Shown one piece after another: positions 1 through 64,000 of a stretch of DNA of 64,000 nt. The number at the start of each line of letters is the position of its first letter. Position 1 is the stretch's first letter. The notes under the pieces were generated by a model. The model ran no database searches and had not been told where the DNA came from. It worked only from the letters and a program-made list of their open reading frames with translations. Source of the stretch: Rikenellaceae bacterium. Lineage in GTDB: Bacteria; Bacteroidota; Bacteroidia; Bacteroidales; Rikenellaceae. The stretch spans positions 52,875-116,874 of the forward strand of contig SUZG01000005.1 of NCBI GenBank assembly GCA_015060015.1, written 5' to 3'. The position numbers were made by a program, and so were the translations under genes.

Positions 1-412
1 TATCTACGGCTGGTCATTCGGTGGCTTTATGGCATTGGGTTGTGCATTGAAGGGCGACGGCATATTCAAGATGTCGATTGCTGTGGCTCCTGTAACCTCT
101 TGGCGTTATTATGACACTATTTACACCGAGATTTACAACGACCTGCCACAGGACAACCCCGCAGGTTATGACGACAACTCGCCGATTAACTTCGCTGACC
201 GCCTGCACGACCGTACCCGTCTGTTGATTATTCACGGCTCGGCTGACGACAACGTACACGTACAGAATGCTATGGAGATGTGTCACGCATTGAATCGTGC
301 CGGCAAGATGTACGATATGATGATATATCCCGACCAGAATCACTCGATGTATCCGGAGTATAATGTACATATCCGCGAGAAGATGGTTCGATACACATTG
401 GAGAATCTGTAA
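1..412 (+). CDS. Dipeptidyl peptidase IV-like S9 family serine peptidase, C-terminal fragment (starts before the window)
   Basis: Open frame from the window edge; GWSFGG nucleophile motif, IIHGSADDNVH Asp region and DQNHSMYP catalytic His; stop TAA at 410-412. Confidence 0.9.
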   Translation, partial: IYGWSFGGFMALGCALKGDGIFKMSIAVAPVTSWRYYDTIYTEIYNDLPQDNPAGYDDNSPINFADRLHDRTRLLIIHGSADDNVHVQNAMEMCHALNRAGKMYDMMIYPDQNHSMYPEYNVHIREKMVRYTLENL

Positions 413-431
413 TCTCTCGCCGAGAAAGAAT

Positions 432-466
432 AAAAACGCCCCAAACAAAGTTTGAGGCGTTTTTAT
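432..466. terminator. Intrinsic terminator hairpin (possibly bidirectional)
   Basis: aaaaacgcc-ccaaacaaagtttga-ggcgttttt stem with T tract, after the S9 peptidase. Confidence 0.8.
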
Positions 467-485
467 TTATCCTAAAATAGACAGA

Positions 486-668
486 TTAATCCAGCTCCTC
501 GGCCGAGAGGTGCGTAATCTTTCCATCACGCATAACAACCAACTCGCCGTCTTCGCGTTTTACTCGTTCCTTCAAGCGTTGCTGGGCCAGCAAGATGCCG
601 GCGTCAATCTTCTCCTGCAACTGCTCCAACTCCATTTCACTCATATTTTTTTCCTCTACATTTTGCAT
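486..668 (-). CDS. Small 60-aa acidic/charged protein, possible antitoxin partner of the zeta-like kinase
   Basis: Overlaps the 3' end of the zeta-like ORF by 13 nt; short charged helical sequence. Confidence 0.6.
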   Translation of the reverse strand: MQNVEEKNMSEMELEQLQEKIDAGILLAQQRLKERVKREDGELVVMRDGKITHLSAEELD

Positions 669-1225
669 ATCTTACGGTATGATAACGAATCAACCACCTC
701 TCTTATTTCGTCTTTGGTGCCGTAGGCTATCTTTTTTACACCATCAGCCGAACTATTGTCGTAAATAACCCAATAGTCGCACAACGACGTATATAACGAT
801 GTAAGGTAGCGTATGCCACGATAATATCGACGACGCACCACCTCGGCCGGCACATTATGACCACCCTCCGCCACACGGCGAGCCACGCGTTCAACAGCCT
901 GATCGGGCGAAGGCAGCCAGAAGAACAACAACGATACAAAGTAGCCTTTCTCCTGTGCCTCGCGGATAAGACGGGTGTAGTAACGCGTAGCAAGCGTCGT
1001 CTCAAAGGCGAAGTCAGCACCCTCCGACATCAGCACATCCATACGCTTACGCATCAGTCGTCCCGCCTCAATCGACACACCCGCAGGGTTGAAGGGCGAC
1101 AGGCCTCGTGCAATCTCGTCAGCATTGACAAAATCGCGACACTCCAACATCTCCGGCAACACAGCATACGAAGCAGTTGTCTTTCCCGCACCGTTACATC
1201 CTGCTATGATAAAGAGTCTCGGCAT
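656..1225 (-). CDS. Zeta toxin-like P-loop kinase
   Basis: MPRLFIIAGCNGAGKTT Walker A, FVNADEIARGLSPF, FAFETTLATRYY motifs typical of the zeta toxin family. Confidence 0.85.
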   Translation of the reverse strand: MPRLFIIAGCNGAGKTTASYAVLPEMLECRDFVNADEIARGLSPFNPAGVSIEAGRLMRKRMDVLMSEGADFAFETTLATRYYTRLIREAQEKGYFVSLLFFWLPSPDQAVERVARRVAEGGHNVPAEVVRRRYYRGIRYLTSLYTSLCDYWVIYDNSSADGVKKIAYGTKDEIREVVDSLSYRKICKM

Positions 1226-1369
1226 CTTAATCGTAATGTTATAATTATGGCAAAGTTAGGAAATAATCTCTAATTCTCCAAAAACTCATACCGCATATCG
1301 GCAAGGCACTGATTTTGCAGATAGAGTGAAGATACTTTTTTCTTATTATAAACTTTACTAAAAATCATT

Positions 1370-1975
1370 ATGAACGCAACAGCTACACTACTTTTCGTTC
1401 TCTCGCCGCTGCCCTACGACATCGCAGCCCTGGAGCCTTACATCTCGGAGCAGACTCTGCACTACCACCACGACAAGCATCTGGCCGGCTATGTCAATAA
1501 GCTCAACGAGTTGATTGTCGGCACGCCCTTCGAGGGTATGACCCTGGAGCAGATTATATGCCAGGCCGATGGTCCCATATTCAACAATGCTGCACAGGTC
1601 TGGAATCACGAGTTCTACTTCAATCAGTTCTCCCCCACCCCGACAAAAGAGCCGGAAGGAGAGTTAAAGAGTGCCATAGAGGATAGTTTTGGTGGCGTGG
1701 AGGCCCTTAAAGAGAGTCTGTCGAAGGAGGCGATGGGACTCTTCGGCTCTGGCTGGGTATGGCTCGCCGCTGACGACAATGGCAAACTGCACATCATAAG
1801 CAAGTCAAACGCCGGCACGCCGCTGACCGAGGGTCTGCATCCGCTATTGGCGATAGATGTGTGGGAGCACGCCTACTACATCGACCACCGCAACGCCCGT
1901 GCAGATGGTATAAAATCATTCTGGGAGGTGCTTGACTGGGATATCGTCAGCAATCGCTACAATAAAAGAAAATAA
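1370..1975 (+). CDS. sodB: Superoxide dismutase (Fe/Mn)
   Basis: LPYDIAALEPYIS, HYHHDKHLAGYV, WNHEFYF, DVWEHAYYIDHRNARADGI. Confidence 0.95.
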   Translation: MNATATLLFVLSPLPYDIAALEPYISEQTLHYHHDKHLAGYVNKLNELIVGTPFEGMTLEQIICQADGPIFNNAAQVWNHEFYFNQFSPTPTKEPEGELKSAIEDSFGGVEALKESLSKEAMGLFGSGWVWLAADDNGKLHIISKSNAGTPLTEGLHPLLAIDVWEHAYYIDHRNARADGIKSFWEVLDWDIVSNRYNKRK

Positions 1976-2000
1976 CCGTTACAACAAATAACGACACAAC

Positions 2001-2036
2001 AAAAGCCTGCCTAACCCAATGGTTAGACAGGCTTAA
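2001..2036. terminator. Intrinsic terminator after sodB
   Basis: aaaagcctgcctaac-cca-atggttagacaggctt hairpin. Confidence 0.75.
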
Positions 2037-2108
2037 TTTTTACAAGAGGCATCTTCAATATCTCTGCCCCTCTCCTACTTATCTGCCCCTCTTCCTTTGC
2101 GGTGTCGA

Positions 2109-2585
2109 TTAGATGTTGATATCCAGAATCTCGAACTTCAACACGCCGGCGGGAACGGTAACCTCAACGACGTCGCCCTTCTTCTTGCCCAGCAGAGCCT
2201 TGGCAATGGGTGTGCCGATAGCCAGCTTACCCTCACGCAGGTTAGCCTCGTTCTCCGATACGATGGTATAGGTTACCTGCTTCTTGTTATTGTGGTTAAG
2301 CAGTGTCACCTTGCTCAAAATCTGCACCTTGCTCTTGTCAATCTTCGACTCGTCAATCACACGGGCATTGGTCAGCGTCTGCTCCAGCTGTGCAATACGC
2401 ATCTCCAACAAACCCTGTGCCTCGCGGGCAGCGTCATACTCGGCATTCTCCGACAAATCACCCTTGTCGCGTGCCTCGGCAATAGCTGCCGAAATAGCGG
2501 GACGTTCCACAGAACGCATATGTTGAAGCTCGTCTTTCAGCTTCTGCAAACCTTCCGCTGTCAGATAAATAATCTCTTGTGCCAT
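2109..2585 (-). CDS. greA: Transcription elongation factor GreA
   Basis: MAQEIIYLTAEGLQKLKDEL...DKGDLSENAEYDAA...GTPIAKALLGKKKGDVVEV; start set to internal ATG at 2585. Confidence 0.95.
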   Translation of the reverse strand: MAQEIIYLTAEGLQKLKDELQHMRSVERPAISAAIAEARDKGDLSENAEYDAAREAQGLLEMRIAQLEQTLTNARVIDESKIDKSKVQILSKVTLLNHNNKKQVTYTIVSENEANLREGKLAIGTPIAKALLGKKKGDVVEVTVPAGVLKFEILDINI

Positions 2586-2778
2586 AGTTTTATATAACAG
2601 TAAAAAAGCCAGAATCCTAATCCCCACGTTTTATCGCCTGAATTAGAATCCCGATTCAACAATAATATTTCCTTCTGCAAACAAAGGTAGAGAGAATTTT
2701 TCAATTCTCCAATTTTTTTCACCTTTTTAATCTCTTTGCGGGATATTTCACATACCCCGCAAAGGATATTTGCACACT

Positions 2779-3831
2779 TTACTGCTCGGCCGCCATATCG
2801 GTATCGGTAGCATTAAAATCTATCAGATGCACCAACGCCTGCAACTCACGCAGCATATTACGCTTCTCAACCTTCGGAGAATATACATAGCAGTCGATAG
2901 TGATAACCTCGTTTGTGCGAGAATTTACCGTAGTGTAGCTCACATAGGGACCACCCATAAAATAGTTCTCGACATCCCACAGGCCGACCATCTCAATCCA
3001 CGGCTGCGAGCCGATACGCATAGTACGATACTCGGGTGTATAGGGGATATACTCCAGGCCTGTCTCGTCGGGAATCTTATTGACGGTTGTCATATAAGAG
3101 CCCTCCTTCGGGCCGGGGATACGCGACGCAAAGCGGTTGCGGGCCTTGACCAAAGCCTTCGCCGAGAGTGACTGCTCGCCCTCATAGGGGTATTTATAGA
3201 TAAAAAAGCCCTGACTTGCCGTAGGGAACTCCTGCGAAATCCACACCATATCGGGGCTCTGCGTACGCAGTTTGTAATCGTCCGAAATATTCATCTCAAC
3301 ACCGAAAGTATTGCGGATAAGCTCCTTCAGAGGTTGTGATGCGTAGCGTTGTGCATAGGCTATCGTGCGGTCGCGTTCCGCCTTTTCGAGTACCTGCACG
3401 ATATTGTTGCCATTCTCGCCCACATAAGCGGCCACACTCTCCGTATCGGGGCCCTTGATGGTTACAAACACCTGCGGCTTTGCCGTAACGTTATAACGCA
3501 CCGAGATTGAGGGCTCGGTAAACTCTTTATCGACATTTACGACCACGATGTTACGATGCGTCTTTGTGAGGCTCTTGAAGTTATTGGGCATAATACGCAT
3601 AACATCAAACATAGGCTCATAGGTAGGCAGTTCGGCTACCGGCTGCTGCAAGAAATAACGCAACGTATCACCCAACTCACTCTGCCACTGCGGCTGACCA
3701 CACACCAATATCAGTTCATAGGGACGACCCTGTGCCGTTTCACCCGATGAGAGGGTATTGAATGACTTACACGCAGACATTGTGATTGCAGCAAAGGCAA
3801 CAAGCAGTGTATTTACGAAAAATCGTTTCAT
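2779..3831 (-). CDS. DUF4837-type lipoprotein
   Basis: Lipoprotein signal MKRFFVNTLLVAFAAITMSAC; overall resemblance to Bacteroidota DUF4837 proteins. Confidence 0.7.
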   Translation of the reverse strand: MKRFFVNTLLVAFAAITMSACKSFNTLSSGETAQGRPYELILVCGQPQWQSELGDTLRYFLQQPVAELPTYEPMFDVMRIMPNNFKSLTKTHRNIVVVNVDKEFTEPSISVRYNVTAKPQVFVTIKGPDTESVAAYVGENGNNIVQVLEKAERDRTIAYAQRYASQPLKELIRNTFGVEMNISDDYKLRTQSPDMVWISQEFPTASQGFFIYKYPYEGEQSLSAKALVKARNRFASRIPGPKEGSYMTTVNKIPDETGLEYIPYTPEYRTMRIGSQPWIEMVGLWDVENYFMGGPYVSYTTVNSRTNEVITIDCYVYSPKVEKRNMLRELQALVHLIDFNATDTDMAAEQ

Positions 3832-4052
3832 AGTATTTTGTTATCTTTTAGAATATTACACAATAGCGATGGTCAGCGATTGACCTGTACAAAATTAATC
3901 ATTTTTTCAGTTTACGCAAAATATATACCCGTTTTTAGATAAAAAACACTAATTTTGTCCACAGCATAGGAGGTTGTCCTGCAACAGGCAGGCTGCGACC
4001 AAATGGCGAAAGCAGCAGCCGACCTCCAACGAACACTACGACAAGAGATAAT

Positions 4053-4661
4053 ATGAAGATAAAACCCTTCAAATTCATACGCAACCTCTACCCCGATATG
4101 ATATGGGAGATAAACGACCCGAATGGCGTTTTTCTCACATTTGATGATGGGCCGACACCAGGCATTACGGAGTGGATTCTCGACACGCTGCGACGCTACG
4201 ACGCCAAAGCGACATTCTTCGTACTGGGTAAGAATGCCGAGATGTATCCCGACCTCTACCAGAAGATTCTTGACGAAGGACACAAGATAGGCAACCACAC
4301 CTACTCTCATCAGAAAGGTTGGGGTATGCCTCTGGAAAAATATATCGAGGATGTCGATTTTGCCGACACCATTCTTCACACCAACCTCTTTCGTCCGCCA
4401 TACGCTCGCGTAACACCTTCGCAAATGCGTGCTGTGGGTCAGCGATACAAGATTATAATGTGGAACATACTCTCGCGTGACTATACCGCCACCATCTCGC
4501 CCGAAGATTGCTACAAGGGTGTGGCAAAGTATTTGGAGGCGGGGAGCATCGTAGCCTTCCACGATAGCGAGAAGTCGTTCCGAAATATGAGTTACGCTCT
4601 GCCCCGCGTGCTGCAACGCGTACAGGAGCTGGGTCTGAAATGTAAAATCATAGAGTTGTAG
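4053..4661 (+). CDS. Polysaccharide deacetylase (NodB domain)
   Basis: FLTFDDGPTPGITEWIL, GHKIGNHTYSHQ, FRPPYARV motifs. Confidence 0.92.
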   Translation: MKIKPFKFIRNLYPDMIWEINDPNGVFLTFDDGPTPGITEWILDTLRRYDAKATFFVLGKNAEMYPDLYQKILDEGHKIGNHTYSHQKGWGMPLEKYIEDVDFADTILHTNLFRPPYARVTPSQMRAVGQRYKIIMWNILSRDYTATISPEDCYKGVAKYLEAGSIVAFHDSEKSFRNMSYALPRVLQRVQELGLKCKIIEL

Positions 4662-4663
4662 AG

Positions 4664-5215
4664 ATGAAAATAATCGTAGCCGTAACGGGTGCCAGCGGAG
4701 CCATATATGCCCGACAATGCCTCGAAAAACTAATCTCGGCCGACGAGGTTGAGCTGATTGCCCTTGTTGTCAGCGAAAAGGGTGAGCAGGTCGTGCAATA
4801 CGAAGGCGAGGTGCTGCCTTCATCCGAGAAGATTGTCCGCTACGACAACAACGATATGTTCTCGCCCATCGCCAGCGGCTCGGCCGACTGGGATGCAATG
4901 GTCGTAGTACCGGCATCTATGGGCAGCGTGGGTCGCATTGCGTCGGGAGTATCTCTCTCGCTGATAGAACGCACGGCCGATGTGATGCTGAAAGAACGTC
5001 GCAAGTTAATTCTTGTAGTTCGCGAAACCCCCTACTCGCTTATTCATCTGCGAAATATGACCACCCTGACCGAGGCAGGAGCTATCGTTATGCCCGCCTC
5101 GCCTTCGTTCTACTCCCACCCCACCGACATCGAGCAGGCGACGCTGACGGTTGTGGAAAGGGTCGTGGCACACATGGGTATCACCTCGCCACACTACTCA
5201 TTTTCGGGTAAGTAA
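4664..5215 (+). CDS. ubiX: UbiX-like flavin prenyltransferase
   Basis: IIVAVTGASGAIYARQCLEKL; VVPASMGSVGRIASGVSLSLIERTADVMLKERRKLILVVRETP. Confidence 0.93.
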   Translation: MKIIVAVTGASGAIYARQCLEKLISADEVELIALVVSEKGEQVVQYEGEVLPSSEKIVRYDNNDMFSPIASGSADWDAMVVVPASMGSVGRIASGVSLSLIERTADVMLKERRKLILVVRETPYSLIHLRNMTTLTEAGAIVMPASPSFYSHPTDIEQATLTVVERVVAHMGITSPHYSFSGK

Positions 5216-5238
5216 CTCAAAATAATGATAGACAGAGA

Positions 5239-5268
5239 TTTGTATTTGCAAAATTTTTACTATCTTTG
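5239..5268 (+). promoter_or_regulatory. Bacteroidota-type promoter for efp
   Basis: TTTG (5239) - 18 nt - TATCTTTG (5261), matching the -33/-7 consensus. Confidence 0.6.
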
Positions 5269-5306
5269 CCGCACTGAAAAAATTTTAACAAAAAAACTAT
5301 ATTTTT

Positions 5307-5879
5307 ATGACAATTACAGCGTCTGATATCAAGATTGGTATGTGTATCGAGATGGACGGCAAGACTTTCCTTGTTGTTGATTTCCAGCACTGCAAGCCCG
5401 GTAAGGGTCCCGCATTCGTACGTTCAAAGCTCAAGAACTTGGAGAATGGTTACGTTCTCGAGAAGACTTTCTCTTCTGTAAGCCAGAAGATTGAGCAGGT
5501 TCGTGTTGAACGTCGTCCCTATCAGTTCACCTACGAGGATGATTTGGGTGCACACTTTATGCACACCGAGACTTTCGAGGAGATTAACATCGACAAGAAC
5601 CTCATCGACAACTACGATTTGATGGCTGACGGCCAGATCGTAGAGGTAATGTTCCACACCGAGAAGGAGGCCGTTCTTTCAGCCGAGCTTCCTCCCGTAC
5701 TCGATATGGAGGTTATCTACACCGAGCCGGGTATCAAGGGCGATACAGCTTCAACATCTTCATTGAAGCCCGCTACTGTAAACACCGGTGCAACTGTTAA
5801 GGTTCCCTTGTTTGTAAATACAGGCGACAAGATTCGCGTTGATAGCCGTACTCGCGAGTACAAGGAGCGTATCCGCTAA
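5307..5879 (+). CDS. efp: Elongation factor P
   Basis: ASDIKIGMCIEMDGKTFLVVDFQHCKPGKGPAFVRSKLKNL; C-terminal VNTGDKIRVDSRTREYKERI. Confidence 0.97.
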   Translation: MTITASDIKIGMCIEMDGKTFLVVDFQHCKPGKGPAFVRSKLKNLENGYVLEKTFSSVSQKIEQVRVERRPYQFTYEDDLGAHFMHTETFEEINIDKNLIDNYDLMADGQIVEVMFHTEKEAVLSAELPPVLDMEVIYTEPGIKGDTASTSSLKPATVNTGATVKVPLFVNTGDKIRVDSRTREYKERIR

Positions 5880-5897
5880 TCTTTGTTTCAAGCAAGT

Positions 5898-5932
5898 AAA
5901 AAGGTCTGTCCCCGCGGGCAGACCTTTTTATT
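5898..5932. terminator. Intrinsic terminator between the convergent efp and TonB receptor genes
   Basis: aaaaggtctgtccccgcgggcagacctttt hairpin. Confidence 0.85.
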
Positions 5933-5955
5933 TGCGGGCAAGCGGGAGGAACGGC

Positions 5956-8187
5956 CTAAAATTTCACCGTCACATTTGCCAGAATATGCAGCGGAGCCTG
6001 CGGGAAGTAGTAGGCCTCGTCGTATCGCTGACCATCCCACATATAGGAGTAGCCATAGCCATTGCTGCAATAGAGCTGATTGAAGAGGTTATACAGCGTA
6101 ACACCAAATCGCACGCTGCGTACCTTCTGCGAAGATATGGTATAGCTCAAATCAAGATTTGTGAAGTTATAGGCCTCCAACGACAGAGCCTCTATCTCGT
6201 TATTGGTAAAATATTGCTTACCGACAAATGTGGTGCTTATCATCGCCTCAAAGCCGCCAGCATTTACGCCTGCAAATATCTTTCCCATAGCGTTGGGAGA
6301 GTACGAGATGGTCATATCGTCCAGATTCTCACCATAGGTGGGGCTATCGGCGAGCATATCCACATAGTTTCTGATTTTATTCTCGCTGAATGTGGCATTA
6401 CCGCCCAGCGAGAGCCAGCGTAGAGGTCGCCACGCAGCCGACAGCTCCACGCCTCGACGGAAGCTCCTCGGTACATTCACATTCAAAGCATCGGAGCCGT
6501 CATTCACCAGACCCGTATGCACCAGCTGGTTGCGATAGGTCATATAGTAGAGATTTACACCTAACGACAAACTCTGCGATGAGTAGTTATAGCCCAACTC
6601 AAAGTCGTAGAGAGCCTCTGCCTGTGGCTCCTTGTCATCGGCGGAGAACATATAGCGGTCGGTAAAGTCCGAACGCGTAGGCTCCTTATGAGCTATTGCC
6701 GCCGAGCCATACAACTGATGATGCTTTGCAAAACGATAGCTGATGCCAAGATGCGGATTGAGGAAGTTGTATCCGTTATTTATATCGATGGGCTGCATCT
6801 GCATCGTGTTCCAGTCGAAATTGTCGTTCACTCCCCACGCCTTATAATGAACGTGACGATACTGCACATCGGCAACGATATCAAGGCCTCGCACCACCGA
6901 CCAATCGACCTTGGCAAAGATGTTGGCATCCTGCTTACGCACATCGTTATCGTACCAACGCCCCGCAATAGCACTCTCTCTCATTCCATCGACCCAATCC
7001 AGCTCGCCCCAATGCGGGCAGGCATAAACAGACCACGAACCTCCGACAATAAGCGACAGGTTATCAGCCTTATATGCAGCAGCGGCATTCACTCCGCCCG
7101 TATGATTCTCCATAACCTTGCTGCGTATGATATCGGCCTCAACGCCATAATCCGTGATGCCGAGATTGAGATACTCGGCCAGCGTGCGGTCGGCCTTATA
7201 CTGTCGGTAATAGCCGTAGCCATAGGTATAGAAGCCCGTGAGGTTGAGCATCCACCTATCCGACAAGCGTTGATTTATGATGAGCTGATTGTTCAGTTGC
7301 AGATAGTTGTCGGTATGGTCATCGTAGTAATCGACGTGCGTACCATCGGCCAGCTGATACGGGCCGCTATCGGTCTCGTATTGACCTTCGCTGTGGTAGC
7401 GACGGCCATACAGTTCCATCTCCTCCTTCGTCACACCCGTATAGGTGAGGTAGGTCTTGGCCTTACCACCAAACGAGAGCAGCTTGATAACCGTATTATC
7501 GCCGTAGTACGAGCCTTGCAGCATATAGGATTTAAGGTCGGTAGCACCTCTGTCGATATAGCCGTCAGAGGAGATATGCGTCAAGCGGGCATCCACCGCC
7601 CAGCGACCACCGAGCAGGCCGGAAGAGAACTGCACGCCCTGCTTCTGGGTGTTGTACGAGCCATAGGATAGCGTGGCCTCACCACCGAAACGATGTGATG
7701 CCGCAGCTGTAGTCATACTCACCGCACCGCCAAAGGCTCCCGTACCATTGGTCGATACACCGGCACCTCGCTGCACCTGAACATCACCCACAGCCGAGAT
7801 AAGGTCGGGCGTGTCGTACCAATACATCGAGTGTGAGTCGGGATTGTTCATCGCAACACCATTAATCGTCACATTGAGTCGCGTAGCATCCGTACCTCGC
7901 ATCTTGAACGAAGTGCCGCCAATGCCTATACCCGTTTCGTTTGTGGCGATGACAGATGGAGTCTGGGCGAGCAACGACGGGAAGTCCAGACCGTAGCGAT
8001 GTCGTTCCACCTCCTCCGGCGAGAGGTCGGTGTGGGCTATGGCAGATCGGTCGTCAGCCCTGACAGCCACCACTTCAATAGCATCAACAGCATAGGTACG
8101 CAAAGAGTCCTGCGGCATAACATCAGCCGCCATTGCAGATGTAACACACTGTGCCACAGCTGCCAGAAAAACAAAAAACCTTTTCAT
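5956..8187 (-). CDS. TonB-dependent outer membrane receptor, predicted thiamine-related from its TPP riboswitch
   Basis: Signal peptide; plug domain PSLLAQTPSVIATNETGIGIGGTSFKMRGTDATRLNVTINGVAMNNPDSH; long beta-barrel ending in aromatic F. Confidence 0.93.
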   Translation of the reverse strand: MKRFFVFLAAVAQCVTSAMAADVMPQDSLRTYAVDAIEVVAVRADDRSAIAHTDLSPEEVERHRYGLDFPSLLAQTPSVIATNETGIGIGGTSFKMRGTDATRLNVTINGVAMNNPDSHSMYWYDTPDLISAVGDVQVQRGAGVSTNGTGAFGGAVSMTTAAASHRFGGEATLSYGSYNTQKQGVQFSSGLLGGRWAVDARLTHISSDGYIDRGATDLKSYMLQGSYYGDNTVIKLLSFGGKAKTYLTYTGVTKEEMELYGRRYHSEGQYETDSGPYQLADGTHVDYYDDHTDNYLQLNNQLIINQRLSDRWMLNLTGFYTYGYGYYRQYKADRTLAEYLNLGITDYGVEADIIRSKVMENHTGGVNAAAAYKADNLSLIVGGSWSVYACPHWGELDWVDGMRESAIAGRWYDNDVRKQDANIFAKVDWSVVRGLDIVADVQYRHVHYKAWGVNDNFDWNTMQMQPIDINNGYNFLNPHLGISYRFAKHHQLYGSAAIAHKEPTRSDFTDRYMFSADDKEPQAEALYDFELGYNYSSQSLSLGVNLYYMTYRNQLVHTGLVNDGSDALNVNVPRSFRRGVELSAAWRPLRWLSLGGNATFSENKIRNYVDMLADSPTYGENLDDMTISYSPNAMGKIFAGVNAGGFEAMISTTFVGKQYFTNNEIEALSLEAYNFTNLDLSYTISSQKVRSVRFGVTLYNLFNQLYCSNGYGYSYMWDGQRYDEAYYFPQAPLHILANVTVKF

Positions 8188-8239
8188 AAAGCTTTTAATT
8201 TTAAGTTAAAAACACAGAAAAGGGGATATGATAAGATTG

Positions 8240-8322
8240 TAACATATATCCCGGTCTCGGCATTACCCGTATCCGGTACAATGGGTATAATCTCAGCCTG
8301 ATAGTAAGGCACCCCCTGAAAA
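8240..8322 (-). promoter_or_regulatory. TPP riboswitch (THI element) upstream of the TonB receptor
   Basis: Reverse complement reads AGGGGGTGCCTTACTATCAGGCTGAGATTATACCCATTGTACCGGATACGGGTAATGCCGAGACCGGGAT, with the GGGGTGC, CTGAGA, ACCnGAT and GGGTAATGCC core elements. Confidence 0.92.
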
Positions 8323-8455
8323 TATCGAGGACAAAGTTATAAAACTTATACGACAAATTCAACATCTCGTACAATTAAATATATCTTCACGCCGTTTAAT
8401 GTAGGTCTTTCAGTTTTTTTAAGTATATTTGCCTTATCACGAATATTCACAGATT

Positions 8456-9565
8456 ATGAAGCGATTGTTTTTAGCTATATTCACCATTTTGCTGCTGGGA
8501 GCCTGCTCTCGCAGCGTGAAATTTGATATCGACGGACTGCTTATTGAGAATGCCGCCAGCAAGGTATATCTTGTGGTGGAAGGTGCTACGATAGATACTC
8601 TGGCCTCGGCGGAGGTGGGTGCCGACAACAAGTTCTGCCTGCGTGGTGAGGTGGCAGAGCCGACAACAGCCTTCGTATGCGATGACAACGGCAACGCCCT
8701 GACCATCCTTCTGTTGGAGGAGGCACAGCTGTATCTGCGACCCCTGCCTACGGGTGGCTACATTGCCGAGGGTGGCCCTGTGAACGACAAATACAACTTC
8801 GTCATACAACGCCTCTCGGATGTCGCAATGCAGCTCGCCGAGCTTGACTACACAACCGAATATGCCAACGAGGAGTACGAATCGCTGATGTTCAAATATC
8901 AGGATATACTCTCTACGGCCATTCGCGACAACCTCGACAACCTCGTGGGTGTGGAGCTCTTCCTCAGTCAGGAGTCGCGTGGTATGACCGCCAAGGATAT
9001 GCGGGTACGCTTTGCACAGTTCTCACCCGAGATGCAATCGCTGTCGGCTATGCAACGCTTCGCCGAGTATATCGATATCTATGCCCGCACGGAGATTGGC
9101 AACCGCTTTATTGATGTGGAGCTGCAAGCTATCTCGGGAGGCATATCATCCCTCAGCGACGTATGCGGCAAGGGCAACTGGGTGCTGGTTGATTTTTGGG
9201 CTACGTGGTGCGAGAACTATGACCGCGATATAGCGATGATGCGTGAGCTCTATGCCAAATATACCTTGCAGGGCTTTGATATTTGCAGCATATCACTCGA
9301 CCGCGACCCCAATCGCTGGCGTACATTCATCGAGAAGAACGATATGTTGTGGACAAATGCCATCGACAGCACCGACGAGGGTAAGAGATCCATTGCCGAA
9401 AAATACGGTCTGCAATCTATTCCGGCCAACTTCCTTATCTCGCCCGAGGGCGTAATTGTTGCCCGTAACCTCTACGGAGAGGTTTTGCGACACGAGCTGG
9501 AACATATTTTCGGAGATTGCCTCTGCACGGATAACGCTGTAAAACAACAAGTTGCGAATAAATAG
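8456..9565 (+). CDS. Thioredoxin-like (TlpA/DUF4369) lipoprotein
   Basis: Lipoprotein signal MKRLFLAIFTILLLGAC; WVLVDFWATWCENYDRDIAMMRELY. The CxxC position reads CENY, so the second Cys is missing. Confidence 0.85.
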   Translation: MKRLFLAIFTILLLGACSRSVKFDIDGLLIENAASKVYLVVEGATIDTLASAEVGADNKFCLRGEVAEPTTAFVCDDNGNALTILLLEEAQLYLRPLPTGGYIAEGGPVNDKYNFVIQRLSDVAMQLAELDYTTEYANEEYESLMFKYQDILSTAIRDNLDNLVGVELFLSQESRGMTAKDMRVRFAQFSPEMQSLSAMQRFAEYIDIYARTEIGNRFIDVELQAISGGISSLSDVCGKGNWVLVDFWATWCENYDRDIAMMRELYAKYTLQGFDICSISLDRDPNRWRTFIEKNDMLWTNAIDSTDEGKRSIAEKYGLQSIPANFLISPEGVIVARNLYGEVLRHELEHIFGDCLCTDNAVKQQVANK

Positions 9566-9596
9566 CGAAAACAAAATAAAAATTTTTCAAAAAATA

Positions 9597-9628
9597 TTTG
9601 CACGAAAAGAAATTTCGCCGTACATTTG
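9597..9628 (+). promoter_or_regulatory. Promoter for tRNA-Arg
   Basis: TTTG (9597) - 20 nt - TACATTTG (9621). Confidence 0.55.
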
Positions 9629-9646
9629 CACTCGCAATCAGTAAAT

Positions 9647-9720
9647 GGCTCCGTAGCTCAACTGAATAGAGTACTTGACTACGGATCAAGCGGTTACAGG
9701 TTTGAATCCTGTCGGAGTCA
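9647..9720 (+). tRNA. tRNA-Arg (ACG)
   Basis: GGCTCCG...CGGAGTC acceptor; CTTGA-CTACGGA-TCAAG anticodon arm; ACAGGTTTGAATCCTGT T arm. Confidence 0.95.
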
Positions 9721-10363
9721 CTTGATTTTAAGGCGGTTATCTTTTAGATGACCGCTTTTTTGTTGTATATGCCAAGCCTTACGACAGGATTCTTCTGCTC
9801 GGGCGGTGTGGATATAGAAATCAATGATTTACTACGTAAATACAGCATAAGAGTGTAGGTTTATATATTTGAAAATATATCTCCTACTCTCTTATGCTTA
9901 CACTTTGTGTCCATTGATTTCTGCATCGCAAACTCTGCGGACGCAGTTGAATAAATAATAATATCTTATTATTTTGTCGGAGTCACTTGATTTTAAGGCG
10001 GTTATCTTTTAGATGACCGCTTTTTTGTTGTATATGCTATGCCTTACGACAGGATTCTTCTGCTCGGGCGGTGTGGATATAGAAATCAATGATTTACTCC
10101 GTAAATACAGCATAAGAGTGTAGGCTTATATATTTGAAAAATATATCTCCTACTCTCTTATGCTTACACTTTGTGTCCATTGATTTCTGCATCGCAAACT
10201 CTGCGGACGCAGTTGAATAAATAATAATATCTTATTATTTGTCGGAGTCACTTGATTTTAAGGCGGTTATCTTTTAGATGACCGCTTTTTTGTTGTATAT
10301 GCTATGTCTTACGACAGGATTCTTCTGCTCGGGCGGTGTGGATATAGAAATCAATGATTTACT
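9711..10363 (+). repeat. Tandem repeat, 265-bp period, about 2.5 copies, each beginning with the tRNA-Arg 3' end
   Basis: gtcggagtcacttgattttaaggcggttatcttttagatgaccgcttttttgttgtatatgc at 9711, 9976 and 10241, with only a few substitutions and indels between copies. Confidence 0.95.
9729..9764 (+). terminator. tRNA-Arg terminator (first copy; repeated in the other units)
   Basis: GCGGTTATC-TTTTA-GATGACCGC followed by TTTTTT. Confidence 0.85.
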
Positions 10364-10463
10364 ACCAAAACTAAATAATATGGTCTATTTAAGGGGCTTT
10401 TGGGTGGGAAATATCGCACCGTTTTTGTATCTTTGCTCATACGAACACTAAATTTGATTAGAT

Positions 10464-11912
10464 ATGCTTGTAAAAGAGTTACAACCGAGCATCATCTGGG
10501 AGCAGTTTGATGCTATAACAAAGATTCCGCGTCCATCGAAGAAGGAGGGGCAGATTATCGAGTGGCTGATTGGTTTCGCAAAGCAACACGGCCTGGAGTG
10601 GCAGCGTGACGATATTGGCAATGTAGTTATCCGCAAGGGTGCTACCGCCGGCTTTGAGAATCGTCAGACCATAATCCTGCAATCACATATGGATATGGTA
10701 TGCGAGAAGAACTCAAACGTAGATTTCGACTTCGACAACGATGCGATACGCACAAAGGTTGATGGCGAGTGGGTCAAGGCAGAAGGCACTACACTGGGTG
10801 CTGACTGCGGTATAGGTATGGCGGCAGCGTTGGCTCTGCTCATAGACCCCACAGCCGAGCACGGCCCTATCGAGGCTCTCTTCACTGTTGATGAGGAGAC
10901 CGGCCTTACGGGTGCTTTCGAGCTGGGCGAGAATATGCTCACAGGACGATATCTTATCAACCTCGACTCGGAGGATGAGGGCGAGATATTTATCGGTTGT
11001 GCCGGTGGCGTTGATACCGTTGCAACATTCAGTTGCGAGAGAGAGGCTGCACCTGCCGGCTACAAGTTCTATCGTATGGATGTTGCCAACCTTCTGGGTG
11101 GTCACTCTGGCGACGACATCGACAAGGGGCGTGCCAACTCAAACAAGATTGCAGCCCGCTGGCTCTACGAGATGCAGGGGCTGTATGGCTTGCGACTGAG
11201 CCTGATGGACGGCGGCAACCTCCGCAACGCCATACCTCGCGAGGCGTATGCCATTGTGGGTGTTTCGGCAGATGTAGCCACAGCGTTTGAGAAAAGCTTT
11301 GCGACATTTGCCGAGGATGTCAAGTTTGAGTTCCACGCAACCGAGCCTAACACATCACTGACACTCGCACAGACCGACACCCCCGCCGAGGTACTGACCG
11401 CGGATGCACAGCGTCGTCTGGTGGGTGCGTTGATAGGTCTGCCAAACGGCGTATTGGCTATGTCGATGGCTGTGGCCGGCCTTGTGGAGACCTCAACAAA
11501 CCTCGCATCGGTGAAGTTCAAGGAGGATGGCAAGGTTGTGGTAACCACCTCGCAGCGTTCATCGTTGGAGAGTGGCAAGAAGTGGGCTATGCAGAGTGTT
11601 GAGTCAGTATTCCTGCTGGCAGGTGCCGATGTTGAGCACTCTGACGGCTACCCGGGCTGGGCACCCAACCCTGACTCTTGTCTGTTGCAGACCACAGTCA
11701 ATAGCTACAAGAAGCTCTTTGGCGTTGAGCCGAAGGTGCGTGCCATACACGCAGGCTTGGAATGTGGTCTTTTCCTGGAAAAGTATCCTCATCTGGAGAT
11801 GGTGTCGTTTGGCCCGACAATTCGTGGCGTGCACTCACCTGACGAGAGGTTGGATATCGCTTCGGTTGATAAATTCTGGATTTTGTTGAAGGATGTCATC
11901 AAGGCGATTTAA
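10464..11912 (+). CDS. pepD: Aminoacyl-histidine dipeptidase (PepD, M20)
   Basis: IILQSHMDMVCEKN, LGADCGIGMAAALAL, LFTVDEETGLTGAFEL, LGGHSGDDI. Confidence 0.95.
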   Translation: MLVKELQPSIIWEQFDAITKIPRPSKKEGQIIEWLIGFAKQHGLEWQRDDIGNVVIRKGATAGFENRQTIILQSHMDMVCEKNSNVDFDFDNDAIRTKVDGEWVKAEGTTLGADCGIGMAAALALLIDPTAEHGPIEALFTVDEETGLTGAFELGENMLTGRYLINLDSEDEGEIFIGCAGGVDTVATFSCEREAAPAGYKFYRMDVANLLGGHSGDDIDKGRANSNKIAARWLYEMQGLYGLRLSLMDGGNLRNAIPREAYAIVGVSADVATAFEKSFATFAEDVKFEFHATEPNTSLTLAQTDTPAEVLTADAQRRLVGALIGLPNGVLAMSMAVAGLVETSTNLASVKFKEDGKVVVTTSQRSSLESGKKWAMQSVESVFLLAGADVEHSDGYPGWAPNPDSCLLQTTVNSYKKLFGVEPKVRAIHAGLECGLFLEKYPHLEMVSFGPTIRGVHSPDERLDIASVDKFWILLKDVIKAI

Positions 11913-11946
11913 GCCCGACACACCAAACAGATATTATATTGCACAG

Positions 11947-11973
11947 AAAGGTCGGTTTTTCCGACCTTTTTTG
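11947..11973 (+). terminator. Intrinsic terminator after pepD
   Basis: aaaggtcggtttttccgaccttttt. Confidence 0.8.
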
Positions 11974-11988
11974 CTATATTTGTCGTAA

Positions 11989-14448
11989 ATGAAGAGATTG
12001 CTTGTCATCATATCGTTGCTCATATCATTCACCTCCTCGGCACAAGAGGTGGCAGATGACTATATGCGATACAAGATAGACGACAGGGTCTATATTCTCG
12101 AACAGATAGAGCCCGACACCCTGCTCTTCTATCGCGTGGCACAAAATCGCAGCGATAAGTTTCACTCTCTGACAACCTACAACCTCTCGTTTGTTGATTA
12201 TTCGCGACGTGGCATAGATTATTTCGAGAGCCGCAGCACTATTGACGGTATAAATCTGCGTTACAGAAACATCCCCATAATAAGGCAGTTAGGCGTTTCG
12301 GAAGAGTATTTCGGAGGCCTTGCAAATGGCAATCAGGGCATAAGCGGAATGGCCGGCACGCAGGAGTTCTCGCAACTTGACGGCACACCTCTCGATGGCG
12401 GTCGGGTAAGTATTTTCTTCACGGGCAAGGGCTATCTGGGAGGCTTGCGGGCATCGCTGCACTCCACGATGTCGCACGAGTGGTCTTTGTCGGCATACCT
12501 CGCAGCACGAGGCGGCAACGACCTCTATATTGATGGTGTGTATAACGAATCGATTGATGCCGGAGTGCGTCTTACCAAAAATTTCGCATCGGGAGCAATA
12601 TTTTCGGTATTATGTGTTGCGAGCATAGGCGAGAGAGGTCTGCGTACGGGCTCAACCGAAGAGGCTTTCTCGCTATCGGGCGACAATCTGTATAACCCCT
12701 TGTGGGGTCGTCAGAATGGCAGGATTCGCAACTCGCGGGTGCTGCGTGAGGCCGTACCATTCGTCGTAGCAACCTACAACACCGCCATAAGCAATACAAC
12801 GACAATGACGCTGTCAATGGGTGGCGATTACGGCAAAAGAGGTACTTCGTCGTTGGGCTGGTACGATGCTATGACGCCACGTCCCGACAACTATCGCTAT
12901 ATGCCGAGTTACTTTACCGACTTCTCGCTGTCGGATGCCGTAGCCGAGAGGTGGCGTGCCAGAGATGAGAGATACACGCAGATAAACTGGAACGACCTCT
13001 ATCGCACAAATGCTTTATCGGAGAATGGAGCAGCCTACACACTCGATGAAAGGGTGGAACGCATCGCACAGGGCGAGATATCGTGGCGTATGCGTAGTGA
13101 ATTTGGGCAAAACCTCACTCTGTCGTACGGTCTGCGGGGCTCTGTCTGTTCATCACGCAATTATAAGCGTATGCTGGATATGCTTGGAGCCGATGAGTTT
13201 ATAGATTTGGATTACTATCTTTTAGACGACGACACCTACTCCAATATGTTGCAAAACGACCTGCGACACCCCGACCGACGCATCAGCCAAGGCGATAGGT
13301 TCTCCTACGACTACACCATAACAACAGCCAACATCGCAGCCGAGGTGGAGTTTGAGTATCGCATGGACAGGTGGCGTATAGATGCAGACCTGATGGTCGG
13401 CAGCGATATCATGAGGCGTACCGGACACTACGAGAAGGAGATTTTCGGCGGTAACGGCTCGTATGGGCACTCCCAAACGGCTCGCTTCACGCCCTATACA
13501 GCCAAGATTTCGGCCAGTTACCTCTTCTCGGCACAACACTTTCTTGACCTTCACACGATGATAGCCTCCCGCTCGCCCTATGCCGGCGATATATTCCTCA
13601 ACCCGCAATACAACAATCGCGTGGCGGATGACATCTCAACCGAAAAGATTCTCGCCGTAGAGGCAAATTACAGATACACCGCACCCAAAGTTGATGTTTC
13701 GCTATCGGCATACTTCCACTCTCGGAACGATGCCCGTCAGATGTTTCGCACCTACGACGACCTGTCGGGCGAATATTGCGATGTGGAGGTGGAGGGCATC
13801 GGCACGATGAGTTATGGCATAGAGGCCACCGCCGAGATACACATAGGAAGATTTCTGCGTGCCGAACTTGCTGCGGCAGCCGAGAGGCATATCTACTCGC
13901 ACAACCCACTTGTGACACACTATTCGGACACTACAAACGAGATTATAAGTCTGCATAGTGAGAGCCTGATGGGAGATTGCGTGTTGGGCTCTCCGCAGAT
14001 TGTCGGCATGGCGTCACTCACATATCTGAACTATAAGGGCTGGGCTGCATCGTGCAGTGTGCAGGCCGCCGCACTGCGATATGCCAATGCCGACTTTATC
14101 CGCCGCACCGAACGCGTGCTTAATCAGGCTTCGATGTCGGAGGAGATTTTCCGAAAGTTCAACCATCAGCAACGGCTCAACGATGCCGTCACAATGGACG
14201 TTTCACTATCCCGTTGGTGGTCGATAGGCAAGAGGAGTATGCTTCGAGGTGGCAAGTCCAGCCGCATCTCGGCAACGCTGTCAGTGAGAAATCTGCTCGG
14301 CAACAGAAACATCGTACGCAGCAGCTACGAGCCTTCACGCATACGCAACTACACCAGCGGTGGCAAACGTATATATCTGCCGCAGGAGAATATCATCACC
14401 TACGCCTATCCGCGTAATATCTACGCCGTTGTAACGTGGAGGTTTTAG
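11989..14448 (+). CDS. Outer membrane TonB-receptor-like beta-barrel protein
   Basis: Signal peptide MKRLLVIISLLISFTSSAQ, alternating barrel strands, terminal NIYAVVTWRF. Confidence 0.75.
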   Translation: MKRLLVIISLLISFTSSAQEVADDYMRYKIDDRVYILEQIEPDTLLFYRVAQNRSDKFHSLTTYNLSFVDYSRRGIDYFESRSTIDGINLRYRNIPIIRQLGVSEEYFGGLANGNQGISGMAGTQEFSQLDGTPLDGGRVSIFFTGKGYLGGLRASLHSTMSHEWSLSAYLAARGGNDLYIDGVYNESIDAGVRLTKNFASGAIFSVLCVASIGERGLRTGSTEEAFSLSGDNLYNPLWGRQNGRIRNSRVLREAVPFVVATYNTAISNTTTMTLSMGGDYGKRGTSSLGWYDAMTPRPDNYRYMPSYFTDFSLSDAVAERWRARDERYTQINWNDLYRTNALSENGAAYTLDERVERIAQGEISWRMRSEFGQNLTLSYGLRGSVCSSRNYKRMLDMLGADEFIDLDYYLLDDDTYSNMLQNDLRHPDRRISQGDRFSYDYTITTANIAAEVEFEYRMDRWRIDADLMVGSDIMRRTGHYEKEIFGGNGSYGHSQTARFTPYTAKISASYLFSAQHFLDLHTMIASRSPYAGDIFLNPQYNNRVADDISTEKILAVEANYRYTAPKVDVSLSAYFHSRNDARQMFRTYDDLSGEYCDVEVEGIGTMSYGIEATAEIHIGRFLRAELAAAAERHIYSHNPLVTHYSDTTNEIISLHSESLMGDCVLGSPQIVGMASLTYLNYKGWAASCSVQAAALRYANADFIRRTERVLNQASMSEEIFRKFNHQQRLNDAVTMDVSLSRWWSIGKRSMLRGGKSSRISATLSVRNLLGNRNIVRSSYEPSRIRNYTSGGKRIYLPQENIITYAYPRNIYAVVTWRF

Positions 14449-14461
14449 GTTTGGTATTCTA

Positions 14462-14493
14462 TTTGGCTATTTCTTGTAAAACCACTATCTTTG
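14462..14493 (+). promoter_or_regulatory. Promoter for obgE
   Basis: TTTG (14462) - 20 nt - TATCTTTG (14486). Confidence 0.6.
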
Positions 14494-14519
14494 CACCTTG
14501 AATTATAAAAGAGAGTACT

Positions 14520-15533
14520 ATGGCAGGGTCTAATTTTGTTGATTATGTGAAAATTTTTGCTCGTTCAGGACACGGCGGTGCCGGTTCAAGCCACTTCCGT
14601 AGAGAGAAGTTTGTGGCCTTTGGTGGTCCTGACGGAGGCGATGGCGGCAAGGGTGGCAGTATCATCCTGCAAGGCGACAAGCAGTATTGGACTCTGATTC
14701 ACCTCAAATATCAGCGTCACCAGTTTGCCGAGGATGGCGAGGGTGGACACGGAGCCCGTTCTTCGGGCAAGGATGCTCCCGACATCATCATCCCCGTACC
14801 TCTCGGAACGGTTGCACGCCGTCTGGTAGAGCAGGAGGATGGTTCGACTACGATTGAGTATGTGGGCGAGGTTACCGAGCACGACGAGAAGCTCACTCTG
14901 CTGAAAGGAGGTCGCGGTGGTCTGGGTAACTGGCACTTCAAGAGTGCAACAAACCAGGCTCCACGCTACTCACAGCCCGGCGAGGAGGGTGACGAGGGTG
15001 CTTTCATTCTGGAGTTGAAGGTGCTGGCCGATGTGGGTTTGGTAGGCTTCCCGAATGCAGGTAAGAGTACCCTGCTCTCGGTGGTATCGGCAGCGAAGCC
15101 CAAGATTGCGAACTACGCCTTCACTACATTGGAGCCCAATCTGGGTATTGTGGAGGTACGCGACCATAAGTCGTTTGTTATGGCCGACATCCCCGGAATC
15201 ATCGAGGGAGCTCACGAGGGCAAGGGTCTCGGAACGCGTTTCTTGCGACATATCGAACGTAACTCGGTGCTGTTGTTTATGGTGCCTGCCGACAGTGATG
15301 ACATAGCCAAGGATTATGAGATTCTGCTGGGCGAATTGACGCAATACAACCCCGAGCTATTGGACAAGGAACGTCTGCTGGCTATCACAAAGTGCGATAT
15401 GCTGGACGACGAGCTGATTGAGCAGATGCGACCACATCTGCCCGAGGGTATTCCGTCGGTGTTTATCTCATCGGTATCGGGACTCAACATCCAGCGTCTG
15501 AAAGATATGCTTTGGGAGGCGTTGCAGAAGTAG
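14520..15533 (+). CDS. obgE: GTPase Obg/CgtA
   Basis: [69 protein letters not shown]. Confidence 0.97.
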
Positions 15534-15554
15534 TATTATTCGGAAAAATATTGA

Positions 15555-15591
15555 AGATAGCCGGGCAGAAGAGTCCGGCTATCTTTTTTTT
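15555..15591 (+). terminator. Intrinsic terminator after obgE
   Basis: gatagccggGCAGAAGAGTccggctatc followed by a T tract. Confidence 0.85.
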
Positions 15592-15795
15592 GTGGAATGA
15601 TGCATTTTTTTTGATGTATATATACATCAATGCTCTACCCTGCGATTTTTTTTTAAAATTTTGCTTTGAAAATTTGGTTTATAAAATAAACTACTTTATA
15701 TTTGCAAAGGATTTGAGGATGATTGGTAGTGAAACGCACGCCAGAACCGCAAATCGGAGATATAAAAAAACATCAACTAATACAATTATTTTTTT

Positions 15796-16389
15796 ATGAA
15801 CAACACAAAACTTTCAGAGGCACAGAGTTTAGAACTCATTACCTCAATGATTCAGGATTCACGCAAGCGTCTGGCCCAGAATTCGGGAACACCCTTCCTT
15901 GTATGGGGTTACATCACCGTTGCGGTATCGGTTTTTGAGTACTTCGTAATCGCCAACGGCTGGTCTTGGATGTGGGCGTGGGCATGGTTTGCCATTCCTC
16001 TACTCGGCGGACCAATAATGATGCTTGTAATACGCAAGCAGGAGAAGGGTGCGAAGAACCTCATCGACCGCACAATCTCGGCTATGTGGAGTGTACTGGG
16101 CATATCAACACTCTTTCTCTATCTGCTGGCCGTAGCCTACGGGGTATCGCTTTTCTCGCTTATAGTGCTTGTGATGGGTATCGGAACGCTTACTACCGGC
16201 ATCATACTACGCGAAAACGCCACCAAATGCTGCGGAGCCTTTGCGATGCTCGCCTCTGCTATCTTCCCGTTGATGCACATCTTCAAGTGCGGAGAGCCGG
16301 CAACGGAGATTCTCATCTTTGCAGCGATTTTCGTTGTTATGATGGTTATCCCCGGACATATCCTCAACTACAAAACCAAAAAGAGATAA
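15796..16389 (+). CDS. Multi-TM membrane protein of unknown function
   Basis: About five hydrophobic segments; probably co-transcribed with the downstream regulator. Confidence 0.75.
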   Translation: MNNTKLSEAQSLELITSMIQDSRKRLAQNSGTPFLVWGYITVAVSVFEYFVIANGWSWMWAWAWFAIPLLGGPIMMLVIRKQEKGAKNLIDRTISAMWSVLGISTLFLYLLAVAYGVSLFSLIVLVMGIGTLTTGIILRENATKCCGAFAMLASAIFPLMHIFKCGEPATEILIFAAIFVVMMVIPGHILNYKTKKR

Positions 16390-16393
16390 TCCG

Positions 16394-16684
16394 ATGTTGC
16401 GAGAACTGAATCCACTACTGCACTCGGAGTTGCGTCTGGCCATAATGTCGATACTCGTAAGTGTCGAGAGTGCCGACTTCGTCTATCTGCGTGAGCAGAC
16501 GGGAGCTACGGCAGGCAACCTGAGTGTTCAGATTGACAAGCTGCAGCAGGCGGGGTATATCTCTGTCGAGAAGGGTTTCAACGGCAAGAAGCCCCGCACC
16601 ACCTGTGCCATAACCGAGCAGGGCGTCGCTGCCTTTACGGAGTATGTCGATGCACTGCGAACCTATATCGGAAAAGGGTTGTGA
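16394..16684 (+). CDS. Winged-helix transcriptional regulator (MarR/ArsR-like)
   Basis: LHSELRLAIMSILVSVESADFVYLREQTGATAGNLSVQIDKLQQAGYISVEKGFNGKKPRTTCAITEQGVAAF. Confidence 0.88.
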   Translation: MLRELNPLLHSELRLAIMSILVSVESADFVYLREQTGATAGNLSVQIDKLQQAGYISVEKGFNGKKPRTTCAITEQGVAAFTEYVDALRTYIGKGL

Positions 16685-16701
16685 GAATTTCCGACAAAAA
16701 A

Positions 16702-16740
16702 CAATAGAGGCTACCCACATTGTGAGTAGCCTCTATTTTA
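16702..16740. terminator. Bidirectional terminator between the regulator and rpsT
   Basis: aatagaggctac-ccacattgtga-gtagcctctatttta. Confidence 0.8.
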
Positions 16741-16756
16741 ATTTTCCGATGCTTGC

Positions 16757-17011
16757 TTATGCCAAAGCATTCACGTGCAATGCCAATGAGCTCTTCAAGT
16801 TAGCGGCCTTATTCTTGTGGATAATGCCGTGCTTAGCCAACTTATCGAGCATTGAGCATACCTTTGGAAGTGCTGCAACAGCTGCTGCCTTCTCGGTAGT
16901 GTTACGCAAAGCCTTCACAGCGTTACGAGCAGTCTTGTGATAAAGACGGTTGTGTGCACGCTTTGTAACGGTCTGACGAATTCTCTTCTTTGATGACTTG
17001 TGATTTGCCAT
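16757..17011 (-). CDS. rpsT: 30S ribosomal protein S20
   Basis: [35 protein letters not shown]. Confidence 0.96.
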
Positions 17012-17168
17012 AGTTCTAAATTGTTTTTATTTTTTACTTTTATTGTTTGCTTTCTCTTGCCCACCCTCTCTGCCGGCAGGCGTTGCACTCTTCGAGCCTT
17101 TGGCTCCGGGACCACGTAAGTCCCCAAAATATTTTACCGCTGTCAAATGGTTTTGCAACCATAAGTCG

Positions 17169-17240
17169 TAGCCCATAGGAGAGTCGAACTCCTCTTTCAA
17201 GAATGAAAATCTTGCGTCCTAACCGATAGACGAATGGGCC
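17169..17240 (-). tRNA. tRNA-Glu (TTC)
   Basis: Reverse complement GGCCCATTCGTCTATCGGTTAGGACGCAAGATTTTCATTCTTGAAAGAGGAGTTCGACTCTCCTATGGGCTA; anticodon loop TTTTCAT. Confidence 0.95.
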
Positions 17241-17384
17241 TTACCACTATCGCCTCCTCTCTCAAGGGGGCATTTAGCGGTGCAAAGGTAAGTAAAAAAT
17301 TGTAAATTACAATAGTTCAATGCAAAAAAAGTGCGACAAAGTAGCATTACCTTGTCGCACGTAGAATCAAGAATTCAGTTTCGT

Positions 17385-17960
17385 CTATTTGTGTGCGTCG
17401 ATAGCGGCACATATCCTGTCGCAGACCTCTTCGAGAGTGCCAACACCATTCACCGACACATACTTATCCTGCTTCGCGTAGTGCTCGGCTACAACCTCGG
17501 TCTGCTCACGATAGACAGCGATACGATTGCGGATAACATCCTCCGAAGCGTCATCGGCACGACCCGAATCCTTACCTCGCAACAGGATTCTCTTGACGAG
17601 CTCCTCCTCCGGAACATCCATATATATCATAACCGTTACCGAAAGGCCATCCTCGGCCAGCATAGCATCAAAAGCCTCGGCCTGTGCTGTGGTGCGGGGG
17701 AAGCCATCGAAGATATTGCCTACGGCATCACGATGCTCCGACATATAGTTACGCACCATTGATATAACAATTGAGTCGGGGGCCAACTGTCCCGCAGCGA
17801 TATACTCCTGCATACTCTTACCCAACTCCGTTTGACGAGCAATTTCGCCTCGTATAACCTCACCCGTAGAGATATGGTTGATGTTATACTTCTCCTTAAT
17901 CAGCGCCGCCTGCGTACCCTTGCCGCAGCCCGGTGCTCCAAACAAAATTATATTCAGCAT
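17385..17960 (-). CDS. adk: Adenylate kinase
   Basis: MLNIILFGAPGCGKGTQAALIKEKYNINHISTGEVIRGEIA; FDGFPRTTAQAEAFD. Confidence 0.97.
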   Translation of the reverse strand: MLNIILFGAPGCGKGTQAALIKEKYNINHISTGEVIRGEIARQTELGKSMQEYIAAGQLAPDSIVISMVRNYMSEHRDAVGNIFDGFPRTTAQAEAFDAMLAEDGLSVTVMIYMDVPEEELVKRILLRGKDSGRADDASEDVIRNRIAVYREQTEVVAEHYAKQDKYVSVNGVGTLEEVCDRICAAIDAHK

Positions 17961-18138
17961 ACTGTTTCGTAGTTTTTCTTATCTGCCCTGTTTCCAATGA
18001 GCAGACCTTCAACCTAACCGACGCCAAAATTACAAAAATATATGCAAAAAACAACCTTTCAAAGTCGCTTTTTCTCCATAGAGTATCCTTATATGCGAAA
18101 TTATCACTACCTTTGGTTGAATATTTACCTCGCACGAA

Positions 18139-18795
18139 ATGAAAAAGAGTCTATTGATAATATGCGGATTGGCAGCCATGGCGGCTACGGCTTGTCGCAG
18201 TGCAGTGGAGCCTGTTGTCGTCACGGGATATATAGCGGCCGGCAGCGACGATACGGCAATCATCATCTCGCACCCCGACAGCCTGTTGCCCGTACGCATA
18301 GCCATAACCGATGCAACGACAATCTCCGGCGGAGAACTCGTAGCTGGAAATATCGCCGAGGTGATATATCTTCCCTCCGAGGAGAAGAGGGATGTCGTAC
18401 TGCCCAAAGCCTTACAGATTACGGCCGACAAGACCTTCCCGCGTGCCATAGGCCGCTGGGCATCACGCGAGGACCAACGTCCCAAGATAGACATTGAGCT
18501 ATGTGCCGACGGCACTATCACGCAGCTCTCGCCAACCGATATTCTCACATACAGCTCGTGGCGACTCTCCGGCGAGGAGGATGTAATTGAGTTGCGTGGC
18601 ACACTATCGCTGCCACCTGAACGGAAAAAAGAGAAGAAAAAAACAGCGTCCGATGCCGAGCTTGCCCCACCATCAAGACGCTTAAAATCGTTTTGTGTTA
18701 CTGCCGAGATAGGCATTGACGGCAACCGTCGCACGCTTATCATTACCTCCACAAAGAGCCGCAAAGCGAAGCTCTACTTCGTTGAGGAGCAGTAG
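18139..18795 (+). CDS. Lipoprotein, lipocalin-like
   Basis: Lipobox LAAMAATAC; beta-rich body. Confidence 0.65.
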   Translation: MKKSLLIICGLAAMAATACRSAVEPVVVTGYIAAGSDDTAIIISHPDSLLPVRIAITDATTISGGELVAGNIAEVIYLPSEEKRDVVLPKALQITADKTFPRAIGRWASREDQRPKIDIELCADGTITQLSPTDILTYSSWRLSGEEDVIELRGTLSLPPERKKEKKKTASDAELAPPSRRLKSFCVTAEIGIDGNRRTLIITSTKSRKAKLYFVEEQ

Positions 18796-18806
18796 CCTAT
18801 CCCTGA

Positions 18807-19838
18807 TTACTCCTTAAAACCCTGTGCTCGCAGTTTGATGTCGCTGCCATCGGGCGTCACGAGATATGCACCCGCTGTCTCGCGTGTGATATGGCCGATG
18901 ATATCTACCAGACCAAGACGCATAACCTGCTCCTGCATAGCGAGTGGCACGGTGAAGAGCAACTCGTACTCCTCGCCGCCATTCAGTGCCGCCACTACGG
19001 GGTCGGCGTGCATCTCCTCGGCCAGAGCCGTTGTCTGCTTGGCGATGGGGATACGGTCGAGATAGATGCGGGCACCGCACTTCGCCGCCTTGCAAATCTG
19101 CAACACCTCGCTTGCCAGACCATCCGAGATATCAATCATTGATGTAGGCACAATCTTCTCCTCCGCCAGCACCTCTATAATATCTTTGCGTGCACGTGGT
19201 TTCAGATAACGCTGCAACAGATACTCATAACCCTTAAACTGCGGCTCGGGATGCTCCATATCGTGCAGGACACGTTTCTCGCGTTCCAAAAGTTGCAAGC
19301 CCATATACGCTGCACCAAGATTGCCCGTCAAACAGATAAGGTCGTTGAACTGTGCCCCACTGCGATAGGTTATAGCCTTACGCTTGGCACGACCTATGGT
19401 GGTAATGTTTATCACAAGGCCCGTCATCGATGCCGAAGTGTCACCGCCAACCAAATCTACGCCCAACTCCGAGCAGGCAAACTCGATGCCCTCGTAGAGG
19501 TCTTTCAGAGCCTCGACCGACATCTTCGACGATACGCCCAGCGAGATTGTAATCTGTTCGGGCAGGGCATTCATCGCCAAAACATCACTCACGCCAACGG
19601 TTACAGCCTTATAACCCAGGTGTTTCAGCGGAAAGTAGGTCAAATCGAAGTCTATGCCCTCCAACAGCGTGTCGGTCGTCACGACCACTGCATCATCACG
19701 CCCTGCGGCTATCACGGCAGCATCGTCACCCACACCCTTCAATGTTGATTTATTTTTCGGCTGGAAACCCTCGGTAAGGTGGTCAATCAGACCAAACTCG
19801 CCCAACTCTGCAATTTCGGTACGCTTCTTATCACTCAT
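18807..19838 (-). CDS. thiL: Thiamine-monophosphate kinase
   Basis: LKGVGDDAAVIAAG, TDTLLEGIDFDLTYFPLKHLGYKAVTVGVSDVLAMNA, DISDGLASEV. Confidence 0.96.
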   Translation of the reverse strand: MSDKKRTEIAELGEFGLIDHLTEGFQPKNKSTLKGVGDDAAVIAAGRDDAVVVTTDTLLEGIDFDLTYFPLKHLGYKAVTVGVSDVLAMNALPEQITISLGVSSKMSVEALKDLYEGIEFACSELGVDLVGGDTSASMTGLVINITTIGRAKRKAITYRSGAQFNDLICLTGNLGAAYMGLQLLEREKRVLHDMEHPEPQFKGYEYLLQRYLKPRARKDIIEVLAEEKIVPTSMIDISDGLASEVLQICKAAKCGARIYLDRIPIAKQTTALAEEMHADPVVAALNGGEEYELLFTVPLAMQEQVMRLGLVDIIGHITRETAGAYLVTPDGSDIKLRAQGFKE

Positions 19839-19950
19839 AATGGAAATATTTTTGGCAAAAGTAATAAAAAATATTCTCGGTTTCGTCTTTTTCGCTATTT
19901 TTAAGTCTTATAAGCAAACGGCCGTTTGAAATAACAAACAAAACAAGGAG

Positions 19951-20436
19951 ATGAAACTAAACCAAACCATAAGCAATGAACAATTGGGCGAATGGATAGA
20001 CCTGTGGCAAGATGCACTCTACCGCTACGCCTTCTTCAAGGTGGGCAACAGAGCCGATGCCGAGGATGTGATTCAGGATGCCTTCCTGAAAATAGCATCT
20101 GCGGAGAGGGCCATCCTTAACCCCAAGGCCTATCTGTTCCGCACCGTTGCAAATCTTTGTGCCGATGCTTTACGCCGCAATTCGCACCTTCAACCCATTG
20201 AGGAACGTATGCCGGCACCCTCTCTCCAAGACGAGACGGAGGCACAAGAGGAGCAACGCCGCATAGCCCGCCTGCTCGACAAACTCCAACCACGACAAGC
20301 CGAGGTTATTCGCCTGCACATTCACGCTGGACTGAAATTTACCGAGATTGCTGAGATGTTAGACGAGCCGGTAACAACCATCAAGAGCCGCTTTACAAGT
20401 GGCATTGAAAAACTTAAACAGATGTATATCAACTAA
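19951..20436 (+). CDS. ECF-type RNA polymerase sigma factor
   Basis: DALYRYAFFKVGNRADAEDVIQDAFLKI and C-terminal sigma-4 LKFTEIAEMLDEPVTTIKSR. Confidence 0.93.
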   Translation: MKLNQTISNEQLGEWIDLWQDALYRYAFFKVGNRADAEDVIQDAFLKIASAERAILNPKAYLFRTVANLCADALRRNSHLQPIEERMPAPSLQDETEAQEEQRRIARLLDKLQPRQAEVIRLHIHAGLKFTEIAEMLDEPVTTIKSRFTSGIEKLKQMYIN

Positions 20437-20448
20437 AAAACAGCAACT

Positions 20449-21678
20449 ATGAAGACTCAAGAATATGACAAGCAGTCAGAGCAGATTATCGATATGCTCA
20501 CACCAAAAATGGAAGTCAAGCCGTCGGCTGATTTGCGAGGCAGAATCCTCCGCACAGCAAAGCAACAGGCCGAGCAACACGCAGAGCAGCCTCGTCGCCG
20601 CACACCACTTTACTGGCTGGGGACAATTGCTTCGGTTGCAGCCGTTATAGCCATTGCCATCACGCTGACGCTAAACACACCCGCCTATGCCGCACGCAGA
20701 TACTTCTCCGAAGCATTGACCGTTGCCGAGGATATCAAGACGATGGTGATGCAACTCAGCGTCCGCACCGAGAAGGATGAGCCAATCGACTACATACACC
20801 CCTCGCACGACTTTATTCCTGCCACAATTAAGGTTATCTACGACGAGCCGATGTTGTGGTCGATAGAGAAGAAAGATGGTCGCACGGTGCTTTTCAATGG
20901 TGGCAATCAACTTTACGAATGGCTTAATGGCGGCGACAATGGTATCGGCTGGGTAAAATACTACGATGGCTATCCGAATGGCGATTTAGCTGTTTTTCTC
21001 GACCCTCGTCTGCTCCTTGAAGCAGAGCTGCGTACTGCCGAACGCAACCGAGGTACGAAATATGCCACCTACGACAATGGCGAGACCGTTGTTGTATCGG
21101 TAACGACAATTGCCCAGGGCGACTTCTCGGAGAGTGAATATATGCTTAACACATCAATCTTGGAGGCTAACACCATTCGCGAATATACATTCGCCAAGGC
21201 GACAAGCGAACTCCTTAAATTGCGTATAGATTTTGTAATCGACAGCCAACCCGTCACTGTCATCGAAAGCGAGGTTATACGCTACAACGAGCCAATGTCA
21301 GCCGATGACCTATACGACGAGGCTCTGTTTGAGAGTGTAGCATTCCAGACCGCCGACATCGAGGGTGCGGAATCTTCACCGCTGGCTTGCCACTCGGCCG
21401 ACGAGGCAGCAAAAATCATCTTGGATGCAATGAGTGACTGGAATACCGAGATTCTCTCGACAGCAATGTGCTACTACCGCGACTTTATGCCCACATTGGA
21501 GGCGAAATATAAGGGTATGAAGGTAAAGTCTGTCAAGAAGGCTGTAAAGTCGGGTCTATACCCGGGTCGCTTTGTCGAGTGTCAGGTTATCCTCGCTAAC
21601 GGAGAGAAGGAGAGGTTGGTGCTTGCTCTACGCAACGACAACTCATCGCACATCTGGCTGCTTGACGGCGGATTGTAA
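20449..21678 (+). CDS. Single-TM protein downstream of the ECF sigma factor, putative anti-sigma-like
   Basis: TM segment LYWLGTIASVAAVIAIAITLTL after a short cytoplasmic region; operonic with the sigma gene. Confidence 0.65.
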   Translation: MKTQEYDKQSEQIIDMLTPKMEVKPSADLRGRILRTAKQQAEQHAEQPRRRTPLYWLGTIASVAAVIAIAITLTLNTPAYAARRYFSEALTVAEDIKTMVMQLSVRTEKDEPIDYIHPSHDFIPATIKVIYDEPMLWSIEKKDGRTVLFNGGNQLYEWLNGGDNGIGWVKYYDGYPNGDLAVFLDPRLLLEAELRTAERNRGTKYATYDNGETVVVSVTTIAQGDFSESEYMLNTSILEANTIREYTFAKATSELLKLRIDFVIDSQPVTVIESEVIRYNEPMSADDLYDEALFESVAFQTADIEGAESSPLACHSADEAAKIILDAMSDWNTEILSTAMCYYRDFMPTLEAKYKGMKVKSVKKAVKSGLYPGRFVECQVILANGEKERLVLALRNDNSSHIWLLDGGL

Positions 21679-21738
21679 CCACAACTCATAAAATAGGTAA
21701 TAAGTTGTGCCGGGCCACCTCTTCGGGGGTGGCTCACT

Positions 21739-22434
21739 TTATTGCTCCACTACTCTCTCGGCATATTTGCGTGAGACGGGGAGTGTAACGCCATCGAGCT
21801 CCACCTCGGTACGCGACGCACGAATAATAAGCTCGCGACGCACGATATAGGAACGGTGTATGCGGACAAAATGGAGTTCATTGAGTGTAGCCTCCCAGCG
21901 AGAGATTGGTGTTCGCGTACGCAGACTCTCTCCCGCGATAGTATGCACCACTACCTCGTCATCCAAAGACTCTATGTAGAAAATCTCCTCCGAGGGCAAA
22001 GATATATGGCGGCGGTCGGAGATAAACTCCACGACCTGCGGACGCTCGGCCTCGCGACGCTTCAAAAAGTTATCCAGCAGCCATTCGGGCAGGGCCAGAG
22101 CTACCAAGACGAAGAGGATGAATATGGGGTTGAGCAGCAGAGGTGGAAATGTCATCTTGTGATAGACTCCAACACCTATATAGTTATTGACACCAAACAG
22201 TAGCAGATAGGTAAGCACCAGCACTGCCGCAGCAAGAAATCCTGCATTCATCATCCCCTGCCACCTGCTTGAAAACGAAATTTGCGGCACGAAGAATTTT
22301 ATCGCCAGCAACCCCGGCAGGAACATCGAGCCGACGAACATCGACGCCGAAAAATCGTAGCCCAGTGACGAGAGAATCGTCGCCAGCACCACAAGGCAAA
22401 TGCCCCAATAGAGTATCGTCCACAAGATTCGCAT
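21739..22434 (-). CDS. LytTR-family DNA-binding membrane regulator
   Basis: About four N-terminal TMs then ISLPSEEIFYIESLDDEVVVHTIAGESLRTRTPISRWEATLNELHFVRIHRSYIV; start at 22434. Confidence 0.92.
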   Translation of the reverse strand: MRILWTILYWGICLVVLATILSSLGYDFSASMFVGSMFLPGLLAIKFFVPQISFSSRWQGMMNAGFLAAAVLVLTYLLLFGVNNYIGVGVYHKMTFPPLLLNPIFILFVLVALALPEWLLDNFLKRREAERPQVVEFISDRRHISLPSEEIFYIESLDDEVVVHTIAGESLRTRTPISRWEATLNELHFVRIHRSYIVRRELIIRASRTEVELDGVTLPVSRKYAERVVEQ

Positions 22435-22460
22435 AGCACAAAGATACGAAAAAATGGTTT

Positions 22461-22520
22461 CGTCAAAAGCCCCACACCCCCGAAATAGGGGATTTGACGC
22501 CCCACTTTGGGGATTTGACC
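22461..22520. promoter_or_regulatory. Candidate LytTR operator: two direct repeats at 22-bp spacing plus one inverted copy
   Basis: cgtcaaaagcccc / ccccGAAATAggggatttgacg (22478) / ccccACTTTggggatttgacc (22500). Confidence 0.55.
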
Positions 22521-22597
22521 TTGCAAAAACACACTCCTGCACGCTATCTTTGCAGTAGGAATTCCTAAAACCATCAAAAACTAAAAAAACGGAAACA

Positions 22598-23065
22598 ATG
22601 AAAAAGTATGTTATTCTTACTATTAGCTTTATGTTCGCTGTGGCTTGTGCGACTGCATTTGCACAAGACACAATCAACTACTCGTCGGGCGAGGTAGTTG
22701 CATCCCCGGAGCCACGCATTTATCAAGCGATACCGGTACCGAGTACCTCTCTTTATGAACTCTATCAGCAGGGTGGTGTGCTGTTTATGTCACTTATCAC
22801 ACTCTGCTTGGTTGGCGTTTTTTTGGCAGCATGGAAGATGCCCTCACGCGTAAAGGAGTTAGGTATTGCGGCTCTCGTTCTGGGACTTGTATCTTGGGCC
22901 GTCGGAATGTATCAGGCAATGGGCGTGCTGCAAATAAATGGAGATATCTCGCCCTCGGTGCTTTTAGGCGGAGCAAAGGTGGCCCTTATTGCTCCAATTT
23001 GGGGAGCTATCGTATATTTCATTTCGCTTGTCGTGCGCATAATCCAAAAACCCAAGACTATCTAA
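22598..23065 (+). CDS. Small MotA/TolQ-like membrane protein
   Basis: Signal peptide, LYELYQQGGVLFMSLITLCLVGVFLAAWK, two further TMs resembling the MotA/TolQ/ExbB core. Confidence 0.7.
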   Translation: MKKYVILTISFMFAVACATAFAQDTINYSSGEVVASPEPRIYQAIPVPSTSLYELYQQGGVLFMSLITLCLVGVFLAAWKMPSRVKELGIAALVLGLVSWAVGMYQAMGVLQINGDISPSVLLGGAKVALIAPIWGAIVYFISLVVRIIQKPKTI

Positions 23066-23088
23066 CCGAGTTTTCTCTTACCATATCA

Positions 23089-23118
23089 GCCCGCCTCACC
23101 GCGGGCTATATTTTTTCC
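23089..23118 (+). terminator. Intrinsic terminator
   Basis: cccgcctcaccgcgggctatatttttt. Confidence 0.65.
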
Positions 23119-23363
23119 AACAAAAAAGCAGACTCCCAATGGGAATCTGCTTTCTTATCTCAATTTTGCTTGTATTAAAGTGGCTTTTCAAGGCTACAAA
23201 AAATGCCTAACCCAAAGGTCAGGCATTTAATATCGAAAAAATTCACATAACGATAGCTATTTTGAAGCTGTGACCGAGTGAAACCCCAACAAAAAAGCAG
23301 ACTCTTTTCGAATCTGCTTTCTTATTTGGTATTTTGCTTGTATTAAAGTGACTTTTCAAGGCT
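23118..23363. repeat. Direct repeat of about 77 bp (23118-23195 and 23286-23363), each with a terminator-like hairpin
   Basis: ccaacaaaaaagcagactc...gaatctgctttcttat...ttttgcttgtattaaagtg(g/a)cttttcaaggct present twice. Confidence 0.9.
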
Positions 23364-23452
23364 TGCGACATTTTCAAACGCGGAGCATACTTGGCGTATG
23401 TGAGCAGTTTGAAAACGAGCGTAACGCAGAAAAGACCTTTAAGACAACAAAA

Positions 23453-23893
23453 TTACTCTTCTGCTACTACTGACAACGCCACAGTAGCCTTAACCTCGCG
23501 GTGAAGCTTAACAGTAGCAGTGTACTCGCCTACGGTCTTGATTGCATCAACTACGATAGCCTTGCGATCTACTACAACCTCCTTTGCAGCCAAAGCCTCT
23601 GCTACGTCAGCAGAAGTAACTGCACCGAAGATCTTACCCTCCTCAGCCTTAACGGTGATAACCAAAGGCAGGTTAGCCAACTTCTCAGCCAAAGCCTGTG
23701 CATCAGCCAAGATCTTAGCGTCCTTGTGAGCACGTTGGCGAAGGTTCTCAGCCAATACCTTCTTTGCAGATGCGGTAGCGGCCTTTGCAAAACCCTGAGG
23801 AATCAAGTAATTGTTTGCGTAACCGGGCTTTACGTTAACGATGTCGTTAGCATAACCCAAGTTCTCTACGTCTTTGATAAGAATAACTTCCAT
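23453..23893 (-). CDS. rplI: 50S ribosomal protein L9
   Basis: MEVILIKDVENLGYANDIVNVKPGYANNYLIPQGFAKAA. Confidence 0.96.
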   Translation of the reverse strand: MEVILIKDVENLGYANDIVNVKPGYANNYLIPQGFAKAATASAKKVLAENLRQRAHKDAKILADAQALAEKLANLPLVITVKAEEGKIFGAVTSADVAEALAAKEVVVDRKAIVVDAIKTVGEYTATVKLHREVKATVALSVVAEE

Positions 23894-23912
23894 ATTGCTC
23901 TCCTCCTCTTAA

Positions 23913-24194
23913 TTATTTCATACAATCGGTTACGAACGGCAAAATTGCGAGGTGACGCGCACGCTTAACAGCCTGTGCTACCTTCTTCTGGAACTTCTGA
24001 GAAGTACCTGTGAGGCGACGGGGCAAAATCTTACCCTGCTCGTTGAGGAACTTCTTCAAGAACTCACCGTCCTTATAATCTACGTACTTGATGCCGAGCT
24101 TCTTGAAACGGCAGTACTTCTTCTTCTTTACATCAACTGATACGGGATTCAAGTAACGAATCTCGCCTGCTGCATTTACATTCTCCTGTGCCAT
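23913..24194 (-). CDS. rpsR: 30S ribosomal protein S18
   Basis: [19 protein letters not shown]...[33 protein letters not shown]. Confidence 0.96.
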
Positions 24195-24197
24195 AGT

Positions 24198-24545
24198 TTA
24201 CTCCTCCTGTGATTTGTTAGCAAGCTTGGCGCGACGCTTTGCAGAGTACTCCACAGCGAACTTGTCCTGCTTGAAAGTTAAGAAACGAATGATACGCTCG
24301 TCACGACGGTAGCCAGTCTCGAGCTTCTCGATGAGTGAACCCTCACCCTCGAACTCTACCAGGAAGTAGAAACCGGTAGTCTTCTTCTGAATAGGATATG
24401 CAAGCTTCTTCAAGCCCCAGTTCTCCACATTCACGATCTGACCGCCGTTCTCGGTAATGATGCCCTGGAATTTGTCAGCAACCTCCTTCACCTGTGCGTC
24501 TGAAAGGACGGGAGTGACAATGAAAACGGTTTCGTAATTGTTCAT
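24198..24545 (-). CDS. rpsF: 30S ribosomal protein S6
   Basis: [21 protein letters not shown]...[27 protein letters not shown]. Confidence 0.95.
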
Positions 24546-24681
24546 AATAAAATTTTAATTAAGTGTTTATGTGCTTTTTAGCGGTGCAAAGGTAACAATA
24601 AATTCCTGAAAACAAAATTTTTCTCTATTTTTTCGTACCTTTGGCAGTGAATAAACCGCTTATATTGAGGAGAGACGATTT

Positions 24682-25839
24682 ATGTACCGCCTTTTTCGAC
24701 ATATTTTTATGCTTGTAGCACTCTGCCTGGCAGGGTGTGGCGAACGTGGTGTGGCATTCAATACGGAGGCATTCAGCGAGTTACTCTACCAACCGCAATA
24801 TGCCGCAGGGTTTGAGATTCTCTCTACGGCCGAGGGCGACGCAAGGCTTATCATCGTGAAAAATCCGTGGCAGGGAGCCGAGGGCGTGGAGCAGATGCTG
24901 CTCATCGACAGCGGGAGGCGTTTCGACATCGGGCATCATCCCGAAGTGCAACGCATCACAGCCCCCGCCGAGAGGATTGTGTGCCTCTCGTCGAGCCATA
25001 TCGCAATGCTCGATGCCATAGGCGAGGTGGAGAGGGTTGTCGGCGTGTCGGGCATCAACTTTATAATGAATGAGCATATCGTAGCAAACCGCACAAAGAT
25101 TGGCGACATAGGCTATGACAACAATATGAACTACGAGCTATTGCTCTCGCTGGATGCCGACCTTGTGATGCTCTATGGCGTGTCGGCCGAGAACAGCATC
25201 GAACGCAAGTTGCGGGAGTTGGGAATACCATACATCTACATTGGCGAGTATGTCGAGTCGTCGCCCCTGGGCAAGGCCGAATGGATGGTTGCCGTGGCCG
25301 AGATTACAGGCAAGCGAGAGATTGGCGAGGAGCATTTCAACGCCATCGCCACCAGCTATAACTCTACGGCACAACGCATAGCCGAGCACACCTCCACAGC
25401 AACACGCCCGCAAGTGATGATAAACACGCCCTATCGCGATGCGTGGGTATTGCCGTCGGAGAATAACTATATGGCCCGCATAATCAGCGATGCGGGTGGT
25501 CGTTGCTACACCACCGAAGGCGAGGGTAACACCTCGAAGCCGATAGATATCGAGCAGGCTCTGCTCTATGCCGAGAGTGCCGACTTCTGGCTCAATGTGG
25601 GCGGATGTCGCAGCCTGCAAGAGCTAACCTCGCAAAATCCCCGTTTTGCAAAGGTGGGGGTCGTCGAGGATAAAAAGGTATATAACAATACGGCACGCCG
25701 CACAGCGAGTGGAGGCTCCGACTTCTGGGAATCGGGCGTGGTGCGTCCCGACCTGATTCTCAAAGACCTCGCAACGATTTTCCACCCCGAGATTATGGGC
25801 GAGGAGCATACTTTATATTATTATACACGACTGAACTGA
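24682..25839 (+). CDS. ABC transporter substrate-binding lipoprotein (BtuF/FepB-like)
   Basis: Lipobox ALCLAGC; ERIVCLSSSHIAMLDAIGEVERVVGVSG periplasmic-binding motif. Confidence 0.9.
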   Translation: MYRLFRHIFMLVALCLAGCGERGVAFNTEAFSELLYQPQYAAGFEILSTAEGDARLIIVKNPWQGAEGVEQMLLIDSGRRFDIGHHPEVQRITAPAERIVCLSSSHIAMLDAIGEVERVVGVSGINFIMNEHIVANRTKIGDIGYDNNMNYELLLSLDADLVMLYGVSAENSIERKLRELGIPYIYIGEYVESSPLGKAEWMVAVAEITGKREIGEEHFNAIATSYNSTAQRIAEHTSTATRPQVMINTPYRDAWVLPSENNYMARIISDAGGRCYTTEGEGNTSKPIDIEQALLYAESADFWLNVGGCRSLQELTSQNPRFAKVGVVEDKKVYNNTARRTASGGSDFWESGVVRPDLILKDLATIFHPEIMGEEHTLYYYTRLN

Positions 25840-26843
25840 TGAGAAAAGGCACAACAATACTCTTCACTCTGCTCGCATTGTGCGTCGTGGCACTCTTTGC
25901 CGCCGATATGTGTGTCGGCTCGGTGGAGATAACCCTGCGTGATATCTGGACGGTAATGACAGGAGGAGAGTGCGACCCCATAACCACGAAAATCATCATC
26001 GACATACGCCTCACAAAGGCCCTGATGGCTATTCTGGCAGGTGCAGCCCTGGCGGTGAGTGGCTTGCAGATGCAGACACTGTTCCGCAATCCGCTGGCCG
26101 GTCCTTATGTCCTGGGCGTGAGTTCGGGAGCCAGCCTCGGCGTGGCACTCTTTATCCTCGGTGCACCACTCTTGGGACTGGGCGGCTCGTCGTTGCTCTC
26201 ATCGTTTGGCGTGGCGGGAGCTGCGTGGATAGGTGCTGCTGCGGTGCTAATGATGGTTGCGGCAGTGAGTCGCCGCATAAAGGATATTATGGTTATCCTG
26301 ATTCTCGGAATGATGGTCGGCTCGGCTGTGAGTGCCATTGTGCAGGTATTGCAATATATGAGCCACGAGGAGGCTTTGAAGAGTTTTGTCGTGTGGACTA
26401 TGGGCTCGCTGGGCGACGTGAGTACCACACAACTGCTGCTCATCGTGCCGGCAGTGGTGGCAGGTCTGGCTATTGCGGTGGCGGTGATTAAGCCTCTCAA
26501 CCTGCTGCTTTTGGGAGAGCCTTATGCCCGCACAATGGGCTTAAATATCGGTCGTACGCGAATGTTGATTCTACTCTCGACCACACTTTTGGCAGGTACT
26601 GTAACGGCCTTCTGCGGCCCTATCGGCTTTATCGGTCTGGCAATTCCGCATGTGGCTCGCACGATGTTCCGCAACGCCGACCATCGCATATTGATGCCTG
26701 CAACGGCTCTGCTGGGTGCTGTGTCACTCCTGATTTGCGATATAGTGTCGAAGATAATGACCCTCCCCGTAAACACCATAACAGCCCTGCTGGGAATACC
26801 TATTGTTATATGGGTGGTTGTGAGAAACAAAAATATTGTATAG
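25839..26843 (+). CDS. FecCD-family ABC transporter permease
   Basis: IRLTKALMAILAGAALAVSGLQMQTLFRNPLAGPYVLGVSSGASLG; FCGPIGFIGLAIPHVAR. Confidence 0.95.
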   Translation: MRKGTTILFTLLALCVVALFAADMCVGSVEITLRDIWTVMTGGECDPITTKIIIDIRLTKALMAILAGAALAVSGLQMQTLFRNPLAGPYVLGVSSGASLGVALFILGAPLLGLGGSSLLSSFGVAGAAWIGAAAVLMMVAAVSRRIKDIMVILILGMMVGSAVSAIVQVLQYMSHEEALKSFVVWTMGSLGDVSTTQLLLIVPAVVAGLAIAVAVIKPLNLLLLGEPYARTMGLNIGRTRMLILLSTTLLAGTVTAFCGPIGFIGLAIPHVARTMFRNADHRILMPATALLGAVSLLICDIVSKIMTLPVNTITALLGIPIVIWVVVRNKNIV

Positions 26844-26846
26844 GCT

Positions 26847-27605
26847 ATGATACGCTTTAATAATCTTTCACTCGGATATGGCGACCGCACGCTTATCGAC
26901 AACCTTACGGGCGAGGTCGCTGCGGGGGCTTTGACGGCCCTTGTAGGTCGCAACGGCACGGGAAAGAGTACGCTGCTGCGTGCCATAGCCGGCATAGGCG
27001 ACTACTTTGCAGGGTCGATTGAGTTGTGTGGCAGAGATTTACGCTCGCTGCCGGCTGCCGACTTGGCGACAACCATCGCCTTTGTTACGACCGACAAGGT
27101 ACGCATCGCAAACCTTCGCTGTCGCGATGTGGTGGGTCTTGGCCGAGCACCCTACACCAACTGGATAGGACGTATGCAGGCACAGGATGAAAAGATTGTA
27201 GCGGAGGCCCTTGCCTCGGTGGGTATGAGTGACTATGCCGACAAGACGATGGATAGAATGTCGGACGGCGAGTGTCAGCGAATAATGATTGCCCGAGCCC
27301 TGGCACAGCAGACGCCCATAATACTACTCGACGAGCCTACGGCCTTTCTGGATATGCCCAACCGCTATGAGCTATGTTCATTGCTCAGCCGTCTGGCTCA
27401 CGACGAGCATAAGTGCATACTCTTCTCGACTCACGAGCTGGATATTGCTCTTGAACTTTGCGATGCCGTAGCACTTATCTCGCCACCGCAGGTGCATATT
27501 CTTCCCACCGACGAGATGATTCGCAGTGGTCATATCGAGAGGCTTTTTACAAATGGCATAGTGGAGTTCAATCCCGCAACCAGAACGGTAAAAGTGAAGG
27601 GATGA
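26847..27605 (+). CDS. ABC transporter ATP-binding protein (cobalamin/Fe3+-siderophore type)
   Basis: LVGRNGTGKSTLLRAIAG, MSDGECQRIMIARALAQQTPIILLDEPTAFLD. Confidence 0.95.
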   Translation: MIRFNNLSLGYGDRTLIDNLTGEVAAGALTALVGRNGTGKSTLLRAIAGIGDYFAGSIELCGRDLRSLPAADLATTIAFVTTDKVRIANLRCRDVVGLGRAPYTNWIGRMQAQDEKIVAEALASVGMSDYADKTMDRMSDGECQRIMIARALAQQTPIILLDEPTAFLDMPNRYELCSLLSRLAHDEHKCILFSTHELDIALELCDAVALISPPQVHILPTDEMIRSGHIERLFTNGIVEFNPATRTVKVKG

Positions 27606-27786
27606 TAGACCTCTTCGGCCTCTTGATAGAAGATTTACTACGGCCGACCCCATAACTTGCTGAATATGTGCTATAAACAATTTCACCACACCCCTTTTTG
27701 ATAGATTAAAACCGATGCAAAATACCGCTGTTCCATAAGTTTTACACTACTTTTGTATCAAACAAAATCACTAAAAACAAAAGACT

Positions 27787-28377
27787 ATGGATGCTAAAAA
27801 TTTCATCGATTTATTGCGACGATACACCTTCGCACGCCTTCGTTTCGTCAATTTCAAATTGTGGGGCAACCAACGCACAGGTTACTATCGCGAATTCTCG
27901 GCCGACGACATCATCGGTCTGATAAAAGATTTCAGGCAACTCTCGACGCACCAGAACGGCTCAACCAGCACCGACAATAACGCAACCGCCACGCCCGAAA
28001 AGGAGTTATTCCGTGCGGGTAGTAACTACGCCATTCTCACGCGACTATGTTATCAATACTACATCTACGAGGGTAGCGACCGCCTGCAAAAGAAGATTAT
28101 AGCCGAAGTAGAGGAGATTATCGACGAGTTACGAAATGACGCCGATGCCCACGCCGAGTTTGAGGCCCTTCTCAACAGCCGGCATAACGACATTATGCGT
28201 CGTTTCCGCACGGCACACCCCTCGCTGAAAGAGAAGGATTTTCGTCTATACGCCTACCTTACGGCCGGACTCTCGGCTACAACCATCGCCGTTCTGCTCG
28301 GCAAAGAGAAATCCGTCGTCTATAACCGCATCTCTCGCTTGAAAAAGGTTATCAACGACGAATTCCGCTTGCCATAA
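27787..28377 (+). CDS. Uncharacterised protein with C-terminal helix-turn-helix
   Basis: LKEKDFRLYAYLTAGLSATTIAVLLGKEKSVVYNRISRLKKVI resembles a LuxR/sigma-4-like HTH. Confidence 0.65.
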   Translation: MDAKNFIDLLRRYTFARLRFVNFKLWGNQRTGYYREFSADDIIGLIKDFRQLSTHQNGSTSTDNNATATPEKELFRAGSNYAILTRLCYQYYIYEGSDRLQKKIIAEVEEIIDELRNDADAHAEFEALLNSRHNDIMRRFRTAHPSLKEKDFRLYAYLTAGLSATTIAVLLGKEKSVVYNRISRLKKVINDEFRLP

Positions 28378-28527
28378 GAGATTGTGCATTATCGGCGGTC
28401 GTGGCCAAGAATCATCCCCAGCACATCGGCAAAAATTCCGATAAAACATAAAATACCAAACAACATAACTCTGACATTTAAGGTTTACGCCACAAAAGTA
28501 GAGCTACGGCGTGACAATTTATGACAC

Positions 28528-28573
28528 AAAAAAGCCTATCTAACGATTTTACTCATCAGATAGGCTTTTTTTA
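28528..28573. terminator. Intrinsic terminator for upp (possibly bidirectional)
   Basis: aaaaaagcctatct-aacgattttactc-atcagataggctttttt. Confidence 0.8.
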
Positions 28574-28587
28574 TAAAGTTACTCTTC

Positions 28588-29241
28588 TTACAACTTCTCG
28601 CCAAAGGCCAAATCTCCGGCATCGCCGATACCCGGAACGATGTAAGAACGCGATGTGAGTTCGGCATCAACAGCACATACCCACAGCGTAGTTGTCTTGG
28701 CAGGCATATGTTTCATCGCATAGTCCACGCCCTGCTCCGAGGCGATAACCGATGCAACGTGAGTGTGCTTCGGATGACCACACTTCTCGACCAAAGCCTC
28801 ATAGACCATCACGAGAGATGCTCCCGTAGCAAGCATAGGATCAACCAAAAGCAAGGTCTTGCCCTCCAAGTTGCACGACGAGATATACTCCACCTTGATT
28901 GTGAACTTGCCACCCTTGCTGCTCTTGCGGTAAGCCGACACGAAGGCATTGTTGGCATCGTCAAAGTAGTTCAGAAAACCCTGATGCAGAGGCAAACCGG
29001 CACGCAGAATAGTTGCCACCACGATATCATCACCTATCATCTCAACGGCAGCCTCGCCCAACGGCGTAGGGACAATCTCCGTCTTATAGTTAAGCGTCTT
29101 TGAGATTTCGTAGCTCATAATCTCGCCAATGCGTTCCAGATTACGGCGAAAACGCATAGAGTCGCCCTGCACTCTCTTATCGCGAATCTGTGCGATAAAC
29201 TTATTGAGAATGGTATTCTCCTTATTCAGAATGTGAATCAT
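28588..29241 (-). CDS. upp: Uracil phosphoribosyltransferase
   Basis: VVATILRAGLPLHQGFLNYFDDANNAFVSAYR; LLVDPMLATGASLVMVYEAL. Confidence 0.93.
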   Translation of the reverse strand: MIHILNKENTILNKFIAQIRDKRVQGDSMRFRRNLERIGEIMSYEISKTLNYKTEIVPTPLGEAAVEMIGDDIVVATILRAGLPLHQGFLNYFDDANNAFVSAYRKSSKGGKFTIKVEYISSCNLEGKTLLLVDPMLATGASLVMVYEALVEKCGHPKHTHVASVIASEQGVDYAMKHMPAKTTTLWVCAVDAELTSRSYIVPGIGDAGDLAFGEKL

Positions 29242-29272
29242 AGTGTTGTGGTATTTTTAGGTTAAGTTCATT

Positions 29273-30496
29273 CTAATACAAGAAATTGTTGAATGGATAA
29301 CGCCCTGCGTGTATCTCACGAACCATACCATACAGGTCGGAACGCAATTTTTCTATATTGAGGCGTTCAACAGCAGAGATAAAGATACAAGGGGTATTCG
29401 CCTTGGCTATCCAGCTCTTCTTCATATCCTCCAACGACATATTCTGGCGTGTGGCGGGGGTCAAATCATCCTCATCCTTTTTAACATAGGTATAGGCATC
29501 AATCTTATTAAAGACCAAATAGACCGGTTTGTCGCCCGCACCAATATCCTGCAAGGTCTGCTTGACAACGGCGATATGCTCCTCAAAATTGGGATGCGAG
29601 ATATCGACAACGTGCATCAGCAGGTCGGCCTCACGCACCTCATCGAGTGTCGATTTGAACGACTCGATAAGTTCGGTGGGCAACTTACGGATAAAACCAA
29701 CGGTATCCGAGAGCAGGAACGGCAGATTGTCAAAGACCACCTTACGCACCGTAGTATCAAGCGTAGCAAAGAGCTTATTCTCGGCAAAGACCTCACTCTT
29801 CGAGATAAGGTTCATAAGCGTCGATTTACCCACATTGGTATAGCCCACCAACGCCACGCGTACCATAGAGCCTCGATTTGAACGCTGCACAGCCATCTGT
29901 CGGTCAATCTTCGAGAGCTCCTCTTTGAGCTTCGATATGCGATTACGCACGATACGGCGATCGGTTTCAATCTCACGTTCACCGGCACCACCACGCGTAC
30001 CCGTACCTCCTCGCTGACGTTCAAGGTGGGTCCACATACCCGCCAGACGGGGCAACATATACTCATATTGTGCCAGCTGCACCTGCGTCTTGGCGTAAGC
30101 CGTACGGGCTCGCGACATAAAGATATCGAGAATAAGGCGTGTGCGGTCCAACAGTCGGCACGGCATAACCTTCTCGATATTGCGGGTCTGTGAGGGAGAC
30201 AGTTCGTCATCAAAAATCACAACGTCAATCTCATTCTCGGCACAATAAGCGGCAATCTCATCCAATTTACCGGGGCCTACGTAGATGCGTGACGAAGGTT
30301 GCGGCAGACGCTGCGTGAAACGACGCACCGTAACGATATCGGCCGTCTCGGCCAGAAACTCCAGCTCGGAGAGAAACTCCTCGGCCTGCTCGATGCTCTG
30401 CGAATCGCGGATAACGGCTACAACAACGGCACGCTGACGCAAATCTTCGGCCTCAACATCCTGTGTTACAATATTTTCGTTCTTGGACTTTGCCAT
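29273..30496 (-). CDS. hflX: GTPase HflX
   Basis: GGTGTRGGAGEREIETDRRIVRNRI; VALVGYTNVGKSTLMNLISKSEVFAENKLFATLDTTVRKV; start at internal ATG 30496. Confidence 0.96.
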   Translation of the reverse strand: MAKSKNENIVTQDVEAEDLRQRAVVVAVIRDSQSIEQAEEFLSELEFLAETADIVTVRRFTQRLPQPSSRIYVGPGKLDEIAAYCAENEIDVVIFDDELSPSQTRNIEKVMPCRLLDRTRLILDIFMSRARTAYAKTQVQLAQYEYMLPRLAGMWTHLERQRGGTGTRGGAGEREIETDRRIVRNRISKLKEELSKIDRQMAVQRSNRGSMVRVALVGYTNVGKSTLMNLISKSEVFAENKLFATLDTTVRKVVFDNLPFLLSDTVGFIRKLPTELIESFKSTLDEVREADLLMHVVDISHPNFEEHIAVVKQTLQDIGAGDKPVYLVFNKIDAYTYVKKDEDDLTPATRQNMSLEDMKKSWIAKANTPCIFISAVERLNIEKLRSDLYGMVREIHAGRYPFNNFLY

Positions 30497-30551
30497 AGGG
30501 ATAAAAAAAAAGCATCCCGCCAATAACATAGCGGGATACTCTGTTACGATA

Positions 30552-31238
30552 TTAGTTACGAATCTGGAATGCCACGGGCAAAGTGTACTTTACACGCACC
30601 GGCTGGTTACGCTGCTTACCCGGCTCCCACTTCGGAGATGTCTTCAATACGCGGATTGCCTCCTCTGACAATGAACGGTCAGGAGTCTGCAAAACCTCGA
30701 TGTTGGTGAGAGAGCCATCTCTCTCGATAACGAATGACAAGGTTACACGACCAGAGATACCGTTCTCCTGTGCAATCTGGGGATAACGAAGACGCTTCTG
30801 AACCCACTCACGGAACTTCATAAGGTCACCACCCTGGAATGTAGGCATCTTCTCGGCCTTGATGATTGGGGTATCCTCCTCAATCTCCTCTTCCTCCATC
30901 ACTACGTAGTTTACGTCCATATCCAGACCATCCATAAACTCGTCGAAAGAGATATCGGTCTTAACCTCTGTATCGTTGGTCACGATGTCCAAGATATCGT
31001 TGAACACCTGAATCTCAATCTTCTTGGGGGGTGCGGGTGGCTTAAGCTCGTTACGAGTGATCTCGACGATCTCCTCTTCAACAATAACTGCCTCCTGCTC
31101 TACTGCCTCAATACGATACTCATCGGGAGCATACTTGAAGGCAGCAACCACAATCAACAATGAGATGACCAAGCCAATCTCAAGGAAAAGCCCCTTTCTG
31201 TTTTGAAGGTCGGCTTTCGGTGATTTTTTAACTTCCAT
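30552..31238 (-). CDS. Energy transducer TonB-family protein
   Basis: N-terminal TM, KPPAPPKKIEI, C-terminal GRVTLSFVIERDGSLTNIEVLQTPDRSLSEEAIRVLKTSPKWEPGKQRNQPV. Confidence 0.93.
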   Translation of the reverse strand: MEVKKSPKADLQNRKGLFLEIGLVISLLIVVAAFKYAPDEYRIEAVEQEAVIVEEEIVEITRNELKPPAPPKKIEIQVFNDILDIVTNDTEVKTDISFDEFMDGLDMDVNYVVMEEEEIEEDTPIIKAEKMPTFQGGDLMKFREWVQKRLRYPQIAQENGISGRVTLSFVIERDGSLTNIEVLQTPDRSLSEEAIRVLKTSPKWEPGKQRNQPVRVKYTLPVAFQIRN

Positions 31239-31519
31239 ACTAAAAATTTATTTTTTCAATTTATATCAATCTCTAATCCAAGTCAGGCTCAATACCCGTC
31301 AAAGCACTATCAATCAACATAATACAACACCACACGCATACTCCCAACCATCCGGAATGCAAGTGGCAACATCTTCGATAAGTACTCTGAAACAGCCTCT
31401 ATCAGCCATTATTTCCACCTATCTTTGGGCAAATATAATCATAATATTTCAAAAAAGAGCCGTCAGTGAAGAAAAATCTACAAAAAATTTTTACTTTTGT
31501 TGCGATTGTAGCGATTTTT

Positions 31520-32560
31520 ATGTCACAAGCTGAAAAATACCAACTCTACGGGATGACCCTTTCCGATCTGCAAAAGGTGTGCGAAAAGGAGCATCTGCCA
31601 CGTTTTGCGGCCAAGCAGATAGCCCGCTGGCTCTATGTCAAGCGAGTAACGGATATCGACGAGATGACCGACCTCTCGAAGGCGGCCCGTGCGGCTTTGT
31701 CCGCCAACTACACTCTTGGTCTGGAAGCTCCACTGCGTGAGAGTATATCGAAGGACGGAACGAAAAAATATCTCTTCCGCACGCGACAAGGCGAGTATAT
31801 CGAATCGGCTTACATCCCCGACGGGGAGAGGGCTACACTATGCGTATCGTCGCAGGCAGGGTGCCGTATGGGTTGCCGCTTCTGTGCCACCGCACGACAA
31901 GGTTTGCAGCACTCGCTTTCGGCAGGAGAGATTATCAATCAGATATTCTCAATTCCCGACTCGGAGAGGCTGACAAATCTCGTATTTATGGGTATGGGAG
32001 AGCCTCTTGACAATACGAGCAATGTATTGGCAGCCATAGAGATAATCACTTCGTCGTGGGGTATGGCGTGGTCACCCACACGCATCACTCTATCGACAGC
32101 CGGCGTAGCGAAGGAGCTGGAGCATTTCCTCAACTCAACGAAGGTGCATCTGGCCGTCAGCCTGCACAACCCCTTCCATGAGGAACGAGCCGAGATTATG
32201 CCTATCGAGAAGGCCTATCCCATTCGCGAAGTGACCGACATATTACGTCGTTACGACTTTACGGGACAGCGTCGCGTGTCGTTTGAGTATATCGTTATGG
32301 AGGGATTGAACGACTCACCGAAGCATATCAAGGAGTTGTGTCGTCTGCTTGACGGCATCAAGTGCCGAATAAACCTTATTCGTTTCCATAAGATACCCGA
32401 TTCGCCCTACTTCTCACCATCGGACGAAAAGATGACGGCATTCCGCGACACTCTCTCGGCCAAAGGCATACAAACCACCATCCGAGCCTCACGCGGCGAG
32501 GACATAAAGGCGGCGTGCGGCCTGCTCTCAACTGCCGAACAAAATAAAGAAAACGCGTAA
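31520..32560 (+). CDS. rlmN: 23S rRNA (adenine-C2)-methyltransferase RlmN
   Basis: YGMTLSDLQK...FAAKQIARWLY; radical SAM motif GCRMGCRFCATARQG; ATG start 31520 preferred. Confidence 0.96.
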   Translation: MSQAEKYQLYGMTLSDLQKVCEKEHLPRFAAKQIARWLYVKRVTDIDEMTDLSKAARAALSANYTLGLEAPLRESISKDGTKKYLFRTRQGEYIESAYIPDGERATLCVSSQAGCRMGCRFCATARQGLQHSLSAGEIINQIFSIPDSERLTNLVFMGMGEPLDNTSNVLAAIEIITSSWGMAWSPTRITLSTAGVAKELEHFLNSTKVHLAVSLHNPFHEERAEIMPIEKAYPIREVTDILRRYDFTGQRRVSFEYIVMEGLNDSPKHIKELCRLLDGIKCRINLIRFHKIPDSPYFSPSDEKMTAFRDTLSAKGIQTTIRASRGEDIKAACGLLSTAEQNKENA

Positions 32561-32562
32561 CG

Positions 32563-33186
32563 ATGATACAGATAATTGAAAAATATTTTCCCGACCTTAC
32601 ACCGCAGCAAAAGGAGCAGTTTCGTGCGTTGTACGACCTATACGCCGACTGGAACGCAAAGATAAATGTGGTATCCCGCAAGGATTTCGACCAGCTCTAC
32701 CTGCGTCACATACTGCACTCGCTGGCGATTGCCAAGGTGTGCCGCTTTGAGGCCGGTGCAAGGGTGCTTGACGTGGGTTGCGGAGGAGGTTTTCCGAGTG
32801 TTCCGCTGGCGATAATGTTCCCCGACACACACTTCGTATCGGCCGACTCGATAGGCAAGAAAATAACCGTTGTCAAGGGCGTTTGCGAGGGTGCAGGGAT
32901 AAAGAATATCGACGCCCGCAATACCCGCGTGGAGCAGATTCCGGAACGGTTTGATTATGTTGTATCGCGTGCCGTTACGGAGATGCCGACCTTCGTCAAG
33001 TGGATATGGAACAAGATTGACCGAGGCCAAAAGGGTTCGCTTCCCAACGGCATACTCTATCTGAAAGGTGGCGACCTTACCGAGGAGCTTGCCGCCACAA
33101 AGATTCAATGGACCGAATACCCCATCTCGGAGTTTTTCGACGAGGAGTTTTTCGAGACAAAAAAGGTTGTTTATACCAGGAGATAG
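32563..33186 (+). CDS. rsmG: 16S rRNA (guanine527-N7)-methyltransferase RsmG
   Basis: WNAKINVVSRKDFDQLYLRHILHSLAI; VLDVGCGGGFPSVPLAIMFP. Confidence 0.95.
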   Translation: MIQIIEKYFPDLTPQQKEQFRALYDLYADWNAKINVVSRKDFDQLYLRHILHSLAIAKVCRFEAGARVLDVGCGGGFPSVPLAIMFPDTHFVSADSIGKKITVVKGVCEGAGIKNIDARNTRVEQIPERFDYVVSRAVTEMPTFVKWIWNKIDRGQKGSLPNGILYLKGGDLTEELAATKIQWTEYPISEFFDEEFFETKKVVYTRR

Positions 33187-33210
33187 TCGTTTACACAGAA
33201 AACAATCGTC

Positions 33211-33246
33211 ACAAAAAAAGAGCAGATTTTCTGCTCTTTTTCTTCT
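33211..33246. terminator. Intrinsic terminator between convergent genes
   Basis: aaaaaaagagcagattttctgctctttttc. Confidence 0.75.
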
Positions 33247-33261
33247 TTGCTCTTTGCTCTT

Positions 33262-34695
33262 TTATCTTTTCTCTATCTTCTGCACCGGCTCATTAGAGTA
33301 GTCTATCGGCGAATTTGCTCGCAGGTCGTTAAGCAGGATATCGGTCAGCAGGATGCCCTCCGTAGCGACATTCTCCGCCTCGATGCCCTTATAGTTGGCA
33401 TACATATAGTCGCCCATTGCAACGCTGTATTTCTCCTCCTCATTCAAGCCCACAAACTCCACATCAACAGCCTCGCCCGCAGTATCGGTATAAATCGTAT
33501 AGGGGATGTTTGAATAGATATCCAGACTGTGCGACTCCTTCGGGTTCTCCGTATCGTTATACTTCGTGATAATCATCTGACGCAGCTGTGCGGGTGTCAT
33601 CGTCATCGTATAGATGGTTGAAGAGAACGGCTCCAAACCATAGATGTCGCCCACACTGATTTGCGTCGAAGGCATTGGGTTAAAGCGTATGCCGCCACGG
33701 TGATAGAGTGCTATATCGACACCCAAAGCACGCTTTACGGCATCGACCTCCCACGCCGCAAGGCCTGCTCGGTAGAGCAGTTCACGACTCTCGCCGACAG
33801 GTGTTGCCAACGCCTCGTTGTCGTGCAGACGTTCCACCCACTCCGCAAAAAATGGGTCGGGAGCATAATCTTTCAACTCGACGATATCGTATTTCAGCTC
33901 CTTAATCTTTGTTCCCTTCATCTTCACATAGGTCACACCCACGCGTTTGCAGTTGTTACCCGACTGACCCAATAGCGTACGATTTACCAGCGTATCAACC
34001 AGATTATGAGTGTGTCCGCACACTATCATATCGTAGGCATCGCACTTCTGGGCAAGTTGATGATCCATATCATCGCCCATATGCGAGAGCAGCACCAGCA
34101 CATCACATTTTCCTCGTATCTCCTCGGCCTGCTCCATCGCCACCTGCTGCGGATCGGGGAAACGAAGGCCAACATAGCTCTCCTCCTTGCCCGCAGGACG
34201 GTTGTTGCGGTCATAGTTTGTGATGACGCCCACAAAACCAATCTTTATGCCGCCACGCGTATAAATCTTATAGGCAGGGGGCTGCGGGAAAGTTATCGTA
34301 TCACTCAGGCAATTGGCACACACAATATCGAAATCCGTAATAGAGTTTATATGCCCCAGAAAGGCCTGTCCATCATCAAATTCGTGATTACCGAGTGTCG
34401 CCACATCGTAACCCATCTCATTCATCATATCAATCACCGGACGACGCGGCTCCTTGGCCATATCGACATAGGCATTACCCGTCCAGCGGTCACCGGCATC
34501 TACCAGCATCGTGAGAACCGTATCCTGCGATAGTTTGACAGCCGTAGCGAGTTGTGGAAAATTCTCCACTTTGGCGTGTATGTCCGATGTCGAAATTATC
34601 ACCAGACTCTTCTCCGCAACATATCTCTCCCACACCTTAACAACACCGACAACGGCGAATACAATCGCAATAAACAGACTAATTTTTTTAATCAT
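33262..34695 (-). CDS. Metallophosphoesterase/5'-nucleotidase family protein
   Basis: VIISTSDIHAKVENF, DAGDRWTGN, VATLGNHEFDDGQ, VCGHTHNLVD, C-terminal 5'-nucleotidase domain. Confidence 0.92.
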   Translation of the reverse strand: MIKKISLFIAIVFAVVGVVKVWERYVAEKSLVIISTSDIHAKVENFPQLATAVKLSQDTVLTMLVDAGDRWTGNAYVDMAKEPRRPVIDMMNEMGYDVATLGNHEFDDGQAFLGHINSITDFDIVCANCLSDTITFPQPPAYKIYTRGGIKIGFVGVITNYDRNNRPAGKEESYVGLRFPDPQQVAMEQAEEIRGKCDVLVLLSHMGDDMDHQLAQKCDAYDMIVCGHTHNLVDTLVNRTLLGQSGNNCKRVGVTYVKMKGTKIKELKYDIVELKDYAPDPFFAEWVERLHDNEALATPVGESRELLYRAGLAAWEVDAVKRALGVDIALYHRGGIRFNPMPSTQISVGDIYGLEPFSSTIYTMTMTPAQLRQMIITKYNDTENPKESHSLDIYSNIPYTIYTDTAGEAVDVEFVGLNEEEKYSVAMGDYMYANYKGIEAENVATEGILLTDILLNDLRANSPIDYSNEPVQKIEKR

Positions 34696-34837
34696 ACTCT
34701 CAATTTCATAAAATACAGGGCAGGCTCGTTTTGAACCATTGTATGGCTAATTTTTACCCTACCCGACAATATTTTGTTTTTAGTTGGTCAAAGTTACAAA
34801 TAAAATAATTATCTTTACACATCTTAACACTTGTTTT

Positions 34838-36505
34838 ATGTCAGAAAAAGTAAAAGTTTTTTGTCAGAATACCTCATCAGAGATAGATGTCGAGCTTGGA
34901 ACATCACTCCTTGAGTTATTGCGGACCGTTGGTATTGACAGCCAGTATCCGATGCTGGCAGCATACGTCAATAACCGCCTCAAAGAGTTGAATTACAGAA
35001 TATTCAAACCTATGATGGTTCGTTTTATCGATATCACTCACTTTGAGGGTTATCGCGTCTATCAACGCACCATCTCGTTTGTTTTGCAGAAGGCCGTATG
35101 GTCGTTGCGACCCGGCACTAAATTCTATATCCGCCACACAGTAGGTCGCGGTTTCTATTGCGAATTTGCCGAGGGCGTGCCTACCGATATGCAGCTCGGC
35201 GAGTTGCGTCAGCGTATGCAGGAGATTATCGAAGCCCGCTACCCTATTGTCCGTCATCGTTTGAGAACAGAGGAGATTAACGGCATCTACGAGAAGTTCG
35301 GTTTTGACGACAAGATTGCACTTCTCAACACCCGCAAACGCCTTTACAGCGACATTTACAAGATGGACGATATGGTGGGATATTTCTATGGTGCATTGGC
35401 TCCCGATTCGGGATATATCCACCTGTTTGACATCCGTCAGTACTACAACGGATTCTATATCGCCCTGCCGACCCGTTCCAACCCCGACAAGTTGGATTTC
35501 AATGTGCATTGGGACAAGATGCTCGATGTCTTCCACGAGTATCAGCAGTGGGTAAACATTATGGGTGTGCCGACAGTAGGACACCTCAACGACAAGATTT
35601 TGAAGGGTGACACCAGCGAGCTTATAAAGATTGCCGAGGCCTTCCACGAGAAGAAGATTGCACAGATTGCCGACAAGATTCTCGTAGCTCACAAAGAGAG
35701 AGGCGTGGGCGTAGTGCTTCTCTCGGGCCCATCATCAAGCGGAAAGACCACCACATCGAAACGCATAGGCATTCAGTTGCGTATGCTGGGTCTTGACCCT
35801 GTGCTTATCTCGCTGGACGACTACTTTGTCGATAGAGAACGTACTCCACGCGACGAGAGTGGCGACTACGACTATGAGGCCTTGGAGGCCATCGACCTCG
35901 AATTGCTGAACAGCGACCTCAAACGCCTTATGGCCGGCGAGAGTGTCGAGGTGCCTCGCTACGACTTTATTTCGGGTACCCGTCAGTGGCACGAGAAGCC
36001 GTTGCAGCTGAACGAAAATTCGATACTTATCATGGAGGGTATTCACGGCCTTAATCCGCGTCTTACGCCAAGCATACCACGCGAGAAGAAGTTTGGCATC
36101 TACGCATCGTGTCTGACATCGGTTACGATGGATAACCTCTCACGCATAGCCACAACCGACAATCGTCTGCTGCGTCGCATCACACGCGACTACGCCACAC
36201 GAGGTCACTCGGCGTTGGCTACATTGCAACGCTGGCCCAGCGTGCGTCGCGGCGAGGAGAAGCATATCTTCCCCTATCAGGAGGAGGCCGATGTGATGTT
36301 CAACTCATCACTCTTCTACGAGATTTGCGTTCTGCGTCAGAAGATTGAACCTATATTGCGTGAGGTACCCGACACCGAGCCGGAATATGCCGAGGCAAAA
36401 CGCCTGTTGAAGTTTATCGACAACTTCACACCTATCTCACCCGATGAGATTCCGCCGACATCCATTCTGCGAGAGTTCATCGGCGGCAGCAGTTTCAAAT
36501 ATTAG
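34838..36505 (+). CDS. Uridine kinase-like nucleoside kinase with N-terminal TGS/ThrRS-like domains
   Basis: GVGVVLLSGPSSSGKTTTSKRIGIQLRMLGLDPVLISLDDYFVDRE; N-terminal TGS-like and HTVGRGFYCEF region. Confidence 0.9.
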   Translation: MSEKVKVFCQNTSSEIDVELGTSLLELLRTVGIDSQYPMLAAYVNNRLKELNYRIFKPMMVRFIDITHFEGYRVYQRTISFVLQKAVWSLRPGTKFYIRHTVGRGFYCEFAEGVPTDMQLGELRQRMQEIIEARYPIVRHRLRTEEINGIYEKFGFDDKIALLNTRKRLYSDIYKMDDMVGYFYGALAPDSGYIHLFDIRQYYNGFYIALPTRSNPDKLDFNVHWDKMLDVFHEYQQWVNIMGVPTVGHLNDKILKGDTSELIKIAEAFHEKKIAQIADKILVAHKERGVGVVLLSGPSSSGKTTTSKRIGIQLRMLGLDPVLISLDDYFVDRERTPRDESGDYDYEALEAIDLELLNSDLKRLMAGESVEVPRYDFISGTRQWHEKPLQLNENSILIMEGIHGLNPRLTPSIPREKKFGIYASCLTSVTMDNLSRIATTDNRLLRRITRDYATRGHSALATLQRWPSVRRGEEKHIFPYQEEADVMFNSSLFYEICVLRQKIEPILREVPDTEPEYAEAKRLLKFIDNFTPISPDEIPPTSILREFIGGSSFKY

Positions 36506-36556
36506 GAGTTGCCATTAAGAATTGCAGACAGTAAAAACACAAATATAGAATAAAGT

Positions 36557-36880
36557 ATGATACTTACAACCACACCCACCGTAGAGGGCAGAACAATCGT
36601 AGAGTACAAAGGTGTTGTATTTGGAGAGGTTATCGTAGGAGTGAATTTCCTGAAAGATTTTGTCGCAGGCATCAGCGACCTTATAGGAGGTCGTTCAAGC
36701 ACCTACGAGCAGGAGCTTGTCGAGGCCCGTCAGACGGCTATGGACGAGATGAAGGCACGGGCAGCGGCTATTGGTGCTGATGCAGTCGTGGGAATAGATA
36801 TCGACTACGAGGTGTTGGGACAGAGTGGCGGTATGCTGATGGTTACGGCGTCCGGTACGGCTGTCAAACTTGGATATTAG
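36557..36880 (+). CDS. YbjQ/UPF0145 family protein
   Basis: [54 protein letters not shown]. Confidence 0.95.
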
Positions 36881-36934
36881 CCCGACACACATTATAAAGC
36901 ATATTACAAACGAAAACTATAAAAACTAACAACG

Positions 36935-39766
36935 ATGTTCGACAAGTTTATGAATCGCCACATCGGCGTAACAAACCAGCAGGATCTCAACGATATGTTG
37001 AAGGTTATCGGCGTAGAGACAGTCGAGGAGCTTATCTCACAAGTCATCCCCGCCTCTATCCGTCTGAAAAAGCCTATTGCTCTGCCCACCGAGGGTATGA
37101 GTGAGTATGAATTTGCAGCACACGTTGCCTCACTGGCAGCCAAGAACCGCCGTCTGCGTTCATTTATCGGCATGGGATTCTACCCAGCGGCCGTTCCTGC
37201 CGTTGTCAGCCGCAATGTGTTTGAGAACCCTGCGTGGTACACCTCTTACACGCCCTATCAGGCCGAGATTTCGCAGGGTCGTCTGGAGGCTTTGCTGAAT
37301 TTCCAGACCGCTATCCTCTCGCTTACGGGTATGCAGATTGCCAACTGCTCGCTTCTGGACGAGGCCACAGCGGCTGCCGAGGCTATGCTTATGATGTATG
37401 CCCTGCGTTCGCGTGACGCCGTTAAGGAGGGTCGCAACCAGCTCTTTGTCGATAAGGATATCTTCCCGCAGAATCTCGACGTATTGCTCACCCGCAGCGA
37501 GCCTTTCGGCATTGAGCTTATTGTCGATGACTTTGCCTCTTACGAGTTCTCGGGCAAGGAGTTCGGTGTATTGGTGCAGTATCCTTCGGCTTCGGGCGAG
37601 GTACGCAACTATGCCGCTTTCGCCGAGAAGGCACACGCCAAGGGAGCTTTGGTTGCTGCCGTTGCAGACATCTTATCACTGGCTCTTTTGACCGCTCCCG
37701 CCGAGTGGGGTGCTGATATCGCCGTAGGCTCTACACAGCGTTTGGGCTGTCCTATGGGCTTCGGTGGTCCAGCAGCAGGTTATATGGCGTGCCGCGAGGC
37801 TTACAAGCGTAACATCCCCGGCCGTATTATCGGTGTATCGGTGGACCGCTTGGGCAACAAGGCTCTGCGTATGTCGTTGCAGATGCGTGAGCAGCACATC
37901 AAGCGTGAGAAGGCCACATCGAACATCTGTACAGCATCGGCACTGATGGCCTCTATGGCAGGTTTCTACTGCGTATATAATGGAGCCGAGGGCTTGCGTC
38001 GTGCCGCTATGACGGCTCACACTTCGGCTGTTGCCATTGCCGAGGCATTGAAGGCGTTGGGCTACAAACTCACCCATAAGGATATATTTGACACTGTCGA
38101 GGTTGCGGCCGAGGCTGCCGTAGTTCAGAATATTGCTCTTGCCGCAGGCATCAACTTCCACTACCCGTCGGAGGGTAAGGTACGACTCTCAACCGATGAG
38201 GTTACAACACCCGAAGAGGTAGAGGCTATCGTGGCTATCTTCGCCGAGGCCGCAGGCAAGAAGGCGAAGGCTGTGAAGATAGCAGACAAGGCAGCGATTG
38301 CCGAAGATATGCTCCGCAAGAGTGAGATTTTAACCGAGCCTGTCTTCAACCGCTATCGTTCAGAGAGTGATATGATGCGTTATATCAAGCAGTTGGAGTT
38401 GCGTGATATCTCGCTGGCAAACTCTATGATTTCGCTTGGCTCTTGTACTATGAAACTCAATGCTGCCGCTATTATGCAGCCTCTCTCGCTGGCCGGCTTC
38501 CAGGATATGCACCCCTTTGCACCTGCCGACCAGACCGAGGGTTATGCCGAGCTTATCTCGGAGCTGGAGAACGACCTCGCCACTATCACAGGCTTTGCCG
38601 GTTGCTCATTGCAGCCCAATTCGGGTGCTGCGGGCGAGTATTCGGGCCTTATGGTTATCCGTGCATATCACCAGAGTCGCGGTCAGGGCTATCGTAACAT
38701 CATTCTCATTCCCGCCTCGGCTCACGGCACTAACCCCGCCTCGGCCGCTATGGCAGGTATGAAGATTGTGACCGTTGCCTGCGACGAGAACGGTAATATC
38801 GATGTCGAGGATTTGAAGGCAAAGGCTTTGGAGCACTCATCGGAGCTGTGCGGATTGATGGTTACCTACCCATCGACTCACGGTGTGTTCGAGAGCCGCA
38901 TCCGCGAGATTGTGGATGCAGTACACGATGCTGGCGGTCAGGTATATATGGACGGTGCGAATATGAACGCACAGGTCGGCCTTACCAACCCCGGATATAT
39001 CGGTGCCGATGTATGCCACCTCAACCTTCACAAGACCTTCGCGATGCCTCACGGCGGCGGTGGCCCGGGTGTAGGTCCTATCTGCGTGGCAGAGCATTTG
39101 AAGCCATTCCTGCCATCGCACCCCGTTGTTGCTACGGGCGGTGAGGATGGTATCACATCCGTATCGTCAGCACCATGGGGCTCGGCGATGTTGCTCCCAA
39201 TTACTTATGGCTATATCAAGATGCTCGGCGAGGAGGGCTTGCGTCACTCTACCGAGATGGCTATCGTAAATGCCAACTATATGTCGTCGGCGTTGAAGAA
39301 CGAGTATCGCACCTACTATTCGGGCGAAACAGGCCGCGTGGGTCACGAGATGATTCTCGACCTCACACACTTCAAGCACGACTATGGCATCGACTGCGGC
39401 GATATTGCTCACCGTTTGATGGACTACGGCTTCCACGCACCTACCCTCTCGTTCCCCGTACACGAGACGCTGATGGTGGAGCCTACCGAGTCGGAGCCGA
39501 AGGCCGAGATGGATCGCTTTATGGAGGCACTCATCCAGATTAAGCGTGAGTGCGAGGCAGCAGCCGCATCGGGCGAGAAGGATAACATGGTGGTGAATGC
39601 TCCTCATACAGCCGTAGAGCTGGCGGGCGAGTGGTCACACCCCTACACACGTACAGAGGCAGCCTTCCCGTTGGAGTGGGTCAAGGCAGCGAAGTTCTTC
39701 CCCTATGTAACGAAGATTGACAACGGCTACGGCGACCGTAACCTTGTATGCTGCAATGTAGATTAA
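36935..39766 (+). CDS. gcvP: Glycine dehydrogenase (decarboxylating), P protein
   Basis: MNRHIGVTNQQDLNDMLKVIGVETVEELI; GSTQRLGCPMGFGGPAAGYMA; NLHKTFAMPHGGGGPGVGPICV. Confidence 0.97.
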   Translation: MFDKFMNRHIGVTNQQDLNDMLKVIGVETVEELISQVIPASIRLKKPIALPTEGMSEYEFAAHVASLAAKNRRLRSFIGMGFYPAAVPAVVSRNVFENPAWYTSYTPYQAEISQGRLEALLNFQTAILSLTGMQIANCSLLDEATAAAEAMLMMYALRSRDAVKEGRNQLFVDKDIFPQNLDVLLTRSEPFGIELIVDDFASYEFSGKEFGVLVQYPSASGEVRNYAAFAEKAHAKGALVAAVADILSLALLTAPAEWGADIAVGSTQRLGCPMGFGGPAAGYMACREAYKRNIPGRIIGVSVDRLGNKALRMSLQMREQHIKREKATSNICTASALMASMAGFYCVYNGAEGLRRAAMTAHTSAVAIAEALKALGYKLTHKDIFDTVEVAAEAAVVQNIALAAGINFHYPSEGKVRLSTDEVTTPEEVEAIVAIFAEAAGKKAKAVKIADKAAIAEDMLRKSEILTEPVFNRYRSESDMMRYIKQLELRDISLANSMISLGSCTMKLNAAAIMQPLSLAGFQDMHPFAPADQTEGYAELISELENDLATITGFAGCSLQPNSGAAGEYSGLMVIRAYHQSRGQGYRNIILIPASAHGTNPASAAMAGMKIVTVACDENGNIDVEDLKAKALEHSSELCGLMVTYPSTHGVFESRIREIVDAVHDAGGQVYMDGANMNAQVGLTNPGYIGADVCHLNLHKTFAMPHGGGGPGVGPICVAEHLKPFLPSHPVVATGGEDGITSVSSAPWGSAMLLPITYGYIKMLGEEGLRHSTEMAIVNANYMSSALKNEYRTYYSGETGRVGHEMILDLTHFKHDYGIDCGDIAHRLMDYGFHAPTLSFPVHETLMVEPTESEPKAEMDRFMEALIQIKRECEAAAASGEKDNMVVNAPHTAVELAGEWSHPYTRTEAAFPLEWVKAAKFFPYVTKIDNGYGDRNLVCCNVD

Positions 39767-39783
39767 AGCACACATTATAATCA

Positions 39784-39818
39784 GAGAGGCCGGCAAATAA
39801 CTACCGGCCTCTTTTTGT
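39784..39818 (+). terminator. Intrinsic terminator after gcvP
   Basis: agaggccgg-caaataacta-ccggcctcttttt. Confidence 0.85.
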
Positions 39819-39965
39819 TCAATATTATTATAATGTAGTTTAGTTGTCGGGGGTCCCGATTTCTAAAAACAAAAAAATCTTTTTTGAAATTTGGTAACTC
39901 CGCACGAAGTGTGTACCTTTGTGAGGCTGAAATAAAAACGAGTAAAAACTAAAACATAAAAAGAT

Positions 39966-40514
39966 ATGAAAGTAGAGAATTCAAAGATGGTGTCGGTGCA
40001 CTACACACTGACAGTTGATGGTCAGATTGCCGACCAGTCACGCGAGGGTCAGCCCTTGCAGTTTATCTGCGGTACAGGTATGTTGTTGCCCAAGTTTGAG
40101 GGTGCAATTATGGGCAAGGAGCCCGGCGAGAAGGTTTCGTTCACATTGGCTCCCGCCGATGGTTATGGCGAGATTATCCCCGAAGCTGTGGTAGATCTCC
40201 CCAAGACTATCTTTATGATTGACGGCAAGGTAGCCGAGGAGTTGCTCACAGTGGGTAACATTATCCCTATGGCTGACGCACAGGGCAACCGTATGAACGG
40301 CATCGTGAAGGAGGTAGCAGAGGAGACCGTTAAGATGGACTTCAACCACCCTATGGCAGGCAAGACCCTGAACTTCGATGTCGAGGTTGTCGAGGTACGC
40401 GATGTAACACCCGAGGATTTGGCTTCACAGGGCGGCTGCGGTTGTGGCTGTCACGACTGCGAAGGCGGTTGCGAGGGTGGCTGTGACAGCGATTGCGACT
40501 GCGGCTGCAACTAA
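39966..40514 (+). CDS. SlyD-like FKBP-type peptidyl-prolyl isomerase with Cys-rich C-terminal tail
   Basis: VSVHYTLTVDGQIADQSREGQPLQFICGTGMLLPKFEGAIMGKEPGEK; tail GGCGCGCHDCEGGCEGGCDSDCDCGCN (9 Cys). Confidence 0.94.
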   Translation: MKVENSKMVSVHYTLTVDGQIADQSREGQPLQFICGTGMLLPKFEGAIMGKEPGEKVSFTLAPADGYGEIIPEAVVDLPKTIFMIDGKVAEELLTVGNIIPMADAQGNRMNGIVKEVAEETVKMDFNHPMAGKTLNFDVEVVEVRDVTPEDLASQGGCGCGCHDCEGGCEGGCDSDCDCGCN

Positions 40515-40580
40515 TCTGCAACAAAGCAACAAGGGGCTGCACAACGATATAGTTTGCGGCTCCTTTTTTATTGTACCCCA

Positions 40581-41720
40581 ATGCCTATAATTGATATAGT
40601 AGATGCTGTTTCAGCACCATATACCGTGTGGCGTACGCTTCGCGGCATAGAGCCTCTATGTCATAACGGCAGGGCTACATTCATCACGGGAAATGCCGCA
40701 GTGACCTTTACGGTGATGCACGAGGGGCGAAAGAAGATTCTCAAATGCTACACCCGCAGCAACCCCTATCTTCGCGAGATATACGGCTCGAAGTACTACC
40801 CCAACGAGCTGTGCGTCATATCACTGACAGGCAGTCAGATGTGGATTGATTGTTTGCTGTACGACTACATCGAGGGCATATCGCTTGACGAGGCGATATG
40901 TGCGGCACACGACTGCCACGATATTGCACTTCTGGCAAGGGCCTTTGACACGATGGCGTGTCATATTCTCGCCGACAGCACCTCACACGGAGATTTGAAG
41001 CCGGAGAATATCATCGTCACGCCCTCGCTGGAGATGATTCCGATAGATTACGACTCGGCATTCACACCCTCGCTTGCAGGCAAACCCGCCACAGAGGTAG
41101 GTACGGCCGGCTATCAGCACCCTGCACGCGACATACGCTTCTTCGACAAGCATCTCGACGACTACTCCATAGCTATAATATCAACCCTGCTGCATATCGC
41201 CGCAACAGACTTTTCGATTGTGGAGAAGTTTCGTGATACGCACGAAAACCCTTTACAGCCACGCGACATAATAGCGGGTAAATGCCCCTATTTAAGCACT
41301 CATACGGAGGCCTTTGCACGCCGAGGAGATGCCATTCGCTATCGCATTGCAAGTATGCTCACATCGGCCTGGCCGCGATTGTTCAACCTTGAACATACAC
41401 TCCGTTTCTCGCAGGCGGAAAACCTTGCAGCCTCAACCGAAGGGGCTTACCTTGACGAGGAGAACGGTCTGTGGGGCTGCCGCAACGATGAGGGATGGAT
41501 TATACCGCCACTCTATGACAGCGGCCTTGACCCCGTTGAGGGTTATATGATTGCTATGCTTGGAGGCTACGCACACCTGATATCGATTACCGAGGGCAGG
41601 GTGGTACACTCCTTTGAGAAGGGCATAACGGCAAGGTCGGTATCCAATGGCGAGGTTGTCATCCGCGACAAGGATGGCAATCGCACGAGCATCACACTAA
41701 AATCCATTCTCGCAGATTAG
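40581..41720 (+). CDS. Protein kinase-like protein with C-terminal WG-type region
   Basis: ILKCY (VAIK-like Lys), SHGDLKPENIIV catalytic loop, IDYDSA (DFG-like), GTAGYQHP; C-terminal ENGLWGCRNDEGWIIPPLYD; start at 40581. Confidence 0.85.
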   Translation: MPIIDIVDAVSAPYTVWRTLRGIEPLCHNGRATFITGNAAVTFTVMHEGRKKILKCYTRSNPYLREIYGSKYYPNELCVISLTGSQMWIDCLLYDYIEGISLDEAICAAHDCHDIALLARAFDTMACHILADSTSHGDLKPENIIVTPSLEMIPIDYDSAFTPSLAGKPATEVGTAGYQHPARDIRFFDKHLDDYSIAIISTLLHIAATDFSIVEKFRDTHENPLQPRDIIAGKCPYLSTHTEAFARRGDAIRYRIASMLTSAWPRLFNLEHTLRFSQAENLAASTEGAYLDEENGLWGCRNDEGWIIPPLYDSGLDPVEGYMIAMLGGYAHLISITEGRVVHSFEKGITARSVSNGEVVIRDKDGNRTSITLKSILAD

Positions 41721-41802
41721 TGCGGTTTTGCAAAGATGACACAACACTTGTTGTAAATTTCGGCTAAAAAGTGTAAATTTGCATCAATTAGAGATATTGT
41801 CA

Positions 41803-42657
41803 ATGTATTCACAGGAGATAACACGCAAGTACCGCACCGCATTTGTCATTGCACTTGACCGTTCCGGCTCAATGCAGGAGCAGATGCGTTATGGGCGTTA
41901 TATGCAGACCAAAGCGACCATTCTGTCACATACAGCGGGAGCTCTCATCACGGAGCTTATCGACCGTTGCCGTCGCACCGATGCACTTCGAAACTACTAC
42001 GACATTGCCGTTGTAGGGTATGGTAACGACGAGGTGGAGATGCTGCTGGGTGGCGACGGGTTTATTGCGATAGATGAACTGGAACGCCACCAGCCCGCAG
42101 AGATAACGACCACGACCGAAGAGCATCTGCCTGACGGCTCGTGGGCAATGGTGGAGCATCGTTCCGTAGAGTGGTTTGAGCCAAAAGCCGAGGGAAATAC
42201 TCCGATGTACGAGGCTATGTTGCGAATACGCGACCTTGTGAAGGACTGGTGTGCAAAGAAAGAGAACAAAGAGAGTTTTCCGCCCGTAGTGATACACATC
42301 ACCGATGGCGAGGCTTCGGACTGCGACGACAGGGAGCTGATAGACATCTGCTCGCAGATAAAGCAGACAGGCACAGCCGACGGCAATACCCTCCTGCTGA
42401 ATATTCACATATCGGCAGACAATCAACTTCCGGCAATATTGTTCCCTATGCCTGACGAGATGCTGGCAGCGAGTCATCACGCCAAGACTCTGGCCGATTG
42501 TTCGAGCATTATGCCGGAGACTTTCAACGAGGCGATATGCAGTCTGAAAGGGCGTGCTGCCATACCGCCGTTTATAGGTATGGGCTACAACGCCTCCGTT
42601 ATTGAGCTGCTCTCGATAATCAACATCGGCTCACGCAGTGCCTCTAATATGCAGTAG
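41803..42657 (+). CDS. von Willebrand factor A domain protein
   Basis: FVIALDRSGSMQEQM MIDAS motif, GNTPMYEAML, VVIHITDGEASDCDDREL. Confidence 0.9.
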   Translation: MYSQEITRKYRTAFVIALDRSGSMQEQMRYGRYMQTKATILSHTAGALITELIDRCRRTDALRNYYDIAVVGYGNDEVEMLLGGDGFIAIDELERHQPAEITTTTEEHLPDGSWAMVEHRSVEWFEPKAEGNTPMYEAMLRIRDLVKDWCAKKENKESFPPVVIHITDGEASDCDDRELIDICSQIKQTGTADGNTLLLNIHISADNQLPAILFPMPDEMLAASHHAKTLADCSSIMPETFNEAICSLKGRAAIPPFIGMGYNASVIELLSIINIGSRSASNMQ

Positions 42658-42659
42658 TT

Positions 42660-43655
42660 ATGGCAACAATTTCGGCATTTCGCAAAGCATTGAACTCTCC
42701 GATAGAGCATTTTCGCACGATTCCCAATATTGTGTGGAATGGCTGCCCTATTGTCCGCTCAACATATTTTGCAGAGTGCCGGGCAACACTTGCCGGATGC
42801 CCCGTAATGGTCTTTATGCCTCTCACTAATGATGCTTTGCAACGTGTGGAACGCCTCTGTACACTGAAAAAACATCTGACATCGCAATTAGTACCACATC
42901 TGACAATTCTACGCCAAGAGATGCGTTACAATACTGTCAGCGACGATGGTTTCGAAGATATATTGTTGGAGCCATACCATTTCGGAAATACTCTGTCGGA
43001 GTGTCTGAATGTGGCCACAACCGACAACAGCATTGTTCCGACCCTATTAGCAGCCATTGACACACTACAAGAGGAGTTGCAGAGAGTAAACATCTCACTC
43101 AACAATGTGCGGGCTGAAAACCTTATCTTCGACAGCAACAACACTCTGCGACCCATACGCTGGTACTACGCCACCGAGGGTGCGGGCGGAGATGACGGGG
43201 CTTTCAACGAGTTACGCACGAAGATTGCATCTGCAGTAGAGTCAGCAGCGGAAAATACGGATACGATGCTGCTGCGAGAGCCCGATACAGCAACCTACAA
43301 TGTTGTGGGATACGACCCATCGCTATACATCAACCACCTCGATATGACCGAAGGTCTGATTGCCGTTGAGACTCTTCGCGGCTGGGGATTCATCGACTGC
43401 GACGGCAATATCGTCATTGAGCCGCAATATGGCTGGGTGAGTCAGTTCTGCGAGGGGCGTGCCGAGGTGGAGACAGCCGAAGGTATGGGTCTTATAAACA
43501 AAAGTGGGGAGTATATCATTTTGCCCGAATACAACATAGTGGATTATGACCACATAACGGGTAACTCGCTGGTAAACAAAGATAACTGCTGGGCGTTGTT
43601 CGACTATTCGGGAGAGATAATTGAGCCATTCAGCACAGAAAAACCGAAAATTTAG
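42660..43655 (+). CDS. Degenerate kinase-like domain fused to C-terminal WG repeats
   Basis: ISLNNVRAENLIF aligns with HGDLKPENIIV; C-terminal RGWGFIDCDGNIVIEPQYGWVSQFCEGRAEVETAEGMGLINKSGEYIILPEYN. Confidence 0.75.
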   Translation: MATISAFRKALNSPIEHFRTIPNIVWNGCPIVRSTYFAECRATLAGCPVMVFMPLTNDALQRVERLCTLKKHLTSQLVPHLTILRQEMRYNTVSDDGFEDILLEPYHFGNTLSECLNVATTDNSIVPTLLAAIDTLQEELQRVNISLNNVRAENLIFDSNNTLRPIRWYYATEGAGGDDGAFNELRTKIASAVESAAENTDTMLLREPDTATYNVVGYDPSLYINHLDMTEGLIAVETLRGWGFIDCDGNIVIEPQYGWVSQFCEGRAEVETAEGMGLINKSGEYIILPEYNIVDYDHITGNSLVNKDNCWALFDYSGEIIEPFSTEKPKI

Positions 43656-43675
43656 AAAACCAAAAAATATTCAAT

Positions 43676-44599
43676 ATGGAACAGACAAAATGTCTTATCA
43701 TAGGTAGCGGGCCTGCGGGTTTTACCGCTGCAATTTACGCTTCGCGTGCAAATCTTTCGCCTATCGTCTATGAGGGCATCGAGCCGGGTGGTCAGCTCAC
43801 CACAACGACCGAGATTGAGAACTTCCCCGGCTACCCCGAGGGTATCGGCGGTACGGAGATGATGGCCGACTTGAAGCGTCAGGCACAGCGTTTTGGAGCC
43901 GATGTACGCTTCGGTATCGTAACCGATATCGACTTTGATGTTCGTCCGTTTGTAGTGACTATCGACGGCGAGAAGAAGATTGAGGCCCAGACGCTTATCG
44001 TTGCCACAGGTGCTTCGGCAAAGTATCTCGGTCTGGAGTCGGAGGCGAAGTTCAGAGGTATGGGCGTGAGTGCTTGTGCCACATGTGACGGCTTCTTTTA
44101 TCGCAAGCAGGATGTGGCCGTTGTGGGCGGTGGCGACACAGCCTGCGAGGAGGCCACCTACCTCGCATCTATCTGCAAGCAGGTATATCTGATTGTAAGA
44201 AAACCATTCCTGCGTGCATCAAAAGCTATGCAGGAGAGAGTGTTCAACACACCGAATATCAAGGTTATGTTTGAGCATAACACAGTCGAGGTTCTGGGCG
44301 ACGAGGATGGCGTTACGGGAGCCCGTCTGCGTCACACATCGGGCGAGGAGACCACCATCGACATCAGCGGCTTCTTCCTCGCTATCGGTCATCACCCCAA
44401 CACCGAACTCTTCAAGGGTAAGCTGGAACTCGACGAGGAGGGTTATATCAAGACCATTCCCGGCACATCGAAGACCAACATCGAGGGTGTCTTTGCTGCG
44501 GGCGATGTGAAGGATCCCCACTATCGTCAGGCTATCACAGCTGCCGGCTCGGGTTGTATCGCTGCACTCGATTGCGAACGTTATCTGTTGAGCAAATAG
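43676..44599 (+). CDS. trxB: Thioredoxin-disulfide reductase
   Basis: IIGSGPAGFTAAIYASRANL, CATCDGFFYRKQDVAVVGGGDTACEEA. Confidence 0.97.
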   Translation: MEQTKCLIIGSGPAGFTAAIYASRANLSPIVYEGIEPGGQLTTTTEIENFPGYPEGIGGTEMMADLKRQAQRFGADVRFGIVTDIDFDVRPFVVTIDGEKKIEAQTLIVATGASAKYLGLESEAKFRGMGVSACATCDGFFYRKQDVAVVGGGDTACEEATYLASICKQVYLIVRKPFLRASKAMQERVFNTPNIKVMFEHNTVEVLGDEDGVTGARLRHTSGEETTIDISGFFLAIGHHPNTELFKGKLELDEEGYIKTIPGTSKTNIEGVFAAGDVKDPHYRQAITAAGSGCIAALDCERYLLSK

Positions 44600-44608
44600 C
44601 ATCGTAGC

Positions 44609-45541
44609 GTGTCGATAGCAGTAACCATACTCGGCAACACCTCGGCTAAGCCTACGCCTACGGGACACCCCTCGGCACAGGTCGTGAACATCAACGAACA
44701 GCTCTTTCTGGTTGATGCGGGCGAGGGTGTGCAGCGACAGATGATGCGTTATGGGCTATCGCCATTGAAGTTGCGTGCCATATTTATCTCGCATCTGCAC
44801 GGCGATCATATCTTCGGAGTGTTTCCATTGCTCTCGACAATGGGTCTGTATGGTCGTCGTACTCCGCTGAAAATATATGCTCCACGCCCCTTTGGCGAGA
44901 TGTTGGAGGGCTTTTTAAGGCTTTTTGAGAGTGACCTGCCCTACACGCCCGAATGGATTGAGGTGGATACGACCAAGCACCGCATAATCTGGGAGAATGA
45001 CACCACCGAGGTATGGACTCTGCCCCTGCGACATCGTGTGCCGACGGCAGGCTATCTGTTCCGTCAGAAGGAGCCGGCACTCAATGTAAGCAAGTATGCC
45101 ATAGACCGTTACGGTCTTTCGGTGGCACAAATCGTGGCAGCCAAACGAGGCGAGGATATCACACTCGACAGCGGCGAGAGATTATCGAACAGCGATATTA
45201 CCTATCGTCCCTACAGAACACTCGCCTACGCCTACTGCTCCGACACAAACTACTCGGCACGCCTCGCAAAGATGGTTGCAGGTGTGGATATGCTATACCA
45301 CGAAACGACATACGCCGCCGCCGAAAAGAAGATTGCAAGAGAGAGAGGCCACGCCTCAACCGTTGATGCCGCCAAGGTAGCACTTACGGCCGGCGTGGGA
45401 AGGCTTCTTATCGGCCATTTTTCGTCACGCTACAAAGATTTGCAGCCATTAGTGGAGGAGTGTCGCGAGATATTTCCTGCATCGGATATTGCCGAGGAGG
45501 GCAAGACATTTTTGATTGAACCAAAGAGCCATAAACAATGA
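44609..45541 (+). CDS. rnz: Ribonuclease Z
   Basis: ISHLHGDHIFGVFPLLSTMGL; MLYHETTY; RLLIGHFSSRYKD; GTG start. Confidence 0.95.
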   Translation: MSIAVTILGNTSAKPTPTGHPSAQVVNINEQLFLVDAGEGVQRQMMRYGLSPLKLRAIFISHLHGDHIFGVFPLLSTMGLYGRRTPLKIYAPRPFGEMLEGFLRLFESDLPYTPEWIEVDTTKHRIIWENDTTEVWTLPLRHRVPTAGYLFRQKEPALNVSKYAIDRYGLSVAQIVAAKRGEDITLDSGERLSNSDITYRPYRTLAYAYCSDTNYSARLAKMVAGVDMLYHETTYAAAEKKIARERGHASTVDAAKVALTAGVGRLLIGHFSSRYKDLQPLVEECREIFPASDIAEEGKTFLIEPKSHKQ

Positions 45542-46278
45542 CAAAAGCCGAGATACAATTCGTTCGTTCGCTTGCCGACAAACGCACGCGTGATGAGGAG
45601 CATCTGTTCCTTGCCGAGGGCGACAAGCTCATAGCCGAGATTATCGCTTCGGGGTGGAAGATTCGCCATCTATACGCTTTGGAGGGGCACTTTGAAGGGC
45701 GTGCCGAGCAGATTTCGCCAAAGGAGATGGAACGCCTCTCGCAACTGAAAACGGCCTCAACATCGCTGGCTGTCGTGGAGCAGCCACACCATAAGACTCC
45801 CGCCACAGCCTCGGCCAAACAGCTGGCGTTGGCCCTGGACGGCGTACAGAACCCCGGCAACCTCGGCACAATTATACGCCTTGCCGACTGGTTTGGCGTG
45901 GAGGATATCTTCTGCTCGGAGGATACGGCCGACTGCTTCAACCCCAAGGTTGTGCAGGCAACAATGGGTGCTATCTTGCGAGTGAGAGTACACTATCTGC
46001 CATTGGCCGATTTTCTCGCACGCACAGCCGCAGAGGGTACGCCCATCTACGGCACTATGCTCGATGGCGAGAACATCTATGATGCCGAATTAGAAGCTGG
46101 CGGAGTGATAGTTATGGGCAACGAAGGCAAGGGTGTCAGCAGAGAGTGTGCCCGACACTTCTCGCATCGTCTGCTCATCCCCACCTACCCCGCCGACAGA
46201 CAAGGCTCCGAGTCGTTGAATGTGGCTATGGCTACGGGCATCGTATGTGCAGAATTCCGTCGCCGCACGAGGGGTTAA
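45538..46278 (+). CDS. TrmH/SpoU-family RNA 2'-O-methyltransferase
   Basis: LALDGVQNPGNLGTIIRLADWFGVEDI; VIVMGNEGKGVS; ESLNVAMATGIV. Confidence 0.95.
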   Translation: MTKAEIQFVRSLADKRTRDEEHLFLAEGDKLIAEIIASGWKIRHLYALEGHFEGRAEQISPKEMERLSQLKTASTSLAVVEQPHHKTPATASAKQLALALDGVQNPGNLGTIIRLADWFGVEDIFCSEDTADCFNPKVVQATMGAILRVRVHYLPLADFLARTAAEGTPIYGTMLDGENIYDAELEAGGVIVMGNEGKGVSRECARHFSHRLLIPTYPADRQGSESLNVAMATGIVCAEFRRRTRG

Positions 46279-46298
46279 AACCGACCAAAAATGATACA

Positions 46299-46327
46299 AA
46301 ACGACCTTTGCGGAGGTCGTTTTTTCT
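46299..46327 (+). terminator. Intrinsic terminator
   Basis: aaacgacctttgcggaggtcgtttttt. Confidence 0.8.
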
Positions 46328-46408
46328 TTTATGAAAGTGCAAAATCGCAAGAAAACGCTAATAATTGAAAATTATTAGTATATTTGTGGTTTGAAAACGA
46401 TTGAATTT

Positions 46409-47518
46409 ATGTCAGATAACAGACTCAAAATAGGAATCACGCAGGGCGACACAAACGGCGTAGGCTGGGAGATTATACTCCGCACACTGGCCGACAGCCG
46501 CACAACAGAGCTGTTTACACCGGTGGTGTATGGCTCACTCGCCGCTGCAAAAGCATATATGCCTCTACTCGAAAAGAATAACGACGAGGAGTTGAGCAGC
46601 AAGATACAGTTTAACGTAGTGGCTTCGGCTGCCGAGGCTCGCTACGGCAAGATAAACCTCGTGGAGTGCAGCGACGTGAAGCCCACACCGGGCGTAGCAT
46701 CGAAGGAGGGTGGCAAGGCCGCTGTGGAGGCGTTGGAGAGAGCCGTTGCCGACCTGAAAGATGGCACTCTCGATGCTATGGTCACAGCTCCATTCGATAA
46801 GGAGATGGCACAGAGTGAGGAGTTTTCGTTCACAGGCCACACCGAGTTTATGGCTTCACACTTGGGCGGCGAGCCTATGATGATTATGTGCAGCGACCGT
46901 CTGCGTGTCGGACTGGTTACTATCCATATTCCCGTAGCGGAGGTGAGCAAGAGCATCTCAAAGGAGAAGATTGTGGAGGCACTCGACACCCTGCGTCAGT
47001 CACTCAAAGAGGATTTCGGCATCGTGGAGCCACGCATCGCCGTTCTGGCCCTCAATCCACACGCCGGCGAGGGAGGTATGCTCGGCTCGGAGGAGCAGGA
47101 GATTATCAAGCCCGCCATTGTGGAGGCTTTCGAGAAGGGAGTTCTGGCCTTTGGTCCATTCCCTGCTGATGGCCTGTTTGCGGCCGGTGGTTATGCGAAA
47201 TATGACGCTGTGCTGGCGATGTATCACGATCAGGGTTTGACACCGTTCAAGACCCTATCGCCCGATGGTGTGAACTTCACAGCAGGTCTGTCGGCCGTAC
47301 GCACATCGCCCGACCACGGCACTGCATACGACATCGCAGGCAAGGGTATAGCTGATCCGCAGTCGATACGTAACGCCATCTACACAGCTATCGACATCGT
47401 GCGTCACCGCGAGGCATGGGGCGACTGGACAGCAAAACCGTTGCAGCACTTCGAACGCGAGAAGGGCCGCGATGTGTCGGTTAAGGATTTGAAATTACCC
47501 GAACAGGGAGAGGAGTAG
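46409..47518 (+). CDS. pdxA: 4-hydroxythreonine-4-phosphate dehydrogenase
   Basis: LKIGITQGDTNGVGWEIIL; FTGHTEFMASHLG; MYHDQGLTPFKTLSPDGVNFTAGLSAVRTSPDHGTAYDIAGKG; ATG 46409. Confidence 0.95.
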   Translation: MSDNRLKIGITQGDTNGVGWEIILRTLADSRTTELFTPVVYGSLAAAKAYMPLLEKNNDEELSSKIQFNVVASAAEARYGKINLVECSDVKPTPGVASKEGGKAAVEALERAVADLKDGTLDAMVTAPFDKEMAQSEEFSFTGHTEFMASHLGGEPMMIMCSDRLRVGLVTIHIPVAEVSKSISKEKIVEALDTLRQSLKEDFGIVEPRIAVLALNPHAGEGGMLGSEEQEIIKPAIVEAFEKGVLAFGPFPADGLFAAGGYAKYDAVLAMYHDQGLTPFKTLSPDGVNFTAGLSAVRTSPDHGTAYDIAGKGIADPQSIRNAIYTAIDIVRHREAWGDWTAKPLQHFEREKGRDVSVKDLKLPEQGEE

Positions 47519-47613
47519 CGAAGGAGAATTAACACGGGTCATACGATGTATTCCGTCTCGTAATTGTGGAAGCATCGGAAGGCTCAAAACAATAAACAAC
47601 TTAAAATATTATT

Positions 47614-49560
47614 ATGATTAAAATTACTTTTCCCGATGGCTCAGTAAGAGAGTTCGCCAAAGGGACAACAGCTTACCAAGTAGCCGAGAGCATCAGCCCT
47701 CGTTTAGCTGCCGACTGTCTGGCCGCTTCGGTAAATGATTTGACGGTCGATATGGGCCGTGCAATCGATGAGGATGCAACAATCAAGTTTTTCAAGTGGG
47801 ACGACGCCGAGGGCAAGCACGCCTTCTGGCACACATCATCACACCTCTTGGCCGAGGCATTGCAGAGCCTCTACCCCGGCATTAAGTTCGGTATCGGTCC
47901 CGCTATTGACAATGGTTTCTACTACGATGTAGATTCTCCGACACCCATCACCGAGGGCGACCTCGCCACCATCGAGCAGAAGATGATGGAGCTGGCTCGT
48001 CAGAAGGAGGAGCTCGTACGTTCAGAGGTTTCAAAGGCTGAGGCCTTGAAGACCTTCACCGAGAAGGGTGACCAATATAAGGTGGAGCTTATTCAGGATT
48101 TGGAGGACGGCTCTATCTCATTCTATACAAACGGCTCATTTACCGACCTTTGCCGTGGTCCGCATATCCCCAACACGGGCTTTATCAAGGCTGTGAAGCT
48201 GACATCCGTAGCGGGTGCTTACTGGCGTGGTAACGAGAATAACAAGATGCTTACCCGTATCTATGGTGTATCGTTCCCCAAGAAGTCGATGCTCGACGAA
48301 TATCTGGCGATGATTGAGGAGGCCAAGAAGCGTGACCACCGTAAGTTGGGCAAGGATTTGGAGCTCTTCATGTTCTCACAGCGTGTAGGCCAGGGTCTGC
48401 CTATGTGGTTGCCGAAGGGTGCCGAGTTGCGTGACCGTCTGGAACGTTTCCTGCGTCAGATTCAGAAGGATTACGGCTACTTGCAGGTTATCACTCCGCA
48501 TATCGGTAACAAGGACCTCTATGTTACTTCGGGCCACTATGCAAAGTATGGCAAGGATTCGTTCCAGCCTATCCACACTCCATTTGAGGGCGAGGAGTAC
48601 CTGTTGAAGCCTATGAACTGCCCCCACCACTGCGAGATTTACCGTTCAAAGCCCCGTTCATACAAGGATCTTCCCGTTCGTTTGGCGGAGTTCGGTACGG
48701 TATATCGTTACGAGCAGTCTGGCGAGTTGCACGGCCTCACACGCGTGCGTAGTTTTACACAGGACGATGCTCACCTCTTTGTTCGTCCCGACCAGTTGTT
48801 GGAGGAGTTCGAGAAGGTTATCGACATCGTGCTTTACATCTTCCGCACATTGAAGTTCGACAACTATACAGCACAGATTTCGTTGCGTGACCCCAACAAC
48901 AAGGAGAAGTACATCGGTACGGACGAGAATTGGGAGAAGGCCGAGGGTGCTATCATCAAGGCTTGTGAGGAGAAGGGCCTCAACACCACTGTTGAGTTGG
49001 GTGAGGCTGCGTTCTATGGCCCCAAGCTGGACTTTATGGTTAAGGATGCTTTGGGCCGCAGCTGGCAGCTGGGTACTATTCAGGTGGACTACAACCTCCC
49101 CGAACGTTTCGACCTTACATACAAGGGTGCTGACGATAAGCTTCACCGCCCGATTATGATTCACCGTGCACCATTCGGCTCTATGGAACGTTTCGTGGCT
49201 GTGTTGCTGGAGCATACAGCAGGCCGCTTCCCATTGTGGCTCACTCCCGACCAGGCTGTTGTGTTGCCTATCTCGGAGAAGTACAACGACTACGCACAGA
49301 AGGTTGCCCGCGACCTTGGTAAGAAGGATGTGCGTGTGCAGGTTGATGAACGTAACGAGAAGATTGGCCGTAAGATTCGCGACAACGAGTTGAAGCGTAT
49401 CCCGTTCCTGCTTATCGTAGGTGAGAAGGAGGAGGCCGAGGGCAAGGTTTCAGTTCGCGTGCAGGGCGAGGGCGACAAGGGTGCTATGACCATTGCCGAG
49501 TTCGCCGAGCATATCAACTCGCTGGTTGATGCCGAGATTGAAGCAAACAAGATGGCTTAA
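47614..49560 (+). CDS. thrS: Threonyl-tRNA synthetase
   Basis: TGS domain, [57 protein letters not shown]. Confidence 0.98.
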
Positions 49561-49600
49561 AGAACATCACACTAATAACAACAAGTAAACAGTTACTAAT

Positions 49601-50200
49601 TTGGCAATTACACAAAAACCGTTTCCACCCCGTCCGATGAACGGCGGAGGAAACAACCCCCAGCAAAGGGGCAAGCGTCCCGAGAAGGAGAACCCCAACC
49701 GTATCAACAACGAGATTACGGCCCCCACAGTACGCCTTGTAGGCGAGAATGTGGAGCCTAACACCGTTGTATCGTTGCGTGAGGCGTTGGCTATGGCCGA
49801 CGAGATGGAGTTGGATCTCATCGAGATTTCGCCCAAGGCCGATCCCCCCGTATGCCGCATTGCCGACTACCAGAAGTTCCTCTACCAGCAGAAGCGTAAG
49901 GCGAAGGAGATTAAGGCGAAGCAGGTCAAGGTCGTAATCAAGGAGATTCGTTTCGGCCCGCAGACCGACGACCACGACTACAACTTCAAATTGAAGCACG
50001 CCGAGAACTTCATCAAGGAGGGTGCGAAGGTTAAGGCTTCGGTATTCTTCCGCGGACGTTCAATCGTCTTCAAGGAGCAGGGCGAGATTCTTCTTCTGCG
50101 TTTTGCTACCGACTTGGAGGAGATTGCAAAGGTTGAGGCTATGCCCAAGCTTGACGGCAAGAAGATGAATATGATTCTTGCACCGAAGAGCAAGAAGTAG
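49601..50200 (+). CDS. infC: Translation initiation factor IF-3, likely non-ATG (TTG) start
   Basis: [71 protein letters not shown]. Confidence 0.95.
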
Positions 50201-50219
50201 TCGAATATAGATTCATAAA

Positions 50220-50260
50220 TCCAAAACGGGGTGCTGTAAAAACAACATCCTGTTTTGGAT
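50220..50260 (+). terminator. Intrinsic terminator-like hairpin after infC
   Basis: ccaaaacggggtgctgtaaaaacaacatcctgttttgg. Confidence 0.6.
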
Positions 50261-50281
50261 TGTGTTTTAATAAGAGATGCC

Positions 50282-51250
50282 ATGTCGCTGATTGACGAGA
50301 AAATATTTTCCATCGGCAATGACGAGGAGTTTGAGGCTGTGGCGTTGGAGTTGTTCCGGTGGCAGGCCGAGAGGTGTATGCCCTATCGTCAATATATCGA
50401 GCTACTGGGTATCGACCCGCAAAGTGTCAAAAGCATAGAGCAGATTCCGTTTCTGCCGATTGAGCTGTTCAAGACGCACGACATATATTGCGGTGACACA
50501 ACGCCCGAAAAGGTCTTCACATCGAGTAGCACAACGGGACAGACTCCCTCACGCCACCTGATGCAGAGCCTTTCTCATTACGAACGCACCTTCACAGCCG
50601 CCTTCGAGCAGTTCTATGGTGCGACGGAGGGTTGGAGCATATACGGACTTCTGCCCAACTACCTGCAACGCGAGGGCTCGTCGCTGGTCTATATGGTGGA
50701 CAGGCTGCTTGCTCGTTGTGGTTCGGGAGGTTTCTACCTTGATGACTACGACAAGTTGCTGGCCGATATGGCCGCCGACACAAAGCCGAAGATATTGCTC
50801 GGCGTGAGCTATGCCCTATGGGATTTGGCCGAGAGATATGCTCCGAAGCTGCAACAGACTATTGTTATGGAGACCGGTGGAATGAAGGGGCACCGTGAAG
50901 AGTTGCCCAAGGAGGAGTTTCACAAAATTCTGACCGAGGCCTTCGGCGTAGAGGCCATCCACTCGGAGTATGGTATGGCCGAACTGACTTCGCAAGCATA
51001 CTCTGCCGGCAGAGGTGTCTTTCTGTCGCCCAAGTGGATGCGAGTGCTTACGCGTGATGTAAATAACCCGATGAAGATTCTGCCCGCAGGCAAGCGAGGT
51101 GCTATAAACATCATCGACTTGGCGAACATCTCATCGTGTGCCTTTATCGCCACGCAAGATGTAGGTCGCACCCTTGCCGACGGCTCGTTTATGATTGAGG
51201 GCCGACTGACGGGTGCCGACATAAGAGGTTGTAATCTTTTAGTACAATAA
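50282..51250 (+). CDS. LuxE-like acyl-protein synthetase/ANL-type enzyme
   Basis: IPFLPIELFKTHDIY, VFTSSSTTGQTPSRH, VMETGGMKGHREELPKEEFH, HSEYGMAELTSQAY. Confidence 0.88.
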   Translation: MSLIDEKIFSIGNDEEFEAVALELFRWQAERCMPYRQYIELLGIDPQSVKSIEQIPFLPIELFKTHDIYCGDTTPEKVFTSSSTTGQTPSRHLMQSLSHYERTFTAAFEQFYGATEGWSIYGLLPNYLQREGSSLVYMVDRLLARCGSGGFYLDDYDKLLADMAADTKPKILLGVSYALWDLAERYAPKLQQTIVMETGGMKGHREELPKEEFHKILTEAFGVEAIHSEYGMAELTSQAYSAGRGVFLSPKWMRVLTRDVNNPMKILPAGKRGAINIIDLANISSCAFIATQDVGRTLADGSFMIEGRLTGADIRGCNLLVQ

Positions 51251-51253
51251 CCA

Positions 51254-51904
51254 ATGAAGAGAGTTGCATTTGTTCCTATCCGCCTCAACAGCCAACGCGT
51301 CGTGGGCAAGAACCTGCGAGAGCTGGGAGGCCGTCCGCTGCTGACGCACATCCTGAATGCTCTGGCTGCGGCAAAAAATATTGACGAGGTCTATGTCTAT
51401 TGCAGCACTCCCGCAATCGAGGAGTATCTTCCCGAAGGTGTGAAGTTCCTGCAACGCGATGCACGACTCGACTCAAACGAGACTCTGGGAGCAGAGATTT
51501 ATGATGCCTTCACAAGTGAGGTTGATGCCGACATATATATTCTGGCACACACCACATCGCCCTTCATCCGCACCGCAACCATCGAGGAGGCAATCCAAAA
51601 GGTGGAGTGCGAAAGCTACGACTCGGCTTTCAGTGCAAAGAAGGAGCAGAGTTTTGCGTGGTACGAAGGTCAGCCGCTGAATTATTCGCTGTCGCATATT
51701 CCACGCACGCAGGATTTGGAGGCTGTATATATCGAGACATCGGCATTCTTCATCTTCCGCCGCGAGGTATGGCGTGAGCAGCATCGCCGCATAGGCGACA
51801 AGCCCTATATTGCCGTCACCGACCGCATAGAGAGCATAGATATTGACAATCCCGACGATTTTCTTTTAGCCGAGGCTATCGCCAAGGCGGGGTTGAACAA
51901 GTAA
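51254..51904 (+). CDS. Cytidylyltransferase family protein (NeuA/KdsB/Pse-like)
   Basis: VAFVPIRLNSQRVVGKNLRELGGRPLLTHILNAL; DADIYILAHTTSPFIRTATIEEAI. Confidence 0.9.
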   Translation: MKRVAFVPIRLNSQRVVGKNLRELGGRPLLTHILNALAAAKNIDEVYVYCSTPAIEEYLPEGVKFLQRDARLDSNETLGAEIYDAFTSEVDADIYILAHTTSPFIRTATIEEAIQKVECESYDSAFSAKKEQSFAWYEGQPLNYSLSHIPRTQDLEAVYIETSAFFIFRREVWREQHRRIGDKPYIAVTDRIESIDIDNPDDFLLAEAIAKAGLNK

Positions 51905-51924
51905 TTGAATAGGCAGATAAGATA

Positions 51925-51951
51925 AAAGGGGGCTTGCGGCCTCCTTTTTCT
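51925..51951. terminator. Intrinsic terminator
   Basis: aaaagggggcttgcggcctcctttttc. Confidence 0.65.
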
Positions 51952-51952
51952 G

Positions 51953-52882
51953 TTACATCCCTTTGTGAGCAATATTCCACGCTAACCAGTTATACGCCGC
52001 CAGCAACGAAGGACGCATAAACCGAGGCAGCGAGTTGAGTACCCGCACCTTCCATAATGCCCGTCGTGAGAGGCGTGTATATGAGAAAAACTTCGCCGCA
52101 CGGGCCGCCGCAGCCGTTCCTCCCTTGACACTCTCCACAAGAGCCTTGCCCAGAGCCACGCGAGCTATATACTCGTTACTCAAATCACTCTCCGCAGAGT
52201 CATACAGCTCCTCAAACGAGAAACGGGTCTGCTCCGCACGATAGATAGAGGCAGAACGATTGGACGCCGCACGCGAGTAGATAGCCATCTTCTTTGGCGA
52301 GAAGGCGATATCTGACTGGCGGGCAATCTTCGTCCACAGGTATTGATCCTCTCCGAGTCGCATACCTTCGGGGAAACCGCCCAGCGACAATACCAAATCA
52401 CGATCCAGCACCGCCGTAGAGGGGATAATGACATAGCGGCTCATAGCCTCGGCAAAAAAATCCACTATGCCGGCATCGGCAGGCGTATCGGCCGCCACGC
52501 GTTCATCGCCCTGCTCTACATAGAAAGCCGTAGAGTATGCTCCGCACGAGGGATATTGATCCATAAGTGACACTATCGTAGAGAGGAAATCGCTGCACCA
52601 CGCATCATCTCCATCCAGCAGAGCCACCCACTCAGAATTCGCCGCCTCAATACCCACATTGCGAGCAACACTCACGCCCTTGTTCTCCTGACGTATCAGA
52701 CGAATGAGTGGCGACTCTATGGCGGCAACGATATCGCCACTGCCATCCGTAGAGCCGTCATCCACAACGATAATCTCGCGAGGCAAAAGGCTCTGTCCCA
52801 GCACCGACGATATGGCACGCGACACCTCGCCCGCCTTGTTATAGAGGGGTATCACAACCGATATGTCACAACTCTGTGTCAT
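51953..52882 (-). CDS. Glycosyltransferase family 2
   Basis: ISVVIPLYNKAGEVSRAISSVLGQSLLPREIIVVDDGSTDGSGDIV; WVALLDGDDAW; start at 52882. Confidence 0.95.
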   Translation of the reverse strand: MTQSCDISVVIPLYNKAGEVSRAISSVLGQSLLPREIIVVDDGSTDGSGDIVAAIESPLIRLIRQENKGVSVARNVGIEAANSEWVALLDGDDAWCSDFLSTIVSLMDQYPSCGAYSTAFYVEQGDERVAADTPADAGIVDFFAEAMSRYVIIPSTAVLDRDLVLSLGGFPEGMRLGEDQYLWTKIARQSDIAFSPKKMAIYSRAASNRSASIYRAEQTRFSFEELYDSAESDLSNEYIARVALGKALVESVKGGTAAAARAAKFFSYTRLSRRALWKVRVLNSLPRFMRPSLLAAYNWLAWNIAHKGM

Positions 52883-52939
52883 ATAATTGCAAATGTAACT
52901 ATATTTTATTAGTTTTGCAATAGTGTAAAATTCAATACA

Positions 52940-53830
52940 ATGCGATTTACCGAGAAAATCATAAAGGCTATACGCGATTCGTTTGATACGCTGCTCTTCT
53001 TCGCCACAATGGCTGTGAAGGAGGATTTCTGCAACCATATCAAGCGTGCCGGAGCCATCGACAAGCACCCCGACGGCAAGATGCTGATACTCGGCAACGG
53101 ACCCTCACTGCGAGAACAGATGCCCCGACTTATCGAGGCGAAGGCGTGGCAAAAGGGCGATATTATGGCTGTAAATTTCTTCGCTACAAGTGAGGAGTTT
53201 ACTGTTTTGAAGCCTAAATATTATGTCCTGTCCGACCCGCAATTCTTCCGCGAGGCGGGATGCAGCGACCGCGTGAGAGATATGTATAAAGCTCTGGCCG
53301 AGAAGGTTAGCTGGTCAATGATTCTCTATGTACAGTACTATAATCCCGAAAAATTTGATTACGCCAAAGCCGTGGGCGACAACCCCAATATCCGCATCGT
53401 GAGATTTCACACGACACTGTTTCGCGGATTTCGCAATGTGGAGTTCTGGTGCTATCGCCGAGGTCTGGGGTCGGGTAATTTCGGCACTGTGGTACAGAAT
53501 GGCGAGTTTATAGCTATGCAGCTCGGCTATCGCACCATCGAGCTTTATGGCGTGGACCACACGCTGTTGGAGGGCTTGATGGTGGATGACAATAACCGCC
53601 TGTGCCGCACGCAGAGCCACTACTACGACTCTTCGCCCGCCGAGCCGAAGCCTATATTCGTGAACGCCACCAACCCACCACGCCCCTACACTATGGCCTC
53701 CTATCTGGCAGAGACCGCCGAGCTGTTCCGTGGCCACGAGGTGCTGGCCGAGTATGCCCGTACGGAAGGCATCCGAATAATAAACCGCACCAAAGGCTCA
53801 ATGATTGACGCCTACGAAAGAGAAGCATAA
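52940..53830 (+). CDS. GT42/DUF115-like putative glycosyltransferase
   Basis: KMLILGNGPSLREQ, RGLGSGNFGTVVQNGEFIAMQLGYRTIELYGVDHTLLEG; resembles the sialyltransferase/MptE-like fold signature. Confidence 0.65.
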   Translation: MRFTEKIIKAIRDSFDTLLFFATMAVKEDFCNHIKRAGAIDKHPDGKMLILGNGPSLREQMPRLIEAKAWQKGDIMAVNFFATSEEFTVLKPKYYVLSDPQFFREAGCSDRVRDMYKALAEKVSWSMILYVQYYNPEKFDYAKAVGDNPNIRIVRFHTTLFRGFRNVEFWCYRRGLGSGNFGTVVQNGEFIAMQLGYRTIELYGVDHTLLEGLMVDDNNRLCRTQSHYYDSSPAEPKPIFVNATNPPRPYTMASYLAETAELFRGHEVLAEYARTEGIRIINRTKGSMIDAYEREA

Positions 53831-53864
53831 AAAAAGGAGTATCAACTGATACTCCTTTTAATTT
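53830..53864 (+). terminator. Intrinsic terminator
   Basis: aaaaaaggagtatcaactgatactccttttaa. Confidence 0.8.
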
Positions 53865-53892
53865 CGGAATTATATAGTTTAATTTTGATAAA

Positions 53893-54325
53893 CGAGCCGC
53901 AAACGGGACTTGAAACTCGTGCAAGCACGAGTACTTCATTTTTACATTCCCTCTAACTCCCTTTGGGAAACTGCAAGAGTTTCCCTTGTCTGCTCCCGTT
54001 CGGCATAGTGTGCAAGCACACTCTGCACTCGCTTACTCGCAGCCTTGCAAAAGGAGGACTATAAATGCAAAAAGGTCACGGGTTGTACCGTAACCTTCAA
54101 AACTTTAAGCCAACCCCTCTTGGCACTCTCCGACGAGCCGCAAACGGGACTTGAAACTCGTGCAAGCACGAGTGCTTTATATCCACATTCCTCCCAACCC
54201 TCCTTTGCAAAAGGAGGGCTATAAATGCAAAAAGGTCACGGGTTGTACCGTAACCTTCAGAACTTTAAGCCAACCACTCTTGGCACTCTCCGACGAGCCG
54301 CAAACGGGACTTGAACCCGTGACCT
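53893..54325. repeat. Repeated tRNA-Thr 3'-end plus terminator segments (three copies of the tRNA tail)
   Basis: cgagccgcaaacgggacttgaa at 53893, 54134 and 54294 (the last is the real tRNA); aaaggtcacgggttgtaccgtaacctt terminator in two copies. Confidence 0.93.
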
Positions 54326-54368
54326 TTTCATTACGAGTGAAACGCTCTACCAACTGAGCTATTGCGGC
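54296..54368 (-). tRNA. tRNA-Thr (CGT)
   Basis: Reverse complement GCCGCAATAGCTCAGTTGGTAGAGCGTTTCACTCGTAATGAAAAGGTCACGGGTTCAAGTCCCGTTTGCGGC; anticodon loop CTCGTAA. Confidence 0.95.
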
Positions 54369-54559
54369 AACACCCTCACGACCAGATAATTACACACAGC
54401 AAAGTTTGAAATTACAATCTATGGTAACACATTTGGTAACACAAAATCAAGAATCTGCTGGTTATACAATATAATATATTTCGTTGCTCTTGCACTGCAA
54501 GAACTCACAAGCAGTGGTAAGTCTTAGTAATATTTAACTATTATAGATAAATAGGGGTA

Positions 54560-55411
54560 TTATTTCCTCTTATTCATCTTTTCGATATAGCCATTTACAA
54601 CCTCTAATCCAGCGTTACAATATTCGGCATTGCCGCCGTTTCGCAGTTCGGTTTCCAACAAAGTTTTTGCTTCACGCAGCAATTTTAGCGACATTTCATC
54701 ATCTCCTTTTGCGTAGTACACTTCGGCTTTTCGTGTTGCGATTAGTGCTTGTGTAGGTTTACTTGGATTGGGTTCAACAACGGCAAACCATCTATCTATC
54801 AAAGTGAGCATATCATCGTGACGGTCTGTTACGTGATATAAAGTTCGTAGCATGCGATAGGAGTACTCAAAATAAGTTGTAGCCGTTTCATTATCAGGAT
54901 TCAGAACAACTAATTGAGCCTCAAAAATCATAAAATCAAACTCCAGCGCTTCTATCATCAGTGCCTGGGCTTCGGCCTCTGGCAACGCTTCGTATGCAAG
55001 GTAGCCGAGCACCTCATCATGAAACCTGAAACGCACTATGGAATGCGACAATGCAATATTTATATTGGCTTGATTCTCGCGGTAAAAATTCAGAGCCTCT
55101 ACAACTTTATCCTCGTTACATAAATGCACGAACTTATGCCAAGCCTCATCAGCCTCGCGATATGTATCTTTCATCACTTTGGCGGCCTGTTCAAGAGAAG
55201 CCCCCTCCTGGTCGGCATATATCTGGCTTGCTGTATCATATTTCGAAGAACTATCGCCCATTAAGGCCAAGTTCATACTATCGAGTTGCAACATCAACTC
55301 CACACTCTCATTTTTCGGCTCAATCGGCCATTGGGTTGTTTCATTTTGATTGTTTCTTGCGCCACAAGCCGCTAAGATCAAGAAGACAAATACATAAGCA
55401 AGTTTTTTCAT
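54560..55411 (-). CDS. Lipoprotein of unknown function
   Basis: Lipobox VFLILAAC; helical body. Confidence 0.75.
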   Translation of the reverse strand: MKKLAYVFVFLILAACGARNNQNETTQWPIEPKNESVELMLQLDSMNLALMGDSSSKYDTASQIYADQEGASLEQAAKVMKDTYREADEAWHKFVHLCNEDKVVEALNFYRENQANINIALSHSIVRFRFHDEVLGYLAYEALPEAEAQALMIEALEFDFMIFEAQLVVLNPDNETATTYFEYSYRMLRTLYHVTDRHDDMLTLIDRWFAVVEPNPSKPTQALIATRKAEVYYAKGDDEMSLKLLREAKTLLETELRNGGNAEYCNAGLEVVNGYIEKMNKRK

Positions 55412-55430
55412 GGTTGCAATGTTTAATTGT

Positions 55431-57206
55431 TTAATATAGTATAATCTCTTTCCCGTAAAAATGTATGTATGCCGAATCGATAACCATATCCATCTTCTCC
55501 TCCGTATTATAGTGGCGTATAAGTTTGCCTGCTGGCGTATGGCTTAATGAATCAGGGTAATAAAACGAAGTGATGTTATGCGATTTTGCAAAGACTATTC
55601 GGTCGGCATCGTCTGCTCTATTACCACATTTTAGAGTTATGGACTTCCTATTAAAATCCACTTTGATATTTTCGCTATCCATATGCGAAAATGGCAAATA
55701 TTCTTTTAATTCAAGTCCTATGGAGGTAATGTCATAAACCCATCGTTGGGATGAATCGTCACTCGGATTATAAAAATTATCTACAATAAGTTCATCTTTG
55801 CCATCGAAGTCGATATCTACAAACTGAAATGGATCATGATTCGATAAGAATTGTTGTTTATCATCGCTTTCAAACTTGTAGTCTATGTGATAAACGGCGT
55901 TATTGGGATGAGTCGTAACACCCTCGCCATATATCAAATCACACATTGTGATATTAGAAAAATACTCTTCCTGTAAAACATAAAACTTCTTACCCAATGA
56001 TTTGTTGTTAAAATGAATTAAAACCCCACCCGAAGCAGAGGCTTCATCATCATATTGCAACCAAAGCATCGTAATCTCATATCCCTCTAAAAGATGGTCA
56101 TATTTGAAATATACCTTATGGTTTTTATCTAAATATAGGCCTTCTGATTTAGCTACCCTATTAAGACTTTCCACCCAAGGTTTGTCTCCTTCTGCGATTA
56201 CATATTCCTTCTGTTCTGCATTTGGAGTTTCCGACTTTTCCCTCTTCGATGCAGGCTTGTCATTTGCACTATCGTCATTATCAAAGTGTTTGTCATATGC
56301 TGATTCATTAACGGAACTCTTATTTACCAAAACATTCTTGGGTTTATATGTCCTTACGACACTCCCCTCTCGTTCTTCGATTTTGTATAATGTGTAGCCA
56401 TTCCCATATTCATTTTTGCGATAATATTTTCTTGTATCATCTTCGGCGCCTCCAATACCTATGGTTATAATTTCGTCTTCACCGATATACGACCACATAT
56501 CTATTTCATTGAATGGCTCCTGATGTGTAATTTGATATAATGCTCCTTGTTCGTAATTCAAATCACAGCCTCCTTCACGAACTAAAAATTGATACGCATG
56601 AGTTCGCCGTTGTCCCTGCGCCCACATCGTAAGCACTAAATACTTTCGGTTATTTAAGAAAAAGAATGGGAGATCATCCTCTCGCAAATTTTTGAGTTCC
56701 GCATTTGGATATTCCAACTCATACAGATACGATGGATCGAATTTTTTATTATCCGAATCAAGCCCAATATTACCAGGAAGAAAAAACATACTATGAACAA
56801 TCGAAAAAGAGTCATTCTTCGATCTAAAATTCAATATGGCTTTGCCGATAATCCTGTTCATATAGCCGACATATTCGGGCTGCCAAAATGCCGACACCTG
56901 ATAGCCCGCAATAGGATTGGTAAATACAATGCGAATCAGTGAGTCTTGTGGCGATGAAGCAAACTCCTTCTGCGACGCAACTAATTTATAGTATTGCAGC
57001 ACTTCCTCCAAAGAATCCACCTTGTAATAGTTACGACGCATTATGGAGTCTGTGATCCGTTCTGCATTTTTCGCCAAATAAGTCTGCATTTGCTCTTGAT
57101 ATTGTTCTCGATATTCTGCTCGTATTTTTGCTCGATATCTTAATGTCGACTCTGGCCCACACGACACAACAATAATAAGGCTAAGTATAGGTAATAGATA
57201 TTTCAT
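55431..57206 (-). CDS. Lipoprotein of unknown function with FG-GAP/VCBS-like acidic segment
   Basis: Lipobox SLIIVVSC; FVDIDFDGKDELIVDN segment. Confidence 0.7.
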   Translation of the reverse strand: MKYLLPILSLIIVVSCGPESTLRYRAKIRAEYREQYQEQMQTYLAKNAERITDSIMRRNYYKVDSLEEVLQYYKLVASQKEFASSPQDSLIRIVFTNPIAGYQVSAFWQPEYVGYMNRIIGKAILNFRSKNDSFSIVHSMFFLPGNIGLDSDNKKFDPSYLYELEYPNAELKNLREDDLPFFFLNNRKYLVLTMWAQGQRRTHAYQFLVREGGCDLNYEQGALYQITHQEPFNEIDMWSYIGEDEIITIGIGGAEDDTRKYYRKNEYGNGYTLYKIEEREGSVVRTYKPKNVLVNKSSVNESAYDKHFDNDDSANDKPASKREKSETPNAEQKEYVIAEGDKPWVESLNRVAKSEGLYLDKNHKVYFKYDHLLEGYEITMLWLQYDDEASASGGVLIHFNNKSLGKKFYVLQEEYFSNITMCDLIYGEGVTTHPNNAVYHIDYKFESDDKQQFLSNHDPFQFVDIDFDGKDELIVDNFYNPSDDSSQRWVYDITSIGLELKEYLPFSHMDSENIKVDFNRKSITLKCGNRADDADRIVFAKSHNITSFYYPDSLSHTPAGKLIRHYNTEEKMDMVIDSAYIHFYGKEIILY

Positions 57207-57318
57207 GGTTATAATAATTTATTTCTTTTTTACTTTTTCTTCAATTCTCTGTCATTACAAGTAACAAGTCTGTTACGATGATGATTATTGAATTGGCAGA
57301 AATTTATATCGTCAAGAA

Positions 57319-58080
57319 TTAAATTGTCGCTGTAAATATTGGTTTTGAATTGGTTATATCATTCTGCAAACAATCTATGAGTTTGTCGATTCCTTTAGTG
57401 GCAACATCTTTTATAATTGTATAACCATCTAATTCTGTATTGGGGTCAATTATATAGCGAGGAATATCCGTGCGAGCCTTGCGAATCAATGTAGACGCAG
57501 GAAAAACTTGCAAAGATGTGCCAATAATGACAAAAATATCAGCAGACTTGATAACTCCTGCTACTTTATCTTGTTCAGTCAAGAACTCTCCAAACATTGT
57601 TATGTATGGTCGCAACTGAGAACCATCTGCGGCTTTATCTCCCCATTTTATAGGTTTTCCCAAAGGATAAGTTTGAATACAATCAAGAGATAGTCTATTA
57701 TCCGATGATGTCACTTTTGTAAGTTCGCCGTGCAAATGTATTACATTCGTGCTACCTGCACGCTCGTGTAAATTATCTACATTTTGAGTAATGACGGATA
57801 CATCAGCCCATTTTTCCAACTCTGCAATCATTCGATGAGCGTGATTCGGCTCTGCTTCCAAACACGCGTAGCGGTATTCATTCACAAGGACAAGAACGGT
57901 TTGTGGGTCTTCGTAAAATTTTCCAACGCTCAATTGTGATGATTCATTATTATATATACCATTATCGCCACGATAAATAGGCATACCGCTCTCTGCACTA
58001 ATGCCTGCACCTGTAAAGAATACAATATGTTTATCGGAACGGCGCCTCCACACATTTAGATGTTTATATTTCGTCTGCAT
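57319..58080 (-). CDS. Sir2-family NAD-dependent protein deacylase
   Basis: IVFFTGAGISAESGMPIYRG, VITQNVDNLHERAGSTNVIHLHGEL, FVIIGTSLQVFPASTLI; no Zn-binding Cys4 apparent. Confidence 0.92.
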   Translation of the reverse strand: MQTKYKHLNVWRRRSDKHIVFFTGAGISAESGMPIYRGDNGIYNNESSQLSVGKFYEDPQTVLVLVNEYRYACLEAEPNHAHRMIAELEKWADVSVITQNVDNLHERAGSTNVIHLHGELTKVTSSDNRLSLDCIQTYPLGKPIKWGDKAADGSQLRPYITMFGEFLTEQDKVAGVIKSADIFVIIGTSLQVFPASTLIRKARTDIPRYIIDPNTELDGYTIIKDVATKGIDKLIDCLQNDITNSKPIFTATI

Positions 58081-58149
58081 AATAGTCTGTGGTACTAATT
58101 GTCATATTTACTTTTTCTTCAATTCTCTACCGTCGAAGCGGTTGATTAT

Positions 58150-58965
58150 CTATATTGTATCTTTGGGTGTAAAATATCCTTTGTATCGTTCATCAACAGC
58201 CATTTTCTTCAAGCCAAGCAATGCGATACAATCGGGATTATCGGGTACAAAGGCGGTACAAGTTTCCGATTCATTAAAGCGTCTGCAATATAGATATATA
58301 TCATCACAATCGCCGACAATATGAAGCGTGGGGTGAGTCGCATGAATCTTGGAAAGAACATTTTGTACCACATCATCTTCCCAAGCATAAAGCCACTCTG
58401 AGTTGACAAGTTTCCCTTCGGCTATTGTGGACAGCTCAATTCCATAATGGAACCGCCCACTGCAGGTGCGATTACCTCGCGTATCGCAATGTATATCCAC
58501 GATGTGAATTGGCTCAGTTAGATATATATCCAACCCTATACCCAAGGCAATGGCTATCGGCTTAAAGACCATTGATACCGAAGCAACTTCATTAATGTGC
58601 TCGATGCTATCACTCAGTGCTTTTATTTCGCTGTTTGTTGATGTAGGCGAGATTGTTGTGTATATATTTAGTCTTTCACCGTTAAAGTGTCGTGATATCA
58701 TTCCTTTGACCAAAGCCTCCACGCCTCTAAAATCGGCTAAAACATCTTCTTTGATAGGCCAAATAACTCTTTGGCAATTGTCGCAAAATCCTCTGTTACT
58801 GATGCTATATATCTCTTTTTTATCTTGCGTAATAACACATACGCAGGAATCTTTTATCACAATTTCCCCATTTTCTTTAAGTATATAACTATGTCTATCT
58901 CCCAATTGCAGCATAACAGGTTGTGCTGTTTGTGCAAAACATCTTGTGAATTTGTCTAACTTCAT
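58150..58965 (-). CDS. Degenerate MreB/actin-like protein
   Basis: WPIKEDVLADFRGVEALVKGMI resembles MreB RPMKDGVIADFxVTExML; FKPIAIALGIGLDI...IHIVDIHCDTRGN resembles EEPMAAAIGAGLPV...MVVDIGGGTTEV. Confidence 0.65.
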   Translation of the reverse strand: MKLDKFTRCFAQTAQPVMLQLGDRHSYILKENGEIVIKDSCVCVITQDKKEIYSISNRGFCDNCQRVIWPIKEDVLADFRGVEALVKGMISRHFNGERLNIYTTISPTSTNSEIKALSDSIEHINEVASVSMVFKPIAIALGIGLDIYLTEPIHIVDIHCDTRGNRTCSGRFHYGIELSTIAEGKLVNSEWLYAWEDDVVQNVLSKIHATHPTLHIVGDCDDIYLYCRRFNESETCTAFVPDNPDCIALLGLKKMAVDERYKGYFTPKDTI

Positions 58966-58987
58966 ACTTTAGATATTGTCATATTTG

Positions 58988-61009
58988 TTATTTCTTCAAT
59001 TCTCGGCCGTCGAAGCGGTTGATTATATCAAGCATATCTGCGGGCAGGTATTTTACTGCTTTTTCAACTATCCAGTCGGGTATGCCGTAGTAGGCGGCGG
59101 CGATGCCTCCTGTCATACAGGCGATTGTGTCGCTGTCGCCACCCAGCGAGATAGCCAAGCGGATTGCAGACTCATAATCGGTACTGTCCAGGAAGGCAAT
59201 AATCGCTTCGGGGCAAGAGCCTTGGCAAGTTTCATCAAACCCATAATCAGGGCGTATATCATCGCAAGTGCGTTGCAGGTCATAGCCAAAAGTTTGCTCT
59301 ATATAGTATCGAATATCATCTTTGGGTTTTGATTGGCGAGCCAAGAATATCGCTGCTGCAATAGCTTGTGCACCCTTAATACCCTCAGGGTGGTTGTGAG
59401 AAACCTCGGCCGACTGCTTGGCAAGGTCAAGAGCCTCATCAAGCGTTCTTGCAATATATCCGCAAGGGCTGACTCGCATACCCGCACCATTACCGAACGA
59501 ATTGTAAGGTTTCTTTTCACTCTCATCCAATGGGAATAACCAACGGTAAAACATTCCACCGTAACCTCTATTGGGGTATTCATTAGCCCAATCTCGCATA
59601 ATATTAGGTAACGAAGTGCCATTCATTAGCCAATCGGCGACTGCAATCGTCATTACGGTATCATCCGTAAAATAATCTGATGCCGCAAAGAGGTCTATAT
59701 CGGTTGATTTCTCATTACGGAACTCAAAACTCGACCCTGCAATATCGCCGAGTATGGCACCCAGAATGCCACCTTTGCTAATAGGGCATAAATCAATCTT
59801 TTTGAGTAGTGCATTTAACTCCGAGATATCCTTTATAAACACTTCTCTTACATCGGGATGTACTGCATCATAGCGTATCTCTGATATTATACCAGCTGCT
59901 TGTAAACGATCTATTATTTCATCTGCTCTTTCATAGCCAACGCCATATTTCTTCATAACATCAACAAATGAATAATTAAGCCCATTTCTTACGGCATCAA
60001 ACGCACACAATCTAAATAATGTGTTTTTATTTATAGGACCGCCACCAACATACTTCCTTAAATACACAGCTTCAATCGCTACATCCATCCAATCCCTATC
60101 CGTAAGAGTATTATCCTGCTCCAGGCTACAATATCCTAATTCAGGGTTTTGTCCCATCAAGGTTTGATATATCTTGTATATCGAATCGTGAAGAAGTCTA
60201 TATGTGCTATCCTTATAAAAAATATAATGCCAGCCTTCGGGAGCAGTATTGTGTTCACGATAATACAACAATTGAGGCACAATCTCTTCTAACACATCTT
60301 GATCCAAAACGAACTCTCTTGTGTCAAGTATGAATCGATGTCCGCAGTTTGATACCATTTCTAAGGTACAGGATGATGGCATTCCGCACTCTTCTGTGTA
60401 GCTTATTCCTACCATATCTAATGGCATATACTCCTTATAGTTTTCAGGAGTTAAACGAACTCGTTTCCAAGAATCAGATTTAGCCTTACTTGTACTTCCT
60501 ATATTATTCGGTTCTTCTTGAGGTTTATACTCCTGCGGCAAAAGATTTTTAATTGTCAATTCGCATCGCGTGCCGTCGTAGTACTTTTCAAGCACTTGTG
60601 CGAAGATATCGTTTGGGCAGACCAAATCAAATAGCGTCATTGATGAACGCACTTTCATCGCATCAAGTTCGCCGAAAATATCTCTCACGCCCTTACCCTC
60701 GACTGCGAGTAATGCTTCGGCACACTCTCTTAAACGCTTGCCCAATTTAGGGTGTGCGAGGTAGTGTTTTGCTTCCTGCATATCCTCGATCCCATAATAG
60801 TCGGCAAAGGCACTCTTACCCAAGCCTTTTAATTGAGGGAATGTGTACCATATCCAATGCGTCTGCTTTTTACCCGCCTTTATCTCTGCGAGAGCAATTT
60901 CATAATTTTTGTTCTGTGCTTCAACAAAGCGATACAATGGGTCTTGTTTCTGCTCCTTATTCCAGAAACTTGAAATTTTCTCAAAAAGTTTTGATATAAG
61001 GTTTTTCAT
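58988..61009 (-). CDS. DUF1810 domain - winged-helix-like region - ADP-ribosylglycohydrolase fusion
   Basis: RFVEAQNKNYEIALAEIKAGKKQTHWIWYTFPQLKGLGKS (DUF1810); VDVMKKYGVGYERADEIIDRLQAAGIISE (FtsK-gamma-like wHTH); GAILGDIAGSSFEF, FTDDTVMTIA, SLGGDSDTIACMTGGIAAAYYG (ARH). Confidence 0.88.
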   Translation of the reverse strand: MKNLISKLFEKISSFWNKEQKQDPLYRFVEAQNKNYEIALAEIKAGKKQTHWIWYTFPQLKGLGKSAFADYYGIEDMQEAKHYLAHPKLGKRLRECAEALLAVEGKGVRDIFGELDAMKVRSSMTLFDLVCPNDIFAQVLEKYYDGTRCELTIKNLLPQEYKPQEEPNNIGSTSKAKSDSWKRVRLTPENYKEYMPLDMVGISYTEECGMPSSCTLEMVSNCGHRFILDTREFVLDQDVLEEIVPQLLYYREHNTAPEGWHYIFYKDSTYRLLHDSIYKIYQTLMGQNPELGYCSLEQDNTLTDRDWMDVAIEAVYLRKYVGGGPINKNTLFRLCAFDAVRNGLNYSFVDVMKKYGVGYERADEIIDRLQAAGIISEIRYDAVHPDVREVFIKDISELNALLKKIDLCPISKGGILGAILGDIAGSSFEFRNEKSTDIDLFAASDYFTDDTVMTIAVADWLMNGTSLPNIMRDWANEYPNRGYGGMFYRWLFPLDESEKKPYNSFGNGAGMRVSPCGYIARTLDEALDLAKQSAEVSHNHPEGIKGAQAIAAAIFLARQSKPKDDIRYYIEQTFGYDLQRTCDDIRPDYGFDETCQGSCPEAIIAFLDSTDYESAIRLAISLGGDSDTIACMTGGIAAAYYGIPDWIVEKAVKYLPADMLDIINRFDGRELKK

Positions 61010-61012
61010 AAT

Positions 61013-61618
61013 TTATCCCCAAATGATATATTTCAATAACCAAATCAGACAGAATACGGCCAGTGCTAATAATCCTATTTTGTAATTTCGACGCACTTTA
61101 TCCAAATGTTCGTTGGCCTTCATTCGTTCATGGTTGCGTCGTAGTTCTTGCATATCATTCCTAAATTGTGCCTCTGCCTCATCCATAGTCATCCCGTTTT
61201 CTGCATTGGATGGATAAGGGTCATATTCTATTCGAATGTTTTTGAACTCAATTCCATATATGTTCTCGAATATATAAACTATCTCATCTGCAATAAACGC
61301 AGTTGTAATATGACTTTCGATGAGTTTGCCATAGTGCCCATTTATATCGACCTGCTTATTGTCGTCGGTCCATTCGTTCCAAACATCAATAGCATAACCG
61401 ATTGAACGAAATTCGTTCTCTTTGTTTTCTATTAATGGTGTTGTATGATGCGACGCTACTTCTATATATAATTCATCTGCTTTCGATTGAGAGTAGATTG
61501 ATTGAGAGAATTGCACATAGTGATTATATCCCTTTATACCAACAATGGCATAACCCCATTCCTGATTACGGACATTGGAAATAGCGTCTAGTAGTTTATT
61601 GTAATCTTGCTTAGTCAT
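61013..61618 (-). CDS. Uncharacterised protein with C-terminal TM
   Basis: KIGLLALAVFCLIWLLKYIIWG C-terminal hydrophobic helix; N-terminal domain unassigned (possibly TY-Chap-like). Confidence 0.65.
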   Translation of the reverse strand: MTKQDYNKLLDAISNVRNQEWGYAIVGIKGYNHYVQFSQSIYSQSKADELYIEVASHHTTPLIENKENEFRSIGYAIDVWNEWTDDNKQVDINGHYGKLIESHITTAFIADEIVYIFENIYGIEFKNIRIEYDPYPSNAENGMTMDEAEAQFRNDMQELRRNHERMKANEHLDKVRRNYKIGLLALAVFCLIWLLKYIIWG

Positions 61619-61649
61619 AATTTTCTAATTTACAGTTTCTTGACTCTCT

Positions 61650-62459
61650 TTAATCGTTAGTCGCCCATCTTGCCCTGCGGCCGAATAATCGCTTTATATT
61701 TTGCCATAGGTCGTAGCGGGCAAAAGAACTGTGAGTGATTTTTAGTTCCTTGTCGGCAACGGGTTGCGTGTAATGGGGCTTGATCCACAAAGTGTCTTGC
61801 GTAGTGGCATTTACGATATAATCCTCGCCTTTGTAAAACTTCTCGCCACGGAAAAACTCGTCATCTTTATCCACCCTTGACAAAAGGTAGTATAGCCCAT
61901 AATCTCTGATGAGATATTCCGAAACATCATCGCCGACTTGCCAATCATCGGGCATACTATAATAGTGTTCAGTATGACTTCGTTCCATAAAGTAAAGATG
62001 TGGTGAGGCAATCGCAAAATCAATGAGTAACACGGCCACCCATAGCGCGACCTTGCTTATGCGAGCAATGCTTGCTTGCGGGTTGTGCTTTATCATCAAT
62101 GGCAGAATCGCTGCGACAAGAATCATCACAAAAGCGAAAATGCGTCTCCCGATATAATATACCTGAAAAGAGAAGCCAATCGATTCACCTTCTAACTTGA
62201 ACAGCAACATCATTACGGCATAAACCAACCATAGTATAGCGAACACGACCTGCTTAACTGGCGTTGGCGACTTGCGGATATTTAGCCACACAAGCCCCGA
62301 GGTTACCAAAAGGAGTAAAATGCTATCGATACCAACCTCCACCCAAACATCAGGGGATGTTACGATTATGGTAGCGATATAGACAAGATAGAGAACAATA
62401 GTGCCAGCCAAAGTGCCATAGCCAGCAAAGAACGGTTTAGAGGAGGTGTTTGATGTCAT
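61650..62459 (-). CDS. Multi-TM membrane protein of unknown function
   Basis: Five to six hydrophobic segments in the N-terminal two-thirds, soluble C-terminus. Confidence 0.75.
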   Translation of the reverse strand: MTSNTSSKPFFAGYGTLAGTIVLYLVYIATIIVTSPDVWVEVGIDSILLLLVTSGLVWLNIRKSPTPVKQVVFAILWLVYAVMMLLFKLEGESIGFSFQVYYIGRRIFAFVMILVAAILPLMIKHNPQASIARISKVALWVAVLLIDFAIASPHLYFMERSHTEHYYSMPDDWQVGDDVSEYLIRDYGLYYLLSRVDKDDEFFRGEKFYKGEDYIVNATTQDTLWIKPHYTQPVADKELKITHSSFARYDLWQNIKRLFGRRARWATND

Positions 62460-62624
62460 AGTATGGTATTATTTAAGGGGTTAATCGTTTATCTCTATTG
62501 GGTGTGTGTATATGAAATCCCGCTCGACAACCCGAGCAGGATTCCACTAACAAAGTTCCGAAAAAATCGTTAAAAAAATCGCGTTTTCATCTACTGTTCA
62601 AGAATTTATCAAATGTAAAAGCTT

Positions 62625-63887
62625 CTAGTATCCTAAAAAATCAGTATCCTCATCCCAATTTTCAGGCATATCACCATACTGTCCATCAGTGAGAGCCCAC
62701 CAAGTGTCTCGCATTAGATCTTTGGAGTCTGGTTCCCAATTTTCTGCTATTAATCCATTATATTCTGCACGAGAAATTTCCTTACTAGACCACCTACTTA
62801 TATAATGATCTTCATCTTTTATTTTAGTTTTAATAATATCAAGTTCCCAATTGATGTCTACATCATCATATATACATGGTATTATTTCTTTGCCATAATG
62901 GTCTATACAGCCATATTTATTACGCGACCTAGTCTGAGCCAATCCATTTTTATCAAGGATACTTATGTTGTCATACTCACAGGGAAGTATCTCGTTTTCA
63001 TCTTTATCTATAATACCATATTTTGTATAGATGTAACTATCTTTTCTACCGACCTTTATCAACTCTTTTCTGAACAATTCAAGGTAATCATATTTCAAGG
63101 GGATTATTTCTCTACCTGTGCCATCAATTATTCCATATTTTTCATTTAACATCACGACCGCCATACCATTGCTAAATGAGCTAATATAATCATATTTACA
63201 TGATACTATTTCTTTTCCTATTCTGTCGATTACTCCATACTTTTTGTTTGATACAACAATTACGAAGCCGTCTTTAAAAGATTCACACCAATCATATATA
63301 CAATGAATTATTTGCTGTCCATTCTCATCAATATATCCATACTTGCCATTCTCATAATCACGAACAAGAGCCAATCCTTCAGTGTAATCATAGATCGCCC
63401 AATACAATAAAGGGGTGACCTCGTTCCCATTTTTATCGATAAATCCACATCGGCCATTTCTTCCAACCTCTATTAGACCTAAATGCGAGGATTGCCCAGC
63501 CCAATCATATTGAATATCCTTAACGGAAACAAATATCCATTCATCATTTAATTTAGCATCTACTCCTGCTTCACGGATTTCTATATAGTCGTATATTATA
63601 GATATAACAACCCTCCCATTATAGTCTATACATCCCCATTTGCCATTTAATTCAACCTTTGCAATTCCTTCGTCACAAAACGAATTCACATAATCATATA
63701 TACAAGGGATAACAATCCGACCGCCAGAGTTAATATATCCAGATTTTCCATCTATACCAACAGGGGCGATACCATCCTTAAATCCACCAATGTGATCATA
63801 TATGCAAGGAGCAATCTCTTTATATGAGTAACCATCGATCATTCCACATTTATTATTTAATTCGACACAATAAATACGCAAATTCAA
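62625..63887 (-). CDS. WG-repeat protein (start uncertain)
   Basis: Roughly nine to ten repeats such as NGKWGCIDYNGRVVISIIYDYI and NEKYGIIDGTGREIIPLKYDYL; nominal start is TTG immediately after an in-frame stop. Confidence 0.85.
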   Translation of the reverse strand: MNLRIYCVELNNKCGMIDGYSYKEIAPCIYDHIGGFKDGIAPVGIDGKSGYINSGGRIVIPCIYDYVNSFCDEGIAKVELNGKWGCIDYNGRVVISIIYDYIEIREAGVDAKLNDEWIFVSVKDIQYDWAGQSSHLGLIEVGRNGRCGFIDKNGNEVTPLLYWAIYDYTEGLALVRDYENGKYGYIDENGQQIIHCIYDWCESFKDGFVIVVSNKKYGVIDRIGKEIVSCKYDYISSFSNGMAVVMLNEKYGIIDGTGREIIPLKYDYLELFRKELIKVGRKDSYIYTKYGIIDKDENEILPCEYDNISILDKNGLAQTRSRNKYGCIDHYGKEIIPCIYDDVDINWELDIIKTKIKDEDHYISRWSSKEISRAEYNGLIAENWEPDSKDLMRDTWWALTDGQYGDMPENWDEDTDFLGY

Positions 63888-64000
63888 CTAATAAATGCAA
63901 CGGAATTATCGGTTTGAGATAACTTCAGTAAGCAGAGAGGAAAATTTCCTCCCTTGCTCTACTGAATGGGATAAAAGTGCTTACTTTACTCCGTCAAACC

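Follow-up and report, generated by a model that had tools for sequence, protein, structure and literature searches.

We have found that Alistipes and its relatives in the family Rikenellaceae carry a conserved set of three genes, K, V and W, in which a TerY-like von Willebrand factor A (vWA) protein (V) stands with a Ser/Thr protein kinase that is likely of the active type (K) and with a protein that by its sequence is a pseudokinase (W), the latter lying where related triads of the same phylum have a PP2C phosphatase. This exchange of PP2C for a pseudokinase is old and conserved in Alistipes and its relatives, and is undescribed in the open-licence literature searched. As for what the set does, we see about an even chance that it is a signalling module from a TerY-P-type triad, in which a dead duplicate of the kinase replaced the PP2C and W gates K non-catalytically. 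Descent from such a triad is supported by the matches of V and K to the TerY and STK profiles, the co-occurrence of K and V, the absence of PP2C, the kinase-domain tree and the loss of residues in W.

The window analysed is a stretch of 64,000 nucleotides (contig SUZG01000005.1, assembly GCA_015060015.1) from an Alistipes MAG. This draft genome measures 1.88 Mb, and the named genomes closest to it are Alistipes MAGs of ruminant-gut origin. The three co-directional genes lie at window positions 40581-43655 (Table 1), and the coordinates and the gaps of 82 and 2 nt given in the initial annotation have been borne out, with all three ORFs starting at ATG. The gene upstream of K encodes an FKBP-type isomerase, and the gene downstream of W a thioredoxin-reductase-like protein. 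A chance arrangement can be rejected because K-V-W occurs family-wide and is under purifying selection: in comparison with the closest relative, K has a dN/dS of 0.088, V of 0.061 and W of 0.148 (327 codons). That is, W has been maintained, and its being a decaying pseudogene is ruled out by this dN/dS value and by intact frames across the family.

Table 1. Features of the K-V-W locus, in positions of the window.
Feature	Positions	Strand	Basis
Intrinsic-terminator-like hairpin with T run, between the upstream FKBP-type isomerase gene and K	40532..40569	+	folding -19.5 kcal/mol, z=-4.7
K: STK-type Ser/Thr protein kinase (DxD for DFG) with short WG-type C-terminal beta tail, 379 aa	40581..41720	+	PADLOC STK_OB; model
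Predicted Bacteroidota-type promoter TTG-N20-TAAATTTG, in the K-V gap, 21 nt before the V start	41751..41781	+	motif conservation
V: TerY-like vWA protein with intact MIDAS, 284 aa	41803..42657	+	PADLOC TerY
W: pseudokinase domain with C-terminal WG repeats, 331 aa	42660..43655	+	hhalign to K; WG match

For K, which had been called a kinase with an HGDLKPEN motif, the motif is present and the protein matches the PADLOC STK_OB profile at E=1.8e-16; this profile also matches all 31 K relatives tested. The AlphaFold2 model of K is of high confidence (mean pLDDT 94.9, pTM 0.92), and its top PDB matches are all protein kinases. We have compared residues over 41 K and 56 W sequences, with some positions scorable in fewer. 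Among the K homologs, the Asp of HGD is kept in 40 of 41 and the first Asp of DxD in 41 of 41, and the beta-3 Lys is found in 32 of 39. By these motifs K is likely an active-type Ser/Thr kinase with DxD for DFG, as the kinases of the PP2C triads also carry; its predicted activity is less than certain, since the DFG position of the window's K reads DYD and 7 of the 39 homologs have Arg for the beta-3 Lys. One K homolog (L065:351-1886) has HGN for HGD, and K may also have died in that genus. The WG-like tail noticed earlier on K gives a weak match in the window (PF14903, E=0.029), but it is clear in the family, where 24 of 31 relatives have a WG-type C-terminus; the STK_OB match to K ends at profile position 233 of 562.

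V matches PADLOC TerY with E=6e-50 over 279 residues, i.e., over nearly the full length. The MIDAS (D19-S21-S23...T133...D168), described before as intact, consists of residues that are each invariant or nearly so among homologs. A sequence search of V against the PDB gave no match.

The degenerate kinase domain that the initial annotation saw in W proves to be homologous to K (hhalign probability 100, E=6.8e-63). This homology spans the full length of W, the W homologs match the HMM of the K kinase domain, and the WG repeats proposed for W are recovered with E=1.3e-10. The W model has a mean pLDDT of 90.9 and matches protein kinases in the PDB at an E of about 1e-6; the TM-scores are low, as expected because the W kinase domain is truncated. 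By hhalign and the models, kinase folds are thus found both in 40581-41720 and in 42660-43655, a point on which the earlier reading depended. The Asp of HGD is kept in 0 of the 52 scorable W homologs, its position being Asn, Arg, Ala or His according to lineage; the first Asp of DxD is kept in 3 of 52, and the beta-3 Lys in 6 of 56. In addition, the activation-segment columns (G174, H180), filled in every K, are deleted in all 56 W. The N-lobe and the alpha-F region are retained, and near-invariant residues are seen in the region of the old active site, namely Glu76 (55/56), Asn143 (44/53) and alpha-F Asp193 (52/55). As the catalytic motifs are lost, the activation segment is deleted and the homology is to K, W is a pseudokinase as judged from its sequence, with both the catalytic Asp and the metal Asp gone.

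We have surveyed 200 Rikenellaceae genomes, many of them drafts, and read 59 V loci, at which W was counted. V was found in 182 of the 200 genomes and in all 22 genera, nearly always in single copy, and K in 176 of them. Both are present in 170 genomes, V only in 12, K only in 6 and neither in 12 (Fisher p=6e-9); for four of the K-negative genomes in this table, the identity was obtained by eliminating the other genomes of the list. The gene directly 3' of V is W in 56 of the 59 loci, with a median gap of 4 nt, and two further loci also have a W match directly after V. K stands at most three genes upstream in 42 of 59, and where there is no nearby K, it is elsewhere in the same genome in nearly all cases. 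That is, the adjacency of the three genes, on which the earlier reading equally depended, recurs in other genomes of the family. Two chromosomal sites are used repeatedly: fkbp-trxB in Alistipes, and aromatic-amino-acid genes in other genera.

Some deviating loci were also seen in this survey. Four genomes have a V-W pair and no detectable K (L265, L266, L267 and L076), and in L265 the catalytic-loop region of W reads LPNL. In seven Alistipes genomes (L259-L264, L268), V is diverged and has no K or W next to it, and the genome gives no K match at E<=1e-40; this may be a reductive end state or a new role of V. Judging from these 4 + 7 genomes, K may sometimes be dispensable, or it may have been missed in drafts. 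In 16 of the 59 loci, a gene for a DUF4954/DUF6819 left-handed beta-helix protein stands between K and V (e.g., L083:4258-5973), and this is possibly a fourth member of the set.

Relatives of V are rare outside the family, with 6 genomes among 295 searched in the order, and 17 besides the window's own among 396 in the phylum. At the loci outside Rikenellaceae, a PP2C gene lies directly 3' of V in 15 of 16 (the remaining locus is L210). No PP2C was found at any family locus, and PP2C_2 is absent from the window's own genome. A search with the alignment of the outgroup PP2Cs gave matches in 8 of 8 outgroup triad genomes, which are the positive controls, and in 0 of 20 family genomes. The PADLOC PP2C profile gave no matches in the 200 family genomes either, but this result proves nothing because the controls were silent as well. 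With K and W being duplicates, as the tree below indicates, these counts uphold the proposal of the initial annotation that W takes the PP2C position.

In the kinase-domain tree, K and W form one clade (99/96) and W forms one clade inside it (97/100), while the nearest sequences to K+W are the PP2C-triad kinases of L203, L102 and L103. Since K and W constitute one clade amid triad kinases, W should have arisen long ago by duplication of the kinase of the triad itself. The class-level outgroup locus L203, from another Bacteroidia family, has a TerY vWA protein and a kinase-WG protein (seven WG matches) as K-V-W has; unlike K-V-W, it has a PP2C behind V and no pseudokinase. Its kinase-WG stands together with PP2C, so that a WG fusion and the PP2C state can go together. 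In the simplest history, the triad kinase, already WG-fused or becoming so, would have been duplicated in the ancestor of Rikenellaceae, one copy (W) would have lost catalysis and come to the place of PP2C behind V, and the PP2C would have been lost. From the outgroup sequences we infer that PP2C was lost in the family, and not that it was never present.

The closest known system is the TerY-P triad, which consists of a TerY vWA protein, a PP2C and a Ser/Thr kinase with an OB fold or zinc ribbon (PADLOC TerY-P; Gao et al. 2020; CoCoNuT-associated forms) and has been described as a phosphorylation-dependent switch (PMC11090510). It has in common with K-V-W a TerY-like vWA protein with MIDAS and an STK-family kinase with DxD, as well as three close genes with the third protein directly behind the vWA gene. 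On the other hand, K-V-W has no PP2C and has as its third protein a pseudokinase derived from the kinase of the triad, the tail of K is WG-type and not an OB fold or zinc ribbon, and almost every genome of one family has the set as a resident. K-V-W is not a TerY-P member, since two defining features fail (the PP2C, and the OB fold or zinc ribbon), although it is of the same stock and may work similarly. A Ter/tellurite locus is ruled out, as the window's own genome has no TerD.

Defence genes are usually patchy and mobile. Among 50,697 phage records, we have found no match to the set, and plasmid records gave two remote matches, both cyanobacterial, by which a mobile or phage gene is ruled out. 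Since TerY-P-like modules protect against T7-like phages (PMC7699616, PMC11090510), K and V both match the PADLOC TerY-P defence models, and K, V and W evolve faster than the genes beside them, it has to be considered whether K-V-W is a lineage-specific anti-phage variant of TerY-P, i.e., a defence switch in which W senses through its WG repeats. We regard this as unlikely, because the set is present in about 90% of family genomes, in single copy and at two housekeeping sites, and because of the phage and plasmid results. Found almost throughout the family and next to housekeeping genes, the set would rather have a resident physiological function (in stress) than one in mobile defence.

The consensus of Bacteroidota promoters is TTG-N20-TAnnTTTG (PMC7366714), and such a motif with a 20-nt spacer is present in 9 of the 10 near loci listed, the window included. 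Upstream of V it was found in 13 of 59 loci against a shuffled mean of 0.11, upstream of the intervening DUF4954 gene in 7 of 16, and before W in 0 of 56; a consensus sigma-70 scan is uninformative in this phylum. Upstream of K, three relatives have hairpins at the same place as the window (z=-4 to -6). Because a conserved promoter is predicted in the K-V gap, V-W probably forms a transcription unit of its own and K belongs to another. Of the three-gene operon described in the initial annotation, the V-W unit stands, whereas a single K-V-W operon is doubtful in view of this promoter, which splits K from V-W, and of the terminator-like hairpin before K. Separate units also fit the observation that V and W are inseparable and K is at varying places.

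The same arrangement could be taken to mean that W is a structural adaptor only, with WG repeats that bind a ligand or partner, a kinase-like part that docks on V, and no regulation between K and W. Indeed, V and W are the closest of the pairs in position and probably share a promoter of their own; K often lies at another place, and some genomes with V-W have no detectable K. Nevertheless, this explanation seems improbable, since K and V strongly co-occur and their distance correlation is the highest of all pairs (K-V 0.87, V-W 0.81, K-W 0.71). These correlations agree with V as a hub, and they do so weakly because the neighbour gene rnz reaches 0.78 with V and 0.79 with W, the K-V-W values being little higher. 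That W has a new catalytic activity (cf. SidJ polyglutamylation and SelO AMPylation) and replaces PP2C as an enzyme is very unlikely, for although Glu76, Asn143 and Asp193 are near-invariant, the activation segment and both catalytic Asp are gone in W, and its active-site positions vary between lineages, unlike those of a preserved enzyme.

In the reading that we prefer, in which W gates K, K would be the likely kinase and V a metal-dependent hub, by analogy with TerY-P. With a metal ion at its MIDAS, V would hold W as a constant partner and recruit K, and W, which is not expected to transfer phosphate in the usual way, would control without catalysis, as a regulator or decoy, whether K reaches V or substrates. 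In that case, K:W binding would set the switch, and not a kinase working against a phosphatase. The most likely role of W is that of a partner of V which tunes K without catalysis. A more general claim, that in this family a switch between kinase and phosphatase became one between kinase and pseudokinase, with binding via the metal-dependent vWA hub in place of dephosphorylation, is tentative, and we would put it somewhat below an even chance.

Kinase-pseudokinase pairs are known in eukaryotes, e.g., LKB1-STRAD and HER2-HER3. They are like K-W in that an active kinase goes with a dead regulatory relative, where for W the regulation is the presumed part; they differ in that the likeness is a pairing without common descent, and that a vWA protein stands between K and W. 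In bacteria, the Ser/Thr pseudokinase families covered by a 2025 review (ActPs1-3, GLW, CP1, DYD and DLHK; PMC12599244) share with W the kinase fold and the lost catalytic motifs, and the DYD family shares the D-x-D with K. W differs from these families in its missing activation segment and its WG repeats, and neither Bacteroidota nor TerY nor von Willebrand is mentioned in the text of the review. The combination of kinase, vWA protein and pseudokinase-WG was not found in the open-licence papers searched, in agreement with the initial annotation, which knew of no named system of this composition.

Bacterial pseudokinases are a hardly studied field, to which our result adds a conserved Bacteroidota group with a sister kinase, of the active type by its motifs, encoded in the same genome. 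In addition, the family provides a natural replacement experiment, as the phylum also contains related triads with PP2C, and here vWA and kinase proteins of the same families do without it. With this PP2C-free set of relatives, both the role of PP2C in TerY-P and its substitution by a pseudokinase become testable. It also represents a defence-type module that has settled as a near-core gene set in common gut bacteria.

Among the outgroups, two further arrangements around TerY were observed. In the outgroup Bacteroidales loci L101-L103, the TerY vWA domain is fused behind a DarT ssDNA ADP-ribosyltransferase domain (e.g., L102:5407-6870; DarT E=7e-40, TerY E=6e-45), and the set also has a DUF6939 protein, a PP2C and a kinase with leucine-rich (L102) or Sel1-like-looking (L103) repeats, so that these sets look like a TerY-P module with a DarT effector. 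In the outgroup L100, two PP2C-like genes lie near one TerY gene, the second of which is longer (505 aa) and has an extra C-terminal region.
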